Assembly (NCBI GenBank): GCA_013817305.1
Contig: JACDCY010000005.1
Coordinates: 1 to 64,000, forward strand
Source of the DNA: Gemmatimonadaceae bacterium
Lineage (GTDB): Bacteria; Gemmatimonadota; Gemmatimonadetes; Gemmatimonadales; Gemmatimonadaceae
Length of the DNA stretch: 64,000 nucleotides
Direction of reading: 5' to 3'
Within the stretch, counting starts at the first letter, position 1. Each line of letters begins with the position of its first letter. This document shows, piece after piece, positions 1 to 64,000 of the stretch. The notes under the pieces were generated by a model that had not been told where the DNA came from, did not search any database, and was given only the letters and a program-made list of their open reading frames with translations. Position numbers and translations under genes: made by a program.

Positions 1-51
1 CGTCTTGGCGGATCCTATGTCGAGACCGGCGACTATGCGCTCGAGATTCAT
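1..51 (-). CDS. ftsA: FtsA cell division protein, N-terminal start only (runs off left edge)
   Basis: Only the first 17 codons are present, reading MNLERIVAGLDIGSAKT, which matches the start of the FtsA actin-like fold (phosphate-1 motif LDIGSAKT). FtsA tethers FtsZ filaments to the inner membrane and recruits later division proteins. The ATG at 51 overlaps the ftsQ stop in an ATGA, so translational coupling is likely. This is the expected last-but-one position of the dcw cluster; ftsZ would be expected next, outside the window. Confidence 0.85.
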   Translation of the reverse strand, partial: MNLERIVAGLDIGSAKT

Positions 52-749
52 TGGAGTCTGGCGATTACCTGATCACGATAGCGAAGGTCGAGCTCGGCGA
101 TCGGAAGTCCACGCCGTGCGAGGTCCAGTTCTACGGGAAAGATATCGGTCAATCCACTTGCGGACACCCCTAGCGGAGCGCGCACCCTGAACCCCTCGAG
201 TGCGAGGACCAGGTCACCCACTCTGTCCCGCGATGCCTCGCTGATCCGCGCAAACAGGGCGGGCTGCTCCTGCCGGACGCGCTCGAGCGTGGCAAGGAGT
301 CGGGGATCGGCGGTGAAAACCACCGGCAGCGCGAGCCCCGCGCGGGCGGGGTCGATCGGCAGGGCGCGGCCGCTTCCCGCGAACGGCTGAAGCCCCCGCG
401 GGCCGGAGAGTAGAGCGACCGGAAGATTCTCCGTTACAGTGACGACGAGCGTGCCAGGTAGGCGCCGCGACATCTCTACATCGCGTATCTGCGGGTGACC
501 GAGCACGCGCCGGCGAAGGATGGAGAGATCCTGCCAGACCGATTGCAGCGTATCCACGCGGAGGCGCGCGACCACCTCGTCCTCGGCGAGGTACCGGAGC
601 CCGCGCACGTCCACGGCGCGAACGCTGAAAAATGACAGTTCCGATATCAGCCCGCTCGTCGCTCTGGCCGCAACCATGATGAAGACGATCAGAAGGACGA
701 ATCCGATGATCTTCCACCCCGGCCGCTTGATTCGCTCGCGGAGGGTCAC
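48..749 (-). CDS. ftsQ: Cell division protein FtsQ
   Basis: A 233-aa bitopic inner-membrane protein of the divisome that bridges cytoplasmic and periplasmic division proteins through the FtsQ-FtsL-FtsB complex. A short basic N-terminus is followed by one hydrophobic segment (about residues 12-30) and a POTRA-like region (about residues 35-105) containing VRAVDVRGLRYL and IRDVEMSRRLPGTLVVTV. The GTG start at 749 overlaps the murC stop (GTGA). A longer open frame upstream lies inside murC and is low-complexity arginine-rich, so I reject it. Its position between murC and ftsA supports the call. Confidence 0.9.
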   Translation of the reverse strand: MTLRERIKRPGWKIIGFVLLIVFIMVAARATSGLISELSFFSVRAVDVRGLRYLAEDEVVARLRVDTLQSVWQDLSILRRRVLGHPQIRDVEMSRRLPGTLVVTVTENLPVALLSGPRGLQPFAGSGRALPIDPARAGLALPVVFTADPRLLATLERVRQEQPALFARISEASRDRVGDLVLALEGFRVRAPLGVSASGLTDIFPVELDLARRGLPIAELDLRYRDQVIARLQ

Positions 750-2125
750 TGACCCGCGCCGAGCAGCGCGAGCAGCTCCCGCGCCGTGAGCGTGACGTCG
801 CCGGCGCCGACCGTGATCACCACGTCGCCCGGTCGCGCGGCGGCGGCGAGGGCGCCGGCCATCGCCGGCCGCGCACCTTCCCATGCCGGGGGCCTGCCCT
901 TGCTCCGCAGCGGGCCGGAGATGATGGCGGACGTGATTCCCGGAATCGACTGTTCGCGCGACGGGTATATGTCGGCGAGAAACAGCTCGTCGGCGCTGGA
1001 CAGCGCGTCGGCGAACTCCCCGGCGAAGTCCCGCGTCCTGGAGAAGAGGTGCGGCTGAAAGGCGACTACCAGCCTCGACTCCGGGAACGATGCCCGCGCC
1101 GCCTGCAGCGTCGCGCGGATCTCCGTCGGGTGGTGCGCGTAATCATCGATGACGGTGACTCCTCCCGCTTCGCCCACTCGTTGAAAGCGGCGATCAGCGC
1201 CGTTGCACCTCGCGAGCCCCGCACGCATCTGCTCGACCTTGGCCCCCAGCACGAGCCCGCTACCGATTGCGGCCAGCGCGTTGAGCACGCTGTGCGTGCC
1301 CGCCATGCGCAGCTCTACTTCGCCGAGCAGCGCCCCGTCGTACACCACGTTGAACACCGACCCCGTCGGCGTACTGCGCACGTCGGCCGCAACCAGCCGC
1401 GCGTGCGGCGACGTAATGCCGTACCGGACGATCTCGGCGGTCGCGGGCAGCGGGATGGCGGACGCGCCTTCGTCGTCCGCGCACAGCACGATGGCGCGCG
1501 CACTCCCCGCGAACTCCGCAAAGGCAGCGCGAATGTCGTCGATGCCCGAATAAGTGTCGAGATGATCGGCTTCCATGTTCGTCACCACGGCCACTGTCGG
1601 CCGGAGCGCGAGAAACGACCTGTCGAACTCGTCGGCCTCCACCACGAACACCCGTTCTTCTCCTGCGAGGATGTTGCCGCCCCATGCGGCGACGCGCGCG
1701 CCGGCGAGGCCGGTCGGCGCCAGCCCGGCTGACGCGAGCGCCTCGGTCGCGAGCACGGTAGTGGACGTCTTGCCGTGCGTGCCCGCGATGGCGACGAGCT
1801 CGCTGCCGCTGACCGCTTCGGCGAGCGCTTCCGCACGGCGCACTATTGGCAAGCCCAGCTCCCTCGCGCGCAGCAGCTCCGGGTGATCCTTCCTGACGGC
1901 GGAGGTGACGACAACGGCGCGCGCCGCTGCCACGTGCTCCGGATCGTGACCGGAAGACACGGTGATACCCGATGCCAGCACGCGCGCTGCGCCCGCGGCG
2001 TCGTAGTCGCACCCGGTGATTCCGATTCCACGCATCACGAACAGCTCGGCGAGCGCCGACATGCCGGCGCCGGCTATCCCCATGAAGTGGATCGGGCGCG
2101 GATCGCCCGTGTCGCGCAACGTCAC
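746..2125 (-). CDS. murC: UDP-N-acetylmuramate--L-alanine ligase
   Basis: A 459-aa cytoplasmic Mur ligase that adds the first residue (L-Ala) of the peptidoglycan stem peptide using ATP. The N-terminal Rossmann motif FMGIAGAGMSALA (about residues 14-26), the P-loop GTHGKT (115-120) and the substrate region around EADEFDRSF are visible. Length is normal for MurC. It starts 16 bp after murG and overlaps ftsQ by 4 bp. The order murG-murC-ftsQ-ftsA is standard for dcw clusters. Confidence 0.97.
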   Translation of the reverse strand: MTLRDTGDPRPIHFMGIAGAGMSALAELFVMRGIGITGCDYDAAGAARVLASGITVSSGHDPEHVAAARAVVVTSAVRKDHPELLRARELGLPIVRRAEALAEAVSGSELVAIAGTHGKTSTTVLATEALASAGLAPTGLAGARVAAWGGNILAGEERVFVVEADEFDRSFLALRPTVAVVTNMEADHLDTYSGIDDIRAAFAEFAGSARAIVLCADDEGASAIPLPATAEIVRYGITSPHARLVAADVRSTPTGSVFNVVYDGALLGEVELRMAGTHSVLNALAAIGSGLVLGAKVEQMRAGLARCNGADRRFQRVGEAGGVTVIDDYAHHPTEIRATLQAARASFPESRLVVAFQPHLFSRTRDFAGEFADALSSADELFLADIYPSREQSIPGITSAIISGPLRSKGRPPAWEGARPAMAGALAAAARPGDVVITVGAGDVTLTARELLALLGAGQ

Positions 2126-2141
2126 GAGCGGTTGGCGCGCT

Positions 2142-3239
2142 TCATCGAGCGCGCTCCACCAGCTGGAGTATGTGCCCGGCGATCTCGTCGGCTGCGCGCG
2201 GGCGAGACCGCGCGAGCACGCTCGCCGACATCCGCTCGACGCGCCCGGGCGTCCCGAATATCCCTTGCACCTCCGCTTCCAGCCGCTCGGGCGTGAAGTC
2301 GCGCTGCAGAATGACGGTCGCGGCCCCGGCGCCTTCCAGCGCGCGGGCGTTCGTTGTCTGGTGGTCGGCCGCGGCGGTCGGGAGCGGAACCAGGATCATA
2401 GGCACGCCCCACGCGGCCAGCTCGGCAGTCGACATCGCACCCGCCCGTGCAAGCGCGAGGTCCGCGGCCGCGTAAGCCGATTCCATCGGCGCGATGTAGT
2501 CGCGGACCCGCACCCGCTCGCTCTCGAGCGCGGAATAGGACTCGAACGATCCCTTCCCCGTCGCCCAGATCACGTGGACGTCGCTTGCGATTCCCTTTCG
2601 CAGCCAGGCCGCGATGACTTCGTTGATTGCCACCGCTCCCTGACTCCCGCCGAACGCGAGTAGCACGCGGGCATTCGGTGGAAAGCCCCACTCGGCGCGG
2701 GCCGCAGCGGGGTCGGGCCTGAATTGCGGCGGCGGCTGAATCGGGTTTCCGCTGTCCACGACGAGCGCGTCCGCGCGCGGCTTGAGATACTTGCGCGCTT
2801 CGGGGAATCCGAGGTGTATCTGACGCGCATAGCGGCTGAATACGCGAGTCGCGATTCCCGGGTAGCTGTTCTGCTCCTGCAGCACCAATGGAATTCCGCG
2901 GGCCGCGCCGTACGCGAGAGCCATGACCGACGCGTACCCTCCGGTGCCCACGATCGCGCGCGCAGGATCCGTCCGCGAGAGTCGCGCGATGGCGCGCCAT
3001 GACTTGATCCCGCCGGCCACGGTCTTCCAACTCCGCCAGATCCTGGTGCGGTAGAGCGGATGGAGGTCGAGCAGCACGAAAGGAAACTCCGTATTCGGCA
3101 GGACCTCCTTCTCGACGCCGCGCTGGGCGCCGATGAAGAACGGGGTCGCGTCCGCACGCGCTTTCACGAGAGCGCGCGCGATGGCGAGGCCGGGATAGAG
3201 GTGCCCGCCGGTTCCCCCGCCCGCGAAGAAGATTCTCAT
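2142..3239 (-). CDS. murG: UDP-N-acetylglucosamine--MurNAc-pentapeptide transferase
   Basis: A 365-aa GT28 glycosyltransferase at the inner face of the membrane that converts lipid I to lipid II. The N-terminal glycine-rich loop GGGTGGH is at residues 7-13, the second-domain motif GGSQGA is present, and the donor-site region contains ARAGAMSTAELAAWG. Full length for the family. The ATG at 3239 overlaps the ftsW stop in ATGA, so the pair is probably co-translated. Confidence 0.97.
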   Translation of the reverse strand: MRIFFAGGGTGGHLYPGLAIARALVKARADATPFFIGAQRGVEKEVLPNTEFPFVLLDLHPLYRTRIWRSWKTVAGGIKSWRAIARLSRTDPARAIVGTGGYASVMALAYGAARGIPLVLQEQNSYPGIATRVFSRYARQIHLGFPEARKYLKPRADALVVDSGNPIQPPPQFRPDPAAARAEWGFPPNARVLLAFGGSQGAVAINEVIAAWLRKGIASDVHVIWATGKGSFESYSALESERVRVRDYIAPMESAYAAADLALARAGAMSTAELAAWGVPMILVPLPTAAADHQTTNARALEGAGAATVILQRDFTPERLEAEVQGIFGTPGRVERMSASVLARSRPRAADEIAGHILQLVERAR

Positions 3240-4408
3240 GCCGGCGCCGGTGCCAGCGGATCGGTCGCGCCCGCTCCGAACACTTTTTCACGCGTGCTGG
3301 CGATGTTCACGAGAATACCCGTCATAAGCATCGTGATCACGAGATTCGACCTCCCGTACGAGATGAAAGGCAGCGTCAGCCCCGTCGTCGGCAAGAGACC
3401 GATGGAAACGGCGATGTGCAGATACGCGGTAATGATGACCGTCGTGGTGATTCCGACCGCTACGAGCTTCTGAAAGGGCGTGCGGGCGAGCCGCGCGATT
3501 CTGAATCCGAGCACCCCGTACAGCACGAATGCGAGTACCACGACGGTGAGCCCGAGAAAGCCCCACTCTTCCCCGATGTTGCCGGCGATGAAATCATCGT
3601 ACGCATACGGAAGAAAGCCGTACTGCTGCCGTCCCTCGCCGTAGCCTACGCCGACCACTCCGCCGGAACCGACGGCGATGAGCGATTGTGTCTGCTGGTA
3701 GCCGGTGGCGGACGGGCCCGCGCCGGGATCGAAAAAGGTCACCATCCGCAGCAGCACGTAGTTCAGCCTCTCGATCTGCTGCCATGCCGCGGGGATGACC
3801 AGAATCAGCAGCGCAACGAAATGCCCGATTCGCACACCGCCCGAGAAGAGAACGATCCCCATGATGAGCGTGTACATCAGGGCCACCGACAGATCCGGCT
3901 CGAGCGCCACGAGAACGTTCAGCGCGGCCAGCACGATGATGAACGGAAGCAGCCCCTTTGTTAGCCGGCGCATTATCTCGCCCTTCTTCACCACCAGCAT
4001 CGCGGTCCACACGATCACGGCCAGCTTTGCCAGCTCGGATGGCTGAAAAGACCCGCCCTTGAGGAACCGGCGCGACCCGTTGATTCTCGGCGCGATGGAC
4101 TCGGTCCCCGGGAGAATCACGATGGTGAGCAGCACCAGCGAGAGCAGCATCAGCGGCCACGCCCAGCCGTACCACCTGTCCGCGTCCACCTTGGCGGCGA
4201 TCGCGAACACCACGAGCCCCGCGATCACTCCCGTGAGCTGACGCAGCAGGAAGAACGCATGGCCCCGCCCCATCTGATCGGCTGTGATCGAGCTGGCGCT
4301 GTAAACCGTCACGAGACCAATCGTGAGCAGCACCCACATGAGGACCACCAGAACCCGGCCTTCCAGCCCGATGCGCCAGCGATAAGTCGCGACCGCCGCG
4401 TCACTCAT
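3236..4408 (-). CDS. ftsW: Lipid II polymerase FtsW (SEDS family)
   Basis: A 390-aa polytopic SEDS protein that polymerises septal glycan strands with its partner FtsI. Several hydrophobic segments are evident, and the conserved SEDS features WPLMLLSLVLL, GSRRFLKGG, QPSELAKLA and the late FISYGRSNL (usually FISYGGSS) are present. I chose the ATG at 4408 (MSDAAVATYRW) because it overlaps the murD stop by 8 bp and is followed directly by the first membrane segment. The open frame continues upstream inside murD without membrane character. The Gly-to-Arg change in the FISYG motif is mildly unusual. Confidence 0.95.
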   Translation of the reverse strand: MSDAAVATYRWRIGLEGRVLVVLMWVLLTIGLVTVYSASSITADQMGRGHAFFLLRQLTGVIAGLVVFAIAAKVDADRWYGWAWPLMLLSLVLLTIVILPGTESIAPRINGSRRFLKGGSFQPSELAKLAVIVWTAMLVVKKGEIMRRLTKGLLPFIIVLAALNVLVALEPDLSVALMYTLIMGIVLFSGGVRIGHFVALLILVIPAAWQQIERLNYVLLRMVTFFDPGAGPSATGYQQTQSLIAVGSGGVVGVGYGEGRQQYGFLPYAYDDFIAGNIGEEWGFLGLTVVVLAFVLYGVLGFRIARLARTPFQKLVAVGITTTVIITAYLHIAVSIGLLPTTGLTLPFISYGRSNLVITMLMTGILVNIASTREKVFGAGATDPLAPAPA

Positions 4409-5792
4409 GCGCAGCCCGCGCGGTGACGAGCTGCACGAAGCGATCGCCGCGCTCCTCGTAGCTGGAGAACATGTCGTAGCTCGAGCACGCCGGCGAAAGC
4501 AGCACCGCATCCCCCGCTCGCGCGAACTCCCGCGCGCGGGCGACCACATCCGGAAAGGAATCCGCCAACGTCGTCACGTTCACGACATCCGAGAGCTCAT
4601 TCTCCACTAGCCGAGCGGCTTCACCGTACGCGATGACGCGCGTCACCGTCCTCCTGATCTCGGAAGCCAGCGGCGCGTATGGCTCCCCTTTGTGGCGGCC
4701 GCCGAGCAGCAGAATCGTGGGCCGCTCCATGGCCTGCAGCGCCACCAGAGTAGCTCCAACGTTCGTCGCCTTCGAGTCGTTGACCCATTGCACCCCGTCG
4801 AATTCCCCAAGCAGCTCCAACCGATGACTCAGCGGCTTGAAGTTACGCAACGCCGCCCTGATCCGTTCACGAGCCTCACACCCTGTGAAAGCTCCGTCGG
4901 CGACGATCACGGCGAGGGCCGCGGCGAGAGCGTTCCCGACGTTGTGCTTGCCCATCAACGCGAGGTCGCCCCGCCTCATGAGTACGTCATCCCCGAGCAT
5001 GAGCGCGCCGGCGCCGGCGTCGAGCCATGCGTCAGCACGCGCATCCATGGAGAAGGTGGCGTGCGCGCCCGGCACGCCATCGGTCATGCGCCTGCTGTCC
5101 GGGTCGTCTGCGTTGCTCACCCACAGCGAGCCGGCAGCTGCGTTGCGAAAGAGCCGCGCCTTGTCGGCGTAGTACTCGTTCGCGCTCGCGTACCGGTCGA
5201 GATGGTCCGGCGAGAGGTTGGTGAGCACACCGACCGCGGGGCGCAGCGACGGAGTGTCGTGCAGCTGAAACGACGACAGCTCGAGCGCAATCCACTCGGG
5301 TTGGCTCTCCAACAGCGCGACCTCGGACAGCGGCCGTCCGATATTACCGGCTACCTCCGCACGGGCCCCGAGCTCGAGGAGCGCGCTCCCGATCATCGCG
5401 GTCGTCGTGGATTTTCCATTGGTCCCGGTGACGGCGATCACGCGGGATTCATTCAGCGAGCGCAGCGCGACCTCGACCTCGCTCACGACCTGGACCCCCA
5501 TCTCGCGGGCCGCGGCCAGCGGCGGCGCCGTCGGCGGTATCCCGGGACTCACTACCACTAGCGCCGCCCGACCAATCCGCTCGAGATCGTGCCGCCCTGC
5601 CTCGGCGCTGATTCCAGCGCCGCTCAGCCCGGCGGCAGCTGCGGCTATCGATTCCGACGACGATGCGTCCGACGCGTACACCGCGTGGCGTCCGCGGGCG
5701 AGGAGCGCTGCGACCGCCCGCCCACTGCGGGCGAGCCCGAGCACCGCGATCTCGCCATCGGTCGGGATCCCGGCGATCGGGCTCCCGGTCAC
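4401..5792 (-). CDS. murD: UDP-N-acetylmuramoylalanine--D-glutamate ligase
   Basis: A 463-aa Mur ligase adding D-glutamate to UDP-MurNAc-L-Ala in the cytoplasm. The N-terminal motif VLGLARSGRA, the P-loop GTNGKST (about 123-129), the NLSPDHLDRY segment and a late WVNDSKATN motif are typical MurD features. The gene overlaps mraY by 4 bp at its start and ftsW by 8 bp at its end. Length is normal. Confidence 0.97.
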   Translation of the reverse strand: MTGSPIAGIPTDGEIAVLGLARSGRAVAALLARGRHAVYASDASSSESIAAAAAGLSGAGISAEAGRHDLERIGRAALVVVSPGIPPTAPPLAAAREMGVQVVSEVEVALRSLNESRVIAVTGTNGKSTTTAMIGSALLELGARAEVAGNIGRPLSEVALLESQPEWIALELSSFQLHDTPSLRPAVGVLTNLSPDHLDRYASANEYYADKARLFRNAAAGSLWVSNADDPDSRRMTDGVPGAHATFSMDARADAWLDAGAGALMLGDDVLMRRGDLALMGKHNVGNALAAALAVIVADGAFTGCEARERIRAALRNFKPLSHRLELLGEFDGVQWVNDSKATNVGATLVALQAMERPTILLLGGRHKGEPYAPLASEIRRTVTRVIAYGEAARLVENELSDVVNVTTLADSFPDVVARAREFARAGDAVLLSPACSSYDMFSSYEERGDRFVQLVTARAAHE

Positions 5793-6931
5793 TGCACCTT
5801 GAGAGTGCTAAGGGCTAGAAACGCGCAGAGAATTCCGAGAATCCAGAAACGAACCACGACCTGGTTCTCGGTCCAACCGCCCTCTTCGAAGTGGTGGTGC
5901 AGCGGCGCGCGCCGCAGCACCCTGTGACTACTGGCGTATTCGAGTCCGTAGCGGTGCTTCCTGTACTTGAACACGAAGCGCTGCACGATGACCGATGCCA
6001 TCTCCACCACGAAAACTCCGCCCACAATCAGCAGGACGAATTCCGACTTGAGCAGAATCGCGATGGCGCCGAGCGCGCCGCCGAGCGCGAGCGATCCGGT
6101 ATCTCCCATGAACACTTGCGCCGGGTTCGCGTTGAACCAGAGAAATCCGATAGTCGCGCCCATGATCGCCGCGCAGAAGATCGCGAGCTCCCCCGACCCT
6201 CTCAGATAGAAGATGTGCAGGTACGTGCTCGTATCGATGCGGCCGATCACGTAGGCGAACAGCGCGAACGTGCCGGCAGCGATGGCGGACAGGCCTGTCG
6301 CGAGGCCGTCCAATCCGTCCGTGATGTTCACCGCGTTGCTGGTACCCGTGAGCACGAACGTCACGAAGGCGACGTACAGCCAGCCCAGCGTCTGCGTCGC
6401 CGGGACGATGAGCATGTACTTGTAGAACGGGAGCGTGGTGGAAGCGCCCGGCAACGTGGAGAGCGGAAACTTCCAGATGTAATACCCGATCGCGAAGCCG
6501 AGTATGACCTGGCCAAGCAGCTTCTGCGCTTCGACCATTCCCTTGTTCTCGCGGCCTTCGCGCTTCTGCTTGAGCTTGAGGTAGTCGTCCATGAATCCGA
6601 TGATCCCCATCCAGACCATGGCCGCGAGCCCGATCAGCACGTAGCGGTTGTTGAGCTTCATCCAAAGCAGCGTCGGCACGATGGTGGCGACGACGATGAT
6701 GAGTCCGCCCATGGTGGGCGTCTGGCCCTTGCTGCTGTGCGCGGCGGGCGTGCCTTCGCGCACTACCTGGTGAAGCTTCATCGAACGCAGCTTCCGCAGG
6801 ATCAGCGGCCCGACGATGAACGCGGTGATCAGCGCTGTCATCGCCGCTCCGGCTGCGCGAAAGCTTATGTAATTGAATATCCGTAGAAATCCATATTCGC
6901 TCGAGAGCGGGTACAGCAGATAGTTCAGCAT
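5789..6931 (-). CDS. mraY: Phospho-MurNAc-pentapeptide translocase MraY
   Basis: A 380-aa polytopic membrane enzyme that makes lipid I on undecaprenyl phosphate. The sequence shows HSSKGQTPTMGG (about residue 70), DDYLKLK, the catalytic NITDGLDGLATG and late FMGDTGSLALGG and HHHFE motifs, with about ten hydrophobic segments. The ATG at 6931 (MLNYLLYPL) overlaps the murF stop by 7 bp. The longer upstream frame lies inside murF and is arginine-rich, so it is rejected. Confidence 0.97.
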   Translation of the reverse strand: MLNYLLYPLSSEYGFLRIFNYISFRAAGAAMTALITAFIVGPLILRKLRSMKLHQVVREGTPAAHSSKGQTPTMGGLIIVVATIVPTLLWMKLNNRYVLIGLAAMVWMGIIGFMDDYLKLKQKREGRENKGMVEAQKLLGQVILGFAIGYYIWKFPLSTLPGASTTLPFYKYMLIVPATQTLGWLYVAFVTFVLTGTSNAVNITDGLDGLATGLSAIAAGTFALFAYVIGRIDTSTYLHIFYLRGSGELAIFCAAIMGATIGFLWFNANPAQVFMGDTGSLALGGALGAIAILLKSEFVLLIVGGVFVVEMASVIVQRFVFKYRKHRYGLEYASSHRVLRRAPLHHHFEEGGWTENQVVVRFWILGILCAFLALSTLKVQ

Positions 6932-8277
6932 TTCTCCGCCCACGTGGTGAGATATGGAAGCAGCCGCTCGAGCCGGACTCCGCGCGACGCCTTCAATAAT
7001 ATGACCGCGTCGGGCTTGAGGAGCGGCTCGAGGCGCGGCCAGAGAGCCTCCACGTCGTCGGCCGTGACCACGCGCGCGGCCCCGGACCCGGCCCTGTCGA
7101 GAGCAGCCGCGAAATCCCCGATTCCCGCGACGACATCGGCGCCGGAGGCCACAGCCAGCGCGGCGATCTCGTCGTGGCACTGCGCCGACCCCGCCCCCAG
7201 TTCGCGCATCGTTCCCAGGACTATCACTCTCTGCCGGGTCGCGTCGGCGCCGCGGAGCAGATCGATCGCGGCCCGCGCGGAGCCGGGATTCGAGTTGTAC
7301 GCGTCATTGATGACCGTGGCGTTGCCGAGCTGCTCCCACGCAGTGCGCATCTTTGGAGCGGGCATGGCGGCAATGCCACGCGCTGCGTCCTCCATCGTCA
7401 CGCCGCACGACCGGGCGACGGCCAGCGCGAGCATGGCGTTCCGCAGGTTGTGCGCGCCACGGAGCGGCGGCTTGACCGTAACGCCATCGATCTCGATCTC
7501 GCCGAGACCGTCGGCCGCGATCCGCCAGGCGCGAGGCTTGAAGTCGCCGTCGTCCAGCCCGGCGCTGATCACCGCGCGCGCCCCCGCGCGCGCAGCATCG
7601 ACGACTTCCGGCTGCGCCGCCGGCGCGATCCCGATTTCCACCCCGTCGTAGCAGGCGGCTTCCTCCCGCAGCACTCCCGCGAGGTCGCCCAGTCCTTCCA
7701 GGTGCTCCTCGGCGACACTCGTCACGACGGCGATGTCCGGCTGTGCCATGTCGCGGAGAATCGCGACCTCGCCCGGAAGACTCGTACCCAGTTCCACGAC
7801 GGCGATGTCCGAGTCCCGGGGAATGGAAAGAATCGTGAGCGGCACGCCGATCCGGTTGTTCAGATTGCCGGTCGTAGCGTGCACCGCGAGCCGCGATCCC
7901 AGCGCAGCCCGCAGCAGATCCTTGGTGCTGGTTTTCCCGTTGCTGCCGGCGACGCCGACAACGGGCTTGCCCCACGCGCGGCGCCAGTAGCTCGCGAGCT
8001 GTCCGAGCGCAACCAACGTGTCCGGCACCTGGAACACGGGAACGCCGAGTGTGCCGCCGCGCGGAACAGCCGAGACCACCAGAGCCACGGCTCCCCGCTC
8101 CACAGCGGCCGCGAGGTGATCGTGTCCGTCGAACGTCTCGCCTTTCAGCGCGACAAAGACATCGCCGTGCGAGATCGTCCGCGTGTCGGTCGAGACCGCG
8201 CGAACCGGCGCTTGCCCGCCGGGACCGCCGCCGAGCGCGGCGCCGAGGCGCTCCAGCGTCCAGAACGCGACCGTCAC
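6925..8277 (-). CDS. murF: UDP-N-acetylmuramoyl-tripeptide--D-alanyl-D-alanine ligase
   Basis: A 450-aa Mur ligase that adds the D-Ala-D-Ala dipeptide, completing the cytoplasmic pentapeptide precursor. The N-terminal STDTRTISHGDVFVALKG segment is shared with MurE; the P-loop GSNGKTST lies at about 111-118 and the C-terminal domain has NDAYNSNPGS. It overlaps murE by 4 bp and mraY by 7 bp. Confidence 0.97.
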   Translation of the reverse strand: MTVAFWTLERLGAALGGGPGGQAPVRAVSTDTRTISHGDVFVALKGETFDGHDHLAAAVERGAVALVVSAVPRGGTLGVPVFQVPDTLVALGQLASYWRRAWGKPVVGVAGSNGKTSTKDLLRAALGSRLAVHATTGNLNNRIGVPLTILSIPRDSDIAVVELGTSLPGEVAILRDMAQPDIAVVTSVAEEHLEGLGDLAGVLREEAACYDGVEIGIAPAAQPEVVDAARAGARAVISAGLDDGDFKPRAWRIAADGLGEIEIDGVTVKPPLRGAHNLRNAMLALAVARSCGVTMEDAARGIAAMPAPKMRTAWEQLGNATVINDAYNSNPGSARAAIDLLRGADATRQRVIVLGTMRELGAGSAQCHDEIAALAVASGADVVAGIGDFAAALDRAGSGAARVVTADDVEALWPRLEPLLKPDAVILLKASRGVRLERLLPYLTTWAEKC

Positions 8278-9731
8278 GCGCGCGCCGCCAGAATCTCGCT
8301 CACGATCTCCTTTTCGTCGAATGGATGGCGCGTCGTTCCACGAATCTGATACGTCTCGTGTCCCTTTCCGGCGATCACCACCACGTCGGCCGCATCGGCG
8401 AGATCGATCGCCCGCTCGATGGCTGCGTGCCTGTCCTCCAAGCGCTCGTACTCGGCGGATTTCATTCCGGCGACGACGTCGTCAATGATTTTCTCCGGCT
8501 CTTCCGTTCGCGGGTTGTCGCTGGTGACGATCGCTACGTCGGCGTTCGCGGATGCGATCGCGCCCATGAGCGGGCGCTTACCCTTGTCCCGATCGCCACC
8601 GCAACCGAACACGACGATCAAGCGGCCGTCGCACATTCGCTTGAGCGCCTTCAGCACGCGTTCGAGCGCGTCAGGCGTGTGCGCATAGTCACGAATAATA
8701 GTTGGCTGCGTTGCAAGTATCTCGAGGCGTCCCGGCACCTGCGGGGCCACAGAAAGTCGCGACACGACCGTCTCCATCGGCACGCCGAGCTGGAGCGCCG
8801 CCCCTGCCGCGGCCGCGGCGTTCTCCACATTGAATTCGCCTATCAACGGCAGCTCCACGCGGTGCGCGATTCCCTCGTAGGTCAGATCGAACGCGGTTCC
8901 TGCCAGGGATTGCTGGATGGCCGAAACGCGCAGGTCACCGCGCCGTCCGAAGAGAAACTTCCTGGGAGCAGCGGGCAATCCCGCCCATCCCGACTCTTCG
9001 GAGTTGACGACCGCGACGCCATCGGGAACCAGATAAGAGATCAGCTTCGCCTTGGCCTCGAAGTACGCTTCCATGGTCTGGTGGTAATCGAGATGATCGC
9101 GCGTGAGGTTGGTGAACACGGCGGCGACGAACCGGAGGCCAGCTACCCTGCCCTGGTCGAGGCTGTGGGATGACACCTCCATCGCGATGCTCCTGACCCC
9201 CGAATCCGCCAGCTCGCGCAGCACTCGTTGCAGCTCCACAGGACCCGGTGTGGTGAGGCCGGCGCCGCCCGAGGTCGGACGCCCCTCGCGTCCGACCAGC
9301 ACGCCCAGCGTTCCTATTGATGCGCTCGGTGACGCGTCCTCGTCCAGCAGAGCGCGAAGCAGCGCGGCGGTCGTGGTTTTTCCGTTCGTCCCGGTCACTC
9401 CGACGATCCGGAGCTCGCGCGCTGGATGCGCGTACGCAGCTGCTGCGGCGACGGCCGCCGCCGCTCGCGAATCGGTCACGACGAGCGCCGGCAGTTTCGT
9501 CAGCGACGCTTCCTCGACGACAGCTACGGATGCGCCCGAGCTCGCGGCGGCGCCGAGGAACAGGTGGCCGTCGGCCGCCGTTCCACGCACGGCCACGAAC
9601 ATAGACCCGGGAGTCACTGCCCTGCTGTCATCGGTGATTCCGGATACGCGCTGCGGCAGCCCGCGAACCGTGCGCTCGAGCAGACCTGATTCGCGGAGCG
9701 CGTCGGCTACGGCGGCGACCTCGATCGTCAT
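8274..9731 (-). CDS. murE: UDP-MurNAc-tripeptide synthetase, likely meso-diaminopimelate type
   Basis: A 485-aa Mur ligase adding the third stem-peptide residue. The P-loop GTNGKTT is at about 114-120, TNLTRDHLDYH and DYAHTPDALE follow, and the C-terminal domain carries the DNPR motif (TSDNPRTEEP). DNPR is the established signature of meso-diaminopimelate-specific MurE enzymes, which fits a diderm cell wall. It overlaps ftsI and murF by 4 bp each. Confidence 0.96.
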   Translation of the reverse strand: MTIEVAAVADALRESGLLERTVRGLPQRVSGITDDSRAVTPGSMFVAVRGTAADGHLFLGAAASSGASVAVVEEASLTKLPALVVTDSRAAAAVAAAAAYAHPARELRIVGVTGTNGKTTTAALLRALLDEDASPSASIGTLGVLVGREGRPTSGGAGLTTPGPVELQRVLRELADSGVRSIAMEVSSHSLDQGRVAGLRFVAAVFTNLTRDHLDYHQTMEAYFEAKAKLISYLVPDGVAVVNSEESGWAGLPAAPRKFLFGRRGDLRVSAIQQSLAGTAFDLTYEGIAHRVELPLIGEFNVENAAAAAGAALQLGVPMETVVSRLSVAPQVPGRLEILATQPTIIRDYAHTPDALERVLKALKRMCDGRLIVVFGCGGDRDKGKRPLMGAIASANADVAIVTSDNPRTEEPEKIIDDVVAGMKSAEYERLEDRHAAIERAIDLADAADVVVIAGKGHETYQIRGTTRHPFDEKEIVSEILAARA

Positions 9732-11728
9732 CGGCGATGCGCGAGGGTGACGAGACTGCCGCGCATGGCAACGGCTCCCGCAGCCGGATAGGACTGCAGC
9801 GCAGGACCTGCTATGAGACGAACTCGAAAGCCGGCACCGTGGAGCGCCCCGATCGCCTGTCGCAAAGTCAGTCCCGCCACGTCCGGGATTGCCTGCGGCG
9901 CGGGCGCGGGTGACGCATTCTTCGCCGCGGCCGCAGCCGGGAGTCGCACGACTACGCGCCGCAACGGGGTTTCCGGCGGAGGAGCCGCGACCACTCTGGG
10001 TACAACTACTTTCGGAGGCTGCGCCCAGTCGGTCGACTCGCGTTTCGCTGGCGGCACGACAGGCGGAGGGTCGGGCAGCCTGGCCGAGACCAGCGCGCTG
10101 CGATCCAGAGCGGCGTCCCTCGCGGCGAGCGCGGCCTGCAACACGACCCGGCTCACCGGCGCAGCCGCCTCGCCGCCGTAAATCGCCTTGCGCGGGTTGT
10201 CCAGCTTTACCACGACCACGTACTGCGGCTCGTCGCCCGGGAAGAGTCCCACGAACGACGCGGTATAGCTGCCCGGCACGTACCCCTTCCCGCCGGATGC
10301 CCGCCGCGCGGTTCCGCTCTTTCCGCCCACAAGGAAGTTCGCGAGGTCGGACTTGACCGCGGTTCCGCTGTCGACCACCGCGACGAGCATGCGCTGCATC
10401 GTCGCCGCCGTGGCGGGAGAGAAGACGCGCCGCAGCACCCGACGCCTGCGCGTGAAGACCACTCGGTCCCCCTCGCGCACCTCGCGCACGATCTGCGGCT
10501 CGACCAGCTCACCGCCGTTCGCGATCGCGGCGTACGCGGTGGCCAGCTGCAGCGGCGTCACGGCGATCTCGTAACCCATCACGATCGCGGCCGCGGAGGT
10601 CTTCGACCATCGCCGCGGCTCGCGCAGCGTGCCGGTCGCTTCCGCGGGCAGCGCTACGCCTGTCGGCGCGCCGAAGCCCAGATCCCTGAGTAGCTCGTAC
10701 TTGTCGCGCGCGCTCAATCTGTCGGCGAATCGCACGATGCCGATGTTGCTGGAAAAGCGGATCACGTCCGCAAGCGACATCGACGGCGCCCTGTGGACGT
10801 CGCGGATGACGCGCCCCTCTACCTCCAGGACCCCGTTGAAGGTCTCGATCACTTCCTCCGCCGACGCGAGACCTCGCTCGAGCAGCGCCGCGGCGATAAA
10901 GGGCTTGAGAGTCGATCCCGGCTCGAACGGCTCGGTGATCGCGGTGTTGGCGAAGGCCGACGGATCGACGCGATTGCTGGCGAGGGCCAGCACCTCGCCG
11001 GTGTGCGGATTCAGCACGACGATGTCGCCCCCGCTCGCTTGCAGACTGTCCACGGCCTGTGCCAACGCGCGCTCCGCGATGTCCTGCAGGTCGCGGCTCA
11101 GCGTGAGCACGACTGTCGCGCCGACCGCGGCAACACCCGACGGGTTCGGGATAGCGCGTCCGCTGCGGTCGCGCGCCAGCCGGTAGGTCGCGCTATCGCC
11201 GCGCAGCAGGGTGTCCAACGCGAGCTCAAGTCCGTCGAGCGCTGCGCCCGACGCATCGGTGCGACCGACCAGCTTTCGTATTCCAGCGAAGTTCGAGTAC
11301 ACGCGGTCGAGGACGACCGTCGAGTGCACGCCCCGCATCGGAATCAGGGGCGCGATCGGCTGGGGCGGGAATGCCCCGGGGATCTGCACCCATTTGCGAG
11401 TCGTATCGACCGCGCGCGCCACCCACACAGCCGGCACACCGGCCTGGGCGAGTATACGCCGGACCGCGACCCTGTCCCTAAGCTCGCGCGGGGCGATGCT
11501 GATGCGCCGCAGCTCGCGAGTCTCCACCAGCACGTTGCCCGTGGCGTCTACAATCGCGCCGCGCATCGCCGGGCGCGACGTCGACACGAAATGCTGCCGC
11601 TCGGCGCGCGCGGCCCACTCGTCGCCTTCCAGCAGCTGCACCTGCGCCGCGCGCGCGACGAGCGCGACCGCGAACAGGATGAGCGATACGTGCACCACTC
11701 CGATCCGGCTAGGGAGTCGCAGCGCCAC
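9728..11728 (-). CDS. ftsI: Septal peptidoglycan transpeptidase (FtsI/PBP2-like) with C-terminal PASTA domain
   Basis: A 666-aa class B penicillin-binding protein that crosslinks septal peptidoglycan with FtsW. One N-terminal membrane anchor (about 9-28) precedes the dimerisation domain; the transpeptidase has the catalytic STLK (Ser272/Lys275), SSN (326-328) and KSGT (470-473) motifs. The tail (about 612-666) reads as one PASTA domain after a proline-rich linker. E. coli FtsI lacks PASTA, whereas related bacteria and Firmicute homologs carry it. The start overlaps ftsL by 20 bp. Confidence 0.95.
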   Translation of the reverse strand: MALRLPSRIGVVHVSLILFAVALVARAAQVQLLEGDEWAARAERQHFVSTSRPAMRGAIVDATGNVLVETRELRRISIAPRELRDRVAVRRILAQAGVPAVWVARAVDTTRKWVQIPGAFPPQPIAPLIPMRGVHSTVVLDRVYSNFAGIRKLVGRTDASGAALDGLELALDTLLRGDSATYRLARDRSGRAIPNPSGVAAVGATVVLTLSRDLQDIAERALAQAVDSLQASGGDIVVLNPHTGEVLALASNRVDPSAFANTAITEPFEPGSTLKPFIAAALLERGLASAEEVIETFNGVLEVEGRVIRDVHRAPSMSLADVIRFSSNIGIVRFADRLSARDKYELLRDLGFGAPTGVALPAEATGTLREPRRWSKTSAAAIVMGYEIAVTPLQLATAYAAIANGGELVEPQIVREVREGDRVVFTRRRRVLRRVFSPATAATMQRMLVAVVDSGTAVKSDLANFLVGGKSGTARRASGGKGYVPGSYTASFVGLFPGDEPQYVVVVKLDNPRKAIYGGEAAAPVSRVVLQAALAARDAALDRSALVSARLPDPPPVVPPAKRESTDWAQPPKVVVPRVVAAPPPETPLRRVVVRLPAAAAAKNASPAPAPQAIPDVAGLTLRQAIGALHGAGFRVRLIAGPALQSYPAAGAVAMRGSLVTLAHRR

Positions 11729-12020
11729 CGGGCCTCCGCTCGAGAATTATCATCTGACCGTCGGAAGGGACCCGCATTCCGAGGCGTTGTTCCGCGATCG
11801 GGACGAGCTTCTCCCTGCTGGACGCCGCCCGGATGTCTCGCGCGAGCCTCGCGCGGTCTCCTTCGAGCTGGAGCCGGGTCTGGCCTATCTCGCGCATCTC
11901 TCGCGCGCCGGCGATCCCCACGCTCCGGCGCCAGATGACGAGCGACGCAAGCAGCACGAGCGCGACGAGGACGAGCGCGACCATGGACCGGCCGCGCAGC
12001 GCTACGCGGCTTTTCGCCAT
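11709..12020 (-). CDS. ftsL: Cell division protein FtsL
   Basis: A 103-aa bitopic protein: a basic N-terminus, one strongly hydrophobic segment (about residues 13-31) and a short coiled-coil region rich in Arg, Glu and Leu, ending with LGMRVPSDGQMIIL, which is a typical FtsL C-terminus. It forms the FtsQLB complex that activates septal synthesis. The ATG at 12020 lies inside the 3' end of rsmH (19-bp overlap). FtsL sequences diverge widely, so position and architecture carry most of the weight. Confidence 0.85.
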   Translation of the reverse strand: MAKSRVALRGRSMVALVLVALVLLASLVIWRRSVGIAGAREMREIGQTRLQLEGDRARLARDIRAASSREKLVPIAEQRLGMRVPSDGQMIILERRPGGAATP

Positions 12021-12967
12021 CCCCGCAGGCGCGCGCTCCGGGCGCGCGGGTTTCGTGAGTTCTCGCCGGCCTGAGGCCGGATCGCCCGCTTCGTAATCAC
12101 AGTACCGGCCGACAGGCCTCCGCACTCACAGCGCGGGAGGAGCGGAGGGCACGTGCACGCCTGGCTCCAGTCGCGCATCGCGTGCTTCACGATCCTGTCT
12201 TCGCCCGAGTGGTAAGCGATGACGGCGAGCACGCCATCGGGGTTGAGTCGGTCGCGCAGGTCCGGAAGCGCCCTGGCCAGGCCGGTGAGCTCGTCGTTGA
12301 CCGCTATGCGAACCGCCTGGAACAGTCTCGCGAAATCAGGCGCCCCGCTGCGGGGACCCAGCACCGCGCGAATCGCGCCCACGAGGTCGTCGCTTACGAC
12401 GAATGGTCGTGTCGTGCGACGCCGCGTGACCTCGCGCGCCAGGCGAAATGCCCGTGGCTCGTCGCCGTACTCGCGGAAGATCCACGCCAGCTCCTTCTCG
12501 TCCGCGGTATTGAGCAGAGTGGCCGCGTCGGCGGCTGCGTCTGCTCCCATGCGCATGTCGAGCGGCGCGCCGTCGCGGAAGGAGAATCCGCGCGACGCAA
12601 CGTCTATCTGATGCGACGAGACGCCGAGATCGAGCAGTATCCCGTCGAATCGAGTGTCGCGCAGGTCCGGGAGGTTCGCGATCGCCGCGTAGTTGCCGAC
12701 GTAAGCCTGGAACTTCGCATCCGTCTCGGGGCGAAGCCGCTCGCACGCTGCGGCCACCGCGGCCGGATCGCGATCGAGGCCGGTCACACTCGCCCCCGTC
12801 TCGAGCAGCGCCGCGCTGTGTCCGCCGCCGCCGAGCGTGCAGTCGAGCACGAGCCTGGAGCCCGCGAGCGACTCGAGTACTTCGTCCACCAGCACGGGGG
12901 CGTGGTAGGCGGTATCCCAGCGTCCATCAGGCGGGCGGACATCGGCGGTAGGCGCTGTTGCGGACAT
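12002..12967 (-). CDS. rsmH: 16S rRNA (cytosine1402-N4)-methyltransferase RsmH
   Basis: A 321-aa SAM-dependent methyltransferase of the 30S subunit that usually heads dcw clusters. It has YHAPVLVDEVLE near the N-terminus, the SAM motif LDCTLGGGGHS (about 41-51), ILLDLGVSSHQID, and RSARLRGWR near the end. I chose ATG 12967. A TTG at 13006 is in frame but coincides with a TATATT promoter-like element, so it is probably untranslated. mraZ, often the neighbour upstream, is absent. Confidence 0.95.
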   Translation of the reverse strand: MSATAPTADVRPPDGRWDTAYHAPVLVDEVLESLAGSRLVLDCTLGGGGHSAALLETGASVTGLDRDPAAVAAACERLRPETDAKFQAYVGNYAAIANLPDLRDTRFDGILLDLGVSSHQIDVASRGFSFRDGAPLDMRMGADAAADAATLLNTADEKELAWIFREYGDEPRAFRLAREVTRRRTTRPFVVSDDLVGAIRAVLGPRSGAPDFARLFQAVRIAVNDELTGLARALPDLRDRLNPDGVLAVIAYHSGEDRIVKHAMRDWSQACTCPPLLPRCECGGLSAGTVITKRAIRPQAGENSRNPRARSARLRGWRKAA

Positions 12968-12996
12968 GCCTCGGACGGGAGACGATTCGTTGGGTG

Positions 12997-13002
12997 AATA
13001 TA
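12997..13002 (-). promoter_or_regulatory. Candidate -10 element for the dcw cluster
   Basis: On the minus strand TATATT lies about 30 bp before the rsmH ATG and immediately after a strong terminator. No convincing -35 hexamer is visible; the expected position falls inside the terminator stem. Position and sequence fit a promoter, but this is inference. Confidence 0.4.
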
Positions 13003-13004
13003 GC

Positions 13005-13036
13005 AAAAGCCCGCCGTCGCAGGGCGACGGCGGGCT
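13005..13036 (-). terminator. Rho-independent terminator after the TPR gene
   Basis: A perfect 13-bp inverted repeat (AGCCCGCCGTCGC, 3-base loop AGG, then its complement) spans 13008-13036. On the minus strand the stem is followed by a short T run. It lies 23 bp beyond the stop of the TPR gene and directly upstream of the dcw cluster, insulating the two units. Confidence 0.85.
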
Positions 13037-13059
13037 CGGTCCTGATTGTTGCTCGATAC

Positions 13060-14772
13060 CTATTTGCAGAACTGCCTGATCATCTGCGTTACCGGCGCCT
13101 CGAACTGCGGAAGCGCTCCCATGAGCTGACTGGTCGGCTCGGGAAACTCCTCGCGACCCGCGGGCACGTTCGCCCTGGCAGTGACGAGCGACGCCTGGGC
13201 CAGGCGCGCCAACTCGCAGCTCCGAGTCTGGGAAGCTTCCGTCACCGCCGACTGCGCGATAGAGAAAGCCGATGCCCCAAGAAGGAACTGGGCGGCATTG
13301 GTCTGCGACAGTCGGTTGGACAGCTCCAGGAATCGAACCGCGCGCTGGAAGTCGGCGCGGTTACGGGAAGTATTCCCGGCGCGATAAGCGTTGTTGCCTT
13401 GCTGCAGCGCCAGCTGCGCGATCAGCGCGGAATTACCGCCGCTCGGAGCGCGCATCAGTACTGAATACACGCTGTCCGGCTGGTTCGCATCTCCGTAGAT
13501 GGTCGCGAGGATGACGTACGGCTCCGCCGCAGCCGGATCGGCTGCGAGCGCCCGCTGCGCTCCACGCACTGCTTCGGCGGTGTTACCCGACTTCCGCTGG
13601 GCTTCGGCATACGCCACCCAGAGGCTGCCGTCGTTCGGAAACTTCGCCGTAGCGGTGTTCAGGACCTCGACCGCTTCCGGGCTCCGGTTCAAACCGGAGA
13701 GTGCGCCGGCGAGACGGGCGTAGAAGTTCGCCGTGGCTTGCGCCGTGTCGGCTACGATCAGGTCGCGGCCCACCGGAACTGCGGCCTCGAAATCACGCGC
13801 GGCGAGGAGGACCAGCCACGCCGTGCGCAGCATGGACGGATCGCCCGAGCTGCGGCTCAGCGCTTCCTTGATGATCGGAGCCGCGAGAGACGCGCGACCA
13901 CTGGCTGCGAGCTCGTTCACTACCTGCTGCTGAAGCGTGAGATCCGTCGGCGCCGCGGCAAGCAGACCCGTAAGGGTCTCGACGTACTTGTCTTCGTTCC
14001 CAGCCGCCTTGTAGCCGAGCGCGGCGAGGCGAAGAGCCTGAATGTTGCGGGGATCGGTAGCCAGGACCTGCTCCACCAGCTGGAGCGTCGTCGGCGAGAT
14101 CACCTGCACGCCGTCCTTTGGCGTATCACGGGTGACGTACGCGTTGGCCAGGCACACGCGGACCATGTTCGCATCCGGATGCTGGCGGAGGCCGGTGTTC
14201 GCCTGCGAGATCGCTTCCTCGACGTTCCCACCGCGAAGCGCGTTGTAGCAACGCTCTTCATGCTCTATCTGCCTGCGGGCCGCCAGGTAGGAGCGGGAAA
14301 CGGCGGCAGCCGCCTGATCGAGCCGCGCGGCTTCTGCGGCAGGCAGCGCCTGCGTTACCGTATTGTCGCGAGACAGCACGAGGCGGGCATCCACACGATA
14401 TCCAGCGGCCGAGCGCGTGACCGCGCCGTCGATGTAATCCTTGGCGCGAATCAAGCTCGCCAGGGCCTTGGCGTCGTTGGGACCAAGCGCTTCGGTGGTC
14501 GAATAACCGGAAGCCTTGAGCGTGTTCTCGATGTCGGCCTTCGGTATGACGGTCAGATCGCGTGCGTTGGCATCGCGGCCCAGTCGAGCACGCAGCGCTT
14601 CGGCGAACTGGACTCCGACGCCGGGCTCGGTGCTCTGGAAGGTGGCCACCATGACGCGCGGCGGCGGCGCTGCGCCGGGACGCTGCGCCTGCACAGGCAT
14701 CGCAACGAGAACCATCGCAGCGATCGTCAGCGCGGTTCCTGATGCGGTCGAAAAACAGGGACGTGCCTTCAA
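13060..14772 (-). CDS. Secreted TPR-repeat protein with N-terminal CsgG/TolB-like domain
   Basis: A 570-aa predicted exported protein of unknown role. I place the start at TTG 14772 because a GGAGG (14781-14785) sits 8 bases before it and it begins a clean signal peptide (MKARPCFSTASG, hydrophobic core, cleavage near PVQA-Q). In-frame ATGs farther upstream have no ribosome site, and the longest runs into tRNA-Val. Residues about 35-170 resemble the domain that opens many periplasmic TolB/CsgG-like proteins (VMVATFQ, LTVIPKADIE, DYIDGAVTRS). The rest is helical TPR-like repeats ending in a paired-Cys region (SCELA to QFCK). Confidence 0.75.
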   Translation of the reverse strand: MKARPCFSTASGTALTIAAMVLVAMPVQAQRPGAAPPPRVMVATFQSTEPGVGVQFAEALRARLGRDANARDLTVIPKADIENTLKASGYSTTEALGPNDAKALASLIRAKDYIDGAVTRSAAGYRVDARLVLSRDNTVTQALPAAEAARLDQAAAAVSRSYLAARRQIEHEERCYNALRGGNVEEAISQANTGLRQHPDANMVRVCLANAYVTRDTPKDGVQVISPTTLQLVEQVLATDPRNIQALRLAALGYKAAGNEDKYVETLTGLLAAAPTDLTLQQQVVNELAASGRASLAAPIIKEALSRSSGDPSMLRTAWLVLLAARDFEAAVPVGRDLIVADTAQATANFYARLAGALSGLNRSPEAVEVLNTATAKFPNDGSLWVAYAEAQRKSGNTAEAVRGAQRALAADPAAAEPYVILATIYGDANQPDSVYSVLMRAPSGGNSALIAQLALQQGNNAYRAGNTSRNRADFQRAVRFLELSNRLSQTNAAQFLLGASAFSIAQSAVTEASQTRSCELARLAQASLVTARANVPAGREEFPEPTSQLMGALPQFEAPVTQMIRQFCK

Positions 14773-14859
14773 TGTTGTAACCTCCAATGCGGTGAACATC
14801 TGTACCCGTCGCGGCCGACCCGGTTCCAGCCGGTTTCCGCCCCGGCATGCCGCCGGGAA

Positions 14860-14933
14860 TGGGCGAAGAGGGACTCGAACCCCCGACATCCTGCGTGTAA
14901 GGCAGGCGCTCTAACCAACTGAGCTATTCGCCC
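14860..14933 (-). tRNA. tRNA-Val (anticodon UAC)
   Basis: The minus strand folds into a complete cloverleaf: acceptor GGGCGAA pairs with TTCGCCC, D-arm GCTCAGTTGGTTAGAGC, anticodon stem-loop CCTGCCTTACACGCAGG with anticodon TAC, and T-arm GGGGGTTCGAGTCCCTC. Discriminator A; no CCA is encoded. It sits just upstream of the TPR gene on the same strand. Confidence 0.97.
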
Positions 14934-15029
14934 GAAGCCTCGACGCCGGGCGCCGCGGAGCGGGAAAGCTTGCCGGGTGCATTCCTCATTGCAAGCGTTG
15001 CGCCTAGAAGGCGAGCGAGGCCGATTCGC

Positions 15030-15221
15030 CTATTTGAGGATGGCGATCGGGACCAGTACGAGGTACCCGAGCACCAAGAGAAGCGGCGCGATTGTCTCGC
15101 CCCCACGCCACAGATCCGCGAAGCCGAGGAGTATCGCGGCTGCGGCCAGCCCCCACCACAGCGCCCTGCTTCCCGGGAGCCGGCTGACGCCGGCGGTCGT
15201 CGAAATTTCTGGTTTGGACAT
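15030..15221 (-). CDS. Small two-helix membrane protein
   Basis: A 63-aa protein with a polar N-terminus (about 18 residues) and two hydrophobic segments (about 22-36 and 44-62), joined by a short DLWRGGET loop. Nothing in it identifies a function. It follows the DUF4388 gene after a 43-bp gap on the same strand, so it may belong to that unit. No strong ribosome site precedes the ATG. I accept it because of the membrane pattern and the absence of an alternative gene here. Confidence 0.55.
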   Translation of the reverse strand: MSKPEISTTAGVSRLPGSRALWWGLAAAAILLGFADLWRGGETIAPLLLVLGYLVLVPIAILK

Positions 15222-15264
15222 CGGAATAAGGTAGCGGTTGCTGGTTACCTGTGACTAGCGCCGG

Positions 15265-16575
15265 TCACCGCAGGGCCGACTGCCGGCCCCGCCTGTAAGC
15301 CGCTTGCGCTTCGGCGTGCATGCCGGTGTGCAGCAGGACGTCGCCAAGGTTGGCGTGCAGCTGCGGCAGGCTCGCGTTCGCGCTGATGCCGCGCTCGGCG
15401 GCGGCCCGGGCCTCATCGTACCGCCCGCGCCTGCCAAGGACGACCGCGAGGTTGTTGTGCAGGGCCGCCCCGTGCGGGTGCGCTTCGATGGCGTCGGAGA
15501 GGACCTTCTCAGCGCGCTCGAGATCTCCTTCGAGAGCGGCCGCGAGCGCGGAATGGTGGTACCACACGGCCGGGGGACGCGAATCATCCCACAGGGCGCG
15601 CGCGGCCGCGAGCTCCGAGTTGGCAAGCTTATGATCGCGCATCTTGATGGCGAGCGCGCCCGACCATGTGAGCACTACAGGCTCGCGCCTTCCCGTGCGC
15701 TCGAGGATCTCGTCGCACACGCGCCGCGCCTTGTCCGGCTGGCCGAGCTTGGCGAGCGCGTACGACAGGTTGTGCAGCGGCGTGATGGCCTCGGGAGCGT
15801 AGCAGGTCGCGCGCTGAAAGGCGGAAGCTGCCGTCGCCCAGTCGCGCCGCGCGATGGATATGAGCCCGACGTAAAACGCCGCAGACGCATCGTCCTCCTT
15901 GACGTCGAGCACTCTGGTGAACTCGGCCATTGCTTCTTCGTACATGGCCGCGCGAAAGAAGGCCATGCCAAGGTTGCGGTGCTCGTCAAGGTCGGGGCCG
16001 TCAACCGGCTTCGCCGCCGCTCCCGAGCGTCCTACTTCGACCACGAACCCGGCCGTGATCAGCCCGTAAAGCTCCTTTCCAACGACGAACTCGCCGAGCC
16101 CCGACTGCTCGATCAGCGCCGCCACGTCGCGGTGTCCGTCGATGAGCGGAAGCAGCGCCTGCTGATCAGCGGTCAGCTCGAGCTTCGTACGCAGTAGCTC
16201 CTGCCGCTCGAGCGCGAACACGAGGTCGAAGCTGTGAATCTTTTTCTCGACGACGGCCCACTCGTCGACTCGCCGCGCGCCCTCCAGCAAAACCGACTGC
16301 GGATCGATCGACGTCACAGTCACGCCTTCCGGCGGGTGCCTCGATGGCTCGAAGTTGAAAGCCCCGTCGTCCCAGGTGAACATGAGATAGACGGCCTCCT
16401 CGGCCGTCCCATGACGGTGCTCGATCTCCGCGTGCGCAATCCTGCCACCGTCGAAATAGATGCGGCCGACCTGGTCGCCACGATCGATGGTGAGCAGCCC
16501 CATCTTGTTGCCCATCGAGAGCAGTTGGAGAACGTCCGGGAGACTGGCCTCGCGCAGGCTGCCGCGAATGGCCAT
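15265..16575 (-). CDS. DUF4388 (PATAN) domain and TPR protein
   Basis: A 436-aa cytoplasmic protein. Residues 1-110 match the DUF4388/PATAN pattern (MAIRGSLREASLPDVLQLL, GLLTIDRGDQVGRIYFDGGRI, GAFNFEPS), and residues about 200-430 form tetratricopeptide repeats (for example NLGMAFFRAAMYEEAMAEF and LHNNLAVVLGRRGRYDEA). PATAN proteins often accompany regulatory and surface-motility systems. The ATG at 16575 shares one base with the stop of the upstream 72-aa gene (TAATG). It forms an overlapping set with an MglA-type GTPase, so it may be an effector or scaffold for it. Confidence 0.85.
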   Translation of the reverse strand: MAIRGSLREASLPDVLQLLSMGNKMGLLTIDRGDQVGRIYFDGGRIAHAEIEHRHGTAEEAVYLMFTWDDGAFNFEPSRHPPEGVTVTSIDPQSVLLEGARRVDEWAVVEKKIHSFDLVFALERQELLRTKLELTADQQALLPLIDGHRDVAALIEQSGLGEFVVGKELYGLITAGFVVEVGRSGAAAKPVDGPDLDEHRNLGMAFFRAAMYEEAMAEFTRVLDVKEDDASAAFYVGLISIARRDWATAASAFQRATCYAPEAITPLHNLSYALAKLGQPDKARRVCDEILERTGRREPVVLTWSGALAIKMRDHKLANSELAAARALWDDSRPPAVWYHHSALAAALEGDLERAEKVLSDAIEAHPHGAALHNNLAVVLGRRGRYDEARAAAERGISANASLPQLHANLGDVLLHTGMHAEAQAAYRRGRQSALR

Positions 16576-16793
16576 TAGCGGAGCTCCTCGATGACGTACG
16601 CGGTGAGCTCCGGCCATTCGACGATCGTCTTGGATTCGTCGAAGAAAACCGGGTCCGGGCGAGCGACGTTCCCGGGACTCATGGCCTGGATGCGCTCGGT
16701 GACGACGCCCGCGAGCTCGGCGAGAAACTGGTCGAACTCTCCCGCGCGCGGGGGACCGGAATCGCCAGCCGCGGCGTCGCCGCCCTCAATCAC
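16575..16793 (-). CDS. 72-aa conserved-looking protein between MglA and DUF4388 genes
   Basis: An acidic 72-aa protein: a glycine/alanine-rich N-terminus, a helical stretch (EFDQFLAELAGVVTERIQAM) and a C-terminus PVFFDESKTIVEWPELTAYVIEEL. I do not recognise the family. Its start overlaps the mglA-like stop by 4 bp and its stop overlaps the next start by 1 bp, so it is very likely translated with both. A small partner of the GTPase (adaptor or GAP cofactor) is a guess from context. Confidence 0.7.
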   Translation of the reverse strand: MIEGGDAAAGDSGPPRAGEFDQFLAELAGVVTERIQAMSPGNVARPDPVFFDESKTIVEWPELTAYVIEELR

Positions 16794-17395
16794 CGCGGCG
16801 CCCCGTTGCTGGTGTCGAGCCGTTGGAACACCATCTGCGAGATCGCGCGCAGCGACTCGAACACGCCGGTGCCTGCGAGCGCGTCTGCGGGAAATGACGG
16901 CGCTCCCCTGAAATTGAGAATCTCGTCCAGGTCATCGACAGGCATGATCTCGCCGGCTGGCAGGCCTCGCTTGTTGTACTGCATGACGATCGGAAGCCTG
17001 CGCGCGTCAACATTGTGAACGGCGAGATTCGCGTGCAGGTCCTGCAGGCTCTCGATGTTATCCTCGAGCTGCCGCGCCTGGCTGTCGGCGACGAACACGA
17101 CACCGTCGACGCCCTGCAGAACGAGACGGCGCGTCGCCTCGTAGAACAGCTGGCCGGGAACGCTGTACAGCTGGAGCCGCGTCGAGAACCCCGCGATCAT
17201 GCCAAGGTCGAGCGGGAGGAAATCGAAGAAGAGAGTCCGGTCCGCCTCCGTGGCGAGGGACATCATCTTTCCTTTCCGTCCTTCCGGGAGTTCGTTGTTG
17301 ACGTGCAGGAGATTGCTCGTCTTCCCGGATCCGCCAGGGCCGCAGTACACGATCTTGCACGTGATCTCGCGCGCCGTGTAGTTAACGATGGGCAT
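16790..17395 (-). CDS. mglA: MglA-type Ras-like GTPase
   Basis: A 201-aa small GTPase of the MglA family, which sets cell polarity and controls gliding or twitching in other bacteria. It has the P-loop GPGGSGKT (19-26), a G3 region SVPGQ where MglA proteins characteristically lack the Ras Asp, FVADSQ and the G4 motif NKRG (141-144). I chose ATG 17395 (MPIVNYTAREI), the canonical MglA start, with GAGGG 8 bases upstream. No Roadblock/LC7 (MglB) gene is adjacent; instead it overlaps a 72-aa unknown and a DUF4388-TPR gene. Confidence 0.9.
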   Translation of the reverse strand: MPIVNYTAREITCKIVYCGPGGSGKTSNLLHVNNELPEGRKGKMMSLATEADRTLFFDFLPLDLGMIAGFSTRLQLYSVPGQLFYEATRRLVLQGVDGVVFVADSQARQLEDNIESLQDLHANLAVHNVDARRLPIVMQYNKRGLPAGEIMPVDDLDEILNFRGAPSFPADALAGTGVFESLRAISQMVFQRLDTSNGAPR

Positions 17396-17487
17396 CCGGC
17401 ATCCCTCGCAGGCAAAATCCGATGCGGTCGGGAAAAAGCTCCCGACTGGCTCCTGTCGCAAGAATACCACCCGGAACGTCTGCCAGC

Positions 17488-18465
17488 CTAATCGCCTGCG
17501 TCGTAAAACCCGAGCGCCGCGAGCGGGTCCGGATTCCGCAGGAGGTCGGGCTCTTCGGCGACTGCTGAGAGCGACGCGTGCAGCTCCGGCGGCAGCGGCG
17601 AGCGAAGATCGAGCATCTCCCCCGTCTCAGGGTGTGCGAACCGCAGCCACGCCGCGTGCAGGAAGTGTCGCCTCGGAGGAAGTCCGGCGAGCTTGCGCCC
17701 GCCGCCGCCGCCGTAGACGTCGTCCCCCATCACCGGCTTTCCGACGGACGCGAGATGCACTCGTATCTGGTGCGTGCGTCCGGTATGCAGCTGCGCGCGA
17801 AGCAGATCTCCCGAGTTGAACCGCGCGAGCCGGACGAAATCGGTGCGCGCGGCCCGTCCGGTGGACACGATGGCCATGCGCTTGCGGTCGTTGGGATCGC
17901 GCGCGATCGGGCGATCGATGGTCAGGAGATCACCGTCGAGATGTCCCCATACCATCGCCGCGTACCGCCGCGTCACGCGCCTGTCCGCAATCGCGGCGCC
18001 GAGCAGGCGCTGGGAGCGCTCCGTCTTCGCCACAACGAGGAGCCCCGACGTTTCCTTGTCCAGACGGTGCACGATCCCCGCGCGGTCCGGAACGCCATCA
18101 GAGCCGTGGCCCTCGCGACCCAGGAGCGCATTCACCAGCGTCCCGCTCCAGTTGCCGGGGGCGGGATGCACGACCATGCCGGCCGGCTTGTCCACGACGA
18201 GCACGGATTCATCCTCGTGAATGACCGTGATCGGGATCTTCTCCGGAAGTATCTCGCGCGATTCCGGCGGCGGAATCGCGATGTCCACCCGCTCGCCGGC
18301 GACCGGCCGGTAGCTCGCTTTCTCCCTGCGCTCCGCCACTGTGACGTGGCCGTTCGCGATCAGCGTCGCCGCGGCGGTGCGCGAAATGTCCAAACGGCGC
18401 GAGACGAAGAGATCGAGACGCGCTTCGGAGCCGGCCTCGGCTACGAAGGTGTGGCGCGTCTCCAG
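17488..18465 (-). CDS. rluD: 23S rRNA pseudouridine synthase, RluD family
   Basis: A RluA-superfamily pseudouridine synthase: N-terminal S4 RNA-binding domain and a catalytic domain with HRLDKETSG (catalytic Asp), DKPAGMVVHP and LHTGRTHQIRVHLA. The first ordinary start in frame, TTG 18393, would cut the S4 domain in half. The frame stays open upstream and encodes its missing first strand (TFVAEAGSEARLDLFVSRRL). The only plausible start there is CTG 18465, one base after the lspA stop. That start is inference; the catalytic call is secure. Confidence 0.88.
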   Translation of the reverse strand: METRHTFVAEAGSEARLDLFVSRRLDISRTAAATLIANGHVTVAERREKASYRPVAGERVDIAIPPPESREILPEKIPITVIHEDESVLVVDKPAGMVVHPAPGNWSGTLVNALLGREGHGSDGVPDRAGIVHRLDKETSGLLVVAKTERSQRLLGAAIADRRVTRRYAAMVWGHLDGDLLTIDRPIARDPNDRKRMAIVSTGRAARTDFVRLARFNSGDLLRAQLHTGRTHQIRVHLASVGKPVMGDDVYGGGGGRKLAGLPPRRHFLHAAWLRFAHPETGEMLDLRSPLPPELHASLSAVAEEPDLLRNPDPLAALGFYDAGD

Positions 18466-18466
18466 G

Positions 18467-19027
18467 CTAGATCTCGTTGGGCTTGCTGCTGAGCTGCGCG
18501 GCCTGCGCGGCCTGCGCGGCCTGCGCCTGCTGGACTCCCTCGGCCTTCTCCTCTCCCCACAGCACCCATGCGAGCATGAAGGCGCCCGTGCTGACGGCCA
18601 TGTCGGCCACGTTGAACGTCCACCATCGCAGGTCGGGGCTCAGGCCTATGTCGATGAAGTCCACGACGCCGAGCGGGGAGCGCAGCCGGTCGATCAGGTT
18701 CCCGATCGCGCCGGCGCAGACGAGCGCCAGGGCGAGCGTGCGCGACCAGTCCCCCGATCGCGTCGTCCGGTAGAGCTTCGCCAGGATGTAGAGCGCGCCG
18801 ATCGTGAGAATCGTGAATATCCAGCGCGATTTGTCGCCGAGGTGGAGGCCGAACGCCGCTCCAGGGTTGTACACCAGCGTGAAGCGCAGGTATTCGCCGA
18901 TCACCTCGCGAGGAATCCGCTGAGGGACCAGCGCGTACACGGCGATCGCCTTGGTGACGACGTCGACGAGCACTACGCCGACGATCACCGACCAGAACAG
19001 CGGGGCGTTACGCCGGTCGTTTTCCAT
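18467..19027 (-). CDS. lspA: Lipoprotein signal peptidase LspA
   Basis: A 186-aa inner-membrane aspartyl peptidase that removes signal peptides from lipid-modified prolipoproteins. Four hydrophobic segments and the motifs DVVTKA, NPGAAFG, GNLIDRLRSPLGVVDFIDI and FNVADMAV contain both catalytic aspartates. ATG 19027 (MENDRR) overlaps the preceding zinc-finger gene by 20 bp. The C-terminus carries an extra Ala-Gln tail (AQAAQAAQ) encoded by a 9-bp tandem repeat. Many lipobox proteins in this window are its likely substrates. Confidence 0.95.
   Translation of the reverse strand: MENDRRNAPLFWSVIVGVVLVDVVTKAIAVYALVPQRIPREVIGEYLRFTLVYNPGAAFGLHLGDKSRWIFTILTIGALYILAKLYRTTRSGDWSRTLALALVCAGAIGNLIDRLRSPLGVVDFIDIGLSPDLRWWTFNVADMAVSTGAFMLAWVLWGEEKAEGVQQAQAAQAAQAAQLSSKPNEI
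18496..18522. repeat. 9-bp tandem repeat in the lspA 3' end
   Basis: Three perfect copies of GCGCGGCCT on the plus strand, followed by a partial copy. The unit is a multiple of three, so copy-number change would lengthen or shorten the Ala-Gln tail without breaking the frame. The tail lies outside the catalytic core. Confidence 0.85.
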
Positions 19028-19433
19028 CTTCCTCGCGCTGCTTGCATTCGATGCAGTAACGGGCATGCGGGAGCGCGTCGAGACGGTCATAGCCAATCTC
19101 ACTGGCGCAGTTGTGGCATTTCCCGAAGGTGTCCGGGGAGCGGTACAGACGTCGCAGCGCTTCGTCGATGTGCCAGAGGAACCTTCCCTCCTGGCTGGCG
19201 AAGAGAAACGCTTTCTCGCGCTCCATGGCGTCGGTACCCTGGTCCGCCATGTGGAATGAATAGGAGCTGAGGTCGCCGTCGGCGCCCTGCTCGGTGGAGC
19301 CGAAGGTCTCGTCGTAATGCCCCAGCTCGCGAACCACCCGCTTCCTCTCCTCGAGCAACCGCTTCTCGAAGTGGTTGAGTGACTTCTTGGTCATGGGCTT
19401 GGGCTTCTTTTCGCTGCCGCTAGCTGTTGCCAT
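19008..19433 (-). CDS. DksA/TraR-type C4 zinc-finger protein
   Basis: A 141-aa protein with a lysine-rich N-terminus, a helical coiled coil (about 20-95, including GADGDLSSYSFHMADQGTD) and a C-terminal four-cysteine finger CxxC...CxxC (KCHNCASEIGYDRLDALPHARYCIEC). The layout matches DksA/TraR and YteA-like proteins that act on RNA polymerase. The acidic tip residues needed for classic DksA activity cannot be judged by eye. It lies between ileS and lspA, a common neighbourhood. Confidence 0.85.
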   Translation of the reverse strand: MATASGSEKKPKPMTKKSLNHFEKRLLEERKRVVRELGHYDETFGSTEQGADGDLSSYSFHMADQGTDAMEREKAFLFASQEGRFLWHIDEALRRLYRSPDTFGKCHNCASEIGYDRLDALPHARYCIECKQREEDGKRPA

Positions 19434-19436
19434 TCT

Positions 19437-22400
19437 TCATCCTACCCTCTTCAAGGCGACATATGCGGCGACCCCGTCGAGGTCGACCTCCTTAGCCGCG
19501 TTCCGTGAGGCGGTCCCGCCGATTGCGAGCTCTCGCGCCAGTATCTCCTCGGCGATCCAACCCCGATGGGCCTGCACCGCCCCCTCCAGCTCCGGATCGC
19601 CCCAAACCTCGACGGAAATCCGGTCGCTGACTGCGAACCCTGCTTCCTTTCGCATTCGCTGTACCCTGCTGACGAGCTCGCGTGCCAATCCTTCGCTGCG
19701 GAGCTCGGGGGTGACCGTCGCATCGATCGCCGCGAAGTACGCCCCTTCCTCCTTCACCACCAATTCGCCCGACGCCCGCCTGATGATGGTCAGATCGTCG
19801 GCGTCCAGCGCGTGCGAGTCCCCAGCCACCGAAATCACCAGCGGCGAGCCGCGCTCGAACTCCCGCAGCGCTTCGCCGTCCAGCCCCGCGACCGCCTGAG
19901 CGGCAGCCGGCGTACTCTTTCCGAACTTCTTACCCATCGAGCGAAAATTCGGCTTCGCTTCCAACCGCACGAGCGAGTCGGCCGACGAAGCGAACTCCAC
20001 CGATTTCACGTTGAGCTCTGATTCCAGCAGACCGACGAGCGATCTCACCGCTTCTGCAGCCGCGTCGGGCACGACGCAAACCATCTTGGCCAGAGGCTGC
20101 CGCACCCGCACGCCGGCCTCTTCCCGCGCCGCGCGGCCGAGGGTCGCGACTTTCCGGACCGACTCCATTCCGCGCTCAAGAAAGATATCGACTGAGCCGG
20201 TTTTGGAACGGACATATGGCGCCAAATGCACGGACGTCCCCGTGAGCTCCCGGTGGATCCAATCCGACACGAATGGGGCGAACGGCGCAAGCAGGCGGCA
20301 GGTGACTGTCAGGACCTCGTGCAGCGTGGCGAACGCGGCGCGGTTATCGGCGGCATCGACGTCGTAGAACCGGTGGCGATTTGTCCGCACGTACCAGTTC
20401 GAGACGTCGTCCACGAAGAACTCCATGAGTCCCCGGAGCGCGAGCATAGACTCGTAGCGGTCGAGCAGCGCATCGGTCTCCCGCTCTACCGTCGCGAGCC
20501 GCGACAGCACCCAGCGGTCGATGGGTGGCCTGTCCGCGGGCGCAGGATCCGCACCTCCCGTCTCCCACCCGAAGTTCGCGTACAGCGCGAAGATTCCCGA
20601 GTAGACGTTCCTGAGTGTGACGAGAAATCTCCCGGCCGTTTCACGTATGGCCGACTCGTCGAAGTTCCGCGGCATCCACACCTGGCTGGCCGCGATGAGC
20701 GAGATGCGAACAGCGTCGGCTCCGTGCACGGGCAGCAGCGCGTCGGGGTCGACGATGTTGCCAAGACGCTTCGACATCTTCTCGCCCTTCGAGTCGAGCA
20801 GCACGCCGTTGACCACGACGGCCCGGTACGGTGCGACGTCCACCCCCTGATCGGTCGGAGCTTCGTGCTGGAGCTGGTTGTTGGGCAGCGCGTCCCCGAG
20901 TCCCGTCGCGATGGCCAGCAGAGAATAAAACCATCCCCGCGTCTGGTCCTGACCCTCGGCGATGAAATCACCGGGGTAATAGCGCGCGACCATGTCGCGG
21001 TTCTCGAACGGGTAATGCCATTGCGCGAATGGCATCGATCCCGAATCGAACCACGCATCGACGACTTCCGATACGCGCGACATCGTCCCGTCGCACGCCG
21101 TGCATTTCCAGCTGTACCTATCGATGTACGGCTTGTGGGGATCGAAGTCGTCGGGCAACGGCGCGCCGTGCCGCTTCGCCAGCTCCGCGTAGCCGCCAAT
21201 GGCTTCCACGTGCTGCGGATCCCGGTCGCACACCCAGAGCGGGAGCGGCGTGCCCCAGTACCGGTCGCGCGAGATCGCCCAGTCGATGTTGTTGACGAGC
21301 CATTCGCCGAAACGTCCCTCTCCAATCTCGGGGGGATGCCAGTTCACACGCGCGTTGCGCGTCAGCATCGCGTCCTTGTACGAGCTCGTCCGGATGAACC
21401 AGGATGTTCGCGCGTAATACAGCAGCGGCGTGTCGCACCGCCAGCAGTGCGGGTACGAGTGCTGCAGCTTTCCCGCTTTCCACAGCACTCCACGCGACTT
21501 GAGCTCCTCGATGATCGCTACGTCGGCTTCCTTGACGAATACGCCGCCCACAACGGGGACCTCGGCGTTGAACTCGCCACGACCCGTGACAGGCTGCAGA
21601 AACGCCAGCCCGTGCCTGCGGCCCGCAGCGTAATCGTCCGCGCCGAACGCGGGTGCCATGTGGACGATGCCGCTTCCGTCCTCCGCGCTGACGAACGATT
21701 CGGCGACAACGATCTCGTGCTTGCCTTCGTCGAAGGGCACCCAGTCCAGCGGCCGCCGGTATCGCGTTCCCGCGAGCGACGCTCCGCCGAGCGTGGCAAC
21801 GCTTTCCCACCTGTCACGGTAGTCTTCGCCCAGCACCGCGCCTGCGCGCGCCTCGGCGAGAATGACCGTCTCGTTCGTCTTGCCACCGCGCTTGCGGAGC
21901 TCGACGTAATCGATCGCCGGGCTCACGGCGAGCGCCACGTTCGACACGAGCGTCCACGGCGTCGTCGTCCACACCAGGAGCCGCCGCCGCGGCGCGTCGC
22001 TGGCTGCCTGCGGATCGCCGACGATGTCGAGCGCGATGTACACGCTCGGGTCGCTGACGTCCTTGTACCCCTGCGCCACCTCGTGGCTCGACAGCGACGT
22101 CCCACAACGCGGGCAATACGGCAGAATCTTGTGGCCGAGGTATAGCAGTCCCCGCTCGTGCAGCGTTTTCAGAGCCCACCACACGCTCTCGACATAGTTG
22201 TTGGTGTACGTGGCGTATGCGTCGTCGTAATCCAGCCAGAACGCGATCCGCTCGCTCATTCGCTGCCAGTCCGCGCGATACCTGAAGACGCTTTCGCGGC
22301 ACAGCTGGTTGAACTTCTCGACTCCGATGCGCTCGATGTCCTGCTTGCCGCTGATGCCGAGCTGCTTCTCGACTTCGATCTCCACCGGGAGACCGTGCGT

Positions 22401-22715
22401 GTCCCAACCGGCCTTCCGCGCGACGTGGAAGCCGCGCATGGCGCGGTGCCGGCAGAAAAGATCCTTCATCGTGCGCGCGAACACGTGATGAATTCCCGGG
22501 CGCCCGTTCGCCGTCGGCGGCCCCTCGAAGAAGACGAATTCGGGCCGGCCCTCGCTCGCCGCCAGCGTCTGCTGGAACAGCTTCTCGGCGGACCAGATCG
22601 CGAGCAGCTCCTGCTCGAGATCGTCCGGCGAGAGCTCGGCCGGAATCTGGCGGTACCGCAATGCCGGAGCGCGCCCGACGGGAGCCGGACGCGTGTCTGC
22701 GCCTGCCTGGCTCAC
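19437..22715 (-). CDS. ileS: Isoleucyl-tRNA synthetase, eukaryote-like (type 2)
   Basis: A 1092-aa class I synthetase charging tRNA-Ile. The ATP-site HIGH-type motif reads GPPTANGRPGIHHV (near residue 74-78) and the second is KMSKR (646-650). The length, the GRPGIHH form and a long C-terminal extension match the type 2 group shared with eukaryotes, several members of which resist mupirocin. An editing domain is present (residues about 200-400). The GTG start overlaps the divIVA stop in GTGA. Confidence 0.95.
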   Translation of the reverse strand: MSQAGADTRPAPVGRAPALRYRQIPAELSPDDLEQELLAIWSAEKLFQQTLAASEGRPEFVFFEGPPTANGRPGIHHVFARTMKDLFCRHRAMRGFHVARKAGWDTHGLPVEIEVEKQLGISGKQDIERIGVEKFNQLCRESVFRYRADWQRMSERIAFWLDYDDAYATYTNNYVESVWWALKTLHERGLLYLGHKILPYCPRCGTSLSSHEVAQGYKDVSDPSVYIALDIVGDPQAASDAPRRRLLVWTTTPWTLVSNVALAVSPAIDYVELRKRGGKTNETVILAEARAGAVLGEDYRDRWESVATLGGASLAGTRYRRPLDWVPFDEGKHEIVVAESFVSAEDGSGIVHMAPAFGADDYAAGRRHGLAFLQPVTGRGEFNAEVPVVGGVFVKEADVAIIEELKSRGVLWKAGKLQHSYPHCWRCDTPLLYYARTSWFIRTSSYKDAMLTRNARVNWHPPEIGEGRFGEWLVNNIDWAISRDRYWGTPLPLWVCDRDPQHVEAIGGYAELAKRHGAPLPDDFDPHKPYIDRYSWKCTACDGTMSRVSEVVDAWFDSGSMPFAQWHYPFENRDMVARYYPGDFIAEGQDQTRGWFYSLLAIATGLGDALPNNQLQHEAPTDQGVDVAPYRAVVVNGVLLDSKGEKMSKRLGNIVDPDALLPVHGADAVRISLIAASQVWMPRNFDESAIRETAGRFLVTLRNVYSGIFALYANFGWETGGADPAPADRPPIDRWVLSRLATVERETDALLDRYESMLALRGLMEFFVDDVSNWYVRTNRHRFYDVDAADNRAAFATLHEVLTVTCRLLAPFAPFVSDWIHRELTGTSVHLAPYVRSKTGSVDIFLERGMESVRKVATLGRAAREEAGVRVRQPLAKMVCVVPDAAAEAVRSLVGLLESELNVKSVEFASSADSLVRLEAKPNFRSMGKKFGKSTPAAAQAVAGLDGEALREFERGSPLVISVAGDSHALDADDLTIIRRASGELVVKEEGAYFAAIDATVTPELRSEGLARELVSRVQRMRKEAGFAVSDRISVEVWGDPELEGAVQAHRGWIAEEILARELAIGGTASRNAAKEVDLDGVAAYVALKRVG

Positions 22716-23218
22716 CCCTGGTCTGTGCCCGACTTGCTGGACGCGGACCCGTGGCCGGGACCGTCGGTCGCATCGATCTCGGAAAGCTGACGCGAGATCA
22801 ATCCGCGCATCTGCGCGATGAACGCGCGCTGCGATCTCGCCAGTGCGTCCATCTCGCCCTCGAGCTTCTTGAGCTCCGCCTTGCCCATGTCGACCAGCTT
22901 CTCGGCTTCCTGTTGGGCCTCGCGAACGATCAGCTGCGACTCGCGCTCCGCCTGCTCGCGCATCTCCGCGCGCAGCTGCTGCGCCGACACCAGCGCGTCG
23001 TTCAGCGCCTTGTCGCGCTCGCGGAACGATCGCAGCTGCTCGTGAAAGCTTCTCGCCTTGGCGTCGAGATCCTGATTGACCCTCGACAGCCGCTCCATCT
23101 CTTCTGCGACCTGGTCGCGGAACTGGTCGACGCGCGCGGGGTCGTAGCCGCGGAATGCGCGGCCGAAGTCGTAGCGGCGTACGTCGAGCGGCGTCAGGTG
23201 GAAGGCTTCGTCAATCAT
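22712..23218 (-). CDS. divIVA: DivIVA-domain coiled-coil protein
   Basis: A 168-aa protein with the N-terminal DivIVA membrane-binding signature (LTPLDVRRYDFGRAFRGYDPARVDQFRDQV, about residues 9-38) followed by a long charged coiled coil to about residue 145 and a glycine/serine-rich tail. DivIVA proteins mark curved membrane at poles or septa. It overlaps yggS upstream and ileS downstream by 4 bp each, an arrangement known from Gram-positive division regions. Confidence 0.9.
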   Translation of the reverse strand: MIDEAFHLTPLDVRRYDFGRAFRGYDPARVDQFRDQVAEEMERLSRVNQDLDAKARSFHEQLRSFRERDKALNDALVSAQQLRAEMREQAERESQLIVREAQQEAEKLVDMGKAELKKLEGEMDALARSQRAFIAQMRGLISRQLSEIDATDGPGHGSASSKSGTDQG

Positions 23219-23952
23219 TGCGTCTCCCTTGCTCCGAACAGAATGGTCCCGAGGCGCACCAAGGTAGCGCCTTCCTCGACCGCAATCTCGTAATCCTGCG
23301 ACATCCCCATCGAAATCTCGCCGGCCGGATGACCGGCGGCAGCCAGCACGTCGCGAGCGGTGCGCGCGCGGGAGAATGAAGCCCGCAGGTCCGCCTCGCC
23401 CGCCCCGAACGCCGCCATCGTCATTGCTCCCGTCACCCGCAGCCCGCTCATGCCAATCAGTCGGTCCGCCAGCCGGGAAACGTCGCCGGCTCCGAACCCG
23501 CCCTTCGACGCCTCGCCCGACGCGTTCACCTGGACCAGCACGTCGAACGTGCGATTCAGCCGCAACGCTTCACGATCGAGCGCTTCCGCGAGCCGCTCGC
23601 TGTCGAGCGAATGTATCAAGGCGAACCGCGCCGCTTCCCGAACCTTGTTGCGCTGCAGGTGCCCGATCAGGTGCCATCGAAGCGAAGCATCAGCCTGTCC
23701 CATCTTGGCGATCGCCTCCTGCACGCGATTTTCGCCGACATCGCCCACGCCGGCCCGCAACGCCGCTGCAACCGCATCGACCCCGTGCGTCTTCGTCACC
23801 GCCACAACCCTGACTTCCTGAGCCGCGCCCCCGCGCCGTCTGGCCTCATCGATCCGCTGCCGAATCTCCGCCAACCGGCCGGCCAAGGCCTGAAATCCGG
23901 TCTCGCTGCCAAGGTCGCCCGCGGGGACCTCTGCTGAGCCGGAAAGTGGCAT
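23215..23952 (-). CDS. Pyridoxal phosphate homeostasis protein (YggS/PLPBP family)
   Basis: A 245-aa PLP-binding TIM-barrel protein that buffers free pyridoxal phosphate. The Schiff-base lysine lies in AVTKTHG (about Lys54); GENRVQEA, WHLIGHLQRNK, SMGMSQDYEIAVEEGATLVRLGTILFG are family hallmarks. It heads the minus-strand run yggS-divIVA-ileS-dksA-like-lspA-rluD and diverges from the sahR-like gene across 130 bp. Confidence 0.94.
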   Translation of the reverse strand: MPLSGSAEVPAGDLGSETGFQALAGRLAEIRQRIDEARRRGGAAQEVRVVAVTKTHGVDAVAAALRAGVGDVGENRVQEAIAKMGQADASLRWHLIGHLQRNKVREAARFALIHSLDSERLAEALDREALRLNRTFDVLVQVNASGEASKGGFGAGDVSRLADRLIGMSGLRVTGAMTMAAFGAGEADLRASFSRARTARDVLAAAGHPAGEISMGMSQDYEIAVEEGATLVRLGTILFGARETQ

Positions 23953-24040
23953 AGCACATCAAGTTAAGTGGTCCTTACCTGCCCGTACAGTTGAATTTTT
24001 CGACAGTGAGCGGCAGCGCTGTGGAAAAGCATGATACGGG

Positions 24041-24068
24041 TTGACTCTGGGGGCAGGGTATGTAATCT
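24041..24068 (+). promoter_or_regulatory. Candidate sigma-70 promoter of the sahR-like/ahcY operon
   Basis: TTGACT (24041-24046) and TAATCT (24063-24068) are separated by 16 bp, a good match to housekeeping elements. The inferred transcription start lies about 10 bases before the chosen ATG, inside a palindrome, so the leader would be extremely short. A frame starting at TTG 24041 would require translation from the -35 box and is rejected. Confidence 0.6.
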
Positions 24069-24070
24069 TT

Positions 24071-24088
24071 CATCCGGATATACGGATG
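24071..24088. promoter_or_regulatory. Palindrome overlapping the regulator start codon (candidate auto-operator)
   Basis: CATCCG and CGGATG form a perfect inverted repeat around a GATATA core. The right half ends with the ATG of the ArsR-type gene, and the site lies just after the promoter -10. ArsR-family regulators bind such palindromes at their own promoters, so feedback control by the encoded protein is a reasonable inference. Confidence 0.6.
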
Positions 24089-25114
24089 CTATCAGACTTC
24101 GCGATTCTCGATCGAATGACGGCACTGGCCGACTCCACCCGGAGCCGGCTGTTGCTCATACTGGAGCGGCATGAGTGCACCGTCACGGAGCTGTGCTCCG
24201 TCATGCAGCTCCCCCAGTCCACGGTCAGCCGGCATCTCAAGGTGCTCGCGGACGAACGGCTCGTCGGGTCCCGCCAGGAAGGAACCAGCCGCTATTACCG
24301 AATGTCCCGCGACCGCGTCGATCCCGGCGCGCAGCGGCTCTGGCGCATCGTTCGCGAGCAGCTCTCGGAGACAGCCGCCGCCGATCAGGACGCGCACCGG
24401 CTGGAGTCGGTTCTTTCCAGACGCCGCGAGCGTAGCCACGAATTTTTTTCCGGCGCGGCCGCCGAATGGGACCGTCTGCGGAGCGAGCTGTTCGGCCGCA
24501 GATCGGATCTGGTCGGGCTGATGGGTCTCGTGGACGACCGGTGGGTCGTCGGCGACCTCGGCTGCGGCACCGGCCAGCTCACCGAGGCGCTCGCCCCGTT
24601 CGTGGAGCGCGTCGTTGCGGTGGACTCCTCGGAGCCCATGCTCGGGTCCGCGAAGAAGCGGCTCGCCGGCGTCCGCAACGTGCACCTGCGCCGCGGGGAG
24701 CTGGAGAATCTTCCGATTGCGGACGACTCGCTCGATGCGGCACTGCTCTTTCTGGTGCTGCACTACCTCCCGGAGCCGCGGCTCGCGATCGCGGAAGCCG
24801 CGCGCGCGGTGCGGCCGGGCGGGCGCATTCTCGTCGTGGACATGATGCCGCACGACCGCGACGAATACCGCCAGACGATGGGCCATGTGTGGCAGGGCTT
24901 CGGCGAGGACACCGTCACGGAATGGTTCGCCGCCGAGCAGCTCGAGGGCGCGCGCTACCACGCGCTGCCCGCCGACGCTGACGCGAAGGGCCCGGCTCTT
25001 TTTTCCGCTTCAGCGCGCGTTCCCGAAGCGGCTCCGCTTGCGGGCTACGCGGCCCGCATGAGCGTCGCCGCCGCCGACGGCGATGACGCGATACCGTTCG
25101 TGAAAACAGCTTGA
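24086..25114 (+). CDS. ArsR-family regulator fused to a SAM-dependent methyltransferase domain (SahR-like)
   Basis: A 342-aa two-domain protein. Residues about 8-85 form an ArsR winged helix ([38 protein letters not shown]) without an obvious metal-binding cysteine cluster. Residues about 135-285 form a class I methyltransferase fold ([34 protein letters not shown]). This architecture next to ahcY matches SahR regulators, which sense S-adenosylhomocysteine in other phyla. Start ATG 24086; ATG 24116 is an alternative. It is followed 40 bp later by ahcY on the same strand. Confidence 0.85.
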
Positions 25115-25154
25115 CCGCTACGCACTTCCCAACACTCCACCAGGAAACCAGATC

Positions 25155-26618
25155 GTGACCGCACTAGCCGAACCTACGACTTCCGTCGATTACAAAGTCG
25201 CCGACCTCTCCCTCGCCGAGTTCGGGCGCAAGGAGATCCGCCTCGCCGAGCAGGAGATGCCCGGCCTGATGTCAATTCGCGACGAGTTTGCCGCTGCTCA
25301 GCCGCTCGCGGGCGCGCGGATCATGGGCTCCCTGCACATGACCGTACAGACCGCCGTCCTGATAGAGACGCTCGACGCCCTCGGCGCCGACGTGCGCTGG
25401 GTGTCGTGCAACATTTTCTCAACGCAGGATCACGCGGCCGCCGCTGTAGTCGTCGGGCCGAACGGTACGCCCGACGATCCGCAGGGGATTCCCGTGTTCG
25501 CCTGGAAGGGCGAGACGCTCGAGGAGTACTGGTGGTGCACCGATCAGGCGCTGATGTGGCCCGATGGCGGCGGCCCGAACCTCATCCTGGACGACGGCGG
25601 CGACGCTACGCTGCTCGTGCACAAGGGCAACGAGTTCGAGCTCGCCGGAAGCGTTCCTGAATTCGATCCGGTCAACGACCCGGAAGAATACGGCGTCATC
25701 CTCGATCTGATCCGCGATCAGATCGCGAAGAACCCGGGCCGCTGGACGCGCACCGCCGCGGCGATCCGCGGAGTCTCCGAGGAGACGACCACGGGCGTAC
25801 ACCGCCTGTACCAGATGATGGAAGCGGGCACGCTTCTCTTCCCCGCGATCAACGTCAACGACTCCGTCACGAAGAGCAAGTTCGACAACATTTACGGCTG
25901 CCGTCACTCGGTGATCGACGGACTCAACCGCGCCAGCGACGTCATGATCAGCGGCAAGGTCGCGGTCGTGTTCGGCTACGGCGAAGTCGGCAAGGGCTGC
26001 GCGCAGGCGCTGCGCGGACAGGGCGCGCGCGTAGTGATCACCGAGATCGACCCGATCTGCGCGCTGCAGGCGGCGATGGAAGGCTATCAGGTCACCACGC
26101 TCGACGACGTGCTCGGCACGGCGGACCTCTTCATCACCGCGACCGGGAACAAGGACGTCATCACGGTCAAGCACATGTCGCAGATGAAGGACAAGGCGAT
26201 CGTGGCCAACATCGGCCACTTCGACAACGAAATCGACATGGCCGGCCTCAAGAACTTCAAGGGAATCAATCGGATCAACATCAAGCCGCAGTACGACGAA
26301 TGGGTGTTCCCCGACGGGCACAGCGTCATGATTCTCGCCGAGGGGCGGCTCATGAATCTGGGCTGCGCTACGGGACATCCGAGCTTCGTGATGTCGGCCA
26401 GCTTCACCAACCAGGTGATGGCGCAGATGGAGCTGCACCAGAGCGCGGAGAAGTACGAGAAGAAGGTGTACACGCTGCCGAAGGCGCTGGACGAGAAAGT
26501 GGCGCGCCTGCACCTCGACAAGCTCGGCGTAAAGCTTACGCAGATGACGGACGCGCAGGCCGCGTACCTCGGCGTGCCGATGAACGGGCCGTACAAGCCG
26601 GATCATTACAGGTACTAG
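25155..26618 (+). CDS. ahcY: Adenosylhomocysteinase
   Basis: A 487-aa NAD-dependent enzyme that splits S-adenosylhomocysteine into homocysteine and adenosine, relieving product inhibition of methyltransferases. GSLHMT near the N-terminus, the NAD-binding loop GYGEVGKG (from about residue 274) and the C-terminal KPDHYRY are family hallmarks. The start is GTG 25155, with AGGA upstream. The 40-bp gap to the sahR-like gene is too short for a SAH riboswitch, so control is probably through that protein. Confidence 0.97.
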
Positions 26619-26642
26619 AGATCGGCGTCCGGCGAGCATGAG

Positions 26643-26675
26643 AAAAAGGCCCCGCGTTGCGGGGCCTTTTTTTTT
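26643..26675. terminator. Bidirectional Rho-independent terminator
   Basis: An 8-bp GC stem (GGCCCCGC/GCGGGGCC, loop GTT) is flanked by A5 on the left and T9 on the right, so it can end transcription on both strands. It serves ahcY (plus) and the convergent carboxypeptidase-like gene (minus). Confidence 0.95.
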
Positions 26676-26688
26676 CGCAGCTATCCGG

Positions 26689-27414
26689 CTAGCGGATTCC
26701 GAGCTTCCACTTCGTCCAGATCAGCACAACCGCGCAGCCGTCGAGCCGCTGGAACTCGATCGGCGCCAGGGAGGCCGGGTACGTCTCGATCGCAGCGACT
26801 TCGGCGGGTGACATGAACTCGTCGGGATGCACCGACCAGTGCGCGCCGTCCACCCAATACGTGATGCAGCTGCCGTTCATGTCCACGCCCCGCCGCAAGT
26901 TCGGAATCTGTGACAGAATATCTTCTATCCGCAGCGCGTGCCGGCGCGCCAGCTGTTCCTGCGTAATGAACCTGCCGCTTCCCAGCCGCTTCCGGCTCGC
27001 GAAGCCGACCCGCTCCAGCGCGAGGTCACGCCTCGCTTGCACCACCACGGCCTCGAGCACCGGCACGAGCACGTTGAGCCGAACGGTGACGTCGCGCGGA
27101 GCGCGACGCGAGAGATTCACGGTCACCTCTTCCGGCAGGTATCCCAGCCGCCGCACGATCAGGGCCTGGGTGCCCGGCCGCAATCCACTCAGCTCGAACT
27201 TCCCGGCTAAATCGGTGACCGCGGAACTCGCGCTGGCTGCCAGACCGACGCGCGCACCGGGCACGGGCTGTCCGGCGGAATCCACGACCAGTCCGCGGAC
27301 CGATGCACCCGAAACAGCGGGCTGGGCCCGCCCGCCCGCCAGCTCGCCACTGTCGGCCGACGCCAGGAATAGAGTGGAGAGACCGAGCATTCCCTCGCCG
27401 TACGAGACTCCCAT
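26689..27414 (-). CDS. Carboxypeptidase-like regulatory domain and plug-like protein
   Basis: A 241-aa protein with a carboxypeptidase-type beta-sandwich (about 40-120: VRGLVVDSAGQPVPGARVGL, KFELSGLRPG) followed by a segment resembling the start of a TonB receptor plug (ITQEQLARRHALRIEDILSQIPNLRRG) and WVDGAHWSVHPDEFMSPAEVAAIETY. It lacks a beta-barrel, so it is not a complete receptor. The start is uncertain: ATG 27414 or ATG 27390, neither giving a typical signal peptide. It follows the DUF2723 gene after 23 bp. Confidence 0.65.
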   Translation of the reverse strand: MGVSYGEGMLGLSTLFLASADSGELAGGRAQPAVSGASVRGLVVDSAGQPVPGARVGLAASASSAVTDLAGKFELSGLRPGTQALIVRRLGYLPEEVTVNLSRRAPRDVTVRLNVLVPVLEAVVVQARRDLALERVGFASRKRLGSGRFITQEQLARRHALRIEDILSQIPNLRRGVDMNGSCITYWVDGAHWSVHPDEFMSPAEVAAIETYPASLAPIEFQRLDGCAVVLIWTKWKLGIR

Positions 27415-27437
27415 CGTGACCGTGCTGCCCGGCCAAC

Positions 27438-29042
27438 TCAAAGCGAAGCTGACTGCCTGCAACTCGGCGGCAATGTACCAGCGCCCAGCCTGGGCGCTAC
27501 CGAAATCGCGCGTCCCCGCGTGCGGGCGGCGGAGCAAACTTCGTCGAGCGTGGCGCTCAACCCGCGCCAGCCATCGACGCCGGCGGAATCCAGCAGCGAA
27601 TGCCGGCGGGCGAGCTCGTACCTGTACCACGCGGTGGCGAGTAGCGGCACGGTCACGACCGTCGCGTCCGTGCGGAAAGCTTCGACCTGTTGCGCGTACC
27701 AGAGAGGATACGTGTCGTTGTCCCCTGCCGCGAGCAGGATCCCGTCGCGCGGCACGCTCCCCAGCAACTCGCGCGCACTGTCCCGCGCCGCGGCGGCATC
27801 CGCACCCGCGCGCCGGTCCACTGCACTCCAATTCAACGCCACGGGTGAGGCCACGATAGCAATACCCGCGAGTCGCAGGATGATTCTCGGTACCCCCGGT
27901 CGAGCCCGTCGCGCCAGGCTCTGCGCCGCTCGCACGGCCCCGAACCCCGCCCACAGCCCCCAGGCGAGGAATGACGTCGCAAAGAAGTAATCGCGCTCGC
28001 GCGCTTCGCGCGGGGCTCCCGCCGGCAGCACTCCCTCGCCGTAAGATGGGCCGGCCTTGAGGTTGAGATAGAGAATCACTCCGAGCGACGCCGTCGCGAA
28101 CAACACCGTGAGCGCACGCCAGCTGCGGCGGTCCAGCGCCCGATGAGCCACACTCCCGTACACCGCGAGCGCGGCGAAGAGCACCGTCACCGATGTGCGC
28201 GCGAGCGATGGAGGCGGCGATGGATGGAGACTGAGAGCGAACTGCCAGTCGGCGTACTCGAACCAGTTGCCGATCTGCAGGTACAGCGGGGCTTGCCGCG
28301 TCCAGATGCCCGGATCGGAGTACTGCTCACGCGCGAGCACATCGCTGAGCGCGGACCACGTCGCTGGATTCCCCTGGTTTACCGACGGGTCGTGCTGCGC
28401 GCGGACGATGAGATACAGCGCCACCGACACCCCGAGCGCGGCCACCGCCGCGAGCTGCACGAGGCGCGGCATGGTTACCCGCGGGCGCGCCGGCGCGATC
28501 AGCATGGCCGCGGCAGGCACCGCCACGAGCGCCGCCAGGTGCAGCGAGTAAGAGAGCCCGCAGACATACGCGCACAGTAGAATCCATTTCCAGCCCGAGC
28601 TGCCCTCGGCGGATCCAACGCGGTCAGCGGTCCAGAGGATGAGCACCGAAGCGAGTAGCGCGAGCGCGTACACTTCCGCCTCGTTGGCGTTGCGCCACAC
28701 GCTCGACGCCGCACCCGCGCACACCGCCGCTGCAAACGCGGCGACCGGGTCGCGAGTCCACCGCGCGAGCATCGAACCGACCAGCCCGGCCGCAGCTGCG
28801 GTCGCGACCGCCGAGAGAAGATTGACTCTGACCGCGTAGTCGAGTGGCCACGTCAGCGTTGCCCAGACCTTCCCCACGATCACGTACACCGCTGTGCCCG
28901 GCGGGTGCGGGATCCCCAGCGAGTGCACCGCGGCGATCAGCTCGCCGGAGTCCCACCACGTGACGGACGGGGCGAGAGTAGCGGAGTAGACCACGAGGAG
29001 GACTGCAAAGGAGATCCAACCGGCGTTCCGGCTGTCAGTCAT
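27438..29042 (-). CDS. DUF2723 polytopic membrane protein (GT117-like)
   Basis: A 534-aa integral membrane protein. The N-terminal APSVTWWDSGELIAAVHSLGIPHPPGT is the signature of DUF2723, a family related to protein O-mannosyltransferases and TMEM260 (GT117), and about ten hydrophobic segments follow. A role in transferring sugar to surface proteins or glycans is known for some relatives but not shown here. The C-terminal 110 residues are soluble (ILLAAGDNDTYPLWYAQ). ATG 29042 overlaps the folP stop by 8 bp. Confidence 0.85.
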   Translation of the reverse strand: MTDSRNAGWISFAVLLVVYSATLAPSVTWWDSGELIAAVHSLGIPHPPGTAVYVIVGKVWATLTWPLDYAVRVNLLSAVATAAAAGLVGSMLARWTRDPVAAFAAAVCAGAASSVWRNANEAEVYALALLASVLILWTADRVGSAEGSSGWKWILLCAYVCGLSYSLHLAALVAVPAAAMLIAPARPRVTMPRLVQLAAVAALGVSVALYLIVRAQHDPSVNQGNPATWSALSDVLAREQYSDPGIWTRQAPLYLQIGNWFEYADWQFALSLHPSPPPSLARTSVTVLFAALAVYGSVAHRALDRRSWRALTVLFATASLGVILYLNLKAGPSYGEGVLPAGAPREARERDYFFATSFLAWGLWAGFGAVRAAQSLARRARPGVPRIILRLAGIAIVASPVALNWSAVDRRAGADAAAARDSARELLGSVPRDGILLAAGDNDTYPLWYAQQVEAFRTDATVVTVPLLATAWYRYELARRHSLLDSAGVDGWRGLSATLDEVCSAARTRGRAISVAPRLGAGTLPPSCRQSASL

Positions 29043-29960
29043 CGGTGATCGTTGGCCGGATGAACGGCGCTGCGTCGTTGCGCTGATCACTGATCACTCC
29101 CCACGCCACGTCCAGCGCCTGCCGGTGCATCCCCACATCATGCACTCGAAACAGCCGTGCCCCGCGCATCAGTGCCACGACCGCCGCACCCGCGCTCCCT
29201 GCGTCGCGCTGGGCAGCCCTCGTGACTCCCGTTAGCTCGCCAATCATCCGCTTTCTCGACAGGCCCACCACCACCGGAAATCCGAGCGCGCAAATCCGCT
29301 CCAGCCCGCCCAGCACCGCAAGCGAATGCTCGCTCGTCTTCGAGAAGCCGAAGCCGGGATCCAGTGCGATGCTCGCCCGCTCGATCCCGGCCGCGGTCGC
29401 GCGCTCCACGCTCCCGGCCAGCTCCGCGATCACCTCTCCCACGATGTCGCTGCCATAGGCGGCCCGCGCATATGTCGCCATCTCCGTCACGTTCCCGCGC
29501 GAGTGCATGAGCACTACACCGCACCGGGCGCGGGCGCACACGCCGGCCATCGCCCCGTCCAGTCTCATCCCCGACACGTCGTTCACTATCAGCGCGCCCA
29601 CTTCGAGCGCCCGGGTCGCCACGTCCGATTTCACGGTGTCCACCGAGATCACCGCGCCGGGAGCAGCGGCGAGCAGCCCCTCGATCGCCGGAATGACCCG
29701 ACGGAGTTCTTCGTCGGCGTCCACCAGCGTCGCGCCCGGCCGCGTCGACTCTCCGCCGACATCGAGCACGTCTGCGCCCTGCTGCAGCAGCTCGAGGCCG
29801 CGCGCGATGGCGCGGTTGGGTGAAAATGAAATGCCCCCGTCGCTGAAGCTGTCGGGGGTGACGTTGACGATCCCCATTAGGACCGGCTTTTCGATTTCGA
29901 TTGATCTTCCGCCGAGGCTCCAGCGGGGAAGCGTGCTGGTGCCGGCCGCGGCCGACGCTG

Positions 29961-29964
<4 letters not shown>
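29035..29964 (-). CDS. folP: Dihydropteroate synthase
   Basis: A 309-aa enzyme joining p-aminobenzoate to the pterin pyrophosphate in folate synthesis; it is the sulfonamide target. Signatures include GIVNVTPDSFSDGG, DVGGESTRPGA, DPGFGFSKT and GLSRKRMIG. The 4-bp overlap with ftsH is a classic ftsH-folP arrangement. The last roughly 25 residues are an unusual extension whose DNA contains two TGATCAG heptamers (see findings). Confidence 0.96.
29083..29098. repeat. Two TGATCAG heptamers inside the folP 3' end
   Basis: On the minus strand the sequence reads AGTGATCAGTGATCAG and is translated as part of V-I-S-D-Q near the FolP C-terminus. The same word fills intergenic spacers at 31975-32068 and 48012-48038. 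Confidence 0.75.
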
Positions 29965-31952
<1,988 letters not shown>

Positions 31953-31974
31953 AACTATTGAGAAAGATATCAGG

Positions 31975-32068
31975 AATCAGTGATCAGTGATCAGAAAACT
32001 GATAACTGCCTGACTTCGGTTGCATGGGTGTGGTTGTTGATCACTGATCACTGATCACTCATCACTCA
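31975..32068. repeat. Heptamer (TGATCAG) inverted repeat between hpt and ftsH
   Basis: The left arm AATCAGTGATCAGTGATCAG (31975-31994) is complementary to the right arm around 32038-32056. On the minus strand the right arm begins at the hpt stop (TGA at 32066-32068) and repeats with a 7-base period (TGATGAG, TGATCAG, TGATCAG). The loop is about 45 bases. The left arm ends 22 bases before the ftsH start. Confidence 0.85.
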
Positions 32069-32617
32069 TTCAAGACTCGCGATATACGGCAAGTGCCGAA
32101 AATCCTCCGCGTGATCCAGACCGTATCCCACGAGAAATTCCTTCGGCGCATCGAACCCGACGAACTTCACGTCGTGCTTCATCCCCTCCGCGATCCGCTT
32201 GTGCAGCAGGGCGCAGATCTCGAGCGACTTGGGGCCGCGCTCCTTCATTATCTCCATCATCCGGCCGAGCGTGCGGCCGGAGTCCACGATGTCCTCGACG
32301 AGCAGTATGTGCTTGCCGGCGAGCTCGGTCTCCGGATCGTACAGCAGCCGCACGTTGCCGCTCGACACCATCGCGTCCCCGTAGCTGGACGCGACCAGGA
32401 AGTCCACCTGCAGCGGACGCGTGATCGTTCGCACGAGATCGCTCAGGAAAATGAAGCTTCCTTTGAGGAGGCCCAGGACCAGCAGCTCCCCGTCAGGGTA
32501 GGCGGCGGTGATCTCCGCACCAAGCTGGCCGACGCGGTCGGCGATCTCGCCTTCGTCGAAGGCGATGCGACGCACGGGCCTGCCCAGGAGCCGCGGATCC
32601 GCGACCAGGTCGGTCAT
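32066..32617 (-). CDS. hpt: Hypoxanthine phosphoribosyltransferase
   Basis: A 183-aa type I phosphoribosyltransferase salvaging hypoxanthine/guanine to nucleotides. The PRPP-binding motif LLVEDIVDSGRTL and the N-terminal VLGLLKGSFIFLSDLVR are characteristic. The start overlaps tilS by 4 bp; the order tilS-hpt-ftsH-folP is conserved in many bacteria. Confidence 0.95.
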   Translation of the reverse strand: MTDLVADPRLLGRPVRRIAFDEGEIADRVGQLGAEITAAYPDGELLVLGLLKGSFIFLSDLVRTITRPLQVDFLVASSYGDAMVSSGNVRLLYDPETELAGKHILLVEDIVDSGRTLGRMMEIMKERGPKSLEICALLHKRIAEGMKHDVKFVGFDAPKEFLVGYGLDHAEDFRHLPYIASLE

Positions 32618-33552
32618 GCGCTTCTGCGGCGAAGGACGAAATGCTCGCGAGTTCTCACGACCTCGATGCCCCCGGAAAGTTGGATTGAGCTGCCGGTCGC
32701 TCCATCAATAGTAAACGCGGCTACCCGGTGGGTTCCGCGCCTGTCCATGGTGACTCGAGCCCGCGCCGCTATCTCCGGCCAGAGAATGGCGAGCTCCCGT
32801 TGATCATACGGCTCGAGCGCTCGACGGGCAACGTAAAGCGAGCCATCCGCGTGCGCTTTTGTTCCGATGTGATCCACGGCGGCTGCGACCTCTTCGCGCC
32901 ATTCGGCGGCGCGGACGGCGATGTCGAGCAGCTCGCCGGCGAACGCGGGGCGTGCCGCGGAGATGGCAGGCAGCAGGTCCAGCCGGATCCGGTTGCGAAG
33001 GTGCTCCCTGCGGACGTTCGACGGGTCGTCCACATATTCGACGGGCGCCGCCGCCGCGTACGCGATCACATCGGCGCGGCGTGTCCCGAGCATCGGCCGG
33101 ACGACGTCGGTTCGCGCGTTCAGACCGGCGAGCCCGCGGGGCCCCGCGTCCCGCAAAATGCGCATGAACACCGTCTCGACCTGATCGTCGAGCGTATGAG
33201 CTGTCGCCACAACCGCCCCCGCGCCCTCCGCCACGCGTCGCAAAAAATCCCATCTCTGGCGGCGCCACGACTCTTCGGTGGTGCCCTTCCTGGCGGCATC
33301 GCCCGACACGCACCGCAGTCCGAGCTCGCCGCACCGCCGGCGAACGAGGTCGGCCGCGCCTTTAGCCGCGGGTCCTGTTCCATGGTCGAACGTGGCGACC
33401 ACAAGCTCGCTCCGCGCGTCGCGCGCGGCGTCGAGCATCACCATCGAATCGGCGCCGCCGGATACGGCTAGCACAACGCGGTCGTGGGGCGAGAGCGCCC
33501 GAACGACCGCGTTGTGAATCCCACGTACTGCCTCGCGGCTCGCGGCGTCCAT
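32614..33552 (-). CDS. tilS: tRNA(Ile)-lysidine synthetase
   Basis: A 312-aa PP-loop enzyme that modifies C34 of the CAU-anticodon tRNA-Ile so it reads AUA. The PP-loop SGGADS (about 30-35) and the segment TAHTLDDQVETVFMRILRDAGPRGLAG are diagnostic. It is shorter than E. coli TilS (about 430 aa), lacking much of the C-terminal region, as in other short forms. It overlaps hpt by 4 bp. Confidence 0.94.
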   Translation of the reverse strand: MDAASREAVRGIHNAVVRALSPHDRVVLAVSGGADSMVMLDAARDARSELVVATFDHGTGPAAKGAADLVRRRCGELGLRCVSGDAARKGTTEESWRRQRWDFLRRVAEGAGAVVATAHTLDDQVETVFMRILRDAGPRGLAGLNARTDVVRPMLGTRRADVIAYAAAAPVEYVDDPSNVRREHLRNRIRLDLLPAISAARPAFAGELLDIAVRAAEWREEVAAAVDHIGTKAHADGSLYVARRALEPYDQRELAILWPEIAARARVTMDRRGTHRVAAFTIDGATGSSIQLSGGIEVVRTREHFVLRRRSA

Positions 33553-33574
33553 GCGCCGAAAGCTAGCGCGGACG

Positions 33575-33616
33575 AGGTATCAGGTATCAGGTATCAGGTA
33601 TCAGGTACCTGGTACC
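33575..33616. repeat. Heptamer (AGGTATC) tandem repeat between tilS and DUF4097 gene
   Basis: Four perfect copies of AGGTATC are followed by AGGTACC and TGGTACC, six units with a strict 7-base period on the plus strand. It lies in the 72-bp gap between the tilS start and the upstream DUF4097 stop. The same word recurs at 44127-44154, about 10.5 kb away. Confidence 0.95.
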
Positions 33617-33624
33617 CGGCTTCT

Positions 33625-34419
33625 CTACGATCTCCTCAGCTTCACGCTTCCGTTCACCGTGCTGATCGAGATCGTCTCGCCGCCGCCGTTGATGGTGCCC
33701 CGCGCGCTCTTCGGACCCCAGCGACCCGTGATCGTGACCGGAAACTCGGTGTTAATGCTGCCGTTCACGGTCGAAATGTCGAGATTTGCCCTCGTCTCAC
33801 TCGGCAGCGAGACTTCGACCGATCCATTCACCGTGTTGAACCGCATCGCTTCCCTGGAAGCCGTCCCGATCTCGGCGCGTACCGATCCGTTCACCGTCGA
33901 GGCCGATACCGGGCCGCCTGACGTGGTGACAATAACGCCGCCGTTCACCGTGTGCGCCTTGATCTCGCCACTCATTCCGTCCACGCGCACGCTGCCGTTG
34001 ATCGTGTTGGCGCTGACATGGGCGCCGCGCGGAACCTGGATCGTCAGATCCGCGCGAGCGTCGTTGTTGTAGTTCGTATGGCGGCGCGAGCTGATTCCCT
34101 CCTCGGTGCACGTATCCAGCTCGTGCCGGAGTACGCAGATAATCAGCCCCGTTGACGTCCGAACCAGCGCGAACGAGATGTCCTGCGGATCTCCTCTTCG
34201 CCCCCAATTTTTCTCGCCCCGGATGTGTATCTGGTTGTCCGGGCTCGCCTCGAACTTGACGCTGCCATTGATGGAGTGCCCCCGTGCCCACTGGCCGGCC
34301 GCCAGGGTTCCGCTCCACGTCCACACTTCCTGATCGCGACCCAGCCCCTGCTGCGCCTCCAGCACCGCAAGCGGAGCGAGCAGGGCTAACGCGACCGCCG
34401 CAAAAATAGATTTCTTCAT
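33625..34419 (-). CDS. Secreted DUF4097 repeat protein, NGSV type
   Basis: A 264-aa exported protein: signal peptide MKKSIFAAVALALLAPLAVLEA, then a series of short repeats with the core (V/I)NGSV (about 8 copies, spacing 18-21 residues) that should stack into a right-handed beta-helix typical of DUF4097. A Cys-containing segment (ICVLRHELDTC) sits before the repeats. It is the last gene of a four-gene ECF sigma unit, 11 bp after a second DUF4097 gene. Function unknown; likely an envelope protein. Confidence 0.82.
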   Translation of the reverse strand: MKKSIFAAVALALLAPLAVLEAQQGLGRDQEVWTWSGTLAAGQWARGHSINGSVKFEASPDNQIHIRGEKNWGRRGDPQDISFALVRTSTGLIICVLRHELDTCTEEGISSRRHTNYNNDARADLTIQVPRGAHVSANTINGSVRVDGMSGEIKAHTVNGGVIVTTSGGPVSASTVNGSVRAEIGTASREAMRFNTVNGSVEVSLPSETRANLDISTVNGSINTEFPVTITGRWGPKSARGTINGGGETISISTVNGSVKLRRS

Positions 34420-34430
34420 GAATGCCCCGG

Positions 34431-35345
34431 TTATTCGCGGTTCTGGCCGCGGATGATGAGAATGCTGCCGCTGAACGTCTGTGCTTCGATCCTCGCGTTG
34501 CCCCGCCCGATGCGTGCTTCGCCCGACCGTCCCGAACCGGGGCCAATGTCCCCTTCCAGGGTCACGGGAAAATCGCTCTGAAACGATCCGCTGAACGTCT
34601 CGAGGCTGAGCCGCGCGCCGGCATCGGGCGGAAGCGCAAGCCTGATCGTACCCGAGTGGGATTCGAACTCGTACTTGCCCGCCGGATCCACGGAGCCCGA
34701 AAACGAGATTGGGCCACTGACCGTGCCTGCGCGGACCAGCTTGGCGGTGATGCCCGTGAGGCGTATCGGCCCGCTCACCGAGTTGGCTTCTACATCGCCG
34801 CGCACGTTCTCCAGGACCACGTGGCCGCTGACCGACTCGCCTTTCGCGCGGCCCTCGACGTTCCGCGCGCGGACTCCGCCAGACACGCTCTCGAACGAGA
34901 GCGACCTGGCGTCCTCGATCTCGATCGTTCCGCTGACGCTCTCAGCGTCAGTCTCTCCGCCGACGCCCTTTGCCGTGATCGGCCCGGAGACCGTCGCGAG
35001 GATCAAGCGGGCGCCGCGGGGCACGACAACCTTATAGATGGTCTTGCCAGTCGCGAGCCGGCCGTGTCCGACACGCGCCTCATGGTCGACGCGCAACGCG
35101 ACGCGCGATCGGGACGCTGTGAAGCGAAGCGTGCCGGGCTGCGCGGTGCTCGCCTCGATCTTGACCTGGTCCCGCGACCACGCGGACACCTCGATCGTGC
35201 CGGAGATGAGTGACAGGTCGACTGTGCCGCGCGCGTTCAGCGGAACTATCGTGTCGACGCGGCTGCGCCCGTCGTTCTGCCCGGAGGCGACCATCGGAGC
35301 AGCCATCACGGCGGCGAGCGCCGCCCAGCGTATTTGAGCCTTCAT
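34431..35345 (-). CDS. Secreted DUF4097 repeat protein, SVSG type
   Basis: A 304-aa exported protein with signal peptide MKAQIRWAALAAVMAAPMVASGQ and repeats whose core is (S/T)VSG(P/T)I rather than NGSV (for example LISGTIEV, TVSGPITAK, SVSGTIEIE, SVSGHVVLE, SVSGPIRLT). A beta-helix like its neighbour is expected. An ATG at 35360 overlapping the upstream stop would add five residues. The two proteins may form parallel or mixed surface fibres, but that is speculation. Confidence 0.82.
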   Translation of the reverse strand: MKAQIRWAALAAVMAAPMVASGQNDGRSRVDTIVPLNARGTVDLSLISGTIEVSAWSRDQVKIEASTAQPGTLRFTASRSRVALRVDHEARVGHGRLATGKTIYKVVVPRGARLILATVSGPITAKGVGGETDAESVSGTIEIEDARSLSFESVSGGVRARNVEGRAKGESVSGHVVLENVRGDVEANSVSGPIRLTGITAKLVRAGTVSGPISFSGSVDPAGKYEFESHSGTIRLALPPDAGARLSLETFSGSFQSDFPVTLEGDIGPGSGRSGEARIGRGNARIEAQTFSGSILIIRGQNRE

Positions 35346-35356
35346 GTTGATACCCA

Positions 35357-35956
35357 TCATGCAAGAGGGGGCAGCAGTGCCGCCTGCCTGAGAAGTCGAA
35401 CCTTGTTTGCCAATGCGGCGCTGAGCAGACCGGTCAGCAGCCTGCTCGCCGGATCGCTGGCGAGAGCCCGCTTGCTCTCCTCGATGGCCGCATCGATGAC
35501 TCTGAGATTTCGTTCGAGGACCGCGATCGTCGTTGGGTCCAGTCTGGACCTCCGCTCCGCGATCGCGCCCTGCAGATCGTCGATCTCCCCGGTGTAGGCG
35601 CTGAACTCATCGCCCACCGTGAACGTCGCCGGGCTCGCGAGACCGGACTGGCCCGGCAGGGACCCCGATTGCACGGCGGCAATAGCGCCCGCGTTGGATG
35701 ACGCATCACGCATTACCAGGTAGGTCGTACCGGCGGTCGCCATCACCAGGATCGCCGCCGCGCTCGCCAGCAGACGGGTGCTCACCACGATTCCGCGCGG
35801 CCGCCGCTGCGCATGCTGGTTGATGTCGGCGACCTGCGAGCCCAGGCGGGCCTCGATGCCGGGCCAGAGGTCCCGCGAGGGCTCGAGCACCGGCAGCTTC
35901 GCAACCGCCGCGCGGATCGCCTCGATCTCCTTTTCGGTCATGTCGTGTTCGCTCAT
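35357..35956 (-). CDS. Single-pass membrane protein, probable anti-sigma factor
   Basis: A 199-aa protein with a soluble N-terminal 55 residues (KEIEAIRAAVAKLPVLEPSRDLWPGIEARL), one membrane segment (about 58-80) and a helical extracytoplasmic domain. It directly follows and overlaps (4 bp) an ECF sigma gene, the standard place for an anti-sigma. No HxxxCxxC zinc motif is visible, so it is not a classic ZAS-type anti-sigma. Confidence 0.7.
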   Translation of the reverse strand: MSEHDMTEKEIEAIRAAVAKLPVLEPSRDLWPGIEARLGSQVADINQHAQRRPRGIVVSTRLLASAAAILVMATAGTTYLVMRDASSNAGAIAAVQSGSLPGQSGLASPATFTVGDEFSAYTGEIDDLQGAIAERRSRLDPTTIAVLERNLRVIDAAIEESKRALASDPASRLLTGLLSAALANKVRLLRQAALLPPLA

Positions 35957-36543
35957 GACATCAACGCCTTGCGAAGAAGTAAACGCGCCCGGTGCAGCTG
36001 GGCCTTGCTGCCGCCTGCCGTAATGCCGAGCATCCCTGCGAGCTCCTCGTGCTTATATCCCTCGACGTCGTGCAGCACGAACACCCTTCGCGCCCCTGGT
36101 GGAAGCCGCGCGATCGCGCGCTCGAGATCGATCCGCTCCCCGCTGAACGTCACTTTGTCGGGTCCCGCCGCCGCATCCCAGCTCTCCGCATCCCCATCCC
36201 CTCCCTGCTCGGTCAGTCTGCTGAGATCCAGCGCTTCGCTTTTCCGCGCGCTCAACACGACGTTCACCGCCAGCGAGTGCATCCATGTGGTGAACGCGCT
36301 CTCACCACGAAACAGCGGCAGCTTTTCCCAGATTCTCACGAATACGTCCTGCGTCAGTTCCTCGGCCCGCGTCGTGTTCCCCGTCATGCGAAGGCAAAGT
36401 GAATAAACCCTTCCCGTGTGCCGTCGGTACAGCCTTTCGAAGGCTATGCGGTCTCCCGCTGCAGCCGCCGAAACGTCGTCTGCTTCGACTGTTGTGCCGA
36501 TGTGCTCGGGCATCGCCGCCGTGGCCATTCCAACGGTATTCAT
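35953..36543 (-). CDS. ECF-type RNA polymerase sigma factor
   Basis: A 196-aa sigma-70 family factor with region 2 (FERLYRRHTGRVYSLCLRMTGNTTRAEELTQDVFVRIWEKLPLFRGESAFTTWMHSLAVN) and region 4 (LERAIARLPPGARRVFVLHDVEGYKHEELAGMLGITAGGSKAQLHRARLLLR). The start is uncertain among ATG 36543, ATG 36528 and ATG 36600, because the N-terminus is not conserved. It probably controls its own operon, with the membrane protein and two DUF4097 genes downstream. Confidence 0.9.
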   Translation of the reverse strand: MNTVGMATAAMPEHIGTTVEADDVSAAAAGDRIAFERLYRRHTGRVYSLCLRMTGNTTRAEELTQDVFVRIWEKLPLFRGESAFTTWMHSLAVNVVLSARKSEALDLSRLTEQGGDGDAESWDAAAGPDKVTFSGERIDLERAIARLPPGARRVFVLHDVEGYKHEELAGMLGITAGGSKAQLHRARLLLRKALMS

Positions 36544-36713
36544 GTCCTTGTGCACTTTTAGACGGGGGCTTGGGCCAGAGGGTTTGAACAACTGCAACAT
36601 TCGTCCGGGCGTCTCGTAAGGGCCCTGGCGCTCATTACGGCCGAAATCACCCCTGGTGTCACCCCCGGACCCCTGCCCTTCGCTTTGGAACCGCCTCAAG
36701 AGAGCTGCCTCTT

Positions 36714-36745
36714 GCTAGATTTCTAGCATATGCTAGTTTTCTAGC
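36714..36745. promoter_or_regulatory. Two tandem CTAG palindromes upstream of blaI
   Basis: GCTAGATTTCTAGC (36714-36727) and GCTAGTTTTCTAGC (36732-36745) are near-identical 14-bp palindromes spaced by ATAT, centre to centre 18 bp. They lie 31-62 bp before the blaI ATG, in an A/T-rich patch unlike the surrounding DNA. BlaI/MecI repressors bind paired inverted repeats at their own promoters, so these are probable operators. Confidence 0.8.
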
Positions 36746-36775
36746 ACTAAGAGACAGTTAACCCCGGACCAGCCA

Positions 36776-37162
36776 ATGCCCGAAAATACCAACGGTCTCA
36801 GTCGACGCGAGCGGCAGATCATGGATTTCCTCTTCCAGGCCGGTAGTGCCTCGGTAAGCGACGTTCGCACTCATATCGCTAGCCCGCCTTCTTACTCCGC
36901 CGTGCGCGCGATGCTCCGGACGCTGGAGGAAAAAGGGCACGTCAGTCACCGGGAAGAGGGCCGGGCCTACGTATACGCCCCTACCGTTCGGCGGGATGCC
37001 GCGAGAAAATCGGCGCTGTCCCACATGCTCAAAACTTTCTTCGACGACTCCACGGAGAACGCCGTTGCCGCGCTGCTCGACCTCAAGTCGGCGAAGATGG
37101 ACGCCGCGGAGCTCGGACGGCTCGAGCAGCTCGTGAAACGCGCCAAGCGCGAAGGGAGATGA
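36776..37162 (+). CDS. blaI: BlaI/MecI-family transcriptional repressor
   Basis: A 128-aa winged-helix repressor: NGLSRRERQIMDFLFQAGSASVSDVRTHI, PSYSAVRAMLRTLEEKGHVSHREEGRAYVYAP and a helical dimerisation tail. Family members are inactivated by proteolysis through a partner M56 membrane peptidase. That partner is the next gene (4-bp overlap) but appears broken here. Two palindromes just upstream are likely its operators. Confidence 0.9.
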   Translation: MPENTNGLSRRERQIMDFLFQAGSASVSDVRTHIASPPSYSAVRAMLRTLEEKGHVSHREEGRAYVYAPTVRRDAARKSALSHMLKTFFDDSTENAVAALLDLKSAKMDAAELGRLEQLVKRAKREGR

Positions 37163-39403
37163 TCATGAATCTCGTTACCGGAATGGGGCCCGCCTTCCTC
37201 CTCATCGCCGACACCGCGCTCAAGGGCGCGGTGCTGGTCGGACTCGCGGCCGCCGCGGCCTACCTGCTGCGGCATCGCTCCGCCGCGGCGAGACACGCCG
37301 TCTGGACCGCGGCAGTGCTCGGTCATCTCGCCCTTCCGGTTCTAATACTGGTCGCGCCGGAGTGGCGGGTACCCCTGCTGAAGTCACCGGGCTGGATGGT
37401 GCCCGCGCAGGGTGGAGCCGCTGCGGGGTTGACCGCCGGAAGTTCCTCGGATGCGCAATTGGATGCGGCGACGGTGACGGCGGCGCCGCAAACGCCGCAA
37501 ACTCCGGAGCCGGCCGCCGCAAATGCCGCGCAACCCTCGGTCCCTGCACCCGCTCCTGTCTCGACGGCGACAGCCCAGGCGCCGAACACCGTCTATTACC
37601 TGGCGCTCGCATGGATGCTCGGAGCCACATTCGTTCTCCTCAGGCTTGTCGCCGGCACCTGGCGCGTGTCGAGGCTCGCGCGCGAAGGCGCGCGCGTGGA
37701 CGACGGCGAGTGGCTGTCGCTCGCTCAGCGCGTAGCGACGCGCGTCGGAATAGCCCGGCCGTTGACCCTTCTCCGCGGCGACCGTCTCGGAATCCCCGTC
37801 ACATGGGGGATCATCTATCCGGCCGTTCTCCTTCCGCCTGAATCAGCGGAATGGCCGGAAGCACGCCGCCGATTCGTGCTCGCCGTGCGACGATTACGTC
37901 TTGCGCGACGGCACCGCGCCATCGCTCTACGCCGGCGAGCTGCTCGACATGGTCCGCTCGCTCAGCGCGCGCCGGCACGATCACACCGCTCCCGCGTTCG
38001 CGGCGCTGGCGATGGCGCGCCCCGCCGAGTTCGAGGGACGCATGCTCGCGATACTCAATCCCACCATCGATCGCAATCCTCTTCACAGCATGGGTACAGT
38101 CATGACAGCAGCATTCGTTGCGCTTCTTGCGCTGCCGCTCGCCGCGATCCACCCGTTCGGCGCGCCAGCCGTAAGAGCGGAGATTCCGGCGCCAGCTCCG
38201 GTCGGACTCGCCGCGCCCGAGCTACAGCCGAGCCCGGTCAACGTCGCCGGGTCGCTCGCCGAGCCCGTGGCGAGCGCCGCGCAGGGCCGGACGTGCGACG
38301 CAGCCGACGTCCGGATGGATGGAAGCACAATCCTGCACAGCACTCACACGGAAGCGAGCTCTTTGAGCTACCGCTACTTTACCACCGGCCGCTGCATCCA
38401 GGCGACGATCGTGGGACACCTGGAATTCTCCGACGACGAGCGCGCCATTGTTCGGGTCGGTGAGCGGGCTCACGGTTTCTTTCGCGAACGGCTGACCCGC
38501 AGCGATCGCTCCGTCGAAGTGCGACGCGGATCCGATGGCCGGCCGGTATATACCGCGCGCCAGAACGGGCGCGAAGTTGCTTTCGACGCGGGCATGCAAG
38601 GCTGGCTCGGGCGGTTTCTTCCGGAGCTCCTGCGCGAAGCCGGCATCAACGTTCCGGCCCGGGTCGCGCGACTGCGCACGAGCGGCGGCACCGCGGCAGT
38701 GCTCGCTGAGATCGAGCGCATCGACAACAGCGGGGCAAAGCGCGCCCATTATCAGGAGCTGATTCGCACGCCCTCGCTGCCATCCCGCGAGCTCGGTACG
38801 GCGCTGCGCCAGGCCGGGCGAGAGGTGACGAGCTCGGGTGACCTGCGCGGCATCCTGCAAAACGTCCCTGCGCAATCGCGCGGCGGCAGCGAGGTGCGCG
38901 CCGGGTTGGCGGAAGCGATCAGAGGGATCAAATCCAGCGGTGACAAGGCCGCCGTCCTCGCCAACTACGGCGACACCGACGACCCGGAGATGCTTCTGAT
39001 GGTGCTGACGGAAGTCCGCGGCATCACGAGCGACGGCGACAAGGCCCGGGTTCTGGCGCGGCTCGCGCCGCGCGCGGTTGGCCACCGCACGAAGGCCGTG
39101 TGCGATGCCTTCTTCGAAGCCGCCGAGACGATCGAATCCGATGGCGATCTGGCTCGTACGCTAAGTGTCGCCATGAATGCAGGCCGTTCTTCCGAGGACG
39201 TCTCGCACGCAGTCATCCGCGCCACGGCGCGGATCTCCTCGGCTCGAGACGCATCACGCGTGCTGCAGGAGGTCGCTGGTAAAGGCCTGGTGAATACCGC
39301 GAGGCTACGGTCGGCGTACGTCACCGCGGCCCGCAACATCAACTCGGACGGCGACTTCCGCCGCACGATGGACGCGCTCCTATCACGCGAGGGAAATCGC
39401 TGA
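37159..39403 (+). pseudogene. M56 (BlaR1-like) peptidase gene disrupted by internal deletion, with C-terminal repeats
   Basis: The 5' part (frame starting ATG 37159) encodes three or more membrane segments and LLRGDRLGIPVTWGIIYPAVLLPPESAEW, the usual lead-in to the zinc motif of M56 peptidases, ending at RRRFVL (about 37880). The frame then becomes non-homologous. In another frame, from about 37886, the code resumes at CDDYVLRDG, the conserved residues that normally lie about 60 residues after HExxH. The HExxH helix is therefore missing and the frame is broken. The 3' part continues to 39403 with a membrane segment and 34-residue repeats (SDGDKARVL). It could be a pseudogene or an assembly deletion. 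Confidence 0.8.
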
Positions 39404-42069
39404 TGCAGGTAGCTCTCAGGACAGGCATCGGCCTGGCCATCGCACTTACCGCACAGGCCGCCAACGCACAGAACACCCCGTCGCCGGCCCGCGCCGATAC
39501 AGGCATGCGTGCGAACAAGGTCGTAACCGCGACGCGCGTTCCCAACGGATCCATCCGCCCCGACGGCCGCCTGAATGAGACGGTATGGGCGGATGTCCCG
39601 GCAACCACTGATTTCCTGCAGAAGCAGCCCGTCGAAGGCGGCACGCCGACCGATCAGCTGGAGATCCGCATGGCGTACGACGACGACGCGCTATACGTGG
39701 GAACCCGGGTCCGGACGCGCGAGCGTCGCCCGATCCAGGCCGCGATCAGCCGGCGCGACGCCGTATCGCAGTCGGAGCACATTCAGGTGTCGCTCGACAC
39801 TTACCATGACAAGCGCACTGCATACACGTTCGTCATCACGGCGTCCGGCGTGCGCGCCGACTGGTATCACCCGAGCGACGACGAGCAAAACCGCGACAAT
39901 TCCTTCGACCCTGTCTGGACGGCAAATGCAGCCGTTGATTCGACCGGCTGGACGGCGGAGATGCGGATCCCCTTCTCGCAGCTGCGGTTCACCCGCGCCG
40001 ACAGCCACGTGTGGGGAGTCAACTTCGACCACTGGGTCCCGACGCGAAACGAAGAAGTATTCTGGATTCCGGTGCCGCGGAACGTCCGCGGCTGGTCGTC
40101 CTGGTTCGGTGAGCTGCGCGGCATCAGCGGCGTGCAGCCCACGCGGCGCCTCGAGATACTTCCTTATGTCGCGACGGAGGCAAAGCTCAACGCCGACCGG
40201 CATCCGCGGAACCCGTTCGACAACGGCGTGAATCTCACGCCGCGCGTCGGGGCCGACGTGAAGATGGGCGTAGGTCCGAACCTCACTCTGCAAGCGACCG
40301 TGAATCCCGACTTCGGCCAGGTCGAAGCAGACCCCGCCGAGGTGAATCTTTCGGCTTTCGAAACCTTCTTCTCGGAAAAGCGACCGTTCTTCCTCGAGGG
40401 GAGCCAGCTGCTGCCGGGCTACTTCTATTCGCGCCGCGTCGGCGCGCGTCCGCGCGGCCTGGCATCGTCCCACTTCGTGGACTATCCCGACAACAGCACG
40501 ATTCTCGGCGCCGCGAAGCTCACCGGCAGGTTGCGCTCCGGAACGTCGATCGGATCGCTCCTCGCCGTCACCAACCGTGAGCATGCGCAGCTGTACGACA
40601 CGACGACGAACGACTTCAGCAGGACCGTCGTTGCCCCGCTCACCGCGTATGGCGCGGGCCGAGTGCAGCGCGAGTTTGGTCGAAACGCATCCGTCGCGTC
40701 GGCCAGCTTGACGGCGGTCGAGCGTTGGCTGGATGACGACGGAAGCCTCGCCAGGCTGTTGAATCGGCGCGCGTACGCGGGAGCGACGGACGTGGTTCTC
40801 CGGCTCGCCGACCGCACTTACGAAGTGGCGGCACGGATCGGATTCAGTCAAATCCAGGGCGACACCAGCGCGATCCTGCTCGCGCAAAGGTCGAGCGCGC
40901 GCTACTTCCAGCGCCCCGACGCTACGTCCTACTACGTGGATCCGACGCGTACCTCGCTCACCGGGTTGAATTCCTTCGTCGAGGTTCAGAAGACCGGAGG
41001 CGGGCATTGGCGCGGTTACGCTTTTCTTGGCACGGAGTCCCCGGGCTTCGAGCTCAATGACGCAGGCCGGCTTGGCACCGCGGACGGCATTACCGCGGTC
41101 GGTCAGATCCGGTACATCGAAACCCGGCCCCGGAGCCGCTTGCTGCGACAATACTCGGTGTCGATGTCGCACGAGAACGAATGGAATTACGATCGCAACC
41201 GCCAGTTTGGCGCGATTCGCTCCGACGCCAGCCTTGAGTTCAGAAACTTCTGGACGCTGAACGTGACGGCGTGGCACGACGTGAACTCGCTCGACGCGCG
41301 CCTCACGCGTGGCGGTCCTCTGATGGGAACGCCGACGTCGAACGTCGGGATAATCCAGCTGAGCAACGCGGCCGGAGCGAACACGCGCTTGAGCGCGCGC
41401 ATTTACCACGGCGTAAACCAGTTCGGCGCGCCTACCACGCGGTACAGCGGAGGCATCACCTACCGTCCGACACCGCGCTGGCAGCTGTCGGTGGATCCGA
41501 ATTACCTGCACAGCGTGAATGCCCGCCAGTACATCACCACGCGCGCGAGCGGGCGCGCCGAGACGTACGACCGCCGCTACATCTTCTCGTGGATCGACCA
41601 GGACATCTTCCAGATGAACCTTCGCGCCAACTACACGTTCAAGCCTGATCTCACCCTCGAGGTGTACGCCCAGCCGTTTGCCGCGAGCGGACGGTACTAC
41701 GACTTCGGCGAGCTGCCCGCTCCGCGGGCTCTGGAACTCCGCTACTACGGAACCGACGGCACTTCCGCGATAAAAAACGCGGACGGCTCCATCACGGTGA
41801 CTGACGCCGCGGTGCCGGCGGCGGGCGGCGGACCCACGACGTTCACGCTCCCGTTACGCGACTTCAACATCCGCTCGCTCCGTAGCAACATGGTGGTCCG
41901 CTGGGAGTACCGGCCGGGAAGCACGCTCTTCTTCGTCTGGCAGCAGAATCGCGCAGCCGAGGAGACTCACGGGCGACGGATCGCGCTCGGCGACGTGTTC
42001 GATGGTTTCTCGGCGTCCGGCAACAACTTCTTCGCAGTCAAGGCGACGTTCTGGATGCCGGTGAAGTGA
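39403..42069 (+). CDS. CBM9-like and DUF5916 outer-membrane-associated protein
   Basis: An 888-aa exported protein: signal peptide (about 1-22), a carbohydrate-binding family 9-like domain (about 45-230: GRLNETVWADVPATTDFLQ, YDDDALYVGTRVRT), then DUF5916 (PDFGQVEADPAEVNLSAFETFFSEKRPFFLEG) and alternating beta strands to the C-terminus (ending FFAVKATFWMP), suggesting a barrel. Substrate unknown; DUF5916 proteins are common in diderm predators and Bacteroidetes-like bacteria. Its ATG shares one base with the upstream stop (TGATG). Confidence 0.85.
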   Translation: MQVALRTGIGLAIALTAQAANAQNTPSPARADTGMRANKVVTATRVPNGSIRPDGRLNETVWADVPATTDFLQKQPVEGGTPTDQLEIRMAYDDDALYVGTRVRTRERRPIQAAISRRDAVSQSEHIQVSLDTYHDKRTAYTFVITASGVRADWYHPSDDEQNRDNSFDPVWTANAAVDSTGWTAEMRIPFSQLRFTRADSHVWGVNFDHWVPTRNEEVFWIPVPRNVRGWSSWFGELRGISGVQPTRRLEILPYVATEAKLNADRHPRNPFDNGVNLTPRVGADVKMGVGPNLTLQATVNPDFGQVEADPAEVNLSAFETFFSEKRPFFLEGSQLLPGYFYSRRVGARPRGLASSHFVDYPDNSTILGAAKLTGRLRSGTSIGSLLAVTNREHAQLYDTTTNDFSRTVVAPLTAYGAGRVQREFGRNASVASASLTAVERWLDDDGSLARLLNRRAYAGATDVVLRLADRTYEVAARIGFSQIQGDTSAILLAQRSSARYFQRPDATSYYVDPTRTSLTGLNSFVEVQKTGGGHWRGYAFLGTESPGFELNDAGRLGTADGITAVGQIRYIETRPRSRLLRQYSVSMSHENEWNYDRNRQFGAIRSDASLEFRNFWTLNVTAWHDVNSLDARLTRGGPLMGTPTSNVGIIQLSNAAGANTRLSARIYHGVNQFGAPTTRYSGGITYRPTPRWQLSVDPNYLHSVNARQYITTRASGRAETYDRRYIFSWIDQDIFQMNLRANYTFKPDLTLEVYAQPFAASGRYYDFGELPAPRALELRYYGTDGTSAIKNADGSITVTDAAVPAAGGGPTTFTLPLRDFNIRSLRSNMVVRWEYRPGSTLFFVWQQNRAAEETHGRRIALGDVFDGFSASGNNFFAVKATFWMPVK

Positions 42070-42178
42070 TGGTTGAGCGATGAGTGGACGAGTGTCCCGT
42101 GAAGGTGCGTCTTAGCGAGCGCGGTTTGCTCGCGTAGCGCCGAAACGAGACACTCGTCCACTCATCGCTCACCATCAC
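42066..42178. repeat. 30-bp inverted repeat starting at both convergent stop codons
   Basis: The left arm 42066-42096 and right arm 42149-42178 are complementary over 30 bases with a single-base bulge. Each arm starts at the stop codon of its own gene (DUF5916 TGA at 42067, pal TGA on the minus strand at 42175-42177). On each strand the arm reads with a 7-base phase (TGATGGT, TGAGCGA, TGAGTGG, ACGAGTG). It may act as a two-sided terminator although no T run follows. Confidence 0.95.
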
Positions 42179-42762
42179 GGCTCATCAGTCACCTGCACGA
42201 ACTCCGCACGCCGGTTCTGCGCCCACGCCGATTCGGCGGAGCCGGCAACGGCTGGACGCTCTTCACCCATGCTCGAGATATCGATGCGCGTCGCGTCGAT
42301 TCCGTTGGCAACCAGATACGCCTTCAGCTCGGCGGCGCGACGCAGGCCGAGGGCAAGATTGTACTCGGACGACCCGCGCTCGTCCGTGTGCCCCGTTATC
42401 CGGACCCGGAAAGCCGGGCGCGCCTGAAGTGCGGGAATCTTCGCGTCGAGCGTGGCGCGCGATTCGGCCGATAGCGCGGCCTGGTCGTACTCGAAGTACA
42501 CGGTACCGGTAATCAGCGCTATGGCTTCCGCTTCCTGCGCCGCGACGAGCAGCGCGGCCTGTCGCTCCCGCTCCCGCTCCCTCTCGAGCTCGCGCTCGCG
42601 GATCGCGCGCAGGCTGTCGTCCACGGCCTGCTGCCGGGCGCGCTCCATCGAATCGGCCTGCGCCGTGCTTATCGGCGTGGCGACCAGGGGCTTCATGCGC
42701 TTGCCGCACGCAGCCATCGAAAGAACGATCACGACACAGAGTGCCACTGTGGATTTCTTCAT
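42175..42762 (-). CDS. pal: Peptidoglycan-associated lipoprotein (Pal/OmpA-C domain)
   Basis: A 195-aa outer-membrane lipoprotein of the Tol-Pal system. It has a lipobox near SMAACGK, an Arg/Glu-rich coiled linker, and the OmpA-C peptidoglycan-binding domain (VYFEYDQAALSAESRATLDAKI, ITGHTDERGSSEYNLALGLRRA, DISSMGEERP). It lies 31 bp after tolB on the same strand. TolQ, TolR and TolA are not in the window. Confidence 0.95.
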   Translation of the reverse strand: MKKSTVALCVVIVLSMAACGKRMKPLVATPISTAQADSMERARQQAVDDSLRAIRERELERERERERQAALLVAAQEAEAIALITGTVYFEYDQAALSAESRATLDAKIPALQARPAFRVRITGHTDERGSSEYNLALGLRRAAELKAYLVANGIDATRIDISSMGEERPAVAGSAESAWAQNRRAEFVQVTDEP

Positions 42763-42793
42763 CGTCGCCCTTGGTTATTGGATGCCACGCATG

Positions 42794-44110
42794 CTACCTG
42801 ATGAGAACCGGCGACCAGTCAGCCAGCCGCGCGCCAGCGGCGCGGGTGAGCTGTCTGAGCCGCCCCGACTCTGTATCGACTATCCACAGCTGCCGAGCGC
42901 CCGTCCTCGTGGATGAAAATACGACGTGCCGCGAATCAGGCGCCCACGAAGGGTCTTCGTTCTCACCGTCGCTCGTGTGCTGCCGGACCGAGCGATCACG
43001 CAACGCGAGCGTTGCGATCTGGAACGAACCTCCGATCTGCGCCTGATACACTACGCGGACTCCGTCCGGCGACCAGTCGGGTGAGGTGTTATCGCTTCTC
43101 AGCGCCAAGCTCGAAGTGGTCAGCGGCTGAGGGTTCGTGCCATCGGCATCCATCAAGTAGAGATCAGGCCGCCCCGCGCGCCCCGAGGTGAAAACGAGCC
43201 TCCGCCCCGCTGGATCGAACGACGGGCCGGTGTTGTCGCCCGAGCGCGGCGCCGTCAGCCGGCGCGGAGTCCCCTCGTCCGAAGCGCTCGCCAGCCACAA
43301 GCTGGTGCCCCCTTCGTCGCCGTGCGCGTAAACGATCGACCGTCCGTCCGGCGCGAACGCCGGTGTGATCGCGATCCCCCTCGGCTGTATCGCGCTGAGC
43401 CAGCGGGTCGATCCGGCGGCGAGGCCGGACACTCCCAGCCTCCACCGACCAGCGCTGACGCCCGCGAAGGCGAAGCCCGATCCGTCCGGCCGCCACGACG
43501 GCGACAGGGCGAGCTCGACCGAGGTCAGGCGACGCGCATTGGCTCCGTCGCTGTCGATCATCCATATCTGCCCGTCGCCGCCAGTGTACAGGACCCTCGT
43601 CTGCGCCGCGCCGCGCTCGCCGAATATCCAGAGCCCCAACTCGTCGCTCACTCCGTGCAGCGCCATCCGCCACCCCGGGCCGTACACGTCCACGGGTAGC
43701 GTGAACTCGGCTTCCCGCGCCAGCTTCCGCGCGCCGACGTCGTACACGCGCATCGTGAGACCCGCCGGAGTCAGCCGCGGCTCGACGATCGCCGTCGCCC
43801 CGAATGGCGCGAGGCGGCCGAAGTCGATCTCTCCGCCGGGGCGCGGGAGCAGCGCGCGGGCGGCGGTCGCATCGAGTGAAATGAGCGTGACCCGGTCGTC
43901 GAAATCCAAGTCGCGTTCAAGGATCCGTCGGACGGAATCCCCATCCGCTCCATCCACCGGCAGAACCAGCACAGCGGGCCTCGTGCCCGGCGTGTAGGTC
44001 AGCGCCAGGCGCACCCCCTCCGGAGGACGGGGGTCCTGCGCCAGCGCGGAGGTCCAGAAAGCCAAGGTCAGAACAAGAATCGCCATGGTGCGAGCGACGA
44101 GCGTGTGCAT
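42794..44110 (-). CDS. tolB: Tol-Pal periplasmic protein TolB
   Basis: A 438-aa periplasmic protein with a signal peptide (hydrophobic core MAILVLTLAFW, cleavage near ALA-Q), an N-terminal domain and a beta-propeller built from DSDGANARRLT-type blades (IAITPAFAPDGRSIVYAH, LYLMDADGTNPQPLT, DPSWAPDSRHVVFSS). It works with Pal during outer-membrane constriction. ATG 44110 is preferred; the TTG codon just before it would add only one residue. Confidence 0.93.
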   Translation of the reverse strand: MHTLVARTMAILVLTLAFWTSALAQDPRPPEGVRLALTYTPGTRPAVLVLPVDGADGDSVRRILERDLDFDDRVTLISLDATAARALLPRPGGEIDFGRLAPFGATAIVEPRLTPAGLTMRVYDVGARKLAREAEFTLPVDVYGPGWRMALHGVSDELGLWIFGERGAAQTRVLYTGGDGQIWMIDSDGANARRLTSVELALSPSWRPDGSGFAFAGVSAGRWRLGVSGLAAGSTRWLSAIQPRGIAITPAFAPDGRSIVYAHGDEGGTSLWLASASDEGTPRRLTAPRSGDNTGPSFDPAGRRLVFTSGRAGRPDLYLMDADGTNPQPLTTSSLALRSDNTSPDWSPDGVRVVYQAQIGGSFQIATLALRDRSVRQHTSDGENEDPSWAPDSRHVVFSSTRTGARQLWIVDTESGRLRQLTRAAGARLADWSPVLIR

Positions 44111-44126
44111 CAAGTATGAACCATAT

Positions 44127-44211
44127 AGGTATCAGGTATCAGGTATCAGGTATTGGACACCGCGAACCGGCAGCAAACGTTGTTACTAATAGCTAATACC
44201 TAATACCTTTA
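44127..44211. repeat. Heptamer inverted repeat (AGGTATC / CTAATAC) in the tolB divergent region
   Basis: The plus strand carries AGGTATC three times plus AGGTATT (44127-44154) and, after 31 bases, CTAATAG, CTAATAC, CTAATAC, CTTTAAT (44187-44211). The two arms are near complements, allowing for G-U pairs. It lies between divergent starts, so it is not simply a terminator. Confidence 0.85.
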
Positions 44212-44243
44212 ATTCCGCACCCCTCTTCCACAGGGCTTTCGAA

Positions 44244-44435
44244 TTGGAAACTCACGGTCCCCTCGGCACGCTCTGGGTCTCTTTCGGCCTGATCGCGTTT
44301 TACATCGCGCTGATCTGGATCAACACTCTGCTCGGAATCGTTCTGACTCCGCTTTTCATCATGCCCGGCACATGGCTGCAGGACAAGTACATGGCCCGGA
44401 AGAAGAAAAAAGAAGAATCCGAGCAGGCGCTCTAG
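44244..44435 (+). CDS. Small single-pass membrane protein
   Basis: A 63-aa protein with one or two hydrophobic segments (about 10-40, IALIWINTLLGIVLTPLFI) and a lysine-rich tail (ARKKKKEESEQAL). No family recognised. The start is TTG 44244, chosen because CAGGG lies 8 bases upstream and no ATG is available before the membrane segment. It ends one base from the convergent transglycosylase stop. Confidence 0.6.
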   Translation: METHGPLGTLWVSFGLIAFYIALIWINTLLGIVLTPLFIMPGTWLQDKYMARKKKKEESEQAL

Positions 44436-44436
44436 C

Positions 44437-46428
44437 TCACCAGGGATAAAGCGCCCGATAGAAGGCGCGGTTTCTCACGATGGCTCGGACGTAGTCGCGA
44501 GTCTCGACGAACGGTATCCGTTCCGTAAAGACTTCGGGGTCGGCGGAGCCGGCCTTCGTGCGCCAGCGCGCGACCGGAGCCGCCCCGGCGTTGTAGGCAG
44601 CCAGTCCGTGCTCCAGGTGCGGATACGTCCTCAGCAGCTCCGCCAGGTGCTGCGTGCCGAAGTCGATGCTGATCGCGGGATCGTACAGCATGTCGATATC
44701 CCAGTTAGCGATCCCCCGCGAGCGGGCCATGCGCGTGCCGAGCGGCGGCATGATCTGCATCATTCCCCGCGCTCCTACTGGTGACGTAGCGCGCGGATTG
44801 AAGTTCGATTCCTGCTTGATGAGGGCAGCCACCAGCGCGGGATCCAGGTTGTTCTCCTTCGCTTCGGCCGCGATGCGCTCGCGCTCCAGGATCGGGTGCA
44901 CCAGCCGGTAGCGGAGCGGGCTCCTGCCGTGCTCGTTCAGCACGCGCCAGCCGAGCGCGACCGCGCGGGAGGCTTCCGGCGTGCCGGAGAATGCGTGCGC
45001 CGTCGCGATCATCCGTCCAGGAGAATCGGACGCGTCCCGAAACAGCCTGTTGTATTCGTGGCGCTGCTCGACGGCCATTCCCAGGTCGTCCAGCAGCGCG
45101 ATGCGGCGAAGTCCCAGCTCGAGCTCCTTCACCTTCGGCACCGTATCCCGCGTAGCGTCGCCGGTCGAGAGCGGCGTACCAAGCCTCCCGGATGCCAGGA
45201 TGGTGTAGTAGGACGAAGGCTCGTCGGCCATGACCGACCGCCAGCCCGCGCGGCTCCGCGCGGTGTCGCCCAGAGCGTGATGCGCCCTGCCCGCCCAGTA
45301 CCGGGCCGCGGTCGCGTCGCTGCTTTTTGGGTAGCGGGCCACCAGGCCGTCGAACTCCGATGCGGCCGTGCGGTGATCCCCCTGGATGAACGATATCAGC
45401 GCCCCGCGAAAGATCGCGATCGGCGCCTGCGACGAATTCGGGAAGCGGCGGACGATGTCGCGCAGCGCCGTTCTCGCATCGCCGTCGCGGCTCTCGTCCG
45501 TGGCCAGGTCCGCGAGCAGGAGCAGCGCGGTCGCGGCGCTCGGATCGTTGGGATGCTGAACCGTGACGGCGCGCAGCGTTGCGCGAGCCCCGGCGAGGTT
45601 GCGCATCGCGATCTGGGCGCGCGCGCGCTGGTACTGCGCGCTCGCCGCGAGCGAGGCCGGCGCTGTGATGCGCGCGTATTGCGCAGCAGCGTCGGCGTCG
45701 CGATTCAGCCTGGCGAGCATCTGCCCAAATGAAAAGCGGTCGCCGTTCGTCAACAGCCCGGCCTTTCCCGCTTCGTTGTACCCGATCGCCGCGCGCCCTG
45801 TCATGCCGATGCGCGCAGCCGTGCGCGCGATGGCCAGCTCCTCGGCGGGCGTTCGCTTTGCGAACGCGCGATCCAGCATGCCGATGGCTTCGCGGGAATC
45901 GCCGGACCCGGCGTTGGACCGAATCAGGGCGAGCAATCCGGCTCTGACCCCGTCGCGGGCGGCGTCGTCTCCCGCGCGCGCGAGGCGGAGTCGGAACGCG
46001 CTGATGGGAGCGCCTGCTCTGTCGTAGGCGCCAATCGCGCCTGCCATGTCGCCCGTGCGCTCGCGCGCCAACGCCTCGCTCATCGGCACTCGAGCGCGGG
46101 CGACTTCCGTGTCGATCCTGTCGTACAGCTCTTTCCGCGCGTTGCTGTCGGGAGTCACGCCGGCAGCGCGCAGGTACAGCCAGTCGGCGATCTCAGGCAA
46201 CCGCTCGGCGGCCTCCAGATACACGATGCGCGCGCTGTCCAGCTGGTTGGCACGATCGAAGGCCCGCGCGCGCACAATGAGATCACGAGCAGGCTGTTCC
46301 AGGCTGACCTTGATGCTGTCAGCGTGGAGAGCGCCACGGTTTTCCGGCACCGACGTAGCAGTTGCCTGCCCGTCGCACCCGGTCGTGCACAGAAAAAGCG
46401 CGAGGGCGCCAAACATATTTGAAGTCAC
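44437..46428 (-). CDS. Lipoprotein soluble lytic murein transglycosylase with TPR-like repeats
   Basis: A 663-aa exported lipoprotein. It has a lipobox FLCTTGCDG near the N-terminus, a long helical TPR-like region (about 60-480) as in Slt70, and a C-terminal SLT domain (LDPALVAALIKQESNFNPRATSPVGARGMMQIMP with the catalytic Glu, and AAYNAG). It cleaves peptidoglycan glycan strands. GTG 46428 overlaps the zwf stop in GTGA; a longer upstream frame inside zwf is rejected. Confidence 0.92.
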   Translation of the reverse strand: MTSNMFGALALFLCTTGCDGQATATSVPENRGALHADSIKVSLEQPARDLIVRARAFDRANQLDSARIVYLEAAERLPEIADWLYLRAAGVTPDSNARKELYDRIDTEVARARVPMSEALARERTGDMAGAIGAYDRAGAPISAFRLRLARAGDDAARDGVRAGLLALIRSNAGSGDSREAIGMLDRAFAKRTPAEELAIARTAARIGMTGRAAIGYNEAGKAGLLTNGDRFSFGQMLARLNRDADAAAQYARITAPASLAASAQYQRARAQIAMRNLAGARATLRAVTVQHPNDPSAATALLLLADLATDESRDGDARTALRDIVRRFPNSSQAPIAIFRGALISFIQGDHRTAASEFDGLVARYPKSSDATAARYWAGRAHHALGDTARSRAGWRSVMADEPSSYYTILASGRLGTPLSTGDATRDTVPKVKELELGLRRIALLDDLGMAVEQRHEYNRLFRDASDSPGRMIATAHAFSGTPEASRAVALGWRVLNEHGRSPLRYRLVHPILERERIAAEAKENNLDPALVAALIKQESNFNPRATSPVGARGMMQIMPPLGTRMARSRGIANWDIDMLYDPAISIDFGTQHLAELLRTYPHLEHGLAAYNAGAAPVARWRTKAGSADPEVFTERIPFVETRDYVRAIVRNRAFYRALYPW

Positions 46429-48011
46429 AGCCACCTTGCTCCTGGTAATTCGTCGGTGAGAAGCGCGTCGGCTTCGGTCGGGCCCCAGCTTCCTGCTCCG
46501 TAGGTCGGCATCTCGGGCGCCGGACGATCCGACCATAGCTGAATGAGAGGATCCATCACGCGCCATGCGGTCTCGACTTCGTCGCTTCTGGTGAACAGCG
46601 TCGCATCGCCGAGCATGGTATCGAGCAGCAGCGTCTCGTACGCAGAGTTGGGAGTCTCGCCGAAGGCATCCTGATAGCAAAAATCCATCTCGACCGGGGT
46701 CGTCTCGAACCCCGGCGTAAGCTCGTGCACGGTGCCGGGAGTCTTCACCTGGAACCGCAGCGCGATCCCTTCCCGCGGCTGCACGCGCATGGTGAGGAGG
46801 CCGGGCGGCACGTGCCCCGTTTCCGCCTCGCCGAAAATCATGTGCGGCGGGGATTTGAACTGGATCACGATCTCGGACTTTCGCTGCTTCAGTCGCTTCC
46901 CCGAGCGCAGGAAGAACGGCACTCCCTTCCATCGCCAGTTGTCGATCGCGAGGCGCATGGCCGCGAACGTCGGTGTCACGGAGTCCGCTGCGACGCCCTG
47001 CTCCGAGCGATATCCCGCCGCGTCCGGCGCCTGCTTCCCCGCGACGTACTGGGCACGGACCGCCGCCGCCTGTCCATCGTGCACCAGCGGGCGGAGCGAG
47101 CGCAGGACCTTGACCTTCTCGTCGCGCACGGCGTCTGCCTCGATCGCGATTGGCGGCTCCATGGCCGCCAGCGTCAGTAGCTGCAGCAGATGATTCTGGA
47201 ACATGTCGCGCACGACGCCGGCTTCCTCGTAATACTTGCCGCGTGTCTCGACGCCCACCGATTCCGCCGCGGTGATCTGCACGTGCGAGATGTACTCGCG
47301 GTTCCAGAGCGGCTCGAAGATCGAGTTCGCAAAGCGGAAGACGAGGATGTTCTGAACCGCTTCCTTGCCCAGGTAGTGATCGATCCTGTACACCTGGTGC
47401 TCGCCCACGCGGTCGAGCAGGAGCGCGTTGAGTTCGAGCGCCGTGTCGAGGCTCCTGCCGAACGGCTTCTCGACGACGATGCGGCTCCAGGGCCGATCGC
47501 TGGAAGACGGCGTGCGCTGCATCAGGCCCGAGGCGGCCAGGTTGGACACCGTCGCTGGAAACACGCTCGGCGGAACCGCGAGGTAGAACAGGTGATTAGT
47601 CGCGTCCGCCTGCGGCTTGTCGATCAGCGCGAGCTTCTCGATGATCGCCGGAAATGTGTCGGGGTTCGCGAAGTCTGCGGACGAATACCACATGCGACTG
47701 GCGAGCCAGCTCCAGGCTCCCTCGTCGAGCGTAGTGAACCCCTCGGACTTCTCCAGCTCCGTCCGCATCAGCTCCCGGTACTGCTCGTCCGTCATGGCCT
47801 CGCGCGCAACACCCAGGAAGGCGAAGTCCTCGTCCAGCAGATTGTCCACGGCCAGCTTGTATAGAGCCGGCATGAGCTTCCTGCGCGACAGGTCTCCGGA
47901 CGCGCCGAAGATGATCATCGTGCACGGGTCGGCGCGCTCGCGCAGCCTCTCCGGCGCGCCGCCCAACTGAACCGACGGCGCGACAGTGACTGGCGGACGG
48001 CCCTTACTCAT
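46425..48011 (-). CDS. zwf: Glucose-6-phosphate 1-dehydrogenase
   Basis: A 528-aa enzyme of the oxidative pentose phosphate pathway. IIFGASGDLSRRKLMPALY near the N-terminus binds the coenzyme, RIDHYLGKE is the substrate-binding lysine motif, and the C-terminal region (YETLLLDTMLGDATLFTRSDEVETAWRVMDPL) is typical. It follows gnd across a 24-bp spacer made of TGATCAG-type heptamers, so both oxidative steps are co-encoded. Confidence 0.96.
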   Translation of the reverse strand: MSKGRPPVTVAPSVQLGGAPERLRERADPCTMIIFGASGDLSRRKLMPALYKLAVDNLLDEDFAFLGVAREAMTDEQYRELMRTELEKSEGFTTLDEGAWSWLASRMWYSSADFANPDTFPAIIEKLALIDKPQADATNHLFYLAVPPSVFPATVSNLAASGLMQRTPSSSDRPWSRIVVEKPFGRSLDTALELNALLLDRVGEHQVYRIDHYLGKEAVQNILVFRFANSIFEPLWNREYISHVQITAAESVGVETRGKYYEEAGVVRDMFQNHLLQLLTLAAMEPPIAIEADAVRDEKVKVLRSLRPLVHDGQAAAVRAQYVAGKQAPDAAGYRSEQGVAADSVTPTFAAMRLAIDNWRWKGVPFFLRSGKRLKQRKSEIVIQFKSPPHMIFGEAETGHVPPGLLTMRVQPREGIALRFQVKTPGTVHELTPGFETTPVEMDFCYQDAFGETPNSAYETLLLDTMLGDATLFTRSDEVETAWRVMDPLIQLWSDRPAPEMPTYGAGSWGPTEADALLTDELPGARWL

Positions 48012-48038
48012 CGCTCACTGATCACTGATCACTGATCA
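48012..48038. repeat. Heptamer (TGATCAG) spacer between gnd and zwf
   Basis: On the minus strand the gnd stop TGA (48038-48036) opens three TGATCAG copies followed by TGAGCGA, ending at the zwf ATG. The whole 24-bp spacer is repeat. Confidence 0.9.
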
Positions 48039-48929
48039 CTTCTTCACCGCGTGTCCGCCGAATTCGTTTCGAAGCGCTGCTATGAGCTTGGCCCCGTACG
48101 ACTCGTCCTGCCGCGACCGGAGCCGCATGAGCAACGCAAGCGTGATGACGGGGGCAGGCACGTCCAGGTCCACCGCCTCCTGCACCGTCCATCGGCCTTC
48201 GCCGCTGTCCGGGACAAACCCCTTCAACGCATCCACGTTTGCCGGATCTTTCAGCGCGCGCTCCGCCAGCTCGTTCAGCCACGACCGCACGACGCTCCCC
48301 CGGTTCCATAGCGCCGCGATCTTGTGCAGATCGAGATCGTACGACGATGCGTTGAGGATCTCGTACCCTTCAGCGTACGCCTGGAGCAGGCCGTACTCGA
48401 CGCCGTTGTGGACCATTTTTACGTAGTGTCCGGCTCCGGCCGCGCCCACATGAGCATATCCGCCATCCTGGGCGAGCGCGCGAAAGATCTCCTCGCAGTA
48501 CGAAACCGCGTCGTCCGCACCGCCGACCATCAGACAGTAGCCGTTTTCCAGCCCCCAGATGCCACCGCTGGTGCCGCAATCCAGGAGCGCGATCCCCTCA
48601 TGCTCGAGCGAGGCCGCGCGGCGCTGCGTGTCGTGGTAGTTGGAGTTGCCGCCGTCGATGATGATGTCGCCGGCCACGATGCCGGGCTTCAGCGCCTCGA
48701 TCGTCTCGTCCACAGGCGCGCCGGCGGGGATCATCAGCCACACGATCCTGCGGGCGCTCAACAGTGACAGAGCTTCGCCCGCGTCGCGCGCCCCGATCCC
48801 GCCGAGCTTCACGTATTCCGCGATCGCGGCGGGATTGCGGTCGTGCACCACCACGGAGTGGCCCGCGCGCAGCAGTCGCGCGCTCATATTTCCGCCCATC
48901 TTTCCGAGCCCGATCATTGCCAGCTGCAT
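48036..48929 (-). CDS. gnd: 6-phosphogluconate dehydrogenase, short (YqeC/GntZ-like) form
   Basis: A 297-aa decarboxylating dehydrogenase producing ribulose 5-phosphate. The Rossmann motif IGLGKMGGNMSARL, DGGNSNYHDTQ, GTSGGIWGLENGYCLMVGG and HNGVEYGLLQAYAEGYEIL are diagnostic. At about 300 aa it belongs to the short NAD-preferring group, not the 470-aa NADP form; coenzyme use is inferred from the group. It forms an operon with zwf. Confidence 0.93.
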   Translation of the reverse strand: MQLAMIGLGKMGGNMSARLLRAGHSVVVHDRNPAAIAEYVKLGGIGARDAGEALSLLSARRIVWLMIPAGAPVDETIEALKPGIVAGDIIIDGGNSNYHDTQRRAASLEHEGIALLDCGTSGGIWGLENGYCLMVGGADDAVSYCEEIFRALAQDGGYAHVGAAGAGHYVKMVHNGVEYGLLQAYAEGYEILNASSYDLDLHKIAALWNRGSVVRSWLNELAERALKDPANVDALKGFVPDSGEGRWTVQEAVDLDVPAPVITLALLMRLRSRQDESYGAKLIAALRNEFGGHAVKK

Positions 48930-48960
48930 TACGCTCCCTTTGCGGTGCGGCTCGGCCGCA

Positions 48961-49608
48961 TCAGTCCCCTTTCGCTTCGATCTCCATCAACACGGCCCTC
49001 GCAGGTGCACCGTCCATGCCTGCGAGTCTGAGCGGAAGACAGATGAAGTCGTACTGCCCGGGCGCGATCCCTCCCAGCTGCAAACCCTCGACGATCACTA
49101 TGCGGCGCTCGAGCAGCGTGCGATGGGTGCGGTGATGGCCGGAGCGAAACTGCTCGATTGATAAATAGTCGATGCCCACGAGCTCGACGCCCTTCTCGGC
49201 GAGGAACTCGGCGCCGTCGGGCGCGAGGTAGGTGTAATCGCGCGTGAATTCCGGCCGCTCAAGCAGCGCGGAGTTCCGCGTCTTGAGAAGAACGCGCTTC
49301 GCCCCGTCGATCGCGTGCCCGCCAAGCTCCCCGGCGCCGATCTGCATGACGTCGTCGGCGAACTCGAGAACCGTCGCGCGCCCGATGAGTCGGTCCAGCG
49401 GGAGATCATCTACGGTCTGCCCGTCGTCGAAGAAATGCTTCGCCGCGTCCACGTGGGTGCCGGTGTGCGAGCCAAAGACGATGGTGCTGACGTTGGCGGA
49501 CGCGCCCTCGGCGATGGACTGCTGCGGAGCTACCTCGGTGGCCGGGTTGCCGGGGTAAATCAGGCCGCCAGTGGCCAGCGGGACGGAGATGTCGAATATT
49601 TTCCGCAT
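48961..49608 (-). CDS. Cyclase-family hydrolase, probable kynurenine formamidase
   Basis: A 215-aa metal-dependent hydrolase with the family motif SHTGTHVDAAKHF (HxGTHxDxxxHF) and GIDYLSIEQF. KynB removes the formyl group from N-formylkynurenine in tryptophan breakdown. Other cyclase-family members have different substrates and no other kyn gene is nearby, so the assignment is moderate. It precedes gnd by 31 bp and follows apaG across a heptamer hairpin. Confidence 0.75.
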   Translation of the reverse strand: MRKIFDISVPLATGGLIYPGNPATEVAPQQSIAEGASANVSTIVFGSHTGTHVDAAKHFFDDGQTVDDLPLDRLIGRATVLEFADDVMQIGAGELGGHAIDGAKRVLLKTRNSALLERPEFTRDYTYLAPDGAEFLAEKGVELVGIDYLSIEQFRSGHHRTHRTLLERRIVIVEGLQLGGIAPGQYDFICLPLRLAGMDGAPARAVLMEIEAKGD

Positions 49609-49632
49609 CTACCTGGTTGACAAGCGAAAAGC

Positions 49633-49803
49633 GCTGCGCACTGCGTGCTGCGCGCTACGCCCTCGCGACATTGTCGAGGGAGTATGGCTCCCGCCCTGAC
49701 GCAGGGAGCCCATGACTACGGTTGAGTTGCCAGCGTGCTCGGACAATACCGAATCAGACACCGCAGCCCGACAGGGCGCAGGGCGCAGCACGCAGTGCGC
49801 AGC
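49633..49803. repeat. Heptamer (ACTGCGT / CGCAGTG) inverted repeat between apaG and kynB
   Basis: The arms 49633-49663 and 49773-49803 match over 28 of 31 bases as an inverted repeat. Each arm has a 7-base period (on the minus strand, after the apaG stop: CGCTGCG, CACTGCG, TGCTGCG, CCCTGCG, CCCTGTC). Inner hairpins CCCTCG/CGAGGG and GGCTCCC/GGGAGCC occupy the 109-base loop. The left arm lies 25 bases before the kynB-like start. Confidence 0.9.
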
Positions 49804-49808
49804 GTAGT

Positions 49809-50213
49809 TCAGGATGGTAGCCCGCTCGATGAATTTGCGCTGAGAACGAATCGCGGAATCTCGGCGGAGAACTCTCCCCCATCCGGCAGCATGAAATTGT
49901 ACTGCCCCTCCATGTGCCCCTCCGAAGACTTGAGCACGCAGAAGCTCCGGTATTCGTGCACCTGCCCGGTGGCAATGAGCGGCTGCTGGCCGACCACGCC
50001 ATCACCCATCACTTCGGTGTCCTCGCCGATCGAGTCGTGGATCAGCCATCTGCGAGACAGCAGCTGTGCCGGTCGCTCGCCGACGTTCTCGATGCGCACG
50101 AAGTACGCAAAGACATAATGGTTGCGCGACGCGTCGGACTGGTCCCGCAGATACACGGGGCGCACCGTGATGCGGATGCCGAGCGTTTCCCTATAGAAAA
50201 AATCTTTGGACAT
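49809..50213 (-). CDS. apaG: ApaG-domain protein
   Basis: A 134-aa single-domain ApaG protein (fibronectin-like beta sandwich; linked to Co2+/Mg2+ tolerance in enterobacteria, role elsewhere unclear). IRITVRPVYLRDQSD, YFVRIENVGERPAQLLSRRWLIHD and YRSFCVLKSSEGHMEGQYNF are the family core. It stands alone downstream of fahA, separated by 91 bp. Confidence 0.92.
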   Translation of the reverse strand: MSKDFFYRETLGIRITVRPVYLRDQSDASRNHYVFAYFVRIENVGERPAQLLSRRWLIHDSIGEDTEVMGDGVVGQQPLIATGQVHEYRSFCVLKSSEGHMEGQYNFMLPDGGEFSAEIPRFVLSANSSSGLPS

Positions 50214-50304
50214 GTGTGTTTGATTCCAACTTTAGCGGTCTTCGGGGTTGTACCACCGGCGGCGGATTTCGTTCGCCACGATCCACAAACCCGACCGACA
50301 AACG

Positions 50305-51630
50305 CTACTTGGACGCCGACTCCACTACTCCACGACACTCGCCGAACCCAACGGTCACGAATCCAGTCCGCCTGCATGACCCGCGCATCAGGACTTCGTC
50401 GCCGTCCTCGAGAAAGCAGCGCTCCTCGCCGTTAGGCAGAGTTATCGGCTTCGCTCCGCGGCTGGTCAGCTCCATCAGGCAGCCGCGCGAATCGTCGCTG
50501 CTGCCGGATACGGTGCCACTTGCAAGAAGGTCGCCGGGGCGGAGGTTGCAGCCGTTGCTCGCGTGATGCGCGAGCATCTGCGCGGGCGTCCAGAACATGT
50601 CCGCAAAGCTGCCGCGGCTCAACCTGACCGGCTCGGCGCCGTCGGCCCGCATTTTCTCCGTGAGCAGCAGTACCTCGAGCGTGAGTGCCAAGCCACCCTC
50701 CTCCTCGTTCGCCGCCGAGAACAGGTACGGCAGCGGCGACGGCTCATCCGCGCCACGTGCGCGCGCCGGCGCCCGGAACGGCGCGAGCGCCTCCGAAGTC
50801 ACGACCCATGGGGAGACCGTCGTCGCAAAGTTCTTCGAGAGGAACGGGCCCAGCGGCTGGTACTCCCACGCCTGTATGTCGCGCGCCGACCAGTCGTTCA
50901 CCAGGCAGAATCCGAAGATGCTCTCCTCGGCGCGCCCGATGGGAATCGCGTCGCCGCGCCGGTTGGAGCCTGCAACGTAGAAGCCAACTTCTGCTTCGTA
51001 GTCCAGCAGCCTGGACGGCCCGAACGAAGGAGCCTCCGCGTCGGCCGCCTTCGTCTGGCCGCGCGGCCGCCGCACGGTCGCGCCGCTGGCCACAATCGAA
51101 GACGCACGCCCGTGATAACCAATCGGCACGTGCTTGTAGTTGGGCAGCAGCGGATTATCGGGCCGGAACATCTTCCCGATGTTTGTCGCGTGGTCCACGG
51201 ACGCGTAGAAGTCTGTGTAGTCGCCGATGTCCGCCGGAACGTGCATCCGCGCGTCGCTCATGGGCACCAGCAGCGATGCGGCTGCGCGCGCGCCCGACCC
51301 GCCGGACTCCTCGTCTCGCAGCAGCCGGCTAAGCTCGAGACGCAGCCCGGAAACGGACAGCCGGTCCGCGGTCATCAGCGCGTTCAAGGTGCCGGATCTG
51401 CACGCCTCCGCCGCGGCGAACGCGGCATCGCTCTCCAGCAGATTCGCTTCGAGACACGCGCTCACATTCAGAATCTGGTCTCCGATCGCCACGCCAACGC
51501 CTGGCCCGCCCGGTCCGCGCGAAAACACGCCGAACGGAAGATTCTGAATCGGAAAATCAGTGGTCTGCTCGTTCGCCGAAGCCACCCATGACCTCAACGC
51601 CGGGTCGTGCGTCTCGTTGATCGCGGTCAT
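50305..51630 (-). CDS. fahA: Fumarylacetoacetase
   Basis: A 441-aa hydrolase for the last step of tyrosine and homogentisate breakdown, yielding fumarate and acetoacetate. DYTDFYASVDHATNIGKMFRP, GYHGRASSIV, LDYEAEVGFYV, NDWSARDIQAWEYQPLGPFL and GSFADMFWTPAQML match the eukaryote-like FAH family. ATG 51630 overlaps the stop of a conserved unknown gene in ATGA, so the two are probably one unit. Confidence 0.94.
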   Translation of the reverse strand: MTAINETHDPALRSWVASANEQTTDFPIQNLPFGVFSRGPGGPGVGVAIGDQILNVSACLEANLLESDAAFAAAEACRSGTLNALMTADRLSVSGLRLELSRLLRDEESGGSGARAAASLLVPMSDARMHVPADIGDYTDFYASVDHATNIGKMFRPDNPLLPNYKHVPIGYHGRASSIVASGATVRRPRGQTKAADAEAPSFGPSRLLDYEAEVGFYVAGSNRRGDAIPIGRAEESIFGFCLVNDWSARDIQAWEYQPLGPFLSKNFATTVSPWVVTSEALAPFRAPARARGADEPSPLPYLFSAANEEEGGLALTLEVLLLTEKMRADGAEPVRLSRGSFADMFWTPAQMLAHHASNGCNLRPGDLLASGTVSGSSDDSRGCLMELTSRGAKPITLPNGEERCFLEDGDEVLMRGSCRRTGFVTVGFGECRGVVESASK

Positions 51631-52607
51631 CCGATCAACCCGGCTGCCAGCATCTCGTCGACCGGCTCGCGGAACGAGCACGACCCGAAGGACGCGGCGA
51701 ATTCGCGCGCGCCTGAAATGTCATCGGCTGAAATGACGAGCCCGCGCCACGTGATGCCGGTGTCGCCAAAGCTGAATGCCTTCAAATCCGACTCCATGAG
51801 AATGTCATGCGCGTTGTCCCGGGAAGCGCCGGCGTAAAGCGCGGCCGCTGCGATGAACACGTTGAGAAATCCGTACATCGCCGCGCGCTTGCTGCCGCTT
51901 TCATAGGTAAGAGGATACTGCGAACGTATCAGATGATGCAGTCCCGCGGTCGCCTTGAACGGGAGCCTGCGCGCGGCGCATGCGGCGAGAAAATCGATCA
52001 CCTCGTGCGGTGCGGGAAACGCGTCGCCCGTCACGCCTCCCATGCGGATCTTGGCCCTGGCGCCGGAGCCCTCGACGCTGTCCGCGATTGCAGCCGGCCT
52101 CCCGCTCGAAGTCTCGATGTACAGGGTGAAGAAACCGGGCACCGCCGCGCGCGCTATTTCTGGATCCAGTCCAGCCTGGGCGCGCATCTCGATCGTGTCG
52201 ATTATCGCGTGGCCGAGCTCCGAGCCCTGCCAGTGCCTGCAGTTGAATTTGAGGGCGGCCTGCACGTCGGCCGCGAGATCGTCGCCCGCGAGCGCGGCGA
52301 GCTTCCACGCGATCGATCCTTCTCCGCTGCTCAACAGCTCCGCCGAGGCCGCGTCGAACTCGCCCAGCCGCGCGATGGGAACCACGAACCGGCCAAGAAT
52401 CCAGGAATGCGGTCCGCGAAGATACTCCGCGTAGTTGCGCATCGCGTCGGACATGCCAAGCTGCGCCGGCGGGAAAAGGCCGGCGTAGTCGACCAGGCCG
52501 GTCGCGAGCGCCCGCAATGGCGGCCGCGTCGATCCGGCAGGCTCGGGCTTACTCAACGCGCAGCAGGCAGCTCCATCAGCAAAAACTAATACGGCGGCGC
52601 GCCGCAT
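51627..52607 (-). CDS. Unknown protein encoded with fumarylacetoacetase
   Basis: Up to 326 aa, soluble, with conserved-looking blocks DYAGLFPPAQLGMSDAMRNYAEYLRG, WILGRFVVPIARLGEF and KATAGLHHLIRSQYP. I do not recognise a family. The first 17 residues of the ATG 52607 version are unconvincing; TTG 52556 (SKPEPAGSTRPPL) is a good alternative start. The 4-bp overlap with fahA suggests a role in the same pathway or a tyrosine-derived substrate. Confidence 0.75.
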   Translation of the reverse strand: MRRAAVLVFADGAACCALSKPEPAGSTRPPLRALATGLVDYAGLFPPAQLGMSDAMRNYAEYLRGPHSWILGRFVVPIARLGEFDAASAELLSSGEGSIAWKLAALAGDDLAADVQAALKFNCRHWQGSELGHAIIDTIEMRAQAGLDPEIARAAVPGFFTLYIETSSGRPAAIADSVEGSGARAKIRMGGVTGDAFPAPHEVIDFLAACAARRLPFKATAGLHHLIRSQYPLTYESGSKRAAMYGFLNVFIAAAALYAGASRDNAHDILMESDLKAFSFGDTGITWRGLVISADDISGAREFAASFGSCSFREPVDEMLAAGLIG

Positions 52608-52620
52608 CAGTAGTTACGAA

Positions 52621-52657
52621 CGACCTTCCCGAGGGCCCCCGCCCCCGGGGAAGGTCG
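52621..52657. other. Hairpin between the LolA-like and fahA-unit genes
   Basis: A 10-bp stem CGACCTTCCC/GGGAAGGTCG encloses a G/C-rich core. On the minus strand it follows the LolA-like stop but no T run comes after it, so termination is uncertain. Confidence 0.5.
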
Positions 52658-52660
52658 GAG

Positions 52661-53437
52661 CTAATTGCCGGGCTTCTGCGTGATGAGCGTCGCGATCGCG
52701 GCGGGCGGCGTGAACGCCGCGGGCTGCATCGGTCCGTATTCGTACGACGTGATCGTCATGACCTGCTGCTGATTCATGACCGTCAGCGTGATCTTCGTGG
52801 GCTGTTTGAGTCCGGCGAATTCCTTGTACTCCGTGAACTCGCTCACAGATTCAACGGCACCCATGGGCGTTTCCTGCTTGGAGAATCCTCCAATGAGGAG
52901 TCCCGACCCGGTGGAGTAGCAATCGAACGACTCACGACCGCTCTTCCACGTGATCTTCACCTTGTAACACTCCTCGCTGCCGAGCGTGACCTTCTCGGTC
53001 GTCTCCATCGACGCGATGTTCGCCGACTCGCGCAGCACCGAGGCGTATTCGGCCTCCTCCATCATCTCGGCGAGCTCGGCTCCGTCTTTCAGCCGGGGAC
53101 CCGAGAACGGATCCATAGACCAACCGTTGGTGCCGTCGAAGCCCTGCAGGATTTCGCCCGCGCCCGGGATGGTGATCTTCATCAGGACCAGGTTCGGATG
53201 GCCACCGGCGACGTCGAGCTCGCCGGCCATGCCGGCCGCAGGCATCTCGAACGTGCCCTTCGCACGGAAGAACTGGTGACGGACGACTGCGTCGCGCCCG
53301 CCGATGGCGACGACGTGTCTGGCGACAAGATCCCTGGCCGCGGGAAGCGGAGTAGCCTGGGCCAGCGCGATCGCCGGGACGAAAACGAGGGCAGCGGCGA
53401 GTGAAGCGATGCCGCGACGAACAAAGGAAGCGGACAT
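52661..53437 (-). CDS. Exported LolA-like beta-structured protein
   Basis: A 258-aa protein with a signal peptide (MSASFVRRGIASLAAALVFVPAIALA) and a body rich in beta strands (HQFFRAKGTFEMPAAGMAGELDV, NGWSMDPFSGPRLKDGAELAEMMEEAEYAS, EECYKVKITWKSG). The pattern resembles LolA/outer-membrane lipoprotein-sorting or DUF4292-like folds, but I am not sure of the family. AGGAGAAGG just before ATG 53437 is a strong ribosome site and fixes the start. Confidence 0.7.
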   Translation of the reverse strand: MSASFVRRGIASLAAALVFVPAIALAQATPLPAARDLVARHVVAIGGRDAVVRHQFFRAKGTFEMPAAGMAGELDVAGGHPNLVLMKITIPGAGEILQGFDGTNGWSMDPFSGPRLKDGAELAEMMEEAEYASVLRESANIASMETTEKVTLGSEECYKVKITWKSGRESFDCYSTGSGLLIGGFSKQETPMGAVESVSEFTEYKEFAGLKQPTKITLTVMNQQQVMTITSYEYGPMQPAAFTPPAAIATLITQKPGN

Positions 53438-53537
53438 AGAACCTTCTCCTAAGACTGGGTGGCTGATGGCTGGCGCTGAATATCGGTGAGAGCGAGGCAT
53501 AAACGGGTAACGATCGGGATCCCTATCAGTGAGCAGC

Positions 53538-54875
53538 TTATCGCTCCCGTATCCAGCGGACTGCGGCCAACAGCGCCGCGTCACGGCCGGCCAGGAGGTC
53601 GGCCCGCGTCACGGGCTGCACGACGTCGGGGATAACACCCCTGACCTCGAGCCTCGTTCCGTCCGGGAGGGTGTAGTCGGAGAATACGTGCATCAGCACG
53701 TCGCCGTTGGGCAGTCGCCTGGTCAACGCCGGGAGGGCCTGGCCGGACGTCGTATCCCCGAACACCCTCGCCCGGCGGAGGTACTGCATCCCGGCAGCGA
53801 AAATCTCGCTCGTGCTCACCGATCCCCCGTCCACGAGGATCGCGACCGTTCCTTCATGGATGCGCATCGGCGCGCCTGTGAGCGACACCCGCCTCGGATT
53901 CGTGACCAGCCGGAGGTCGTTGCTGCGCGTCCGAAGGATCCCGAGGGGAACGACGCTGTCGACGAAGTATCCGGCGACACCCATGGAGAGGCCGGCAATG
54001 CCGCCGGGATTGCCGCGCAGATCGAGCACCATACCGCGGCAGTCCGACAGCGCCTGCATGGCGCGGTCGAACGCCGGGCTTATTGGCGTCAGCCAGATGT
54101 TGAAGCTGACGTAGCCGACGCACCCGGGAGTCGCGGCGATTCGCGAATGAGTCAGCAGCACATTGAGCGGCGGGAGGTTCCCGAAGCGCGCGATCTCGCC
54201 CGGCTCGCGGCGGCGCGTGATGCGGAGATGTCTCGCACGCCCACTGCCGTCGACGAAGGCGGCAGCGACGACCGATCCGGAATCGCCATCGAATCGCCCG
54301 CGCAGGCGCGCGCCGGCCAGCCGAAAAGCCTCGTTCCTGGCGCGCGGATCGGGCAGCGCCATCGCTGCGGCGAGCGCGGGCGCCGCCGAAAAGCCATTCG
54401 CTTCAGAGATGATCCAACCCGTGCGCACTCCCGCCGCGAACGCCGGCCCGGCCGAATCGATTCGCCACACCAGCGGAGCGCCGTCCACGACGCGCACCTC
54501 GATCCCGACGTCACCGCCTCCCTCGCTTTCTGAATCATCGTCCTCCGCGGCCATGGTCACGATCTCGGCGGGAATCAGCCCGAAATGCGATTCGCCCATG
54601 CGTCCGAGCATCGACCTGATCGTGGCGCGCAGCTCGCCCACCGTGCGGGAAGCCGCGGCGCGCGGGCGCAGCTCGGCGCGCGCTCCGTTCCAGTCGATGC
54701 CGCGGAAAGTCGAGTCGTAGTACGTCCTGTTGATAGTGCTCCACGCCGAGTCGAAGGTCGCGACGGCGAGGGCGGGGTCGATCGGTTGGTCAGAGATCGA
54801 TGCCGGGGCCGGCAGGGGCGAGGTCGCGCACGCGCCAAGGGCAAGAGCGGACAAAAACGAAAGGCATCGGGTCAT
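53538..54875 (-). CDS. Lipoprotein S41-family protease
   Basis: A 445-aa peptidase of the S41 (C-terminal processing) family. It has a lipobox ALGACATS, an N-terminal helical region, a PDZ-like middle (DVGIEVRVVDGAPLVWRIDSAGPAFAAGV) and the protease core DLRGNPGGIAGLS plus GGSVSTSEIFAAGM with the catalytic serine. ATG 54875 begins the lipoprotein signal. The conserved lysine follows in RVFGDTTSGQA only weakly, so activity should be treated as likely rather than certain. Confidence 0.88.
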   Translation of the reverse strand: MTRCLSFLSALALGACATSPLPAPASISDQPIDPALAVATFDSAWSTINRTYYDSTFRGIDWNGARAELRPRAAASRTVGELRATIRSMLGRMGESHFGLIPAEIVTMAAEDDDSESEGGGDVGIEVRVVDGAPLVWRIDSAGPAFAAGVRTGWIISEANGFSAAPALAAAMALPDPRARNEAFRLAGARLRGRFDGDSGSVVAAAFVDGSGRARHLRITRRREPGEIARFGNLPPLNVLLTHSRIAATPGCVGYVSFNIWLTPISPAFDRAMQALSDCRGMVLDLRGNPGGIAGLSMGVAGYFVDSVVPLGILRTRSNDLRLVTNPRRVSLTGAPMRIHEGTVAILVDGGSVSTSEIFAAGMQYLRRARVFGDTTSGQALPALTRRLPNGDVLMHVFSDYTLPDGTRLEVRGVIPDVVQPVTRADLLAGRDAALLAAVRWIRER

Positions 54876-54914
54876 GAAATGGTAACGTGACAGGGGGAAA
54901 ACTCGGGCGACGAG

Positions 54915-55089
54915 CAGGGATGGGTAACTGGTCGTAGGTGATGGTTTTGGTTCCACGACTGGTAATGGTTAGCGGTCATTGGTCGGTGGTCGGTGGTAAA
55001 GCGGCAACCCTCAACCGTCAACCGTGAACCGTCGACCGTCAACCCGTGGTTGACCACAACCATCACCTACGACCAGTTACCCATCCCTG
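54915..55089. repeat. Perfect 32-bp inverted repeat with heptamer-repeat loop
   Basis: Arms 54915-54946 and 55058-55089 are perfect complements. The 111-base loop contains heptamers GGTCATT, GGTCGGT, GGTCGGT, GGTAAAG (54974-55001) and CCTCAAC, CGTCAAC, CGTGAAC, CGTCGAC, CGTCAAC (55009-55043). It fills most of the 245-bp gap before the S41 gene, which is otherwise empty. The left arm ends 39 bases before the S41 start. Confidence 0.97.
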
Positions 55090-55120
55090 TCGTTAGGCAG
55101 CCCACAACCGCGCCCACTCC

Positions 55121-55855
55121 TCACATAGCCCGTAGCACCGCCGCCCTCACGTCGGAGAGCTGCCCGAGGCAGCGCGCGCGAACCGGCGCCCACAGCTCGC
55201 CCTCTCGGCTTTGCGTGCGCCGGCGGCACTCCTGGTCGCGGTACACGAGCCAGCTCCGCTGCTCGGCGCGAAGCTCCCGCACAGACGCCGGGTCGGGCGC
55301 ACCGGCCGCAATCCCCGCGTCCCGCCGCATCCGCTCGATGACGCCGCGGTACGCCGCGTTCAAGCCGACATCGTACTGCGCCAGGAGAGACAGGAGACAG
55401 CTCCGCTGGTCGGCAGCGGCGGGCGACTGGCATTCAGCCGCCGATGCGCCAAGGCGGACGGGGGCGGCTGGCGGGACAGGCGTTGGCGTGGGCAGCGTAC
55501 GCGGAGCGGGTGCCGGCGGCGCGGGCCGCGCGCGCGGTGCCGCCGGTACAGGACGCGTCGCAACCTCAGCGCGCGTGGGGGCCTCGGCGCGTTGCGGAGC
55601 CTCGGCGCGCAAGTCGGCGTCCCGGGCGTTGCGGGCTTCGCTTGCGTCCGATGTCGCTTCAGGTACCGGCACATCGTCGGTGAGCCCGATCGCCGTATCC
55701 GGCTCGCCGTCATTCAGCGCGTCGTTGACGCGGGCGAGATCCATGGCGAGTGTCGTGTCTTCGACGAGCAGCTCGTCCGGGGTCTTGCCCGAATCACGGT
55801 CGCAACCGGGCAGGGCGAGCACGAGCACGAGAACAAGAGACACGGGAATGCGCAT
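55121..55855 (-). CDS. Proline-rich lipoprotein with C-terminal LprI (DUF1311) domain
   Basis: A 244-aa exported lipoprotein: lipobox VLALPGCDRD, a low-complexity linker rich in Ala, Pro, Arg and Glu (about 70-150), and a C-terminal LprI/DUF1311 domain (CQSPAAADQRSCLLSLLAQYDVGLNAAYRGVI, EQRSWLVYRDQECRRR, ARCLGQLSDVRAAVLRAM) with the conserved Trp and Cys pattern. LprI inhibits lysozyme in mycobacteria; that activity is not shown here. It follows cysK by 81 bp on the same strand. Confidence 0.82.
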   Translation of the reverse strand: MRIPVSLVLVLVLALPGCDRDSGKTPDELLVEDTTLAMDLARVNDALNDGEPDTAIGLTDDVPVPEATSDASEARNARDADLRAEAPQRAEAPTRAEVATRPVPAAPRARPAPPAPAPRTLPTPTPVPPAAPVRLGASAAECQSPAAADQRSCLLSLLAQYDVGLNAAYRGVIERMRRDAGIAAGAPDPASVRELRAEQRSWLVYRDQECRRRTQSREGELWAPVRARCLGQLSDVRAAVLRAM

Positions 55856-55936
55856 GCGTGGCGAAAACGCACGCGCCGTGCCATGCGCCGACCGCTCCGC
55901 GCACGTGGATGGCTTTGGGCGCACAGTCCCGGGGCT

Positions 55937-56908
55937 CTAGACCAGCGCGCTCTCCACGTCCGAAAAGTCCGGATCCGGAAGTTCGGCGTACACAGGGTGC
56001 GACAGGTAGCGCTCACCGAAGTCGCAGATTACCGAGACGATCAGCTTGCCCGCATTTTCAGGACGTGCCGCGACCTGCAGCGCCGCCCACGTGATCGACC
56101 CCGAGGAGATGCCCGCAAAAATGGCTTCCTCACGGGCCAGCCTCCGCGCCGTCGCGATCGCCTGATCGTTATTAACGCGAATCACCTCGTCGTAGATCGC
56201 GGTATCCAGATTCCCCGGGACGAATCCCGCCCCGATTCCCTGCTGCTTGTGAGGCGAAGGTTCGCCGCCGGAGAGCACGGGACTCTCGTCGGGCTCGACG
56301 GCCACTATCCGAATGTCGGGCTTTTGTTCGCGGAGGTATCGGCCAGCTCCGGTTATCGTTCCGCCGGTGCCGACACCGACGACGAAAACGTCGATCTTCC
56401 CGTCGGTGTCTCGCCAGATCTCCGGCCCCGTCGTGCGATAATGAATGTCCAGGTTAGCGGGATTGTCGAACTGCCGTGGCATCCATGCCCTGGGTCCCAG
56501 CTTGGCGAGAATCTCTTCCGCACTCGCGATGGCGCCTTTCATCCCTTTGGGACCCTCTGTCAGAACCACGCGGCAGCCGAGGGCCTTCAGCATGTTCCTG
56601 CGTTCTAGCGTCATCGTTTCCGGCATCGTGAAGACGCACCGATAACCGCGCGCAGCGGCAGCATACGCGATGCCGATTCCCGTGTTGCCGCTGGTCGGTT
56701 CCACGATCAGCATGCCCGACCGGAGGGCACCGCGCTGGATCGCGTCGTCCACCATCGCCGCGCCGATTCGATCCTTCACCGAGTTGAATGGATTGAACCC
56801 CTCGTGCTTGACGACTACGCGCCCCGCGAGCCCCCGCCCGAGCCGCGTGAGAGCGATCAGCGGAGTGTTCCCGACCGTCCCCGTAATGTCTTCGAAAATT
56901 CTCTGCAT
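55937..56908 (-). CDS. cysK: Cysteine synthase
   Basis: A 323-aa PLP enzyme making cysteine from O-acetylserine and sulfide. PNSVKDR-like [11 protein letters not shown] (Schiff-base lysine about residue 45), [10 protein letters not shown] and [16 protein letters not shown] are diagnostic. GGAG lies 8 bases before ATG 56908, which I prefer to GTG 56917. Confidence 0.95.
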
Positions 56909-56970
56909 CAGGTGCACTCCATTCGTGAATGATCGATTCGTCTGGACGCCTGCCTAGCCTTCACCTTGAG

Positions 56971-57507
56971 CTAGGTACCAGTCCGGGAAAGATGAACGAT
57001 ACCGGCGGGCACCTGGAGTTCGTGACGGTTCAACCTGATGCGGGCGACGATCGCGAAGTTTCCTTCCCCGATCGAATCACCCAGAATTTCCGCGATCGGG
57101 ATTGTCGTCGCGAATTGGGGTCTCGTCACTGAGTCGCCTCGGGGAATGTCGGCACGCAACGCGATGCTCGGGTAGAAAACCGACGGGCCGCCACGGTGAG
57201 ATTTCTGTAGTTCATAAGTCCGCTCGTCCCAGGCAGCCGTTGCCGACCCGGCCGGGTACACGACGATTCTAATTGGCTCGGTGCCATAGATTATTGGTTG
57301 GAGAACCGGACTTACGTTGTAAATGGTGACGCGGGCTCTCAGCACGCTGCCCGAGTCGCTGCGGTTTATCGCGCTCTTCCCTCCCGTCCGCAGGCCTTCG
57401 ACGCTATCGATGCGACGGTCATAACCTGGTTCGGAGTGACGAGGTTGGGGCACTGAGCACGCTATTAGAGCGCAGGACGCGGTGCAAAGTGAAAAGGCTT
57501 TATGCAT
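56971..57507 (-). CDS. Hypothetical lipoprotein
   Basis: A 178-aa protein with a possible lipobox (SCALIACSVPQ) and a beta-rich body (VLRARVTIYNVSPVLQPIIYGTEPIRIVVYP). Family not recognised. GGAGAT lies 7-8 bases before ATG 57507. The gene sits in a lower-GC patch that continues through the 180-bp gap before the glycosyltransferase, which holds nothing I can identify. Confidence 0.55.
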   Translation of the reverse strand: MHKAFSLCTASCALIACSVPQPRHSEPGYDRRIDSVEGLRTGGKSAINRSDSGSVLRARVTIYNVSPVLQPIIYGTEPIRIVVYPAGSATAAWDERTYELQKSHRGGPSVFYPSIALRADIPRGDSVTRPQFATTIPIAEILGDSIGEGNFAIVARIRLNRHELQVPAGIVHLSRTGT

Positions 57508-57689
57508 TGAAACGATCTCCGTTGAGAATCTGACGTCAGCTACGGTCGGCGCCATCTTGGGCGTGGTAATGAGCAAGTCTGGCTTGGTTTTTTAAATCGA
57601 TCTGGTAAAAGAAGGCACGACACACTACCGCGATGCACGTGCAGCATTCGGAATGCTATAGAGCAGGTCCGCTAACAGAATCAGATGTG

Positions 57690-59333
57690 TTAGGCCCCGC
57701 GCATACTCTCTAGCTCGCGCGCGAGTATGCCCGCCACCTTCGACCAGTCGTACCTCTCGCGCGCCACCCTGGCGAGCTCAGCACGGTAGCGCGGCGCCAG
57801 CGCCACGGCCTCGGGGACGCGAGCCACGATGTCTGCGGTCGTCCGGACCGGATCAAGCTTCATCGCGTTCGCCGCTTCCGTGCCGAGCTCGTCCGCGACG
57901 GCATCAATGCTCGCGGCCATGCCGCCGGTGTACGTGCCGAGCGGAAAGCAGCCGGACGCGAGCGCCTCGAGGAACACGAGTGGGCCGGCCTCGCGCACCA
58001 CCGAGGGAAATATTCCCACGTCGCAGCAGGGAAAGAGAAAGCGCAGCTCGCGATGCGTGAGGTAACCGGTGAACACGACCGATTGCGCACTCACTCGCTC
58101 CTTCGCGATCGCAAAATACCGTTCCAGCTGCCCGTGGCGAGCAAGATCGAGGAAGTAGTCCGCGATTCCCTCCAGGCCACTGCCGCCACCACCTTCCAGG
58201 TCTCCCTCGAGGGCACGCCCCCGTACAACGATCTCCTGGGCGAGCGCGCGATCGCCGTGCTCGAGCGCGTACAGTAGCGCCTCCATCGGCTCGCGCAACG
58301 GGCCGTGCCCCACGATCACGAGACGTAGCTTCGGAACCCTGTCCAGCAGCAGCGGCAACGCCGCGATCACGGACTGAATCCCCTTCATGGAGATGATCCG
58401 GCCGGTGAAGAGCAGTACTTGCTCCGACTCCCATTCGATCGCGGCAAGCTTCTCCTCGACGTCCGCATCCGGCGTCTTGCCGTCGTATTCCGCGGCCGCG
58501 TTCAGGGCCAGATTCAGCTCATCCCCGCACGCGCCGCTCGCGAGCCGCGCACGGAGCTGCTTCGTCAATTCAGCCGTCCGTCCCCGCCGCTCCCCAGCGA
58601 GTCCCGCCGAAAGTCGCCCGATGTTCGCGCGCCGCTCCTCGCGGCCGACCGGGGTGAACCGCGCCGTGTCCACGCCCAGGTTCAGCTCGACGATTTTCGC
58701 CGGTAGTTCGGTCACGCCGGGAAACACCGCGTCGAGTCGCGACCGCATCTCCGCGCCGATCGCGAACACCCGACCAGCATCCACGAGCGCCGCCGCCGCA
58801 TAGTCCGCGAATCGGGGATCCTTCTTCACCGCGTACTCGATGTCGCTCCCGTGTGGCATCACGGCGTACGGCACCCCGGTCTCGCGACGCACGCGCTGCG
58901 CCACGACCGGCATCAGGACGGCGTGGTTGGCGTGGATCGCGGTTATCCGGTTGTCACGTACGATGCGCTCGATGATGCGCGAGTGCAGCTCGATGTAGTC
59001 CTCGATCTCCCTCGTGTCGAGCGCGATCATCGGCACCGCGCGCGAATGCTCCTCGTACCGGTCGGGAACGAACACGGGCAGGGTCCCGCCGAGGATGGGC
59101 TGGTGCAGGATACACTTTCCCGGGTACGGCGTCTCGCGCTCGAGCGTCCGCTCGGCTTCGCCCGCGAGGGAATGGCGAAACGCGGCGGAGATGAAATCGT
59201 ACCGGTCCGGATGATTCTCCTGGCAAACCAGGTGCACCGTTTCGCCAAGGCGGCACAGCCCCGCGACGACCGATCTCGTCCAAAGATTGCTGCCCGATCC
59301 TTCGAGGAGCCAGGCATGGAGCAGACCGATCAT
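57690..59333 (-). CDS. GT4-family glycosyltransferase
   Basis: A 547-aa GT-B glycosyltransferase. The N-terminal domain contains an HGSDIEY-type loop (VMPHGSDIEYAV), the C-terminal domain has LLFTGRIISMKGIQSVIAALP and the E-x7-E region SVVREAGPLVFLEALASG. Sugar donor and acceptor are unknown; polysaccharide or glycolipid assembly is likely. An unusual 80-residue acidic insert separates the two domains. ATG 59333 (MIGLLHAWLLEG) follows the tRNA-Met gene. Confidence 0.85.
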   Translation of the reverse strand: MIGLLHAWLLEGSGSNLWTRSVVAGLCRLGETVHLVCQENHPDRYDFISAAFRHSLAGEAERTLERETPYPGKCILHQPILGGTLPVFVPDRYEEHSRAVPMIALDTREIEDYIELHSRIIERIVRDNRITAIHANHAVLMPVVAQRVRRETGVPYAVMPHGSDIEYAVKKDPRFADYAAAALVDAGRVFAIGAEMRSRLDAVFPGVTELPAKIVELNLGVDTARFTPVGREERRANIGRLSAGLAGERRGRTAELTKQLRARLASGACGDELNLALNAAAEYDGKTPDADVEEKLAAIEWESEQVLLFTGRIISMKGIQSVIAALPLLLDRVPKLRLVIVGHGPLREPMEALLYALEHGDRALAQEIVVRGRALEGDLEGGGGSGLEGIADYFLDLARHGQLERYFAIAKERVSAQSVVFTGYLTHRELRFLFPCCDVGIFPSVVREAGPLVFLEALASGCFPLGTYTGGMAASIDAVADELGTEAANAMKLDPVRTTADIVARVPEAVALAPRYRAELARVARERYDWSKVAGILARELESMRGA

Positions 59334-59351
59334 CCGACCTCGCCGTTGAAG

Positions 59352-59425
59352 TAGCAGCGGGGAGACTCGAACTCCCGACCTCACGATTATGAGTCGTGCG
59401 CTCTAGCCAGCTGAGCTACGCTGCC
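59352..59425 (-). tRNA. tRNA-Met (anticodon CAU), elongator type
   Basis: The minus strand folds as a cloverleaf starting GGCAGCG, with D-arm AGCTCAGCTGGCTAGAGC, anticodon stem-loop CACGACTCATAATCGTG (CAT) and T-arm CGGGAGTTCGAGTCTCCCG. It lacks initiator features. A CAU tRNA can also be lysidine-modified tRNA-Ile; the CGTAGCTCAG sequence fits elongator Met better. CCA is not encoded. Confidence 0.88.
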
Positions 59426-59461
59426 CTGAACCCCCGCAGCGCGGGAGTGTACTTATGCAAA

Positions 59462-59485
59462 CGGCCGGCCCTTTCGGACCGGCCG
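59462..59485 (-). terminator. Hairpin after tRNA-fMet
   Basis: On the minus strand, CGGCCGGTCC-GAAA-GGGCCGGCCG forms a 10-bp stem with a GAAA tetraloop, followed by TTTGC. It lies 12 bp beyond the tRNA-fMet 3' end and could terminate it or mark a processing point. Confidence 0.7.
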
Positions 59486-59497
59486 CTGGTTGTCGCA

Positions 59498-59571
<74 letters not shown>

Positions 59572-59633
59572 ATAGTCTCGAAAGATGACCCCCTCCAAGG
59601 CCAGGGTCAAGGCGATCTGACCGATTTCTGGAG

Positions 59634-59945
59634 TTACGGGTCCTTTTCGCGGGTGCTGTCGGCACCCGCGAAGCGATACAACAGCTCCTTGTCGCCACGA
59701 ACCATCCCGAACTCCTCGCGGGCAATTTTTTCCTGCACCGCGGGGTCCGTCTCGATCGCTTGGAGAGCCTTCTCGAGCGAATCCACCAGCCGCTGCATAG
59801 AGTCCACCTCGGCGCGCATCCGCCGCTTCGCCACGAACTGCCGCGCGACGTCGGCAGTGCTGTACTCTCCACCCTGAACGGCGAAGTACGCCGCGGCAAG
59901 CAGCGAGAGGAAAAGCGCGATCTTCGCCACCGGCAGCTTATTCAT
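59634..59945 (-). CDS. ftsB: Septum formation initiator FtsB/DivIC-like
   Basis: A 103-aa bitopic protein with one N-terminal membrane segment (about 8-25), a coiled coil (RRMRAEVDSMQRLVDSLEKALQAI) and the conserved tail VQEKIAREEFGMVRGDKELLYRF. It partners FtsL and FtsQ in the divisome. It follows eno by 65 bp, the common eno-ftsB order. Confidence 0.92.
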   Translation of the reverse strand: MNKLPVAKIALFLSLLAAAYFAVQGGEYSTADVARQFVAKRRMRAEVDSMQRLVDSLEKALQAIETDPAVQEKIAREEFGMVRGDKELLYRFAGADSTREKDP

Positions 59946-60010
59946 CGGACTGGTGCCGAATTAACAGGCAGTTAGCCGACAGCCCAATAGCAAACAGACA
60001 CCAGCGCCCC

Positions 60011-61325
<1,315 letters not shown>

Positions 61326-61328
<3 letters not shown>

Positions 61329-62072
61329 GCGGTCGCCACCCGCGTTCAGCCGCTCTTCCACTCCGTATTTCTCGCGAAGCACCGCACTCATGCGCGACCG
61401 CACGACCTCGACGAGCCTGCCCCGGTCGTCGTACGCGTATTCGGCCGTCGGAATCGGGTCGAGGAAAGTTACTTCTATTACTCCCGGTTTGATCGCCCAG
61501 CTGCCCTTGCGCATACGCTCGAAGGTGCCGTGAATGACCATCGGAACGACCGGCACGCCGGCGGTGATGGCCAGCACGAACGGGCCTTTCTTGAAGGAGC
61601 GCAGCGCGTACTCCGCGCCGCGCGTTCCCTCGGGGAACACCACCACGGAATTCCCCTCCCTGATCTTGGCAGCCGCGCGCTCCAATGACCCGAACGCCGC
61701 CTTCCTGTTGCCCCGGTCGATGGGAACCATTCCGATCCAGCGGATCGCCTGCCCGAAAACCGGGATCCGGAACAGCTCCGCCTTGGCGACGTACTTCCCG
61801 CGCGGCAGCACCGCGGCGCTCGCCAGCACGTCGAACCAGCTGACGTGATTACCCACGAAGATTCGAGGGGCATCGCCCGCGGTGTGCTCCGCGCCTGCCA
61901 CGCGAACGTCGGCGCCGGCCACCCACAGCAGCGACTTCGCCCACCATCGCGGGATGTCGTCATAGACGGAGCCGGCTCGATCGGGGACGCGGAACAGCCT
62001 GGCGATGACGAGCAGCATCGTAAGCAGGGGCGTCACGACGAGCGCGGCAATTGCCACGAGTACGAGTCGCAC
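61326..62072 (-). CDS. plsC: 1-acyl-sn-glycerol-3-phosphate acyltransferase
   Basis: A 248-aa membrane acyltransferase of phospholipid synthesis (phosphatidate formation). An N-terminal hydrophobic segment (about 5-30) precedes the catalytic NHVSWFD (HX4D) and the substrate-binding FPEGTRG. The chosen GTG 62072 overlaps the thiL stop by one base (TAGTG) and starts directly before the membrane segment; the long arginine-rich upstream frame is inside thiL. Confidence 0.9.
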
Positions 62073-63028
62073 TATTCCTCGAAGTGATCGTAGCCGGCGG
62101 GACTTTCGACGCGGCGACCGTCCACCGTCACCTCCACCCCCGGCTCGCCTTCGCCCGACACATCGCCGATCTCCGTAAGAGCCAGATCGAACTCCCGCTC
62201 GAAGGCCGCTGCATCGAGCGCGTCCGGGCACGCCAGCAGCAGCTCGTACTCTTCGCCGCCCGCGAGCGCGTCCTCGAGGGAGACCGAGTCACAGAGCGGA
62301 ATTTTCTCACCGCTCACGTGCAGCATGGCCCTGCTCGCCGCAGCGAGGTGTCGCGCGTCGGCGACGAGCCCGTCGGATATGTCGATCGCCGCGCGCGCGC
62401 CGTGATCCGCGAGCCAGCGTGACTCCTTCAACCGCGGCACCGGATGACAAAACCGGTCGCGGAAGACGGGCGCTGGAACTCTCCCGGCCTGAAACTCACG
62501 CAGCGCCGCCGCGGGACCGCCGAGCCGGCCCGTGACGTACAGCCGGTCTCCCGGCCGCGCGCCACCGCGCGTGAGTGGATGCGATGTCGTGCCCATGACG
62601 GTCAGTGTAAGCGAGAGGCTTCCGCCGCGGCTCACGTCGCCGCCGAGCACGCGCGCGTCGGCCGCGGCCAGGCATTCACCCACACCGTCCGCAATCTCGC
62701 CCGCCTGCGCAACGTCTGCCCCGGGAAGCGTGAGCGCGAGAAACACCCCGATCGGCATTGCCGCCATCGCGGCGAGATCGCTCAGCGCCGCGGCCGTAGC
62801 GCGATAACCGATCTCGCGATGCGTGAGCCATGCCGTGCGGAAGTGAACGTCCTCGACGCTCGTATCGGTGCTCACGACCAGCTGGATCCCCGGCAGCTGG
62901 ACGAGGGCGGCGTCGTCGCCGATGCCGGTCGCGAGCGGGCCCCAGCGCTCGAGCATGGCCCGCACGATGTCGAACTCGCCGCCGGCCCCGAGCGGGACGT
63001 GCCCCGCCGAATCGGCGCCGTGCTTCAT
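62072..63028 (-). CDS. thiL: Thiamine-monophosphate kinase
   Basis: A 318-aa enzyme phosphorylating thiamine monophosphate to the diphosphate coenzyme. GIGDDAALVQ, STDTSVEDVHFR, SDLAAMAAMP, GGDVSRGGSLSLT and AIDISDGLVADARHL are ThiL hallmarks. It overlaps nnrD by 4 bp and plsC by 1 bp. Confidence 0.96.
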   Translation of the reverse strand: MKHGADSAGHVPLGAGGEFDIVRAMLERWGPLATGIGDDAALVQLPGIQLVVSTDTSVEDVHFRTAWLTHREIGYRATAAALSDLAAMAAMPIGVFLALTLPGADVAQAGEIADGVGECLAAADARVLGGDVSRGGSLSLTLTVMGTTSHPLTRGGARPGDRLYVTGRLGGPAAALREFQAGRVPAPVFRDRFCHPVPRLKESRWLADHGARAAIDISDGLVADARHLAAASRAMLHVSGEKIPLCDSVSLEDALAGGEEYELLLACPDALDAAAFEREFDLALTEIGDVSGEGEPGVEVTVDGRRVESPAGYDHFEE

Positions 63029-64000
63029 CGAATCGCGGGGAGCTCGGCGAGCACGCCGGCGGCGAGCGTCTCCCGCCGCGGCTGCCAGGCTTCGGGGAGC
63101 ATGCGCAACACATCCTCCAGCGTGGTGCCGCGCGAGTTACGGTCGCCGGTAGCCAGCTCGGCGGCGCGTCCGTGTATCCACGCGGACGCGCAGGCGCTGG
63201 CGAAAGGATCGCTAGTCTGCGCGAGCAGCGTGCCGATCATCCCCGCGAGCGCATCTCCACTGCCCCCGGTCGCGAGCGCGGGAGTGCCCGTCGGGCTCAC
63301 GCGCACTTCGCCGTCGGGTGAAGCGATGATCGTCGGCGTTCCTTTGAGCAGCACGACGGCGCCGAAGAAGCGCGCTGCCTCGAGCGCCACGTCAAACCGC
63401 GCTGCGTCGATCTCACCGGTTTCGCGCTGCAGCAGCCGGCCAAGCTCCGCCGGATGGGGGGTGATGACCGCGGGTCGGCCATCCAGCAGCTCGACCAGCT
63501 CATTGGAATCCCGCGCGAAGATGTTGAGCCCGTCGGCGTCGACCACCAGAAGCTTCGCCTTCCCCTTGAATACGTGCTCCGCCAGGCGCTTTGCGCGGGG
63601 AGTCTTGCCGAGCCCGGGTCCGATGATCACAGCGTCCGCCCACCCCGCGTTGGAGTCATCGAACTCCGCGTCCGGCTGCCACTCGGTGACCAGCGCCGCC
63701 GGCGCCGCGCCGTGAACCGCCGACACGCTGCCCTTGGCCACGCACAGGCGGAGCAGCCCGACCCCGCTGCGGAAGGCCGCGTGCGCGGCGAGCAGAACCG
63801 CTCCAGCCATGCCTTCGCTCCCGCCCACGATCGCGACTTTCTTGCGAGTCCCCTTGTGCGCGCGCGCCGGAATGGCCGGGATCATCGGGTACACATCGCC
63901 AGCCGTCAGCATCTCCGGGATTTGCTCGTCGGGCGAAGGCGGAAGCAGCCCGATGTCGAGAACGACTATGCGTCCGCAGTTCGCGCGGCAGATGAGCTGA
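63025..64000 (-). CDS. Bifunctional NAD(P)H-hydrate repair enzyme (NnrE-NnrD), C-terminal part
   Basis: The ADP-dependent NAD(P)H-hydrate dehydratase domain (GGSEGMAGAVLLAA, DADGLNIFA, TPHPAELGRLL, ATGGSGDALAG) is complete. The reading frame stays open to the right edge and encodes GRIVVLDIGLL before the ATG at 63912, the usual end of the NnrE epimerase domain, so the gene is probably a fused nnrE-nnrD cut by the window. It repairs damaged NADH/NADPH. thiL follows with a 4-bp overlap. Confidence 0.9.
   Translation of the reverse strand, partial: QLICRANCGRIVVLDIGLLPPSPDEQIPEMLTAGDVYPMIPAIPARAHKGTRKKVAIVGGSEGMAGAVLLAAHAAFRSGVGLLRLCVAKGSVSAVHGAAPAALVTEWQPDAEFDDSNAGWADAVIIGPGLGKTPRAKRLAEHVFKGKAKLLVVDADGLNIFARDSNELVELLDGRPAVITPHPAELGRLLQRETGEIDAARFDVALEAARFFGAVVLLKGTPTIIASPDGEVRVSPTGTPALATGGSGDALAGMIGTLLAQTSDPFASACASAWIHGRAAELATGDRNSRGTTLEDVLRMLPEAWQPRRETLAAGVLAELPAIR

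Follow-up and report, generated by a model that had tools for sequence, protein, structure and literature searches.

The two 30-base stretches that open at the stop codons of a DUF5916 gene and of pal are the two sides of one hairpin, and this hairpin belongs to a repeat family of ~50–70 members per genome, restricted to one genus of uncultured Gemmatimonadota and apparently undescribed so far. The junction lies in the window, a stretch of 64,000 nucleotides from a Gemmatimonadaceae bacterium (contig JACDCY010000005.1, positions 1–64,000), where the two genes are convergent and near-perfect inverted arms (42067–42100 and 42145–42177) start with the two TGA stops, both of which fall within the stem. 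The inverted repeat reported there by a preliminary description is present: the left arm, TGATGGTTGAGCGATGAGTGGACGAGTGTCCCGT, and the right arm read as its reverse complement, TGATGGTGAGCGATGAGTGGACGAGTGTCTCGT, differ by one bulged T and one C/T substitution over ~33 nt. Between them lies a hairpin loop (42108–42137), CGTCTTAGCGAGCGCGGTTTGCTCGCGTAG; the features are collected in Table 1. The fold is far beyond chance relative to shuffled sequences, whether computed as RNA (−89.8 kcal/mol, z = −11.2) or as DNA (−45.9 kcal/mol, z = −12.3).

Table 1. Features at the DUF5916/pal junction (window positions).
Feature	Position	Strand	Remarks
DUF5916 gene	39403-42069	+	PF19313; weak CBM9 domain; TGA stop 42067-42069; abuts element
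Left arm (site-specific outer stem) and left side of internal loop	42067..42103	+	opens with the DUF5916 stop
Inner stem, left side, 4 bp (GGTG)	42104..42107	+	pairs with CGCC 42138-42141; register k=1-4, 70 aligned copies; covariation
Conserved core CGTCTTA-GCGAGC-GCGGTTT-GCTCGC-GTAG, the interspersed repeat	42108..42137	+	
Inner stem, right side (CGCC), and right side of internal loop (GAA)	42138..42144	+	
Right arm, reverse complement of left arm	42145..42177	+	holds pal stop 42177-42175 (minus strand)
pal	42175-42762	-	OmpA-domain protein; TGA stop 42177-42175; abuts element

When the region was compared at the DNA level with three congeners (G001, G002 and G003; source genome, G000; all four draft assemblies, 89–99% complete), the piece between the arms, and not the arm, proved to be repetitive. 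A seed spanning 42088–42157 gave at least 38–42 matches in each of G000, G001 and G003, and copies of the core with ≤3 mismatches numbered 53, 46, 37 and 56 in G000, G001, G002 and G003, against none in 194 other genomes of the class; a reversed-pattern control also returned none. Mismatch counts of core candidates were bimodal, at 0–2 or 6. A covariance model built from 36 copies recovered at least 52 matches per congener, compared with one weak match in 95 other genomes of the taxonomic family, and a search with a relaxed apex recovered 70, 56 and 40 copies in G000, G001 and G003, compared with 0–1 elsewhere. The exact core occurred in 1/84,980 GTDB species genomes, that of uncultured Gemmatimonadetes bacterium SRR6670122_bin.51, which is the same as G003. 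It had no exact match in the viral contigs of IMG/VR, and a viral origin was rejected on that result. A known RNA family was likewise rejected: 4227 Rfam covariance models gave no match in the window at gathering score beyond tRNAs, and at a lax threshold the copies gave only below-threshold miRNA-type matches, together with the true rnpB nearby.

That a repeat rather than an arm is dispersed bears directly on how the two stops came to share a sequence. The preliminary description was right to regard independent evolution as unlikely, and its dispersed unit at gene ends also stands. The two arms form the stem of a single element, private to this site, and between species they change jointly; its 30-nt repeat, copied or inverted onto two stops, does not, the loop and not the arm being what is repeated. 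An event that locally inverted a 30-nt unit, or copied it, onto the second stop codon would fit arms that are nearly identical and both start at TGA, but dozens of other sites have the same layout and the same loop with a different private arm, and the genome search for the arm that had been proposed finds it nowhere else. These observations refute such an event as a sufficient explanation, leaving it extremely unlikely, and dispose of the arm as a dispersed repeat.

The element is ~100 nt long and self-complementary, with a near-invariant ‘tip’ that caps ~30 bp of stem, and each site has its own stem sequence. In each copy the tip reads CGTCTTAGC..GC-loop-GC..GCGTAG, while the outer stem is unrelated between copies; the consensus of the apical motif is NNNN-CGTCTTA-GCnnGC-loop-GCnnGC-GTAG-N'N'N'N'. 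Across 104 aligned copies most core positions, unpaired ones included, are invariant or nearly so, and the GTAG 3′ of the tip hairpin is invariant. Position k on the left pairs with position k on the right, giving four inner pairs, a 3×3 internal loop and then the outer stem, which has a recurrent non-Watson-Crick position (G opposite T, A or G) at k = 14 and mostly ends near k = 30–40 (median 23 Watson-Crick pairs). In the consensus structure 85.5% of cells are paired, and covariation is 0.449, compared with 0.153 when shuffled and ≤0.166 for slid structures. The tip stem occurs as GA/TC, TC/GA, CG/CG and GA/GA, the last a tandem G.A mismatch. The apical loop, closed by C-G in nearly all of 161 copies, is mostly GYAGTKT; short loops are GNA triloops (GAA, GCA, GTA, GGA) or GNNA (GACA, GCCA). 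GNRA tetraloops, the usual choice in RNA, were not seen among the tips of these 161 copies. In DNA, GNA and GNNA loops are reported to give extraordinarily stable mini-hairpins (PMC4686876).

The heptads that had been read into the arms are not significant: lag-7 self-matching in the left arm has p = 0.03 at that single lag, rising to 0.19 over lags 3–12, the right arm gives p = 0.26, and the arms of all family copies are without lag-7 excess. Arrays of 7-nt tandem repeats do occur between genes as a class separate from the hairpin family. The window contains six (32038–32066, 33575–33614, 44127–44153, 48015–48040, 49772–49803 and 55005–55044), with the units TGATCAC, AGGTATC (twice), TCACTGA, CAGGGCG and CAACCGT. 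Among the genomes sampled, perfect tandem repeats between genes are almost only of period 7 or 14, with 20 and 52 period-7 arrays compared with ≤2 of any other period, and the favourite unit differs by species (ACTGATC in G000, ACTAGTC in G001); arrays of AGGTATC and CGCTGCG type match numerous sites elsewhere in G003. Three other long hairpins between genes (31958–32073, 49632–49804 and 54915–55089 of the window) lack the core, the first two being apparently heptad-built.

Copies of the family are almost all intergenic. In 556 kb of G000 and 570 kb of G001, where per-kb densities and junction shares are not genome averages because the stretches were chosen around copies, the element was present in 17/60 convergent, 44/309 co-directional and 4/93 divergent intergenic regions (convergent 28% versus divergent 4%, Fisher p = 5 × 10−5). 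Copies turn their right side to the closest gene end at 54 stops and 23 starts, three copies face a gene end only on the left and 13 are far from either; the base of the stem typically lies ~15 nt beyond the stop codon. Where two elements are <400 bp apart they are tail to tail in 23/23 cases, in (−,+) orientation, with variable spacing (76–370 bp). Flanking genes, judged by Pfam domains, are housekeeping ones (accC, ftsK, a pilT-type ATPase, clpC, bamA, obg, cysS, leuS, preA/preT), and copies also lie just past rnpB. On one bracketed contig of 20 kb (L087, G000:C187, 203–19786), five consecutive transcription units (aldehyde dehydrogenase, amidohydrolase to preT, preA, CMD-obg and radical SAM) are each preceded by a + element and followed by a − element. 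Genes bracketed by copies are metabolic or housekeeping, and an autonomous element bracketed by copies was rejected on their identity (aldehyde dehydrogenase, preA, obg, a cytidylyltransferase-like protein and similar).

Such a distribution invites the reading that the element is a bidirectional terminator or a stabiliser of mRNA 3′ ends, working as a hairpin in the RNA transcribed from the neighbouring genes. The great stability of the hairpin, its strong enrichment at convergent and stop-proximal sites with the stem base so close to the stop, and the copies past rnpB all speak for this. By the usual description of intrinsic (Rho-independent) terminators, a stable hairpin downstream of the stop is found, but the U-tract that should follow it is not: no U-tract or T-run was seen beside the stems in the printed copies (by eye, unscored). 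Moreover, termination needs neither invariant unpaired apical bases nor tail-to-tail pairing, and 23 copies face start codons. Together with the mispairs described below, these points make a terminator or stabiliser rather unlikely.

Mispairs were counted from gapped pairing, an ungapped register losing many stems. Read on the + strand, isolated stem mispairs comprised 82 G.T, 42 A.C and 64 others, with orthologues being non-independent, which weakens the p-value for G.T against A.C. The greater tolerance for G.T than for A.C points to the + strand as the one more likely required to fold. The same excess holds in stop-adjacent copies (22 G.T, 10 A.C), where the + strand is antisense to mRNA; the tolerance is thus on the strand antisense to the neighbouring message, a pattern that argues against an mRNA 3′-end element. 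Taken with the GNA tips, the mispairs lean towards folded single-stranded DNA, although G.T over A.C also fits a + strand RNA. That excess, and the covariation in the consensus structure, would suit a family of small structured + strand RNAs whose transcription starts in the spacer between elements and runs outwards. Such RNAs would, however, need divergent promoters in every 76–370-bp spacer and antisense transcription into gene 3′ ends, they have no Rfam relative at the lax threshold, and the short tips are of the DNA-type GNA kind; we consider a small RNA family highly doubtful.

Comparison between species shows the tip to be kept while the arms turn over. Over 18 orthologous pairs divergence is 4% in the core and 29% in the arms, and at the rnpB site the three species G000, G001 and G003 have three different, fully paired stems. 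The same junction in relatives, suggested at the outset as a check, is informative at pal in two different ways. Between G000 and G003 the tip is identical and the arms have changed together, GATGAGTGG becoming GATAGCGG on both sides, and the G003 DUF5916 gene is deleted to ~13 C-terminal codons (VKATFWTPIK*) beside the element (L187:7450–7760). G002, in which the DUF5916 gene is deleted with a possible remnant (VKAT; L189:1739–1990), instead carries a hairpin of TGACTAG heptads after pal in place of the element. Orthologous arms diverging gradually from a conserved terminator, the outcome named beforehand as the refuting one, are not what is seen: the core is kept, and the arms change jointly or are replaced.

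Some orthologous sites have runs of 3–5 consecutive doubly changed pairs. One-sided arm changes are nevertheless common between orthologues, so matching is restored rather than never lost, and homogenisation is not instantaneous. Template switching is a documented source of concerted arm changes (PMC8794818), and selection on pairing alone could also yield concerted arms at the divergence observed. Template switching across the hairpin, acting jointly with selection for pairing, best accounts for the concerted arms.

Presence of the element at orthologous sites bears on whether it moves. Where a G000/G001 junction has the element in either genome, 13/20 have it in both, and at several junctions where the element seems to be missing, a variant with an enlarged or shortened tip is present. 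Enlarged tips were found in G001 at L160:2303–2679, L160:6892–7156 and L181:915–1127, two of which share an inserted hairpin, CGGGTGCCCACTCGCGAAGCGAGTAGGGCGGGATAG. At one junction the genes overlap in G001, are separated by a 139-bp spacer with the element in G000, and have a shortened-tip element in G002. In G003 (L223/L220, G003:C123) there is ~900 bp of gene-like sequence where G001 has a 4-nt gene overlap and G000 the element. In the cleanest pair of occupied and empty sites neither arm resembles the flanks of the empty site and no target duplication is visible, and the notion that arms are copied from the target site is unsupported there.

A non-autonomous mobile element of REP, REPIN or MITE type, moved by a putative transposase with a preference for gene ends, would account for an interspersed, multi-copy family with inverted pairs and for presence/absence differences at orthologous junctions. 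It is hard to square with a majority of sites common to G000 and G001, with arms private to each site, with genomes in which no two copies look recently duplicated, and with the cleanest occupied/empty pair. Nor was the RAYT Y1 transposase (PF01797) found in any of the four genus genomes, the same search detecting it in three other relatives and five control genomes, and a RAYT/REP system was rejected for the genus on this basis. Mobility of this type is, in our judgement, distinctly unlikely.

We put the chances at about even that the family consists of REP/BIME-like extragenic elements in which a folded + strand DNA hairpin is recognised, its arms being matched by template switching and selection. 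As to how this observed family might work, we infer that the + strand would fold in single-stranded form, either on extrusion by superhelical stress or during exposure at the replication fork, and that a putative chromosomal protein would recognise the apex. The element would then act like REP/BIME units of Escherichia coli, as a boundary between transcription units that relieves supercoils or binds topoisomerase and so limits read-through from adjacent units. Since the arms would need only to pair, their sequence could drift freely, while template switching across the hairpin at replication, with selection for pairing, would copy changes from arm to arm; both stops at the DUF5916/pal junction would for this reason open with the same 30 bases. 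In E. coli, BIME-2 and the DNA downstream of transcribed units show an enrichment of gyrase cleavage sites (PMC6379681), and by analogy the family may share a role at transcription-unit boundaries, where gyrase acts in that species. Nothing is claimed about a gyrase signature in phased G+C, for which the null was not specific, and the 23 copies near start codons are unexplained by a simple end-of-gene role. More tentatively, the tip could be an ‘address tag’: a putative protein would read the invariant mini-hairpin solely as folded + strand DNA at 50–70 gene boundaries, with template switching at replication continually rewriting both arms of the stem at once, so that every boundary would have a stem sequence of its own.

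As a clean natural data set, the family bears on an open question, namely how the two arms of long, near-perfect stems continue to match as the sequence changes. With dozens of orthologous hairpins from four related genomes, constant at the tip and free to evolve in the arms, template-switch change could be distinguished from stepwise compensation. In the literature searched, no REP/BIME-like boundary elements were described in the phylum Gemmatimonadota.

Several known systems resemble the family in part. Integron attC sites are recognised as folded single strands, conserve structure over sequence and carry unpaired signature bases; they lie in cassette arrays and have R-box core sites (RYYYAAC/GTTRRRY) where the folded strand has its base. 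The family is like them in its fold over sequence, its unpaired signature bases and, presumably, recognition of a folded strand, but it conserves the tip and not the base, alternates in orientation and has housekeeping flanking genes; no attC-type cassette-array layout was seen around its copies in a by-eye comparison. Intergenic heptamer repeats (TAACTGA) of Beggiatoaceae and cyanobacteria (PMC4679880) have a counterpart in the 7-nt tandem arrays of the genus, but these are a separate class and the family arms are not heptad-periodic. The short tips are, as in d(GCGNAGC) DNA mini-hairpins, C(GNA)G or C(GNNA)G on G-C pairs, although PMC4686876 describes oligonucleotide motifs and here they are part of a genomic family. 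With REPINs, which are inverted REP doublets (PMC3116915), the family shares inverted doublets and compensatory changes; it differs in that a single member already forms a long hairpin, in its variable spacing and in having no cognate transposase found.

REP/BIME units, palindromes associated with RAYTs in enterobacteria and Pseudomonas (PMC2817692, PMC12306157), are the closest in layout: like them, the family is extragenic, palindromic and lineage-specific, lies near gene 3′ ends in tens to hundreds of copies, and has inverted pairs with spacers and interrupted stems. By the descriptions in those two papers, it has the extragenic multi-copy habit (37–56 strict copies per genome) and the palindromic stem-loop of REPs. 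REPs are, however, short (~14–40 nt in E. coli) and alike over their length, have a GT(A/G)G head 5′ of the palindrome and have a cognate RAYT flanked by inverted copies, whereas the ~100-nt element here is alike only over a 30-nt core and adjacent positions, with a private stem per copy, carries its GTAG 3′ of the tip hairpin and has sites mostly common to species in a genus where no RAYT/Y1 transposase was found. Because length and overall similarity, the 5′ head and the cognate RAYT all fail, we do not call the family REP; its existence suggests that boundary elements of the REP/BIME kind can occur with no RAYT transposase.
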